From a virus, in IMG/VR virus record IMGVR_UViG_3300046007_002967, positions 1-24,660 of that record: DNA of 24,660 nt. One strand, given 5' to 3'. The position numbers and the translations under genes were made by a program. This document shows, piece after piece, positions 1-24,660 of the stretch (the stretch's first letter is position 1; every line of letters starts with the position of its first letter). The notes under the pieces were generated by a model. That model did not search any database and was not told the DNA's origin. It saw only the letters and a program-made list of their open reading frames with translations.

Positions 1-1579
1 GTTCAATTGCTGTTAGATCGTCACGCAACCGTGCTCCTTCAGGTGCCTTCATCGGAAACGAGAACACGACAGTGCTGTCTGGACGCATTACACAGTCTTC
101 TGCTGGTACGCCTTCGTTGGCTAGAAAAGACGAGAGAGGGTCTTTCTTATCTCCCCGAACGCGCCGAATATAATAACGGCTATGTCGAGCATGAATACCA
201 GAGGCAGAATCAACAAGTTGGCTAACAGTGCCAGAAGGTTTGACACAAGTAATAGCAGTAGACCGAGGGATTCCCAGATTTGCTGCAAAGTCCATATTGG
301 TGCTAACGGCGACTTCGCGTAACTGTTTAAGATTCTCCGCAGTGCTGTCACTAATCTCTCCCATCCAATGATTATCTAAAATGCCTGTAAGCGACACACC
401 AAGCAAACGCTCTTCCTCAGTGTTCTTCTGCCAGATCTTCCGTAGGTATGGGAAGTGTGTCAGCGTAGACTGAAATGTTCCTAAGATCGTTGCTATACGA
501 ACTTTCTTAGAGAGCGACTCAAGGGTGTCATCGGAGCGTACAACGACTTCTGTAAGGTTACAGAATTGATAGGGTCGTAGTATGATTTCTGAGCAGGGAT
601 TTGTTCCGAAATCATAATCTCCATCGCGTCTTCCGTTTTTCTTAGCCTGACTTTTACTTGCGGCTCGTGAAAAGATCCCGCGCTCTCCAGAGTGACTGTT
701 ATAAAGGCTTGTCCATTCTGCGAGAAACTGTCCAATATCTGGTTTAGTAACATAAGTTGCTGAGTTGTTAGCAAGTGCTCGTTGTCCGTTATGTGTCCAC
801 CAGTCTCCACTCTTGGCTCCTCTCATGCGATCATCTTCAAGGTCAGACAGGGAAATCATTGCAGATCTTCGTACTCCGCCCACAACAACAACTTCCCCGA
901 TCTTGCAGAGAATATCATGACATTCGATTGATGTAAGTTTGCGGCCAGCCGCTGCTCTGAATTTGGCAGTAGTAAACTTAAAAAGTTCATCCAGAGGTCC
1001 TGGTCCAGAGGCACGTCCTCCAAAGGTTTTGAGTCTGGCTCCTGCAGGTCTAATTCTGGATAGGTCGTACCTTGCCACTTCCCCAGAGTATAGTAAAGCG
1101 ATGAGTTGGCGTAGTGCCTTTGCCCATCCTTCTTTGGAATCCGCAACAGAAATAACAGTCTCAGAATCAAACAACTGGTCTGGGACTTCAGGTAATTGAT
1201 CGACATATTTGTGCTCCACAGAAAAGCCTACTCCAGTGCCGCAGAGCAGGATGTACATCGCCTCATCAAAGGCTTTAGGATCGTCCACAGGCAGGTATGA
1301 ACAATTGTAGCCTGCGGTGTTATCACGCTCCAGCGCCTTGCCAGCGGTCATGATAGCCCTCATGGAAGGCATCACCTCTAGGTTCACTATTGCGTCACGG
1401 ATGTCCCGATACAACTCATCAGGCATCTTGTAGTCGTGCTTTTCTTGCAGGTGCTTATAGAGGAACGTAGTGTAGCGATTCACTGTCTCTTCCCAGTGCT
1501 CACGGCGATCCATCTCAGGCAGAAACCGGCTGTACCGGCTCTTAGCAATAAACTCAGAATAGGGTGTCATCTTAGTCAT
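1..1579 (-). CDS. rtpR: Adenosylcobalamin-dependent (class II, monomeric) ribonucleoside-triphosphate reductase, 3' end cut by window edge
   Basis: Reduces ribonucleoside triphosphates to deoxy forms for phage DNA synthesis, using a B12-derived radical. The frame is open without a stop from ATG 1579 to the window edge (526 codons read). Residues fit the Lactobacillus-type enzyme: C93 (in AGYNCSYLP), radical site FGTNPCSEI with N327, C329 and E331, and the partner C340 eleven residues later, matching the C119/N406/C408/E410/C419 set. KPSGTVSQL (447-455) is the usual phosphate-binding loop. The family runs about 740 aa, so roughly 200 C-terminal residues, including the redox-shuttle cysteines, lie outside. 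The start overlaps the stop of the upstream 53-aa gene (ATGACTAA), with GGAG about 10 bases upstream. No frameshift seen. Identification is firm from motifs. Confidence 0.95.
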   Translation of the reverse strand, partial: MTKMTPYSEFIAKSRYSRFLPEMDRREHWEETVNRYTTFLYKHLQEKHDYKMPDELYRDIRDAIVNLEVMPSMRAIMTAGKALERDNTAGYNCSYLPVDDPKAFDEAMYILLCGTGVGFSVEHKYVDQLPEVPDQLFDSETVISVADSKEGWAKALRQLIALLYSGEVARYDLSRIRPAGARLKTFGGRASGPGPLDELFKFTTAKFRAAAGRKLTSIECHDILCKIGEVVVVGGVRRSAMISLSDLEDDRMRGAKSGDWWTHNGQRALANNSATYVTKPDIGQFLAEWTSLYNSHSGERGIFSRAASKSQAKKNGRRDGDYDFGTNPCSEIILRPYQFCNLTEVVVRSDDTLESLSKKVRIATILGTFQSTLTHFPYLRKIWQKNTEEERLLGVSLTGILDNHWMGEISDSTAENLKQLREVAVSTNMDFAANLGIPRSTAITCVKPSGTVSQLVDSASGIHARHSRYYIRRVRGDKKDPLSSFLANEGVPAEDCVMRPDSTVVFSFPMKAPEGARLRDDLTAIE

Positions 1580-1733
1580 CTAAATCAATCTCCAGTTCTT
1601 CAAACTTATCTTCAATCTTATCAGCAAACCGTTCAATAATCTCTTCTGATGATATGTCTAGTACCTCCAGCAGTGTTATCTCGTCAAGTTTAGCCATCCT
1701 TTCCATTATGTCCCGTAATGTTAACGACATCAT
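1572..1733 (-). CDS. Small acidic phage protein, 53 aa, unknown function
   Basis: Reads MMSLTLRDIMERM at the start and ends in an acidic run (FEELEIDLDD). It looks entirely helical and acidic, with Leu/Ile-rich heptad-like spacing, so it may be a small adaptor or oligomerising protein. It begins inside the stop of the DUF3310 gene (ATGA) and ends inside the start of the reductase gene (overlap of 8 bases), which indicates translational coupling. A GGGGGGAAA stretch lies just before the tandem ATG codons; the second ATG (1730) gives a more usual spacing. From memory, similar short LTLRDIM proteins occur beside replication genes in other aquatic phages, but I assign no function. The tight fit between two genes makes a real gene likely. 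Confidence 0.8.
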   Translation of the reverse strand: MMSLTLRDIMERMAKLDEITLLEVLDISSEEIIERFADKIEDKFEELEIDLDD

Positions 1734-1987
1734 TTCCCCCCGTAATACGCTTCTTTTATTTTATCATAATTCGCTACTGCAAACTCAAGATAGTGTAAAG
1801 CCTTCTGCAAGTCCTCTTTACCATTTTTCTTGTGATGCCGTTGCACATACTTTACTACATTACACAGCCAAGGGTCTAACTTCCAATCAAGGAAGACATC
1901 CCAAGGCTGAATCCCGCTTTTGTAGTGGTCGCCACCGATCTGCTTTGATGCAATATAGTCTGCTAATGTTTTATGCTGCTGAGACAT
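1730..1987 (-). CDS. DUF3310-family protein
   Basis: 85 aa. The diagnostic stretch is GGDHYKSGIQPWDVFLDW (residues 18-35), followed by LCNVVKYVQRHHKKNGKEDL and a KALHYLEFA helix. This is the HYK...IQP...D...L...NVIKYV.R...K....DL.KA..YL pattern of DUF3310. The family is common in phage early regions; I recall it being linked to T7 gp1.7, a nucleotide kinase, but the short form has no visible P-loop, so a kinase role cannot be claimed. ATG 1987 has AAAGGA about 9 bases upstream. The start lies inside the preceding exonuclease gene (17-base overlap) and the stop overlaps the next gene by 4 bases. Its position between an exonuclease and ribonucleotide reductase suggests nucleotide metabolism. 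Confidence 0.85.
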   Translation of the reverse strand: MSQQHKTLADYIASKQIGGDHYKSGIQPWDVFLDWKLDPWLCNVVKYVQRHHKKNGKEDLQKALHYLEFAVANYDKIKEAYYGGK

Positions 1988-2705
1988 TGGCGTGTTCCTT
2001 TATTGCTTTGGTGGATTTGGACCAGGAACCACAATCTGTACACTGGAATCTTTGGAAGGTTCCGGTGGTGGTGTAGGTAAATCCACGCTTTTGCAGTCTC
2101 CCGCTTCCACAGTTGGGACAACCGTGACCGTTGAAGAGGTTATGATTAGGGTGAGACTTAATCCAAGGTAGCAGACGATCATAGACTTTCTCCAGCAGCA
2201 TAACATCCTGCTTGTTGTACTTCTCCATCACTTTCCACGCAGCAGGGTCTTTGTTCATGCACTTGACCCATAACTGATAACCTTCGTGTGAAGTCTTCTG
2301 TCCCAAGCCAAGCCGCTGTGCAATGTGGTCTAGTTTATTGCTTGCAAAACGGAACTCTTTACGAACTACCTTTAGCAAGTCAATCTGCTTGTACGGCGAT
2401 GGCGGCGCTAGGTGATGCAACAGGAACTCTTTATTCAGCACAGGAATATCAAACCTAGTGCCGTTGTAGTGGCACACAGCATCAGCCTCAGAGATCAGAT
2501 CGTGTATCCGCTGAAGCATCTCCTTTGGCTGCTTAGTGTTGAACACAGAATCAAACATAACCTCTTTTTTGTCATACCACTTTGCTGCCCAACACAGGAC
2601 ATAGGATGACTCCAGCAAATGCTCAGGACTGATGTACTGGTCACGAAGGCCCCAAATGTGTGCAGTGTTGGGGCTTGTTTCGATGTCTAGCATTAGTAAT
2701 TTCAT
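1971..2705 (-). CDS. DnaQ-like (RNase H fold) 3'-5' exonuclease with C-terminal zinc ribbon
   Basis: 244 aa. Exo I motif LMLDIETSP (residues 4-12, D7/E9), Exo II in CHYNGTRFDIPVL (D near residue 86), and Exo III-like YNKQDVMLLEKVY near residues 164-176. This is the DEDD metal-ion core of proofreading-type exonucleases. A separate module at about 196-230 carries CPNCGSGRLQKRG ... FQCTDCGSW, a four-cysteine zinc ribbon that probably grips DNA or RNA. The DNA polymerase in this window already has its own proofreading domain, so this second enzyme may degrade host DNA, process ends, or act on RNA. ATG 2705 overlaps the upstream stop by 4 bases and has an AGGA-like site. Exonuclease fold is firm; substrate is inferred. 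Confidence 0.88.
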   Translation of the reverse strand: MKLLMLDIETSPNTAHIWGLRDQYISPEHLLESSYVLCWAAKWYDKKEVMFDSVFNTKQPKEMLQRIHDLISEADAVCHYNGTRFDIPVLNKEFLLHHLAPPSPYKQIDLLKVVRKEFRFASNKLDHIAQRLGLGQKTSHEGYQLWVKCMNKDPAAWKVMEKYNKQDVMLLEKVYDRLLPWIKSHPNHNLFNGHGCPNCGSGRLQKRGFTYTTTGTFQRFQCTDCGSWSKSTKAIKEHANVSAA

Positions 2706-3001
2706 TCGTTATCCTGATTCAGAGCATCGAAGTAATCTTGAACTTCTTCTGCTGTATAGCGTGGCTCATCGTAGAAACGCTGAAACAGACACTCATTGAT
2801 GTCGCCATCAATCTTAACTTTCTTACGCACACCTTCAAAGCCAATGTGCTCTAGGAAGCGGCAAAACTGCCACAGGATCGGATGCCAAGTTTGGTCACCA
2901 TCAAAATCATGCCGTGCCTCAATGACTGTCTCTGATGGAAAAGCACTGTCGCTAGCGTCATCAAACTCTTGGCCTTCATAAATAAATCTATAAGTTGTCA
3001 T
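2702..3001 (-). CDS. Hypothetical protein, 99 aa
   Basis: Begins MTTYRFIYEGQEF and ends in an acidic helix (YTAEEVQDYFDALNQDNE). Predicted mixed alpha/beta with net negative charge, no signal peptide, no transmembrane segment and no metal-binding motif. Start ATG 3001 has AAAGGTAAGCA in front, a good ribosome site. It overlaps the PDDEXK nuclease gene upstream by 14 bases and the DnaQ-type exonuclease downstream by 4, so it is co-translated with nucleases. I do not recognise the family. Sequence-wise it could be a small accessory or inhibitor protein, but nothing visible decides this. Confidence 0.78.
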   Translation of the reverse strand: MTTYRFIYEGQEFDDASDSAFPSETVIEARHDFDGDQTWHPILWQFCRFLEHIGFEGVRKKVKIDGDINECLFQRFYDEPRYTAEEVQDYFDALNQDNE

Positions 3002-3338
3002 TGCTTACCTTTCTAAGTAGTTCAAAGAAGTATTCACAGTCTACCACAACCAGGGGCTTATCTCTGTTTTGCTTGATGACGAGCACTGGTTCAAACCCTC
3101 TTGCATTGTCTTTTGCTTGCTGATAATGTCCATATACCGAGATGCTTGCTCTGGACTTGCATTCCACACTGATTGGTAACTTCCGTCTGGCTGCTGGACT
3201 AAGAAGCAAGTCTTCTCCCGACACGCCCATGCTAACTGAACGAACATCATCAGGCTCCAGTCCGAACTTTGCGATTATTAGGTCCCTTACGGCCTGCTGC
3301 AGTACTCGGCCTTTTGCCTTCGCTGAGGATGGTTTCAA
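2988..3338 (-). CDS. PDDEXK-type phage endonuclease (Holliday-junction-resolvase-like), TTG start
   Basis: 116 aa if translated from TTG 3338. Core motif: KAKGRVLQQAVRDLI helix, then DDVRSVSMGVSGEDLLLSP, RRKLPISVECK, giving the acidic D ... ExK catalytic pattern (D in GEDLLL, E and K in VECK). The YGHYQQAKDNA helix and PVLVIKQNRDKPLVVV strand complete a small nuclease fold. The longer open frame reaching 3536 is low-complexity basic sequence with no family character, while AGGAAG sits 6 bases before the TTG, so TTG 3338 is preferred. Family members probably cut branched or host DNA during phage replication. It overlaps the upstream 112-aa gene by 89 bases, out of frame. Nuclease class is confident, exact substrate not. 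Confidence 0.85.
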   Translation of the reverse strand: MKPSSAKAKGRVLQQAVRDLIIAKFGLEPDDVRSVSMGVSGEDLLLSPAARRKLPISVECKSRASISVYGHYQQAKDNARGFEPVLVIKQNRDKPLVVVDCEYFFELLRKVSNDNL

Positions 3339-3588
3339 TGTTGACTTCCTTTCTTGTTTTGATCCACGACTTCGGTATGTGCATCCTTGCGTTACTGGAG
3401 TCCATGCTGACTGTGTTCGCAACGCAGATCGCATCGTCTGCTTCTGACACAATCCAGCCAAGCGTGTAACACTTGTGTATCTCTGTTTTTGTCCCTTCCT
3501 GCCACCCTGCATCTGCGACTGCGTCAACCCATTCAATGTAAACTATCGGGGCTTTTTCCAAACCTGATTTGGTTTTCTTCGTATCCAT
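3250..3588 (-). CDS. Hypothetical protein, 112 aa, with out-of-frame tail over the endonuclease gene
   Basis: The core is APIVYIEWVDAVADAGW ... LGWIVSEADDAICVA ... ARMHIPKSWIKTRKEV. I recall short phage proteins of this shape (IEW.DA, GW.VSE.D, IPK.WI) beside replication genes; they normally stop just after the IPKxWI block. Here another 27 or so residues follow, from NIETILSEGKRP to the stop, basic and Gly/Arg-rich, read in a different frame over the nuclease gene. That tail looks accidental. The start ATG 3588 lies 46 bases inside the 5'-3' exonuclease gene. No catalytic motif is visible. A small beta-rich regulator or DNA-mimic is possible but unproven. Confidence 0.72.
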   Translation of the reverse strand: MDTKKTKSGLEKAPIVYIEWVDAVADAGWQEGTKTEIHKCYTLGWIVSEADDAICVANTVSMDSSNARMHIPKSWIKTRKEVNIETILSEGKRPSTAAGRKGPNNRKVRTGA

Positions 3589-4220
3589 AATAATTGTGCC
3601 TGCTCCGTTAAGTAGGTTTCATCGTTGTCGTATGCCTTCAGCACTGCATCGTACATCTCGTATTCTGTCTTACAGCCTTTTAGAATCTTCTCGGCCTTCT
3701 TTGGCCCAATGCCTTTTAGTCCAGGCACGTTGTCTACACGATCTCCAGTGAGCACTTGTGTGTAGAAACTGTACAGCGTGTCGTCTTCATCAACCCAAAA
3801 CTTTTCATTGCGCTTCATGTTGTAGTGCCATCCACGGATCATATTCAGATCCTTGTCTGTGGTGCAGATAACATAGTCTTCTGGGTCTAACTCGTAGGCA
3901 GCAATGCCGATGGCATCGTCAGCCTCCTGATACTGCTCTATCGAAAACTTCCAAGCACTATTTAGGTAGGTCCTAATTAAGTCTAGGTGCTTAGGTTTAT
4001 CTTGTGTTCTGTTGCCTTTGTAGGGCTTGGTCTTTGCTATTGGGATACGAAAGTTCTGATAACCTGTAAGCCAACCATCAGCATCGTCACAACCAGCATG
4101 AATATAGACAAGGTCTTCAAGATATTCAGAGCACTTGCTGATAGCGGTCTTATCGTCATAGTCCTCGCAACCATGAGCGATGATATGGGCGATAATGTCG
4201 CCATCAACAAGTGCGATCAC
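3543..4220 (-). CDS. 5'-3' exonuclease, FEN/T7 gp6-like
   Basis: 225 aa, starting at GTG 4220. It begins VIALVDGDIIAH, placing D6 and D8 of the metal site at the very N-terminus, so no later start is acceptable. EADDAIG (99-105), TTDKDL (120-125) and GDRVDNVPGLKGIGPKKA (159-176) give the remaining carboxylates and the helix-hairpin-helix DNA-binding loop. Members remove RNA primers or resect double-stranded DNA during T7-style replication and recombination. The upstream 52-aa gene ends three bases before the GTG; the ribosome site is weak, so re-initiation is likely. The C-terminus overlaps the next gene by 46 bases. Compared with T7 gp6 (about 300 aa) it is short but retains all motifs. Confidence 0.92.
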   Translation of the reverse strand: MIALVDGDIIAHIIAHGCEDYDDKTAISKCSEYLEDLVYIHAGCDDADGWLTGYQNFRIPIAKTKPYKGNRTQDKPKHLDLIRTYLNSAWKFSIEQYQEADDAIGIAAYELDPEDYVICTTDKDLNMIRGWHYNMKRNEKFWVDEDDTLYSFYTQVLTGDRVDNVPGLKGIGPKKAEKILKGCKTEYEMYDAVLKAYDNDETYLTEQAQLLWIRRKPNQVWKKPR

Positions 4221-4223
4221 TGA

Positions 4224-4382
4224 TTAAACTCGTGCGATAGCGTAACCGAGTTGTCCGTGAATACGGCTCAGTCCTTTAGCACGAAGATACTTACGAAGAG
4301 CATTTCGTGCTGCTTCGTAGTTTTTGAAACCACTTAGAGACTTCAGCGATAACTTCTTATTATTAAAACGGATGATATACAT
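4224..4382 (-). CDS. Small basic protein, 52 aa, unknown function
   Basis: Begins MYIIRFNNKKLSL, continues with a Lys/Arg-rich helix (YEAARNALRKYLRAKGLS) and ends GYAIARV. The pattern strand-loop-helix with many positive charges suggests a tiny nucleic-acid-binding or replisome-associated protein. AAAGGA lies about 7 bases before ATG 4382, a strong ribosome site, and the frame exactly fills the gap between the SSB gene and the 5'-3' exonuclease gene. I recall similar MYIIRF... mini-proteins in other phages but no function. Confidence 0.75.
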   Translation of the reverse strand: MYIIRFNNKKLSLKSLSGFKNYEAARNALRKYLRAKGLSRIHGQLGYAIARV

Positions 4383-4402
4383 AATTGTCCTTTCGGTTAT
4401 GT

Positions 4403-4813
4403 TTACAGCACTTCTTCGGCTTCTTCAGCGTCTGCTTCATAGGCCACCAAACTATCAATTACTAACTTAGTCATGGATGGAGAAACGCCTTTCTTGTTTT
4501 TCCAAGACCACTCGTAAGCACCAACCACGGCTGTTGCCGTAGATCCGTTACCAATGGCGACTGTACTAAGATCGTTTCCACCGGCATCGAACACCTTCAT
4601 CGGGACAGTGCTCTTGCAGGTGATATAAAAGCCTTTCTCTGGCTTGTCTTCACGCTTACGCACTTCCAGACCCAATGACTCTAAAGCCTTGACTGCGTTG
4701 TCTGACAGGTTACACAGATCCACCTGAAACTTGTTAGACATCTCGTTAGGCTTATTATGAAAGCACCACATAATCGTGGCTTTTACTTTTACTGGCTTTG
4801 CTACGTCATTCAT
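4403..4813 (-). CDS. Single-stranded DNA-binding protein, T7 gp2.5-like
   Basis: 136 aa from ATG 4813, which has AAGGAG 6 bases upstream; the apparent longer start at 4834 only adds the ribosome site in frame (TLKENQ) and is rejected. The protein has a beta-rich OB-type core (VKATIMWCFHNKPNEMSNKF, GLEVRKREDKPEKGFYITCK) and an acidic C-terminal tail, YEADAEEAEEVL, as in phage SSBs where the tail contacts the polymerase and helicase. It lies directly upstream of the 5'-3' exonuclease and downstream of DNA polymerase, as expected for a replisome partner. The gp2.5 family is highly divergent, so this rests on length, fold pattern, tail and context. Confidence 0.8.
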   Translation of the reverse strand: MNDVAKPVKVKATIMWCFHNKPNEMSNKFQVDLCNLSDNAVKALESLGLEVRKREDKPEKGFYITCKSTVPMKVFDAGGNDLSTVAIGNGSTATAVVGAYEWSWKNKKGVSPSMTKLVIDSLVAYEADAEEAEEVL

Positions 4814-4830
4814 TTGATTCTCCTTTAAGG

Positions 4831-5034
4831 TCAATGAATTAGTTGTTTAGACTCATCCGCATTGGCAGATTCTACCATTTTAGCGGCTGTTTCCAAAATG
4901 TCAAGCATATTGTCGAAGTCGGCGGCTAAGTCCTTTGAGTAAGCAATATGGACTGCGCCATCGATCACGGCAATAAATATAGCAGACTCAGGATCTCCCA
5001 AGTCTTCAAACTCTGTTAATGCGTCTGACACCAA
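4831..5034 (-). CDS. Hypothetical acidic protein, 67 aa
   Basis: Small, acidic, mostly helical after a short strand region (SAIFIAVIDGAVHIAYS). No recognised motif, no signal peptide, no metal ligands. The start is either TTG 5034 or GTG 5031; GGGGA lies 3-6 bases upstream and serves either. It overlaps the DNA polymerase stop by about 19 bases and precedes the SSB gene. The position between polymerase and SSB suggests a replication accessory role, but nothing in the sequence proves it. Confidence 0.7.
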   Translation of the reverse strand: MVSDALTEFEDLGDPESAIFIAVIDGAVHIAYSKDLAADFDNMLDILETAAKMVESANADESKQLIH

Positions 5035-6683
5035 TTGTCCCCTATTTTGTACTCCCCGTCAAGGGGACACCGAAGTCCTAATACTACACCAGACTTTTTA
5101 ATACTGTCAACTGCTAATTCCCCTACTCTTTGTGCGTGTTCTTCCTTGACTTCTAACTGGAACTCATCATGCACATTGACTACAAATTTAGCATCTAACT
5201 TGTACCGCCGAAGTTGCTCATCCAGCAACACAAGAGCCTTCTTCATCACTATCGCACCAGCACCCTGCAGTAGCGTGTTGAGTGCTGCGTGTGAGGAACG
5301 AATGAATAGTCTCCTACCGTCAAGACCTGGAAGCGATCCTTGTACCGATAACTTCTCAACCTTGTCACGAAGTCTTTTGAGACTTGGCGTGTTCCGAAGA
5401 AAAGTATCGATGAGTTTCTGACCATGCGCTGCCGAACCACCAACAATCTTCCCGATCTTGGCAGGCCCTGCGCCATAGAGTAAAGCGTAAATGAATGTCT
5501 TGGCTTGCGCCCTAGTTTCAAGACCTGCCGCAGTCTGGTTTTTTGTATGGATGTCACCTTCAACGATTTCTCTAGCATACTGCTCATCCTTCATATAGTG
5601 TGCCAGCATTCTTAACTCCAGCGATGCAGCGTCACAGCCAACCAGTTTATAGCCTTTCTCAACCGTGAAGAGGCTACGACACTCAACACCATACTCTGAG
5701 CCAACCGATGGCACCTGAGCCATATTAGGGCTGTGGTGTGTCATTCTGCCTGTGACTGCTCCGTTGGTGATGACCTTACCGTGAATCCTGTTGTCGTTAG
5801 ATACACTTTCAATCCAGGACTCAACCATAGCCACCCTCTTCTGAATGAGTAAGTATTCGGCAATGGCTCTTGCTTCTGGTATATCAACTCCCGCCAGTGT
5901 AGATTCATCGACAATCACCTGTCCTTTTTCTGTTTTCTTTGTTGGCTTCCAACCTTTCTCTTGGAGCCGCTTGGCGATTTGTTGCCTTGAGCCTGGGTTA
6001 AAGACTTCGACATCGTCCTTGAGTCTCTTTCCTGTTTTCTCACTTGTTCGCTCGGTAATGATTGGAGGAAAGATGCTCTGTAGGGATGCCTCAATTGATA
6101 CCATTTTATCTTTAAGTCCTGCCAGAAGCACCATAGCCGTAGGCAGATCGAATCTAAAACCGTTTCGCTCTTGCTTTGCGATGACGATTGCGACTTGGTG
6201 CTCAAGTTCGATGGAGTCTTGCGAGAATCCATATTGCTCTTTCTCCTTTAATAAAGCATTGTAGACTTTTTCCAACACCTCGACATCACGGACACAGTAG
6301 TCCTGCATTTCTTGTGACCAGCCACTGTCAAAGTCTTTGAAATCAATCTTTTCTTTTCCTAGACTTGTTCCCCACGCTGCGAGGCTGTGTCCGTTTTCTC
6401 GGCTTGGATTCATCAGCCTTGACATGACTAGGGTATCGATGCACATCGATGGAACTATCTTCGTATTCCATAGCCTGTTCAATATCGGGAAGTCGAAGAA
6501 GATTCCGTTGTGCGCCACTAGTGAAGGTTTGTCCTCTAATGTTTTTAATAAAGTTTCTGCCTTGCGATGACATTCAACTACTCCGCTTCTTTGATCCTTT
6601 GTTACGCACAGGTGGATCTGGTTGTGATCCGTTGTCGTTTCTATGTCCAAGAACACTACCCGCCTCTGACCATCGGTTTTCAT
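5016..6683 (-). CDS. polA: Family A DNA polymerase with 3'-5' proofreading domain (T7-like)
   Basis: 555 aa. Proofreading domain: DIETT (D13, E15), HNGIFFDFPIL (D64), YCVRD (D133). Polymerase domain: motif A GCDAASLELRML (D351, E356), motif B/O-helix RAQAKTFIYALLYG (R391, K395, Y399), motif C NVHDEFQLEV (H505, D506, E507). Y399 corresponds to E. coli Pol I F762 and T7 Y526; a tyrosine there is typical of fast virulent phages. It is about 150 residues shorter than T7 gp5, and the thumb region (about 225-330) shows no room for the thioredoxin-binding insertion, so processivity must come from elsewhere. The first 110 bases are overlapped out of frame by the upstream small gene. Confidence 0.97.
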   Translation of the reverse strand: MKTDGQRRVVFLDIETTTDHNQIHLCVTKDQRSGVVECHRKAETLLKTLEDKPSLVAHNGIFFDFPILNRLWNTKIVPSMCIDTLVMSRLMNPSRENGHSLAAWGTSLGKEKIDFKDFDSGWSQEMQDYCVRDVEVLEKVYNALLKEKEQYGFSQDSIELEHQVAIVIAKQERNGFRFDLPTAMVLLAGLKDKMVSIEASLQSIFPPIITERTSEKTGKRLKDDVEVFNPGSRQQIAKRLQEKGWKPTKKTEKGQVIVDESTLAGVDIPEARAIAEYLLIQKRVAMVESWIESVSNDNRIHGKVITNGAVTGRMTHHSPNMAQVPSVGSEYGVECRSLFTVEKGYKLVGCDAASLELRMLAHYMKDEQYAREIVEGDIHTKNQTAAGLETRAQAKTFIYALLYGAGPAKIGKIVGGSAAHGQKLIDTFLRNTPSLKRLRDKVEKLSVQGSLPGLDGRRLFIRSSHAALNTLLQGAGAIVMKKALVLLDEQLRRYKLDAKFVVNVHDEFQLEVKEEHAQRVGELAVDSIKKSGVVLGLRCPLDGEYKIGDNWCQTH

Positions 6684-6780
6684 CTTCTGCCTTTTTCAGA
6701 ATAGTACCGTCATCCATTAGAACATACATCGTCATTACACCATTCTTGTTGAGCACTGTCGATACGCTCACTGGATTCAT
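6574..6780 (-). CDS. Hypothetical protein, 68 aa, overlapping the polymerase start
   Basis: The N-terminal half (VSTVLNKNGVMTMYVLMDDG, then TILKKAEDENRWSEAG) is a beta-rich module I recall from other phages, where it ends shortly after the RWSE segment. Here the frame continues 30 residues, hydrophilic and Pro/Lys-rich, over the start of the DNA polymerase gene in another frame (110-base overlap). ATG 6780 has AGGA about 11 bases upstream and overlaps the upstream stop by 4 bases. The tail is probably a read-on after loss of the usual stop. Function unknown; a DNA- or polymerase-associated role would only be a guess from position. Confidence 0.7.
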   Translation of the reverse strand: MNPVSVSTVLNKNGVMTMYVLMDDGTILKKAEDENRWSEAGSVLGHRNDNGSQPDPPVRNKGSKKRSS

Positions 6781-7043
6781 TTTGCCAGTTCCTGCTCAAC
6801 CAGTCTAGCAAACTCAATGATCTTCTTGTCGCCAGAGATGGCATAGCCGGCAACGAAGACCTTTGATGCGCCTGTCTGCTTTGCTAACTCCAGAATGCGC
6901 TCATCAGTCAATTCAATAGAATTGCTTTTCAGTCCGGCAACATATTCATCCAACTGCTCTTTGGTTTTGATGTGATCCAGAGGATTAAATTCTTTGAATC
7001 CCTCTAGTTTAACATCATAGGGGACACCACTAACCTTCGGCAT
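6777..7043 (-). CDS. Hypothetical protein, 88 aa
   Basis: Starts at ATG 7043 behind GGAGGTCTT, the best ribosome site in this stretch. Contains SGVPYDVKLEGFKEFNPLDH, a helix (TKEQLDEYVAGLKSN) and a C-terminal helical part (IIEFARLVEQELAK). Soluble, near neutral, no cysteine cluster or membrane segment. It overlaps the next small gene by ATGA and begins 14 bases before the stop of the 39-aa membrane gene. Family not recognised. Confidence 0.78.
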   Translation of the reverse strand: MPKVSGVPYDVKLEGFKEFNPLDHIKTKEQLDEYVAGLKSNSIELTDERILELAKQTGASKVFVAGYAISGDKKIIEFARLVEQELAK

Positions 7044-7149
7044 AAGACCTCCATAGTGCGAAGATAACTACAAATAAAAGAAATAGAACGAAAATGGCTG
7101 CATCTTGGGCGTGTAGGTGTGCCAATTGCTGAATCCAATAGGTTTTCAT
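7030..7149 (-). CDS. Small single-pass membrane protein, 39 aa
   Basis: Begins MKTYWIQQLAHLHAQ, then a strongly hydrophobic span AAIFVLFLLFVVIFALW (about residues 17-33) ending with RSYAEG. A positive residue follows the span and the N-terminus is polar, so a single transmembrane helix is clear. Its ATG overlaps the stop of the preceding 50-aa membrane gene (ATGA) and its 3' end overlaps the next gene by 14 bases. It could be a holin-like, superinfection-exclusion or membrane-anchor peptide. No lysis gene was identified elsewhere in the window, but the position in a replication operon does not favour any one option. Confidence 0.7.
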   Translation of the reverse strand: MKTYWIQQLAHLHAQDAAIFVLFLLFVVIFALWRSYAEG

Positions 7150-7298
7150 GTGCTCACCTTAGCAGCAAGATAGAGTCCAACATTCCCAATTGCATAACCA
7201 ACAAAAGCAATCCCAAGACCAACATTACCACGCCAAAGTAAATCAGCAGCCACAATCGCATACACAACTCCTATGATCGCTATTAGGGTAGCACTCAT
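7146..7298 (-). CDS. Small two-span membrane protein, 50 aa
   Basis: Begins MSATLIAIIGVVYAIVAADL, which forms a first hydrophobic helix (about 4-20), then LLWRGNVG as a short turn, then a second helix GIAFVGYAIGNVGLYLAA (about 29-46). Both helices are glycine/alanine rich, so close packing or oligomerisation is plausible. It overlaps the stop of the gene before (7295-7298) and the start of the gene after (7146-7149) by 4 bases each, which argues strongly that it is translated. Function unknown. Confidence 0.75.
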   Translation of the reverse strand: MSATLIAIIGVVYAIVAADLLWRGNVGLGIAFVGYAIGNVGLYLAAKVST

Positions 7299-7552
7299 GC
7301 TGCCTTTTTGAGCGCCTCGATTGACTTCTCAAGAGTCTTGACGACTAGGTCACGCTGTTTGTTGTACAGCGTATCAAAGCCTTTTGAGGAAGACCTGATC
7401 TCAATAAACTCTTTGATGATGTCCTTCATCGAAAACTTCTGATTGACGATGGGGTCATCACCGTTACCTAGAAAGATTGAACACTCCAGGTAGCCATCGT
7501 CATCAAAGCCGATGTAGTTATCCAATTTTAGTTTCACTTCCGACTGTTTCAT
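7295..7552 (-). CDS. Hypothetical protein, 85 aa
   Basis: ATG 7552 (MKQSEVKLKLDNYIGF) has GGAGAG 5 bases upstream and is preferred over the TTG 12 bases earlier. The N-terminal half is beta-rich and acidic (DDDGYLECSIFLGNGDD), the C-terminal half is a basic coiled helix (DTLYNKQRDLVVKTLEKSIEALKKAA). No recognised family. It overlaps the upstream gene by about 35 bases and the downstream membrane protein gene by 4. Confidence 0.75.
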   Translation of the reverse strand: MKQSEVKLKLDNYIGFDDDGYLECSIFLGNGDDPIVNQKFSMKDIIKEFIEIRSSSKGFDTLYNKQRDLVVKTLEKSIEALKKAA

Positions 7553-7793
7553 AAAACTCTCCAATGTTTATTAAGGTTTTTCTTGCCTGCTCACGGATTT
7601 CCTGAGTCACTGCCCATCCAAAGTATTCAGGATGCAGCAGTTCTCTCAGAAACTTTACACAGACCTTGACTCGCGCCTCTTCATCGTCACGCTGATCTGT
7701 CAAAGTCCGAATTTCTTCATGCAACTGATCAATCTCTTTATCCTTCTCTTCAAGATAAACATTGACCTTCGCTGATGACCAATTCTCAATCAT
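7518..7793 (-). CDS. Hypothetical coiled-coil protein, 91 aa
   Basis: Residues about 8-45 form a charged helix with heptad-like spacing (VYLEEKDKEIDQLHEEIRTL and following), likely a coiled coil and therefore a dimer. The C-terminal half has FLRELLHPEYFGWAVTQEIRE, another helix. ATG 7793 has GGGGA with 5-base spacing and overlaps the stop of the 21-aa micro-gene. Nothing indicates an enzyme; an adaptor or regulator is possible. Confidence 0.75.
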   Translation of the reverse strand: MIENWSSAKVNVYLEEKDKEIDQLHEEIRTLTDQRDDEEARVKVCVKFLRELLHPEYFGWAVTQEIREQARKTLINIGEFYETVGSETKIG

Positions 7794-7855
7794 TTTAATC
7801 CCCTGATGATGGATGCCACAAATGCAATTATACCGATGATTACTGGTGATGTCAT
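7790..7855 (-). CDS. Putative 21-aa membrane micropeptide
   Basis: Starts MTSPVIIGIIAFVASII and ends RGLK: one hydrophobic segment of about 14 residues followed by a positively charged end. The start codon overlaps the upstream stop as TAATG and the stop overlaps the downstream start as ATGA, so the micro-gene exactly bridges its neighbours. That arrangement and the coherent hydrophobic content are the evidence; length alone would not support a call. Could be a membrane-acting peptide or only a coupling leader. Confidence 0.5.
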   Translation of the reverse strand: MTSPVIIGIIAFVASIIRGLK

Positions 7856-8166
7856 TAGGTAGCCCTCATAACTCGTTGGTTTCTGCCTGACTTCCCAGGC
7901 CGCTTCTCTCCTGTCAGTTCGATATAACCTTTCTCTAACAGAAAACCGTAGTGACTTGTGACGCTGCCGTAAGGCATAGGCTTCAGATACTCCTGAACCT
8001 CATCAGAGATGCAACCAGCACTCCCAAAACTTTTGATGGCCTCATAGACTATTTCTTGGTTAGTCCTAAGATCAGCAGACATCGCTGCCTCAATGCTAGT
8101 CTCAGGTGCGCCTTTTCTGATAACACGATACACAGGAACGCTAAAATCTAAGTCAGTTTGTGTCAT
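7855..8166 (-). CDS. Winged-helix-like DNA-binding protein, 103 aa
   Basis: The centre has three helices (PETSIEAAMSADL, RTNQEIVYEAIKSFG, CISDEVQEYL), a recognition-like helix SVTSHYGFLLEKGYIE and a basic wing ELTGEKRPGKSGRNQ. I recall this arrangement in small phage proteins annotated as winged helix or MarR-like. It begins 4 bases before the end of the primase-helicase gene, so it is co-translated with it. It could repress or activate phage promoters, or bind DNA at replication forks. No ligand pocket is visible. DNA binding is likely, target unknown. Confidence 0.75.
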   Translation of the reverse strand: MTQTDLDFSVPVYRVIRKGAPETSIEAAMSADLRTNQEIVYEAIKSFGSAGCISDEVQEYLKPMPYGSVTSHYGFLLEKGYIELTGEKRPGKSGRNQRVMRAT

Positions 8167-9785
8167 AATGAGGCCTCATTTATCTCTGTCATACGACCAG
8201 TGTATTTGTCATAGAGCACCGCACAGGCTTTACCAGTCTCGCCACTGTAACGATTCTTGATAACCCTGACCCTGGTGGTGTTCCTCTCGATTGGGTCTTC
8301 ATGCTGTGCTGCTCTTTCTAATCCTAACACCATATCTGCCAATTGTCCAATGCTACCAGATCCACGCAATTGATTCAAGGATGTCGCTGCGCCTTCCTCA
8401 TGGCCTTTACCGTCCGGCCTCTTCAGGTGAGACACAACAAACAGGGACACACCAGTCTCTTGCACGATCATTCGCAGTTTAGTCATGATCTCATCCAGTG
8501 CTTTACGCTCATCAGAGTGATCCTGAGCAGAAACCACAATGCTCACATGGTCTAAGAGAATATAACGGCAATTAAGCCCACGAGCAAAGTAGCGAACCCT
8601 ACTGATAATGTTATCGATAGCAGTGCTACCAAAGCAATCATAAAAATAGAGTCTATCAGATCCGAGCGTTTTGTCAAATGCCTCTCTCTTCTCTCTATCA
8701 TCTGCTTCGACCTCCGATAAGTGTAACGGCTTATTGATCGCCAGCGACATCAGAGACAGTGCAGTCCTCTTGACTGACTCCTCTAAAAACATGATGCCGA
8801 TATTGTCCTGAGTCTCGCACAACAACTGCCAGATAATCTCTCGCATAAACTGCGACTTGCCTAAGCCAGAGCCAGCAGTAACCACCACCAATTCTTGCTG
8901 CCTGATGCCACCAGTGACGCTATTTAGGCCGTGATAAGGATAGTGTGCCTGTGCCTTTGGCAGCGGCTCCATCACCAGTTCAAACAGGTCAGCACCAGCG
9001 ATAATTCCATCCGGCACAAACTGCTCTGCAGCCCACCACGCTTTCACAAACTCAGCAGATTTGTTATCACTAAGATAGTCGCAGGCATCCTTATAGCCTT
9101 GGCCCATCTTAACGATCTTGACCTTGCTGCCGAACAACTCAGCCACGCCAGCCGCAGCCTCTCTGCCAGGATCATCAGCATCAAAGGCTAACACAATGTT
9201 GTCGAAACTGTCAAGCCATTCATACTGGGCCTGACAATCTTTCACGGCTGACTGTGCACCATTTTTGATCGACACTACCGGATATTTCGATCCCATCATT
9301 TGATAAGCCGCTAGCGCATCAAGTTCACCTTCAACGATGGTCACAAACTTACCACCTTTGTTCCACATCGCTTGTCCGAACAAGACTGCATCCTTGATAT
9401 TGCCTTGTGACCTAAATGACTTGTCAGTCACTACTCTGATCTTGTGTGCGATGTCTTTGCCGGAAGCATCAGTGTAAGGATAATAATGCTCTGTCCCTGA
9501 TTGCCTGACACCATACGCTTCACAGGTGGCCTTAGTGATACCACGCTCAGGTATGCTCAGGAAATCCCCGCCAAGGGGTCTAATTTGGCCTATAACGGCT
9601 TTGTTGGTCATTGGTAATACCTTCCCCTCAGTAGAGGCAGCAAAGCCATCAGAGGCCTTAAAATAGGTCTTGCAATTGAAACAGTAGCCGGAGCCATCGG
9701 AATACACGGCTTTGGCATCGCTACTGCCGCATTTGTCGCAGGCCTCATGCCTCAAGAATTTGTTTTGCGATGTCGTTTGCATCAT
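8163..9785 (-). CDS. Bifunctional primase-helicase, T7 gp4-like
   Basis: 540 aa from ATG 9785 (AAAGGA upstream). Domains: N-terminal zinc ribbon CDKCG ... YCFNC (about 16-38), Toprim primase with IVEGELDALA (about 150-159, catalytic E) and FDADDPG (about 201-207), then a RecA-type DnaB-like helicase with Walker A TAGSGLGKSQ (about 303-312), an EES segment (IMFLEESVKR), Walker B-like ILLDHVSIV, and SLNQLRGSGSIGQLADMVLG near the end. It unwinds DNA ahead of the polymerase and primes the lagging strand. An internal ATG at 9611 with GGGGAAGG upstream would give a form without the zinc ribbon, like T7 gp4B. Overlaps a small gene at each end. Confidence 0.95.
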   Translation of the reverse strand: MMQTTSQNKFLRHEACDKCGSSDAKAVYSDGSGYCFNCKTYFKASDGFAASTEGKVLPMTNKAVIGQIRPLGGDFLSIPERGITKATCEAYGVRQSGTEHYYPYTDASGKDIAHKIRVVTDKSFRSQGNIKDAVLFGQAMWNKGGKFVTIVEGELDALAAYQMMGSKYPVVSIKNGAQSAVKDCQAQYEWLDSFDNIVLAFDADDPGREAAAGVAELFGSKVKIVKMGQGYKDACDYLSDNKSAEFVKAWWAAEQFVPDGIIAGADLFELVMEPLPKAQAHYPYHGLNSVTGGIRQQELVVVTAGSGLGKSQFMREIIWQLLCETQDNIGIMFLEESVKRTALSLMSLAINKPLHLSEVEADDREKREAFDKTLGSDRLYFYDCFGSTAIDNIISRVRYFARGLNCRYILLDHVSIVVSAQDHSDERKALDEIMTKLRMIVQETGVSLFVVSHLKRPDGKGHEEGAATSLNQLRGSGSIGQLADMVLGLERAAQHEDPIERNTTRVRVIKNRYSGETGKACAVLYDKYTGRMTEINEASL

Positions 9786-9981
9786 CAAAATCCTTTAGTT
9801 GAGTAAAATAGTCAAGAATACCGAGGATTTGGAAGGCCTGTCGGCTTTCAGGCCGGACACGGAGGACACAATCCAACACATCTCCAAGAAATGTTCTTGG
9901 ATCAATGTTGTTGTGCACAAAAAGTTCAGCACTGTCGTGCACTGTATGCCAATACATCATCTCTTGGTCTGCTTTTTCCAT
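9745..9981 (-). CDS. Hypothetical protein, 78 aa
   Basis: ATG 9981 (MEKADQEMMYWHTV) has GGTAGG 6-7 bases upstream; ATG 9999 would add KGRAP but has no ribosome site. All-helical and acidic (SAELFVHNNIDPRTFLGDVL, SRQAFQILGILDYF). It ends ILEA and overlaps the primase-helicase start by about 40 bases. Being first after an AT-rich gap, it may start a transcription unit. No known motif. Confidence 0.72.
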   Translation of the reverse strand: MEKADQEMMYWHTVHDSAELFVHNNIDPRTFLGDVLDCVLRVRPESRQAFQILGILDYFTQLKDFDDANDIAKQILEA

Positions 9982-9999
9982 CGGAGCCCTACCTTTCAT

Positions 10000-10106
10000 T
10001 GATGTTAAATAATAAATAATTATAAATATAAAACATTAGCATCATTAGCGCTATAGAGTTCTATAGAGTAATATAGATAATATTAGCAAGAATCGTGCCA
10101 ACCCCG
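10000..10106 (-). promoter_or_regulatory. AT-rich intergenic segment with tandem ACTCTATAG repeats
   Basis: A 107-base gap in an otherwise gapless leftward array, very AT-rich. On the minus strand it carries two copies of ACTCTATAG (10,061-10,069 and 10,051-10,059) spaced 10 bases apart, followed by ATAATTATTTATTATTTA before the 78-aa gene. It is a plausible start site for the primase-helicase transcription unit, or a protein-binding site. No clear -35/-10 pair was found. Confidence 0.4.
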
Positions 10107-10358
10107 TCAGCGATCGTTTCTGATGTCCATATAATAGTCATCATCAGGGAAATCGCCGTTAAGGCCGTTTTCAGCCTCTCTGTCGGCTTCCCCGATGTCG
10201 TCTAGGTCGGACATCAAGTTGATATTGCCGACCGCAACACAGTCGGTTTTAATCGTTCCCAGGCACCATTTACATAGATTGACATATTCGCGGCTGAATA
10301 CACTGCGAACTGATGATTCATAGTCGGTTAAGGCTTCGTTGCAGGCACGGCATCGCAT
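10107..10358 (-). CDS. Small zinc-finger protein, 83 aa
   Basis: Four cysteines in two pairs: MRCRACNEAL (C3, C6) and NLCKWCLGTI (C29, C32), a CxxC-x22-CxxC finger as in small phage zinc proteins. The C-terminal half is strongly acidic (DLDDIGEADREAENGLNG, then DFPDDDYYMDIRND), possibly a partner-binding tail. ATG 10358 has AAAGGGAC upstream. It overlaps the preceding gene by 31 bases. Could bind nucleic acid or RNA polymerase; no direct proof. Confidence 0.78.
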   Translation of the reverse strand: MRCRACNEALTDYESSVRSVFSREYVNLCKWCLGTIKTDCVAVGNINLMSDLDDIGEADREAENGLNGDFPDDDYYMDIRNDR

Positions 10359-10525
10359 TGTGGTGTCCCTTTAATGGTTAGATTGTTCAATGCATCAAGA
10401 CTATCTTTGAAGTCTACCATCTGCTCCGATGGTGGCACGAATCCGTGTCTTTTCCATGTTCGCATGACATCAGTCTTTGATGAATCGACATAGGGTTTTT
10501 CAGGGTTACTAAGCAGCCAAGACAT
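10328..10525 (-). CDS. Hypothetical protein, 65 aa
   Basis: Starts MSWLLSNPEKPYVDSSKTDV at ATG 10525 behind AAAAGGAAAAAGAAA; the longer frame to 10591 is basic read-through and is rejected. MRTWKRHGFVPPSE follows, an Arg/Lys-Trp segment that could be a short DNA-binding helix. Overlaps the 52-aa gene by 17 bases and the zinc-finger gene by 31. I recall similar WKRHGFVPPSE proteins in phages but without a function. Confidence 0.72.
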   Translation of the reverse strand: MSWLLSNPEKPYVDSSKTDVMRTWKRHGFVPPSEQMVDFKDSLDALNNLTIKGTPQCDAVPATKP

Positions 10526-10667
10526 TTTCTTTTTCCTTTTCTTGTTTAATGATTTCACAGACAAATTCGACAATGTCGTCATCGTTACCATACCAATTGC
10601 CGAAATCGCTATACCCTAACTTGCTGTCGGCAATGTCAAGGATTTCTTTCACTGTTAACTGTGACAT
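10509..10667 (-). CDS. Small acidic protein, 52 aa
   Basis: Begins MSQLTVKEILDIADSKLGYS, then DFGNWYGNDDDIVEFVCEII, ending with a charged helix KQEKEKENVLAA. ATG 10667 has AAGGAG 8 bases upstream, located in the last codons of the methyltransferase gene (13-base overlap), so it is translationally coupled to it. Too short for a family call. Acidic surface and proximity to a methyltransferase raise the possibility of an anti-restriction or DNA-mimic protein, but that is only inference. Confidence 0.72.
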   Translation of the reverse strand: MSQLTVKEILDIADSKLGYSDFGNWYGNDDDIVEFVCEIIKQEKEKENVLAA

Positions 10668-11635
10668 TTTTCATTCTCCTTTTGAAGTATAGCATATCCA
10701 ATTAACTCAGGTATTTGAGGCACTAGTGAGTTTCCTAACTGTTTAAGTCTGTCCACCCTATTGGGTATCCCATCAGCCACTCTACCCAATTCGGGTTCAA
10801 CTTCCCAGAAGTCGGACTTTGTAACCCCTCTGACAACACAACCGCTGCAGGCAGACACGGACTCTTTCGATTCTGTGCCGCTGGCTCGTATCCCGAATCC
10901 TTCCAATCTCTTGCCGCCGGAGTCGGCCAAAGATTCCTTCCCACTACTGTTTCCAAATTCGGATTTCTTTTTGGATTCCACACTGATTCCGGCGTTATTG
11001 TTGCCGCCATCGCCGAACAAGCCCTTGGAGTCGGCCAAAGTCTGCTTGGCTGATTCGCCATTGAATCGTTCACCGCTGCGCCTAGATTCCATCCATGCTT
11101 CCCGTTCAAATGACTTGGAGCCACTCCCTGCCCTCCCGTCATCGCTGTTGGGGTAGGCCACAATCCAGATTCTGTCCCTCTGGTGAGGTGCGCCAACGGC
11201 TGAAGCGGGTATACAATGCCATTCCGCATCATACCCGATCGAATTGAGCGACCGGAGCACTTCGTCCAATCCTCTAGATCGAAGCACGGCAACATTTTCT
11301 GCGATGACATACTTCGGATTCGTTTCTTCAATGAGCCTGTGGAATTGCCACCATAGGCCGCTTCTTTCGCCTGCGAGTCCTGCTCCTTTTCCCGCGACTG
11401 ACAAATCCTGGCATGGGAATCCTCCGGTAATAATTTCAACTGCTCCAAGGTCTTTTCCTTTCAAAGTAGATACATCATCAAAAATCGGCACATTGGGCCA
11501 ATGCTTTTTTAGCACTAAGTGGGTCTTTTTGTCATTATCGCAAAATGCGACAGTCTCAAATCCTCCCGTGCGTTCAAGGCCAAGAGAAAACCCACCGATG
11601 CCACTAAATAGGTCAAGATGTTTGAGTTTCTTCAT
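10655..11635 (-). CDS. dcm: DNA cytosine-C5 methyltransferase
   Basis: 326 aa. Transfers a methyl group from S-adenosylmethionine to cytosine C5. Motif I LFSGIGGFSLGLE (9-21), motif IV GGFPCQDLS with catalytic C75, motif VI AENV (112-115), motif VIII APHQRDRIWIV (149-159), variable target-recognition region 160-275, motif IX/X VADGIPNRVDRLKQLGNSL (286-304). No endonuclease is adjacent, so it is a solitary phage enzyme, likely protecting phage DNA from host restriction. The target region holds three similar segments (VAYPNSDDG, LADSKGLFG, LADSGGKRLEG). The whole second half is also open in the +1 frame (see nested gene). Start ATG 11635 overlaps the upstream gene by 23 bases. Confidence 0.95.
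   Translation of the reverse strand: MKKLKHLDLFSGIGGFSLGLERTGGFETVAFCDNDKKTHLVLKKHWPNVPIFDDVSTLKGKDLGAVEIITGGFPCQDLSVAGKGAGLAGERSGLWWQFHRLIEETNPKYVIAENVAVLRSRGLDEVLRSLNSIGYDAEWHCIPASAVGAPHQRDRIWIVAYPNSDDGRAGSGSKSFEREAWMESRRSGERFNGESAKQTLADSKGLFGDGGNNNAGISVESKKKSEFGNSSGKESLADSGGKRLEGFGIRASGTESKESVSACSGCVVRGVTKSDFWEVEPELGRVADGIPNRVDRLKQLGNSLVPQIPELIGYAILQKENEKCHS
10735..11448 (-). CDS. Nested +1-frame ORF inside the cytosine methyltransferase gene, LWPTP-repeat protein, up to 237 aa
   Basis: Lies wholly inside the methyltransferase gene, its codons beginning at the second base of methyltransferase codons. TTG 11448 has AAAGGA with 7-base spacing; later ATGs at 11310 and 11295 lack good sites. 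It shows an ordered architecture: RSGMMRNGIVYPLQPLAHLT (70-89), three LWPTPxA modules at 96, 137 and 173 (LWPTPTAMTGG, LWPTPRACSAM, LWPTPAARDWKDSG), and LNPNWVEWLMGYPIGWTDL (217-235). I recognise this series from stand-alone phage and prophage proteins of unknown role, often near cytosine methyltransferases. The LWPTP modules are exactly the +1 reading of the YPNSDD / LADSxG segments, and GWTDL is the +1 reading of RVDRL. Coding is likely but unproven. Confidence 0.6.
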   Translation of the reverse strand: MEQLKLLPEDSHARICQSREKEQDSQAKEAAYGGNSTGSLKKRIRSMSSQKMLPCFDLEDWTKCSGRSIRSGMMRNGIVYPLQPLAHLTRGTESGLWPTPTAMTGGQGVAPSHLNGKHGWNLGAAVNDSMANQPSRLWPTPRACSAMAATITPESVWNPKRNPNLETVVGRNLWPTPAARDWKDSGYEPAAQNRKSPCLPAAVVLSEGLQSPTSGKLNPNWVEWLMGYPIGWTDLNS

Positions 11636-11846
11636 AAATCACTATTTCCTCTCCATCACGATATGGAACGCCAAAGCCGTATTTGTAAATTTCAAAGTCT
11701 CCTTTTGAATACCAATTAGGGTCGCATTGATACTGGCTTTCGTGTAAATCTAAAGCCTGCTGCAAAGCCTCTCTTGCCTGTTTCTCAGTCTTGCCGAAGC
11801 CCTCAAAAACAAAGTTTCTTGAGCCATAATAAGCACGGTAAATCAT
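11613..11846 (-). CDS. Hypothetical protein, 77 aa
   Basis: ATG 11846 has AGGAG about 9 bases upstream. The sequence starts MIYRAYYGSRNFVFEGFGKT, has a helix EKQAREALQQALDLHESQY and ends with GVPYRDGEEIVIYEETQTS: a small alpha/beta protein. It overlaps the preceding gene by 4 bases and the methyltransferase start by 23. Likely co-translated with the methyltransferase. Family not known to me. Confidence 0.75.
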   Translation of the reverse strand: MIYRAYYGSRNFVFEGFGKTEKQAREALQQALDLHESQYQCDPNWYSKGDFEIYKYGFGVPYRDGEEIVIYEETQTS

Positions 11847-12016
11847 GATGTCATCTCCTGATTAATTCTATCATGTTCTAGGCGTAATTCCACCAATCGC
11901 TTTTCTATGTGCTCCCAATAAATCGGTAGATTCTCTTTCTTGGCATTGGTGACTATATCCGATAGCCCAAGATAGCAGCCGAATACATTATTCAAGCGCC
12001 AGCGTCTGTCGTCCAT
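11843..12016 (-). CDS. Small helical protein, 57 aa
   Basis: Begins MDDRRWRLNNVFGCYLGLSD and ends with a charged helix (WEHIEKRLVELRLEHDRINQ), likely a coiled coil. AAGGA lies about 9-10 bases before ATG 12016. The stop overlaps the next start as ATGA, and the start lies 29 bases inside the preceding gene. Context makes it a real gene; the function is unknown. Confidence 0.72.
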   Translation of the reverse strand: MDDRRWRLNNVFGCYLGLSDIVTNAKKENLPIYWEHIEKRLVELRLEHDRINQEMTS

Positions 12017-12152
12017 GCTTTGCTTTCCTTTTCGTGATTGAATGCTTTGCCGATCGCAGCGAGTTAAACCAGCGCCGAAAGTCGCTGATATAACAGCGGC
12101 CAGTGTATTCGCACTGCTCGATTCTGATGCCTCCGTAGGTCATGATTTTCAT
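11988..12152 (-). CDS. Small basic protein, 54 aa
   Basis: Begins MKIMTYGGIRIEQCEYTGRC, followed by YISDFRRWFNSLRSAKHSIT and a Lys/Arg-rich tail. The two cysteines, aromatic residues and basic helix resemble small phage proteins with an IxxCxYTGxWY...F..L..AK pattern that I recall only as hypothetical. The start overlaps the stop of the upstream mini-gene as ATGA; there is no strong ribosome site, so translation would depend on coupling. The last 20 residues overlap the next gene and may be non-conserved. Confidence 0.62.
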   Translation of the reverse strand: MKIMTYGGIRIEQCEYTGRCYISDFRRWFNSLRSAKHSITKRKAKHGRQTLALE

Positions 12153-12241
12153 AGCAGGCGCCAAGGTTTCATTGTTTGGATAACAGCGCCCAAGGCCAGC
12201 AACAAGCCAGCGAATTGTGCTGCAGTGTATAAGTCTATCAT
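12149..12241 (-). CDS. Putative 30-aa membrane peptide
   Basis: Starts MIDLYTAAQFAGLLLALGAV and continues IQTMKPWRLL: one hydrophobic span (about 7-22) and a positively charged end. GGGGGTTTTAAA precedes ATG 12241, the same leader type used by two larger genes to the right, and the stop overlaps the next start as ATGA. These two facts support translation. Function unknown. Confidence 0.5.
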   Translation of the reverse strand: MIDLYTAAQFAGLLLALGAVIQTMKPWRLL

Positions 12242-12320
12242 TTTAAAACCCCCATTTTAAGGCCAATATTAGCCCCATAGCGCCCCCGATAAGAGACACT
12301 ATAGGATAACACTAGCAGGA

Positions 12321-12527
12321 CTATTTGACAGCCTTAATAAGCCCGTTTTCCATTGTCACATTAGCAAAAAACTCTCTCCCTAGGCCAGTGATATGAGGCC
12401 TGTTTGCGCCAGTGATTACACCATTTTCCCGATACTCTGGCCCGAATAAACTGGTTTCCACATAGCGCAAGGGTTTACCGATTGATTCTTTTAATACTTT
12501 TTTACTTGGATATTCGAAGACTAGCAT
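12321..12527 (-). CDS. Hypothetical protein, 68 aa
   Basis: MLVFEYPSKKVLKESIGKPL is followed by RYVETSLFGPEYRENG, GANRPHITGLGREFFANV and TMENGLIKAVK. It appears beta-rich with a glycine/proline-containing centre. From memory this short protein recurs in aquatic phages beside the 250-aa Cys-cluster protein found here, so the two may act together. ATG 12527 follows AGGGGTTTAAA. It begins one base after the preceding gene's stop. Confidence 0.8.
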   Translation of the reverse strand: MLVFEYPSKKVLKESIGKPLRYVETSLFGPEYRENGVITGANRPHITGLGREFFANVTMENGLIKAVK

Positions 12528-12528
12528 T

Positions 12529-12834
12529 TTAAACCCCTATTGATTGAACGATACGGTTATAAATATCGGCCTTGCTTTTATAGTACTGATAATCCCGATC
12601 ATTAGGCGTGAAGTTTTTCCACTGATTCGAATCCCTAAACCTTAGAATATCGGCCTTGAGACTGTTCCGTTGATAGTATGAGATAAACCCCTGATGATTG
12701 TAATGGGCTATAAATCCGGAGCATAAGTAAAGATACTTGTACGCCTGTTTCGATAGTTTAGCCGGATTTTCAACGGCTTTCATTACATTCGAGACAATCA
12801 TAGAATTCTGGCGTGCGGTGTATGGTGTAAGCAT
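12529..12834 (-). CDS. Hypothetical protein, 101 aa
   Basis: Basic, Tyr/Asn/Lys-rich and helical: MLTPYTARQNSMIVSNVMKA, YKYLYLCSGFIAHYNHQGF, then SLKADILRFRDSNQW and YYKSKADIYNRIVQS. No recognised catalytic motif. ATG 12834 follows AGGGGTTTTATC, and the stop is one base from the next start. It sits between the 250-aa Cys-cluster protein and the 68-aa protein in what looks like a three-gene cassette. Role unknown. Confidence 0.8.
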   Translation of the reverse strand: MLTPYTARQNSMIVSNVMKAVENPAKLSKQAYKYLYLCSGFIAHYNHQGFISYYQRNSLKADILRFRDSNQWKNFTPNDRDYQYYKSKADIYNRIVQSIGV

Positions 12835-12867
12835 GATAAAACCCCTATAGTGTTAAAAATTGATTGA

Positions 12868-13620
12868 TTAGGCTGCTAATTTTAGCGGAATCATACGGCT
12901 AAGTGTATCGATTACGAAGCCGGAATCATCCTTTTTTGCTTTCCCTTTGGCATATAGCGCAACAATAACCCCTTTGGGATCAATATGCCGAATATCGCTA
13001 TTATCCCCGTCAACGCATTGCAGGCCTAAAAACTTAGCAGGAATATCCGCACGTTTACGAAATACGGCTGCGATACGCATTCCCGATTCTATGGCCTGAT
13101 TGACGTATTTTTGAAACGCTAGCGTTCCGGAATACGAAAATGTTAGGTCATAATTCGCAGGCAAGTTTTTCCGGTTAGCGATTTTTGTGTAGTCATAGAA
13201 TTGCACGTTAGGGAAAAGGTCAAAAATTGTAATTTGCTCATTCCCGAATCCGTAGTCGAATCGAACGTTTTCCCATTTAATATCGGACGTACCATTTAGG
13301 CGTACTAGCGGAATCATTCCCTTTTTAGTGGCCTTACGTACTAAGGCCTGAATATCCTTGACTAGAATTTCCATGAATTGTTGCCGATTGGAAAAGAAAA
13401 ACTTGGCCTTGCGGATTCTGGCGGCCTGGACGGAATTCATAGCGCCACGGCCTGCAGTGTATAAACAGGCATTTTTGCAGCCTGCTATTTCGGCCATAGA
13501 GCAAACGTTATAGCCTGATATATCCGCAGGCGCCATATATAAAATGCCGGTCATAAAACCAAATTCCTGGCCTTTTACGGTTTTAGCGTTAGCATCAACG
13601 GTTAACAGTGTTTTATGCAT
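12868..13620 (-). CDS. 250-aa protein with N-terminal Cys cluster, possibly radical-SAM-like or TIM-barrel fold
   Basis: First gene of the leftward arm; ATG 13620 with GGAG 9 bases upstream. Residues 5-36 (LLTVDANAKTVKGQEFGFMT and on) lead to C40-x7-C48-x3-C52 (NVCSMAEIAGCKNACLYTAG). Later strands IPLVRLNGTSD (103-113), VQFYDYTK (139-146), LTFSYSGT and MRIAAVFR alternate with helices as in a barrel. I recall this family as an unassigned phage protein (DUF7227-like). Cys spacing is not the canonical CxxxCxxC, so iron-sulphur chemistry is only a possibility. Being promoter-proximal, it is probably expressed early and abundantly. Confidence 0.85.
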   Translation of the reverse strand: MHKTLLTVDANAKTVKGQEFGFMTGILYMAPADISGYNVCSMAEIAGCKNACLYTAGRGAMNSVQAARIRKAKFFFSNRQQFMEILVKDIQALVRKATKKGMIPLVRLNGTSDIKWENVRFDYGFGNEQITIFDLFPNVQFYDYTKIANRKNLPANYDLTFSYSGTLAFQKYVNQAIESGMRIAAVFRKRADIPAKFLGLQCVDGDNSDIRHIDPKGVIVALYAKGKAKKDDSGFVIDTLSRMIPLKLAA

Positions 13621-13670
13621 TTTTTAATTCTCCAGTAGTTTAGGGTTAACAATGCAACAACAACAATATC

Positions 13671-13698
13671 AATCTAATCCTATGACGTTTATTGTCAA
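13671..13698 (-). promoter_or_regulatory. Sigma70-like promoter for the leftward arm
   Basis: Minus strand TTGACA (13,698-13,693), 16-base spacer, TAGATT (13,676-13,671). The -35 is a perfect consensus and the -10 matches 4 of 6. Transcription would start near 13,664, leaving a leader of about 45 bases before ATG 13620. Confidence 0.6.
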
Positions 13699-13755
13699 GA
13701 CTTTGTTGCTAGGGAAAACCCTTAACTTGACTATCGTGCTCAGGCATTGCATCAG

Positions 13756-13840
13756 TGCACTACTTTGGTGCATAATGCCGGCATAGACTGCGATGCACTA
13801 TCTTGGTGCATAGATTCTAGGGTGCACTAATGTGGTGCAT
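13756..13840. repeat. Three 18-bp dyad repeats, TGCACTAnnnTGGTGCAT type
   Basis: Copies at 13,756-13,773 (TGCACTACTTTGGTGCAT), 13,794-13,811 (TGCACTATCTTGGTGCAT) and 13,823-13,840 (TGCACTAATGTGGTGCAT). Each is an inverted repeat TGCAC/GTGCA around 7 bases; the middle copy has 6-bp arms. Starts are 38 and 29 bases apart. A lone TGCAC half-site follows at 13,861. They lie just upstream of the leftward promoter, so they look like operators for a dimeric regulator or iterons. Confidence 0.85.
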
Positions 13841-13901
13841 CACTGCCCCATTCACTGCGTTGCACAATGACGAATGTATTTGATAATGATGAACGATAGT
13901 G

Positions 13902-13958
13902 AGCACTGACTAACTTGCTGCATAGCAACATTGTCCTGCATAGTAAGCACTAACTAAC
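13902..13958. repeat. Interleaved direct repeats AGCACTRACTAAC and CTGCATAG
   Basis: AGCACTGACTAAC (13,902-13,914) and AGCACTAACTAAC (13,946-13,958) differ by one base and are 44 bases apart. Between them CTGCATAG occurs twice (13,918-13,925 and 13,936-13,943). They follow the dyad repeats and may be part of the same regulatory or origin structure. Confidence 0.7.
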
Positions 13959-14243
13959 ATAGACGGGGGGATGGGGTAGTGGCAATGCTGTGATAATGTT
14001 GGATCACCATAGCCACAAAAAAGAGCAAAATAGGACTATTTATGTGTCATAAAAAGAACAATAAAATCAATGACTTGCAATAGTCAGAAATAAACTATGA
14101 AATCAGCAATGGAAAATGTGCATTGCGATAGGCCAGAGCAGGCAGAAAAAAGAAGGAATAACTATTACTTTACAATTATGTGCACTTCTGTATCTTTCAT
14201 CTTAAAGAAAAGATGTGCTACAATAGCCTCTATATTGCAAGCA

Positions 14244-14272
14244 TAAGCAATAATCGTGTTATGATTTATAAT
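14244..14272 (+). promoter_or_regulatory. Possible rightward promoter for the structural arm
   Basis: Exact TATAAT at 14,267-14,272 with a poor -35 (TAAGCA, 17-base spacer). An alternative is TTGCAA (14,235) with TATGAT (14,260) at 19 bases. Either would start transcription about 65-75 bases before the TerS start. Weak evidence in AT-rich DNA. Confidence 0.35.
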
Positions 14273-14318
14273 AAATAAATACTTTTTATTTTTCCTCATC
14301 AGCGTTATCGGCAGTGCA

Positions 14319-14330
14319 TACTATATAGTA
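14319..14330. promoter_or_regulatory. 12-bp perfect palindrome TACTATATAGTA before TerS
   Basis: The palindrome lies 12 bases upstream of the TTG start and its last bases form the AGGA ribosome site. It may be a repressor site or part of a phage promoter, since its ACTATATAG core resembles other CTATAG elements in this window. Confidence 0.4.
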
Positions 14331-14342
14331 GGAACATTAACT

Positions 14343-14798
14343 TTGGAAACAAAAGACCAAGATATGGTTCTTGTGTCTTCTTCCCCCGATGTGTTATCTT
14401 CGCCTGCACAAGTTGCTGTACCTGTGCCGACTAAGAATCCCAGAGGTGCTGGTCGTCCTAAAAAGACTGCTATCCAGGCGAAGAAGAAACGAGAACTCCG
14501 TGGTAGGCCTCCTGGAGAGGCAGCAAGGATTAGAGAATTCCATGCCCGCCTGCTGACTACCAAGGGAGATCACATCATTGAGACCATCATTAAGAAAGCC
14601 TTAGATCCTGACGATAAGGATCAGGCAGCGATGCTCAAGATGTGTGCTGATAGGCTATTGCCGCTGTCTTACTTTGAAAAAGACAAGACTGGTGGCAACA
14701 AAGGTATAACCATTAACATCAGCGGTGTCGGCGACACAAAGATTGATGCCACCGAAACCATTGATGCTGAGGACGTAGACTTTGAATCTAGAGATTAA
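14343..14798 (+). CDS. terS: Terminase small subunit
   Basis: 151 aa from TTG 14343, with AGGA 9 bases upstream; the next ATG (14,364) lacks a site. After a flexible N-terminus come a basic region NPRGAGRPKKTAIQAKKKRE, LRGRPPGEAARIREFHARLL, a helix-rich centre and AAMLKMCADRLLPLSYFEKD, then a beta-like GITINISGVGDTKI tail. This GxGRPK...RGRPPGEAARI...LPxSYFEK pattern is one I associate with TerS-type proteins of podoviruses and related phages. It should recognise packaging sites and stimulate TerL. It overlaps TerL by 17 bases, supporting the call. Confidence 0.82.
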   Translation: METKDQDMVLVSSSPDVLSSPAQVAVPVPTKNPRGAGRPKKTAIQAKKKRELRGRPPGEAARIREFHARLLTTKGDHIIETIIKKALDPDDKDQAAMLKMCADRLLPLSYFEKDKTGGNKGITINISGVGDTKIDATETIDAEDVDFESRD

Positions 14799-16035
14799 GT
14801 TACTGCCTTGGCAACAAGATGTGTGGAATGACGATGCTAGGTTTAAGGTTGTCGCTGCAGGCCGTAGAACTGGTAAGTCCAGACTAGCAGCATGGATGCT
14901 CATCGTTGAGGCGCTACAGACCAATAAAGGTCATGTGTGGTATGTAGCACCAACGCAGGGACAGGCCAGGGATATTATGTGGCTCACGTTATTGGAACTA
15001 GGCCACCCCGTAATTGAGTCCAGCCATGTAAACAATATGCAGATCAGGCTGGTAAACGGAGCACAGATCAGCCTCAAAGGTGCTGACAGGCCAGAGACAA
15101 TGCGTGGTGTCAGCCTAAAGTTTGTTGTGTTAGACGAATATGCAGACATGAAGCCTGCAGTGTTTGAGCAGATTCTAAGACCTGCACTAGCAGACTTAAA
15201 AGGCAAGGCTCTGTTTATTGGTACACCGATGGGACGCAACCATTTCTATGAGTTGTTCACCTACGGTAAAGAAGGCAAAGACAAGGATTATAAGAGTTGG
15301 CACTTCACCTCCTTTGATAATCCGTTGCTGGACCCAGAAGAGATCGAAACTGCAAGAAAGAGTATGTCCAGTTTCGCTTTCAGGACTGAGTTCTTAGCCT
15401 CCTTTGAAGCAGCCTCTGGTGGCATCTTCAAAGAAGAATGGATAAAGATTGATGATGAAGAACCCACCGATGGCAGGTATTTCATCGCTGTAGACTTGGC
15501 TGGCTTTGAGAATGTTGCCTCAGCCACCACAGCAAAAAAGAAAAGACTAGACCAGTCTGCTATAGCAATAGTTAAGATCACTTCTAATGGCTGGTATGTA
15601 AAAGATGTAGAGTTTGGCAGGTGGGACATTAAAGACACTGCACAGAAGATCTTTAATGCAGTCAGAGACTATGAACCTGTCTGTGTTGGTATTGAAAGAG
15701 GCGCACTAAAGAATGCTGTATTGCCATACCTCAGTGACTTAATGAGGCGATATAACACCTACTTCAGAATAGAGGATCTTACTCATGGAAATAAAAAGAA
15801 AACTGACAGAATTACTTGGTCGCTTCAAGGCCGCTTTGAGCACGGCAAAATCGTCTTTAATGAAGGCACTTGGAATAAAGAAATAATTGATGAGTTACTG
15901 AACTTCCCTAATCCGCAAGTTCATGATGACTTAATTGATGCTTTGTCCTACATCGACCAGATCGCAGTAGCAGAGTATGTGCAAGACTTTGATGACGAGG
16001 ACTTTACACCAATGGACGCTGTAGCCGGTTACTAA
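14782..16035 (+). CDS. terL: Terminase large subunit
   Basis: 417 aa from TTG 14782 (GAGGA about 7 bases upstream). ATPase domain: Walker A AAGRRTGKS (25-33), Walker B FVVLDEYAD (114-122), coupling-type IGTPMGRNHF (146-155). Nuclease domain: VDLAG (D238), GIERG (E305), HDDLIDALSY (D382, D383, D386). It powers DNA packaging into the prohead and cuts concatemers. The length is typical. An ATG is not available near the N-terminus without losing LLPWQQDVW, which belongs to the family, so the TTG is retained. AAGGAG in the trailing bases belongs to the next gene. Confidence 0.97.
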   Translation: MNLEIKLLPWQQDVWNDDARFKVVAAGRRTGKSRLAAWMLIVEALQTNKGHVWYVAPTQGQARDIMWLTLLELGHPVIESSHVNNMQIRLVNGAQISLKGADRPETMRGVSLKFVVLDEYADMKPAVFEQILRPALADLKGKALFIGTPMGRNHFYELFTYGKEGKDKDYKSWHFTSFDNPLLDPEEIETARKSMSSFAFRTEFLASFEAASGGIFKEEWIKIDDEEPTDGRYFIAVDLAGFENVASATTAKKKRLDQSAIAIVKITSNGWYVKDVEFGRWDIKDTAQKIFNAVRDYEPVCVGIERGALKNAVLPYLSDLMRRYNTYFRIEDLTHGNKKKTDRITWSLQGRFEHGKIVFNEGTWNKEIIDELLNFPNPQVHDDLIDALSYIDQIAVAEYVQDFDDEDFTPMDAVAGY

Positions 16036-16044
16036 GGAGTAGTT

Positions 16045-16344
16045 ATGTATTTAGAAATGTACAACAACGAAGACTATGTCCCTCTTAACTGGGACAAGTT
16101 AGCAACTAACCCTGATGTCTGGGCCACGATAAAAGAAGAAATAGAGAAGAAATTCAGTGCTGACTGTCTTCTTACAGTTATCACTGCCGCTAAAGAGGCT
16201 GGCCTTAAAGATAAAGACATCTTCTTGCCTGTTGCTGACCTTGAAGACTCCGAAGAAGAGTCTGAAATGGAAGAAGAAGATGAGGGTATGCCTGAATACG
16301 CCAGTCTTGAAGAAGACAGCATCGGTGACACAACTAAGGACTAA
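16045..16344 (+). CDS. Acidic hypothetical protein, 99 aa
   Basis: ATG 16045 follows AAGGAG with perfect spacing. The N-terminal 60 residues are helical (WATIKEEIEKKFSADCLLTV), the C-terminal third is extremely acidic (EDSEEESEMEEEDEGMPEYA). It sits between TerL and portal, where phages often carry small head-completion or packaging accessory proteins. The acidic tail might bind a basic partner such as TerS. No family assignment. Confidence 0.82.
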   Translation: MYLEMYNNEDYVPLNWDKLATNPDVWATIKEEIEKKFSADCLLTVITAAKEAGLKDKDIFLPVADLEDSEEESEMEEEDEGMPEYASLEEDSIGDTTKD

Positions 16345-16346
16345 AC

Positions 16347-18317
16347 ATGGAAGATAAAGATTACGAACTTGGTGGCCCCGGTAAGAAGATTTCTGAGTGG
16401 GTACTGTCCCGCTGTGAGAACTGGCGCAACCATCGTGATGAGAACTACCTAGACTACTGGGACTCCTATGAGCGCCTATGGCGTGGTATCTGGGCTGGTG
16501 AGGATGTGCATCGTGAAAGCGAAAGATCACGGATTGTAACCCCCGCACTACAGCAGGCTATTGAGTCCTCTGTTGCTGAGATCGAAGAAGCAGTCTTTGG
16601 TCGTGGTGAAAAGTTCTTTGACATTGTTGATGATCAGTTAGACCAGCAGCGCATCGATGTTGAGCAAGTCAAGAATCAGATGACTGAGGACTTTAAGCGC
16701 ACCAAAGTACGCAAAGCCACCAGTGATGTGATCCTGCTTGGCGCTGTCTATGGTACTGGTATCGGTGAGATTGTTGTGTCTGAGAAGACAGAACGTGCTC
16801 CAGCAATGCGACCAATCGCAGAGATGGGCGTTACCGCTGTCGGCATTGAAGAGCGTAATCGTTTCTATGTCGGTCTAAAGCCAGTTAATCCTAAAAACTT
16901 CTTGATTGACCCTGTGGCCACCTCCGTAGAAGAGGCAATGGGCTGTGCAATTGAAGAATATGTCAGCATTCACAGCGTTGTTGCTGGTATGGAGTCTGGT
17001 GTCTATCGTAAAGTAGACAACATTGCCCCCACCGCTGTTGACACAGACCTAGAGCCGGTACAGGAAGAGATTGAGTACCAGCAAGACAAGGTAAAGTTAC
17101 TGCGTTACTACGGCCTGATTCCTCGCTATCTGCTGGATGCCGAAGACGCAGAAGAGATCACCAGCCTGTTTAACGAAAAAACTGATGAGTTTGGCACAGA
17201 AGCCGCTACCTACACTGATCTGGTAGAGGCAATTGTGGTTATCGCAAACGATGAACACTTGCTCAAGGCAGAAGAGTCACCGTTTATGATGAAAGATCGG
17301 CCTATTGTGGCCTTCCAATATGATTCCATGCCTGGGCGTTTCTGGGGTCGTGGTATCGCTGAGAAGGGCTACAATATGCAAAAGGCTATTGACGCACAGA
17401 TTCGTGCTCATTTAGACAGCCTTGCACTGACCACAGTGCCGATGATGGGCATTGATGCCACTCGTCTGCCCCGTGGTGCCAAGTTTGAGATCCGTCCAGG
17501 CAAGACTATCCTTACTAACGGCAATCCTAACGAGGTTCTGCAGCCGTTTAAGTTTGGTGTTACCGATCCTGGCAATCTGCAGACCGCTGGTGAGTTCATG
17601 AAGATGATGCTGATGGCAACATCCACCATCGACAGCACCACGCCTACGGCTGATGGCGGTGGCCTAAACCCTGCTCTGTCGGCAATCATCAAGAAGAATA
17701 AACGCACACTGGTCAACTTCCAAGAGCAGTTCCTGATCCCGTTTGTTACCAAGTCTGCCTACCGCTTTATGCAGTTTGATCCGGATCGCTACCCCGCACA
17801 AGACTTCGTGTTTGTGCCGACCAGCAATCTTGGCATCGTGGCACGAGAGTATGAACAGATGCAGTTCATGAATCTGCTCAAAACCTTGGGTCCAGATAGT
17901 CCGATTGTGCCGATGGTCATGTCTGCGATCATTGAAAACAGTGGTCTGTCTAACCGTGAAGCCTTGCTACAGCAGATGGCACAGATGACTCAGCCTAACC
18001 CAGAGCAGCAGCAGATGCAACAGATGGCAATGCAGATGCAACTTCAGAAAGCGCAACTGGAAATGGCTGATCTTGAGGCAGATGTGACGCTAAAACAGGC
18101 CAGAGCACAGAAAGAAGTCACTGAGACACAACTGATGCCTGCCGAATTACAGGCCAGCATCGCCGCTTCGGCATCGAAGTATCTTGGAACCGGCCCCAAC
18201 GCCACCGATGACTTTGAGAGACGTGTCAAAGTAGCCAATCTGGCTCTAAAAGAGAAAGATATAGATACTCGAAAAGAGATTGCTAACCTGCAAGTGGTTG
18301 CATCACGGCAAAGTTAA
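16347..18317 (+). CDS. Portal protein
   Basis: 656 aa, the size of podovirus portals. N-terminus: ISEWVLSRCENWRNHRDENY and RLWRGIWAGEDVHRESERS; middle: GAVYGTGIGEIVVSE, YVGLKPVNPKNFLIDP; then DRPIVAFQYDSMPGRFWGRG IAEKGYNMQKAID, a hallmark segment of such portals. The C-terminal part (about 560-650) is Gln/Met-rich helical (NPEQQQMQQMAMQMQLQKAQ), likely the coiled barrel that lines the head interior. It forms the dodecameric vertex ring for DNA passage. ATG 16347 has AAGGACT upstream. The stop TAA shares the bases TTAA with the stop of the convergent HNH gene. Confidence 0.92.
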   Translation: MEDKDYELGGPGKKISEWVLSRCENWRNHRDENYLDYWDSYERLWRGIWAGEDVHRESERSRIVTPALQQAIESSVAEIEEAVFGRGEKFFDIVDDQLDQQRIDVEQVKNQMTEDFKRTKVRKATSDVILLGAVYGTGIGEIVVSEKTERAPAMRPIAEMGVTAVGIEERNRFYVGLKPVNPKNFLIDPVATSVEEAMGCAIEEYVSIHSVVAGMESGVYRKVDNIAPTAVDTDLEPVQEEIEYQQDKVKLLRYYGLIPRYLLDAEDAEEITSLFNEKTDEFGTEAATYTDLVEAIVVIANDEHLLKAEESPFMMKDRPIVAFQYDSMPGRFWGRGIAEKGYNMQKAIDAQIRAHLDSLALTTVPMMGIDATRLPRGAKFEIRPGKTILTNGNPNEVLQPFKFGVTDPGNLQTAGEFMKMMLMATSTIDSTTPTADGGGLNPALSAIIKKNKRTLVNFQEQFLIPFVTKSAYRFMQFDPDRYPAQDFVFVPTSNLGIVAREYEQMQFMNLLKTLGPDSPIVPMVMSAIIENSGLSNREALLQQMAQMTQPNPEQQQMQQMAMQMQLQKAQLEMADLEADVTLKQARAQKEVTETQLMPAELQASIAASASKYLGTGPNATDDFERRVKVANLALKEKDIDTRKEIANLQVVASRQS

Positions 18318-18877
18318 GTAGATCGCATAAATTTAGCAATCTTTTCGTGTTCTTCGGCGGTGCCATCGTTCTTAATACGGTTGGCTCGCCAAGAAATTAC
18401 AGCAACATTGCCTTTAATGTAACCTTTTAATGGGTCTATTCGGTCAAAAGATGGTGAGTTCTCTTGTCTACCGTCTTGAGAAAAGTAATCTAGTTCAATA
18501 CCTAGTATTGGACAATGTGTGGGAAACACAAGATCCCCAAAGTTAATTGAGAATTCATGTTTATAGCAGTGCGCTTTCTTGTTTTTAAACTTTTCACGCA
18601 TTGCGGCATAAATAGCAGACTTACGCCACTCTTGATCGTTCCATTTTGGACCCCATTTTTGAAACATTCGATCATTTAGTTCTTTTTGGCGCTTTATCTT
18701 TTTGTTAGCAAAGGCATTTATATTGAATTTTTCAGTTATTTGCTTAATACGCTGCCTAGATACCTTGTTTTCAAGTTTGTTAGCGATTTCAGTAAGGCCA
18801 AAACCTTCTTTAGCCCAGACCTTAATGTTATCGATGTCAGAATCAGTTAGTTTTTTGAAGTGTTGTCCTTGTGCCAT
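18314..18877 (-). CDS. Free-standing HNH-type (homing-like) endonuclease, antisense to the structural genes
   Basis: 187 aa from ATG 18877, with AGGAGG 4 bases upstream; the frame back to 18928 is rejected. N-terminal helix-turn-helix (GLTEIANKLENKVSRQRIKQ, about 27-46), then a basic linker and a C-terminal nuclease: THCPILGIELDY (120-131), SPSFDRIDPLKGYIKGNVAV (141-160), ISWRANRIKNDGT (161-173). The SPSxDRI...GYxxGNVxVIS..AN.iK block is characteristic of HNH-family phage nucleases with homing behaviour. It is more AT-rich than its neighbours, transcribed against them from its own promoter, and its stop is fused to the portal stop. It is most likely a mobile endonuclease that spreads by cutting gene-free alleles. 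Confidence 0.88.
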   Translation of the reverse strand: MAQGQHFKKLTDSDIDNIKVWAKEGFGLTEIANKLENKVSRQRIKQITEKFNINAFANKKIKRQKELNDRMFQKWGPKWNDQEWRKSAIYAAMREKFKNKKAHCYKHEFSINFGDLVFPTHCPILGIELDYFSQDGRQENSPSFDRIDPLKGYIKGNVAVISWRANRIKNDGTAEEHEKIAKFMRST

Positions 18878-18895
18878 ATTGCCTCCTAAAACTGA

Positions 18896-18924
18896 AGCAT
18901 ACCACAAAAACAACTTCTTGTCAA
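18896..18924 (-). promoter_or_regulatory. Consensus sigma70 promoter for the HNH endonuclease
   Basis: Minus strand TTGACA (18,924-18,919), 17-base spacer, TATGCT (18,901-18,896), with a TGG extended -10. Transcription would start about 12 bases before the AGGAGG site of the HNH gene, giving a minimal leader. Confidence 0.75.
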
Positions 18925-18948
18925 GCACTTTTTTGTTAATTTAAACAG

Positions 18949-18957
18949 TGGTATAAT
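18949..18957 (+). promoter_or_regulatory. Extended -10 element TGGTATAAT before the 78-aa gene
   Basis: Consensus TATAAT with the extended TGn motif. Predicted start at about 18,964, one base before ATG 18965. It lacks a good -35 (T-rich). May drive the genes downstream of the HNH insertion. Confidence 0.5.
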
Positions 18958-18964
18958 ACTAATA

Positions 18965-19201
18965 ATGTCGCCAGAATTACAACAATATTATGAAGACAGA
19001 CTATCTATGATGTCCACCAAGGCGTGGAAACAACTCATAGAAGACCTTCAAACGATGCTTGAGAACTATCAAGACATCAGAACTTGCGACAAAGACACAA
19101 TAGAGTTCCGTAGAGGACAAGTAGACATCCTAGACTACATGATTGGACTAAAGGATCTGTCTGAAAAAGCCTATGAGGAACTAAATGAAACGAATATTTG
19201 A
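18965..19201 (+). CDS. Hypothetical protein, 78 aa
   Basis: Starts MSPELQQYYEDRLSMMSTKA; entirely helical (WKQLIEDLQTMLENYQDIR, then VDILDYMIGLKDLSEKAYEE), a probable helical hairpin. I recall short proteins of this kind between portal and scaffold genes in related phages. There is no Shine-Dalgarno site before ATG 18965, while TATAAT ends 8 bases upstream, so the message may be leaderless. It overlaps the zinc-ribbon gene by 17 bases. Function unknown, possibly head assembly. Confidence 0.78.
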   Translation: MSPELQQYYEDRLSMMSTKAWKQLIEDLQTMLENYQDIRTCDKDTIEFRRGQVDILDYMIGLKDLSEKAYEELNETNI

Positions 19202-19430
19202 CTTTCAGTGTGCCAAAGGCCACATAACTGAAAAATACATAGATGACTCTGTAACCGTCATACAGTGCCCACACTGTGGAAATGACGCTACCAGACTTAT
19301 CTCAACTCCTATGATTAGTCTTGATGGGTGTTCTGGGGATTTTCCTGGGGCATCAATGGCGTGGGAACGAAAGCGCCAAGAAAGAATTAAATGGGAGCGC
19401 AAGACTGGTCGCTCTGACCAGTGGAAGTAA
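19185..19430 (+). CDS. Zinc-ribbon protein, FmdB-like, 81 aa
   Basis: Begins MKRIFDFQCAKGHITEKYID and continues VTVIQCPHCGNDATRLIS: C9, then CPHC at about 28-31, with H13 as a possible fourth ligand, giving a Cys-x3-His ... Cys-x2-Cys metal site as in FmdB-type ribbons. The C-terminal half is basic and ends GRSDQWK after MISLDGCSGDFPGASMAWER. GAGGAA precedes ATG 19185 within the previous gene. FmdB-like ribbons are common near phage head genes without a proven role. The ribbon is clear; the function is open. Confidence 0.83.
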   Translation: MKRIFDFQCAKGHITEKYIDDSVTVIQCPHCGNDATRLISTPMISLDGCSGDFPGASMAWERKRQERIKWERKTGRSDQWK

Positions 19431-19499
19431 GCGGATAAGAGAACCCCGCACAATTTAGTAAGTGTTCTTTCTTAATGCTGTTTAGCACGGGAGACATAG

Positions 19500-20288
19500 A
19501 TGGCTGCTTTTATTGAGGAAGGCGCAGAAGAAGCGCAAACTAGTGAAGTTGTAGTAGATCCTGCTGAATTGACATCTGAGGTTGAAGCCCAGAGTCAAGA
19601 GCAAATGGAAGAGGAACTCCCTGAAAAATATCGGGGTAAGAGTGCCAAAGACATTGCCAAGATGCACATGGAGGCCGAGAAGTTAATTGGTCGCCAAGGC
19701 AGCGAGGTCGGAGAACTACGCAAACTGGTTGACGATTATATTCGCACCCAAGCCACAACAAAACAGCAACTGAGAACCGAATCTACTGAAGAGGTAGACT
19801 TCTTTGCTGATCCAAAGAAGGCGGTAGAAAACGCTATTGAGAATCATCCCAAGATTAGAGAAGCGGAAGCACTCACTCTTGAGATGCAACGAGCCAAGGC
19901 TCTGAACGCTCTACAAACAACACACCCAGATTATCAGCAGATTGTTACTGATCCTGGGTTCCAACAGTGGGTGATGGCATCCAAGGTTAGGCAAGAGTTG
20001 TTTTTAAGAGCAGATCAACGCTACGATTATGATGCAGCGTCTGAACTTCTTAGTTCCTACAAAGAACGCAGAGGAGCAGCACAGCAGACAGTAGCGGCAG
20101 AGAAAGAGGCTCGGAGCAAGACAATCAAGGCTGCGACTACCACCGTTGCTTCTGGCAGTGATGAAGCACCTTCTAAGAAGATTTATCGGCGATCAGACAT
20201 TATGAAACTCATGCAAACTGATCCAGACCGATACGATATGATGCAGCCTGAGATTATGGCGGCCTATCGTGAGGGAAGGGTTAGGTAA
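19500..20288 (+). CDS. Capsid scaffolding protein
   Basis: 262 aa lying directly before the major capsid gene, the standard scaffold position. The N-terminus is acidic and disordered (AAFIEEGAEEAQTSEVVVDP), followed by LPEKYRGKSAKDIAKMHMEA and a coiled-coil (EKLIGRQGSEVGELRKLVDD), a typical scaffold opening. The C-terminus is basic and helical (KKIYRRSDIMKLMQTDPDRY, then AYREGRVR), suited to bind the coat protein. It guides prohead assembly and leaves before DNA entry. GGGAG lies about 8 bases before ATG 19500. Confidence 0.88.
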   Translation: MAAFIEEGAEEAQTSEVVVDPAELTSEVEAQSQEQMEEELPEKYRGKSAKDIAKMHMEAEKLIGRQGSEVGELRKLVDDYIRTQATTKQQLRTESTEEVDFFADPKKAVENAIENHPKIREAEALTLEMQRAKALNALQTTHPDYQQIVTDPGFQQWVMASKVRQELFLRADQRYDYDAASELLSSYKERRGAAQQTVAAEKEARSKTIKAATTTVASGSDEAPSKKIYRRSDIMKLMQTDPDRYDMMQPEIMAAYREGRVR

Positions 20289-20317
20289 ACTAACAACATT
20301 AATAAAGGATATTTAAA

Positions 20318-21286
20318 ATGGCTAACCAAGCATTTGCACCAGGTAATGCAGTAACTAAATCAGCAGTCGATACCGCAGGTTTCGTACCTGAAGTATGGTC
20401 TGACGAAATTATCGCTGCTTACAAGAAGAACCTTGTAGCAGCAAACCTCATCAAGAAGATGAACTTCAAAGGCAAGAAAGGCGACAAAGTCTACTTCCCT
20501 GCCCCCACCCGTGGTTCTGCTTCTGCTAAAGTTGCTACCGATGCAGTCACTCTGATTGCTGCTGGTGGTACGGCTCTGTCGGTTTCTATCGACAAGCACT
20601 TTGAGTACAGCCGCTTGATCGAAGATCTGGCTGAAGTTCAGGCTATGTCTTCACTGCGCCGTTTCTACACGGATGACGCTGGTTACGCTCTGGCTACCCA
20701 GACCGACACCGATGTAGTTAAACTGGGTCGTCTGTCGCAAGGCGGCACCTGGAACGGTACTGATGCTACCTTTGGCTATGCCAACGGTTTCATCGGTGGT
20801 GACGGTGCTACGGCATTCGATCCGACTGCTAACACCAACACTGGTAACGAGACTGCACTGACGGATGAGGGTATTCGCCGTGCAATCCAGCGTCTGGATG
20901 ACAGCGATGTGCCGATGGATGGTCGTTTCATGATCGTTCCTCCGGTTGCTCGTAACACGCTGATGGGCATCGCTCGGTTTACTGAGCAGGCTTTTGTTGG
21001 CGATGGCTCCACCATCCGCAACGGTCAGATCGGTGACATCTATGGCGTTAAGGTCTATGTTTCGACCAACGCTGACACCGCTACGACTGCTGGCACTGGT
21101 GACGTTAACCCCCGTGTCTGCTTGATGGCCCACCCTGAGTTTGGTGTGCTCGTTGAGCAGTTGGGTGTTCGTGTTCAGACTCAGTACAAGCAAGAGTATC
21201 TGGCTACGCTGCTCACCGCCGACACGCTGTATGGCGTTGGTGAACTGCGTGACACCTCTGCTGTTGCTCTGATTATCCCTGGTTGA
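20318..21286 (+). CDS. Major capsid protein
   Basis: 322 aa. Starts MANQAFAPGNAVTKSAVDTA and has FVPEVWSDEIIAAYKKNLVA, a common opening of HK97-fold coat proteins in podoviruses, then KKGDKVYFPAPTRGSASAK, a beta-hairpin/E-loop-like region, the variable middle (about 140-185, Gly/Thr/Asn-rich), and GRFMIVPPVARNTLMGIARF and GDIYGVKVYVSTNAD in the P and A domains. Codon use is strongly biased, as expected for the most abundant protein. AAAGGA precedes ATG 20318; a terminator hairpin follows the stop. Confidence 0.92.
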   Translation: MANQAFAPGNAVTKSAVDTAGFVPEVWSDEIIAAYKKNLVAANLIKKMNFKGKKGDKVYFPAPTRGSASAKVATDAVTLIAAGGTALSVSIDKHFEYSRLIEDLAEVQAMSSLRRFYTDDAGYALATQTDTDVVKLGRLSQGGTWNGTDATFGYANGFIGGDGATAFDPTANTNTGNETALTDEGIRRAIQRLDDSDVPMDGRFMIVPPVARNTLMGIARFTEQAFVGDGSTIRNGQIGDIYGVKVYVSTNADTATTAGTGDVNPRVCLMAHPEFGVLVEQLGVRVQTQYKQEYLATLLTADTLYGVGELRDTSAVALIIPG

Positions 21287-21297
21287 TAGTGATACGG

Positions 21298-21320
21298 CCC
21301 CACTTCGGTGGGGTCTTCTT
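21298..21320 (+). terminator. Rho-independent terminator after the major capsid gene
   Basis: Perfect 6-bp GC stem CCCCAC-TTCG-GTGGGG (21,298-21,313) with the very stable TTCG loop, followed by TCTTCTT. The interrupted T tract suggests partial read-through into the decoration gene. Confidence 0.75.
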
Positions 21321-21339
21321 AACTAAATAGGAGATAATT

Positions 21340-21669
21340 ATGGCAAATGCAACCTCGGTTGTTGTAGCAAAAGAAGGTCGTGAGCAGTTTCAAGGCATTT
21401 TTGAGAAAGTCATTGAAGTCCGTGCCACGATGGATATTGGCGATCTAGCCGATGGCGCAGGAGAGACTAACACCATTGCTGTTCCTGGTGTTGCTCTTGG
21501 CGACATGGTTCTTGGTATTTCTTTCGGTGTAACGCTGGCTGGATTTACCGTTACTGGCTATGTTTCTGCTACCGATGTAGTTAGCATTCGTGTCCAAAAC
21601 GAATCTGGTACGCAGACTAACCCTGCCTCAACAACGATTAAAGTTCTTGTTGGTCGTCCAGGCTGGTAA
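21340..21669 (+). CDS. Probable head decoration or small structural protein, 109 aa
   Basis: ATG 21340 follows AGGAG. Beta-rich, Gly/Val/Thr-rich with little charge (IDADG-like IGDLADGAGETNTIAVPGVA, LGDMVLGISFGVTLAGFTV), then SATDVVSIRVQNESGTQTNP and KVLVGRPGW. No cysteine, membrane or enzymatic motif. I recall short proteins of this kind immediately after the coat gene, where they serve as decoration or cement proteins. The terminators on both sides make it a short separate expression unit. Structural role likely, exact one inferred. Confidence 0.72.
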   Translation: MANATSVVVAKEGREQFQGIFEKVIEVRATMDIGDLADGAGETNTIAVPGVALGDMVLGISFGVTLAGFTVTGYVSATDVVSIRVQNESGTQTNPASTTIKVLVGRPGW

Positions 21670-21670
21670 T

Positions 21671-21709
21671 AAAACCTAACGGTTTTGCCCCCATAAGGGG
21701 CTTTTCTTT
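21671..21709 (+). terminator. Tandem hairpin terminator after the decoration gene
   Basis: First hairpin AAAACC-TAAC-GGTTTT (21,671-21,686), immediately followed by GCCCC-CATAA-GGGGC (21,687-21,701) and TTTTCTTT. The second is a classic intrinsic terminator. Confidence 0.78.
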
Positions 21710-21751
21710 AGCATCTTCGATGAAGGTGTTAAAGAAAACATAGGAGTTACT

Positions 21752-22138
21752 ATGGTTCCTCAGACTTACCCATCAGTATATAACACCGCCAATGGCTCTA
21801 CGTCTATGGTGGTTAGTACTATTACTGATCTTACTGGTTTAACTAGGTGGGTTGATTATATCCCTATCCAAATAGCATCAGAGTCGGCTGTAGAGAACAG
21901 CATGAACAATAATGGTGCTATCGCTGCTTACGAGATTGCTAGCACCAGCGGTAAACAAGCAGGCAAGGACTATATCCGTGTCTATGTAGATGCTGCCGCA
22001 ACAAAGAAGTGGACGATTTCCTCTGATGGTTATCTTCCACTTTTTTTTTATCCTGACATACTTTATAATAATTTAGAGATGGAAGGCGGGGATAACTTTA
22101 TTCTTGAATCTGGTGACTTATTCTTACTAGAGGGCTGA
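21752..22138 (+). CDS. Structural protein of unknown role, 128 aa, with a tail reached through a 9-T run
   Basis: ATG 21752 follows TAGGAG. The first 90 residues (SVYNTANGSTSMVVSTITDL and on to KDYIRVYVDAAATKKWTISS) are beta-rich and resemble phage virion proteins. Then LPLFFYPDILYNN, encoded across nine consecutive T residues at 22,041-22,049, leads to the tail EMEGGDNFILESGDLFLLEG, a GDxxLLE pattern often seen at the ends of phage tail proteins. The homopolymer may be a slippage or sequencing-error site. The gene lies at the boundary of head and fibre genes, so a connector or fibre adaptor is possible. Confidence 0.7.
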   Translation: MVPQTYPSVYNTANGSTSMVVSTITDLTGLTRWVDYIPIQIASESAVENSMNNNGAIAAYEIASTSGKQAGKDYIRVYVDAAATKKWTISSDGYLPLFFYPDILYNNLEMEGGDNFILESGDLFLLEG

Positions 22139-22139
22139 A

Positions 22140-22328
22140 ATGGCTGACAAAAAACTAACCGATCTTACTGCACTGACAGGCTCTAATCTGGCCTCTGGCG
22201 ACTTATTCTACGTTGTAGACATCAGCGAGTCTGTTGCGGCTGACAAAAGCAAAAAGATTACCTACGCTGAACTACAAAACGTATTCTTAACATCTTCATC
22301 CACCATTAGTGGTGGAACTTACGCCTAA
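22140..22328 (+). CDS. Small tail-fibre-associated protein, 62 aa
   Basis: Begins MADKKLTDLTALTGSNLASG, continues DLFYVVDISESVAADKSKKI and TYAELQNVFLTSS. The LTDLTALTGxxLAxGDLFYVVDxS...KKITYAEL pattern is a common N-terminal module of fibre proteins; here it stands alone. It may be a split or truncated fibre base. It begins one base after the previous gene ends. Confidence 0.72.
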   Translation: MADKKLTDLTALTGSNLASGDLFYVVDISESVAADKSKKITYAELQNVFLTSSSTISGGTYA

Positions 22329-22342
22329 CTGGAGACTATACT

Positions 22343-23092
22343 ATGGCGACAATTCTTACCAAGAAAAAAGATACCACTGGCGCTCCAGGCGCAGGTGACT
22401 TAACCAACGCTGCTGGCGGCGCAGAACTAGCAGTCAATACCGCAGACAAGCGGCTCTATACCAAAGACAGTGGCGGCAACGTAGTTGAGATTGGTACTAA
22501 CCCATCTACGTTCACTGTTACTAGTCCTAAAGTTATTACTGGTATCAATGATACTAATAATAACGAAGTATTTAAGATTACAGCGACTGGATCAGCAGTA
22601 AATGAGTTTACTGTTGCTAACGCTGCTACTGGCGCAGGTCCTACACTGTCTGCTACTGGTAGCGATACAAACATTGATATTAACATTACGCCTAAAGGCA
22701 CCGGATCCACCGTAGTTACTAAACTGTCTGCTAGTGCTGCTGCTCTGACTGATCCTACCATCACCGGCGCAATCCTTGAAGATGTCTACACCATCTCTGA
22801 TGGCGCTGCATTTGAGATCGACCCCGGCAACGGCTCTATCCAACTGATTACCCTCGGTGCAAGCCGTACACCGAAGGCCACGAACTTTGCCGCTGGCGAG
22901 TCTGTAACGCTGATGGTCGATGATGGAACTGCTTACACGCTGACTTGGACAGACTCAACCTTTGGTGGCTCTGGTGTGGTGTGGAAGACTAACGGTGGCG
23001 TTGCTCCTACGCTTAACACCTCTGGCTATACAGTAATCACCCTGTGGAAAGTATCTACACAGGTCTATGGCGCTCGTGTTGGTGACGCTTAA
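22343..23092 (+). CDS. Tail fibre-like protein, 249 aa
   Basis: ATG 22343 after GGAG. MATILTKKKDTTGAPGAGDL is followed by GGAELAVNTADKRLYTKDSG and GNVVEIGTNPSTFTV, the typical AELAVNTxDxRLYxKDSxGxVVEIG opening of phage fibre proteins. The middle is Thr/Gly/Asn-rich beta repeat sequence (TNIDINITPKGTGSTVVTK) and the C-terminus is a beta-rich domain (ESVTLMVDDGTAYTLTW). A trimeric fibre or whisker role in host contact is likely. Low charge and strong Thr/Ala/Gly bias fit a beta-solenoid or beta-sandwich. Confidence 0.82.
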   Translation: MATILTKKKDTTGAPGAGDLTNAAGGAELAVNTADKRLYTKDSGGNVVEIGTNPSTFTVTSPKVITGINDTNNNEVFKITATGSAVNEFTVANAATGAGPTLSATGSDTNIDINITPKGTGSTVVTKLSASAAALTDPTITGAILEDVYTISDGAAFEIDPGNGSIQLITLGASRTPKATNFAAGESVTLMVDDGTAYTLTWTDSTFGGSGVVWKTNGGVAPTLNTSGYTVITLWKVSTQVYGARVGDA

Positions 23093-23101
23093 GGAATAAC
23101 T

Positions 23102-24660
23102 ATGCTCGCAAGAAAAGCATTAGCCGGTACTGCTGGCGCACCTAAACTGTACGTGGAAGACGTCATGTCGTGCTTCTTATATACGGGTAACGGCTCTACA
23201 CAGACCATCACCAACAATATAGACCTGTCTACTGAGGGTGGCCTTGTTTGGACGAAAAAAAGGGCAACAGGCGCAGACAACAACTACTTATTTGACACAG
23301 CACGCGGGACAAATAAAGTCCTGTATTCCGATCTAACAAACGGTAGTGACACATGGGCTAACTCGCTTACAGCGTATAATGCTAACGGATTTTCCTTGGG
23401 ATCTGGTGGGCCAAATACTAACGCGGACACCTACGTCTCTTGGACCTTCCGCAAAGCAGAGAAGTTTTTTGATGTAGTTACTTGGACTGGTAATGGTACT
23501 GCTGGAAGAACTATATCGCACAATCTTGGATCTGTGCCGGGTGCTATTTTTGTTAAGCAAACAAACGCATCTGGAGAAAACTGGGATGTTTATCATCGGT
23601 CTTTAGCAAATAATAAACAACTTTACTTAAATGCTACAAATGCAGAATTAACAACTTCATCATGGAACAGCACAACCCCTACATCAACAGTTTTTACTGT
23701 TGGGGACGGTGCTTCAATAAACGCTAACGGCGGAACCTATGTCGCCTACCTCTTCGCCCATGACGCAGGTGGCTTTGGTGATGCTGGCTCTGATAATGTG
23801 ATTAGTTGTGGGTCGTTTACATTAAGCACTACAACAGCAACAGTAGATTTGGGTTATGAGCCTCAATGGATTATGTTCAAAAGAACAAACTCCGCATCCG
23901 ACTGGCGCATCTACGACACGATGCGTGGGTGGACTACGGACGGCAACGACCAGCGATTGCAAGCAAACGTATCTGACGCAGAAGATGCTTTAACTTCTTC
24001 TGTCAAAGTAACTTCTACGGGCTTTTTTGCTCAGGGTTTAGGTACAAGCAATTCATACATTTACATCGCCATTCGCCGTGGGCCGATGAAGACTCCTACG
24101 ACTGGGACGAGTGTGTTTGAACCTGTTGCATACAGCGGAACTAGCACTAACAATCGAATCATTACATCGTCAGTAACACCAGATTTAGTGGTATGGGCAA
24201 ATAGAGATTCTACTGGAGATAGATATGAATATGACCGCTTAAGAGGAAGCGGGACTTGGTTAAAACCAAATACAACTGGCGTTGAAAGTGCTGACGGAAC
24301 GACTTATGGCGTTCAATTTAATAAAGTGCAGACTGGGTATCAGCAAGGAACAGCGGATGGAGGATTTCTAAATAGTAGTTCTAATTATGTAAACTGGCTA
24401 TTTCGCCGCGCACCCGGCTTCTTTGATGTGGTCTGCTATACGGGAACTGGATCAGCAACAACGGTGAGCCATAACTTAGGTGTTGCGCCTGAGTTGATGA
24501 TTGTGAAACGAAGAAATAGTGCTGAAGATTGGCCTGTTTTACAAACAAATATCCCAACTCAAGCAACGCTAAATGGAACATTTAGTGGAGACCCTCCAAA
24601 TTCATCATATTTTGGAAACGGAACAAGTTATGTTGCTCCAACATCAACTGTATTTTCAGT
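23102..24660 (+). CDS. Large repeat-built tail fibre protein, 3' end cut by window edge
   Basis: ATG 23102 after AAGGAATAACT; open through the window edge (519 codons read). After a short N-terminus (MLARKALAGTAGAPKLYVED) the protein is a chain of about 100-residue domains beginning at about 22 (MSCFLYTGNGSTQTI), 122 (FFDVVTWTGNGTAGRTISHN), 233 (VISCGSFTLSTTTATV), 338 (VFEPVAYSGTSTNNRI) and 440 (FFDVVCYTGTGSATTVSHN). Shared elements are a YTGxG/ISHNLG strand, a VPxxIxVKR strand, W-x-VYH/W-x-IYD and a Phe-rich end. I recall such repeats in fibre proteins of cyanophages and pelagiphages. It probably binds the host surface. Confidence 0.85.
   Translation, partial: MLARKALAGTAGAPKLYVEDVMSCFLYTGNGSTQTITNNIDLSTEGGLVWTKKRATGADNNYLFDTARGTNKVLYSDLTNGSDTWANSLTAYNANGFSLGSGGPNTNADTYVSWTFRKAEKFFDVVTWTGNGTAGRTISHNLGSVPGAIFVKQTNASGENWDVYHRSLANNKQLYLNATNAELTTSSWNSTTPTSTVFTVGDGASINANGGTYVAYLFAHDAGGFGDAGSDNVISCGSFTLSTTTATVDLGYEPQWIMFKRTNSASDWRIYDTMRGWTTDGNDQRLQANVSDAEDALTSSVKVTSTGFFAQGLGTSNSYIYIAIRRGPMKTPTTGTSVFEPVAYSGTSTNNRIITSSVTPDLVVWANRDSTGDRYEYDRLRGSGTWLKPNTTGVESADGTTYGVQFNKVQTGYQQGTADGGFLNSSSNYVNWLFRRAPGFFDVVCYTGTGSATTVSHNLGVAPELMIVKRRNSAEDWPVLQTNIPTQATLNGTFSGDPPNSSYFGNGTSYVAPTSTVFS

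Follow-up and report, generated by a model that had tools for sequence, protein, structure and literature searches.

A phage C5-cytosine methyltransferase probably encoded as two polypeptides in overlapping reading frames

The small-subunit gene of the C5-cytosine methyltransferase (C5-MTase) M.EcoHK31I lies inside the gene of the large subunit, in another reading frame. According to the published description of this two-polypeptide enzyme (recognition sequence YGGCCR), the large chain holds motifs I-VIII and X as well as the predicted recognition domain and the smaller chain holds motif IX (PMC3404938), and both polypeptides are needed for methylation, as the title of Lee et al. 1995 states (cited in PMC3404938). 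Motifs IX and X are both placed on the small chain of M.AquI in the same description (PMC3404938). Our literature searches for an overlapping methylase pair yielded nothing beyond M.EcoHK31I.

Here we describe a phage locus that, with a probability of roughly 0.86, encodes one C5-cytosine methyltransferase as two polypeptides from overlapping frames, as judged from its sequence and that of its relatives. The frame-0 chain would supply the catalytic domain (motifs I-VIII), a disordered tether and motif X, while the nested chain would supply motif IX; the target-recognition region with its LWPTP modules most likely lies on it as well. The nested chain is presumed to be translated independently and to assemble with the frame-0 chain into an active enzyme, which could modify and protect the phage DNA.

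The locus and its two reading frames

The window, i.e., the whole stretch of DNA analysed, is the 24,660-base virus record IMGVR_UViG_3300046007_002967. Its gene set is podovirus-like and includes DNA primase/helicase, DNA polymerase, exonuclease, terminase, portal and major head protein genes. On the minus strand at 1971-6683, the DNA polymerase and the exonuclease part are separate ORFs by their PHROGs matches (5016-6683; 1971-2705). The methyltransferase gene dcm contains a second ORF entirely within it, in the +1 frame relative to dcm, and the features discussed below are as follows.

10655..11635, minus strand: dcm, the frame-0 (alpha-like) polypeptide of 326 aa, with motifs I-VIII, a linker and motif X
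11141..11635, minus strand: frame-0 catalytic domain, residues 1-165, motifs I-VIII, GFPCQ with Cys75 (AlphaFold, Foldseek)
11456..11461, minus strand: AAAGGA, Shine-Dalgarno-like, 7 bases ahead of the TTG (read from the sequence)
10735..11448, minus strand: nested +1-frame (beta-like) ORF of 237 aa with a TTG start, carrying the probable target-recognition region and motif IX
11212..11301, minus strand: doubly constrained stretch, nested residues 50-79 (QKMLPCFDLEDWTKCSGRSIRSGMMRNGIV) over motifs VI-VIII (frame-0 third-position changes)
11149..11163, minus strand: LWPTP module 1, nested residues 96-100
11026..11040, minus strand: LWPTP module 2, nested residues 137-141
10918..10932, minus strand: LWPTP module 3, nested residues 173-177
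10766..11140, minus strand: frame-0 linker, residues 166-290 (low pLDDT; identity near the +2 level)
10744..10803, minus strand: putative motif IX in the nested frame, KLNPNWVEWLMGYPIGWTDL, nested residues 216-235 (likeness to the in-frame segment of locus L173)
10658..10765, minus strand: motif X in frame 0, PNRVDRLKQLGNSLVPQIPELIGYAIL..., dcm residues 291-326 (pLDDT; M.HhaI alignment)

A preliminary description of this DNA had reported the nested ORF of 237 codons with its TTG start and AAAGGA at 7-base spacing, and all of these were found as stated. The motifs quoted there, SGMMRNGIVYPL, three LWPTP modules and LNPNWVEWLMGYPIGWTDL, are likewise present at the places given. Read in +1, YPNSDD or LADS segments of the methyltransferase indeed give LWPTP, RVDRL gives GWTDL and GYDAEWH gives SGMMRNG.

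Openness and selection in the two frames

The +1 opening in the dcm gene of the window spans 241 codons versus a mean of 99 after synonymous shuffling, and none of 5000 shuffles reached the observed length, while the +2 opening of 48 codons is as expected under the same shuffling (49). Across 204 related loci, only 9 stops occur in the +1 frame against 640 expected after synonymous shuffling, i.e., about 70-fold fewer, with 2188 stops against 2096 expected in the +2 control. These relatives were found via the nested protein and are thus chosen for it; a second sample of 80 loci was collected by the N-terminal catalytic domain only. In this sample, 76 loci reach motif X in frame 0, and their genes were scored from 25 codons past motif IV to about 12 codons short of X. 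The +1 frame is stop-free in 72 of the 76 genes and the +2 frame in none; over 11,635 codons there are 13 stops in +1 versus 658 in +2, and L167 and L173, two genes with motif IX shifted into frame 0, account for 10 of the 13. From motif VIII to IX, frame 0 of the 204 loci is free of stops, although shuffling the synonymous codons of the nested frame predicts 708; this zero describes the set, since the loci were picked for a frame 0 open to X. Frame 0 is closed in L152, L169 and L222, so closure is possible when motif X sits elsewhere.

Position 1 of the frame-0 codon coincides with the wobble base of nested codons. Per-site changes at frame-0 codon positions 1/2/3, counted in 24 close pairs, are.117/.072/.254 from the start to motif IV,.088/.048/.185 from motif IV to VIII,.300/.130/.152 from motif VIII to IX,.174/.071/.054 in motif IX and.123/.079/.308 from motif X to the end. 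The concentration of changes on frame-0 position 1 indicates that selection shifts to the nested frame after motif VIII and returns to frame 0 at motif X. Amino-acid identity between relatives from motif VIII to IX is highest in the nested frame (0.801), and frame 0 (0.665) lies close to the unused +2 frame (0.631). A wider set of 41 independent pairs gives change totals of 1408/700/768 between motifs VIII and X versus 474/297/1024 in a control stretch. The window's own pair, L005 and L002 (identical to the window across the nested ORF), differs by 25/6/6 changes at the three frame-0 positions, with identities of 0.93 in the nested frame, 0.70 in frame 0 and 0.66 in +2. Both frames are constrained over motifs VI-VIII, where frame-0 third-position changes amount to 0.10-0.13 per site versus 0.29-0.32 near motif IV, and the first ~30 nested residues show no extra constraint. 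As judged from these comparisons, selection from motif VIII to IX acts on the nested frame, and frame 0 there evolves almost freely apart from remaining open.

The dual coding with selection in the +1 frame that had been proposed for this locus is strongly supported by the stop counts and the substitution pattern. Frequent +1 stops and a lack of selection in that frame, which the preliminary description had named as speaking against it, were looked for in the relatives and were absent. That codon usage and conserved frame-0 residues alone keep the +1 frame open, with an untranslated nested ORF, is scarcely credible: frame 0 does bias +1 towards openness, since shuffles still leave fairly long openings in the window (mean 99 codons), but the roughly 70-fold deficit of stops and the placement of substitutions on the nested wobble position speak against it. 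An origin by chance or as a sequencing or codon-bias artefact was also considered and is ruled out by the shuffles and the substitution pattern in pairs.

The two products and the motifs that change frame

The dcm product matches Pfam DNA_methylase at 1.5e-47, over profile positions 2-169 of 324 only. In a phmmer comparison with M.HhaI, it is covered over 12-178 and in a weak motif X stretch (aligned to M.HhaI 293-319), with nothing at motif IX; motifs I-VIII and X lie on this large chain, and the complete series I-X of a monomeric C5-MTase (PF00145) does not. The AlphaFold model of frame 0 (91 sequences; rows from annotated phage records were left out of the AlphaFold alignments) has a catalytic domain at residues 1-165 with pLDDT mostly >90, and its best Foldseek matches are M.HhaI structures (E 4e-16, ~166 columns). 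The middle, residues ~170-292, is disordered in the model, the linker (166-290) having mostly pLDDT <60 and almost no secondary structure, and the C-terminal helices of motif X reach pLDDT of about 87-97. From both the substitutions and the model, the frame-0 middle appears to behave as an unselected linker.

The nested protein matches PHROG 1008 at 8.4e-29 (residues 2-235, profile positions 36-281 of 329), and searches of the nested family against Pfam and PDB sequences found nothing relevant. Modelled alone (AlphaFold, 140 sequences), it gives a poor structure with a mean pLDDT of 58.8, in which only the motif IX helix 219-226 is fairly sure, and such a model would speak neither for nor against the two-chain view. 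More can be learned from relatives. Frame 0 of L167, L173 and L252 encodes LNPDWVEWLMG[YF]P beside motif X, and the Pfam match extends there to position 322-323 of 324. L173 is collinear there with M.HhaI 270-317 (KLHPRECARVMGYPDSY...FGNSVV), and the nested frame of the window ends with the same segment as the in-frame motif IX of L173, KLNPNWVEWLMGYPIGWTDL. By position and likeness, the nested C-terminal segment is taken to be motif IX; its match to M.HhaI is weak alone (i-Evalue about 12), and it is the collinear alignment, the extent of the Pfam match and the motifs' change of frame that carry the assignment. Motif IX would thus be off the large chain and on the small one, a placement that the frame moves support despite the weak stand-alone match. 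The nested frame is, on sequence grounds, both selected and the carrier of a motif IX segment missing from frame 0. The LWPTP region is most likely the target-recognition region, a role suggested by its position between motifs VIII and IX, its variable length and module number, and its conservation.

In the usual layout, motif IX is nested and motif X is in frame 0, with an IX-to-X spacing of 56 nt in 204 of 205 loci. In L093, L167, L173, L252 and the actinobacterial L265 and L266, frame 0 encodes both motifs and the LPTP part remains in +1. The nested frame holds the two motifs in mycobacteriophage Darrell (L083) and in L222, where many stops interrupt frame 0 past motif VIII. Frame 0 also ends past motif VIII in L152 and L169, with motif X in a separate downstream ORF. 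This exchange of motifs IX and X between frames suggests that both chains serve one enzyme and that frame 0 between motifs VIII and X only serves to reach X. A search for a single-frame LPTP methylase in 198 genomes of the phylum of an Actinoplanes locus gave 3 matches, two of which have the LPTP part in +1 and IX-X in frame 0. HNH-type endonuclease-like sequences were noticed by eye, from translations, between motifs IX and X of two loci (L069:2275-3553, L149:2332-3943).

The preliminary description had viewed the nested product as a functionally separate LWPTP family overprinted on an intact methylase. The conserved nested frame and its match to PHROG 1008 would fit this, but we consider it very improbable. 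Frame 0 is without motif IX, which the nested product carries instead, and is unselected in its middle; moreover, motifs IX and X switch frame between relatives. The supposed direction of overprinting also runs the opposite way, as it is the nested frame that is conserved between motifs VIII and IX and the methylase reading that resembles an unselected linker. No stand-alone LWPTP protein was found among the loci inspected, each of which adjoins or sits inside a methylase. The mycobacteriophage protein with the best PHROG 1008 match is one half of a split methylase.

Relatives of the locus occur as at least 254 stretches in IMG/VR contigs and at least 352 in bacterial genomes of many phyla. 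Among the 80 bacterial loci kept, a simple motif scan scored 77 motif IX segments, 62 of them in the standard layout. A search of E. coli matched 4 distant loci. At least five dual-coding copies with the same match length and identity (L199, L200, L201, L203 and L204) are present in the Roseovarius genome OX638333.1.

Probable translation of the nested chain and comparison with known methylases

Just ahead of motif IV, a Shine-Dalgarno sequence with a start codon in the nested frame is present in 94 of 203 loci versus 47 expected from synonymous shuffles (sd 4.7). A second cluster lies at codons 14-20 past motif IV over the frame-0 GKGAG segment (84 loci versus 59.5 expected), and there is no such excess in the +2 frame. 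This enrichment favours independent initiation of the nested chain. The window is without a start codon at the second cluster position (its frame-0 GKGAG segment), and the TTG is a candidate only for the true start of its nested ORF. The annotations of Paenibacillus phage Tadhana and Mycobacterium phage Darrell call each of the two ORFs a methyltransferase and give them separate starts. In L022, L066, L072 and L085, the nested frame is open from an ATG ~4 bases past the dcm ATG (ATGAATGAGTTGG), so that the frames overlap over almost the whole gene.

A programmed frameshift into +1 around motifs IV-VIII could instead yield a fusion of motifs I-VIII with the LWPTP region and motif IX, the nested chain never being started by itself. 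The overlap of the frames over motifs IV-VIII, where nested constraint begins, and the unsettled position of the true nested start agree with such a mechanism. It is nevertheless unlikely in view of the start signals before motif IV, which exceed the shuffles by several sd with no +2 counterpart, and the separate starts annotated in Tadhana and Darrell.

It is likely that a widespread class of genes with a single-chain dcm annotation, in phages and bacteria alike, consists of entangled two-chain methylases, in which the recognition region and motif IX would be nested, the annotated target-recognition domain (TRD) would be a tether bringing in motif X, and motifs IX and X would switch frames over evolution. 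Many dcm annotations in phages and bacteria would then cover half of the enzyme, and predictions of target specificity that use the annotated reading would rely on the wrong frame. The locus would also belong among the broader same-strand overlapping gene pairs of prokaryotes, one in which the frame under selection, as seen from substitutions, changes along the gene. Natural variants show which parts belong together. With this locus, how two-chain C5 methylases divide their labour becomes open to test.

The single-chain enzymes M.HhaI and Dcm share with this locus the catalytic domain fold, motif X and a motif IX-like segment, but hold the TRD and motif IX on the same chain as the catalytic motifs. 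The nested protein matches the PHROG 1008 family 'DNA methyltransferase' (mycobacteriophage gp82-like), as does Darrell gp82 at 6e-72; unlike the nested protein of the window, however, gp82 overlaps its partner only partly and also carries motif X. As in M.AquI, the catalytic and C-terminal motifs are split over two chains, but motif X stays in frame 0 in the window, whereas the Darrell pair is closer to the M.AquI division, and it and L222 have both motifs IX and X on the small chain. As in M.EcoHK31I by its published description, motifs I-VIII and X are on the large chain and motif IX is on the small one. The predicted recognition domain is described there on the large chain; here, the frame-0 reading of the VIII-IX region is barely more conserved than the +2 control and modelled as disordered, and selection in that region acts on the nested frame. 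Given the shared division of motifs and this nested selection, we class the present family as a variant of the M.EcoHK31I type.
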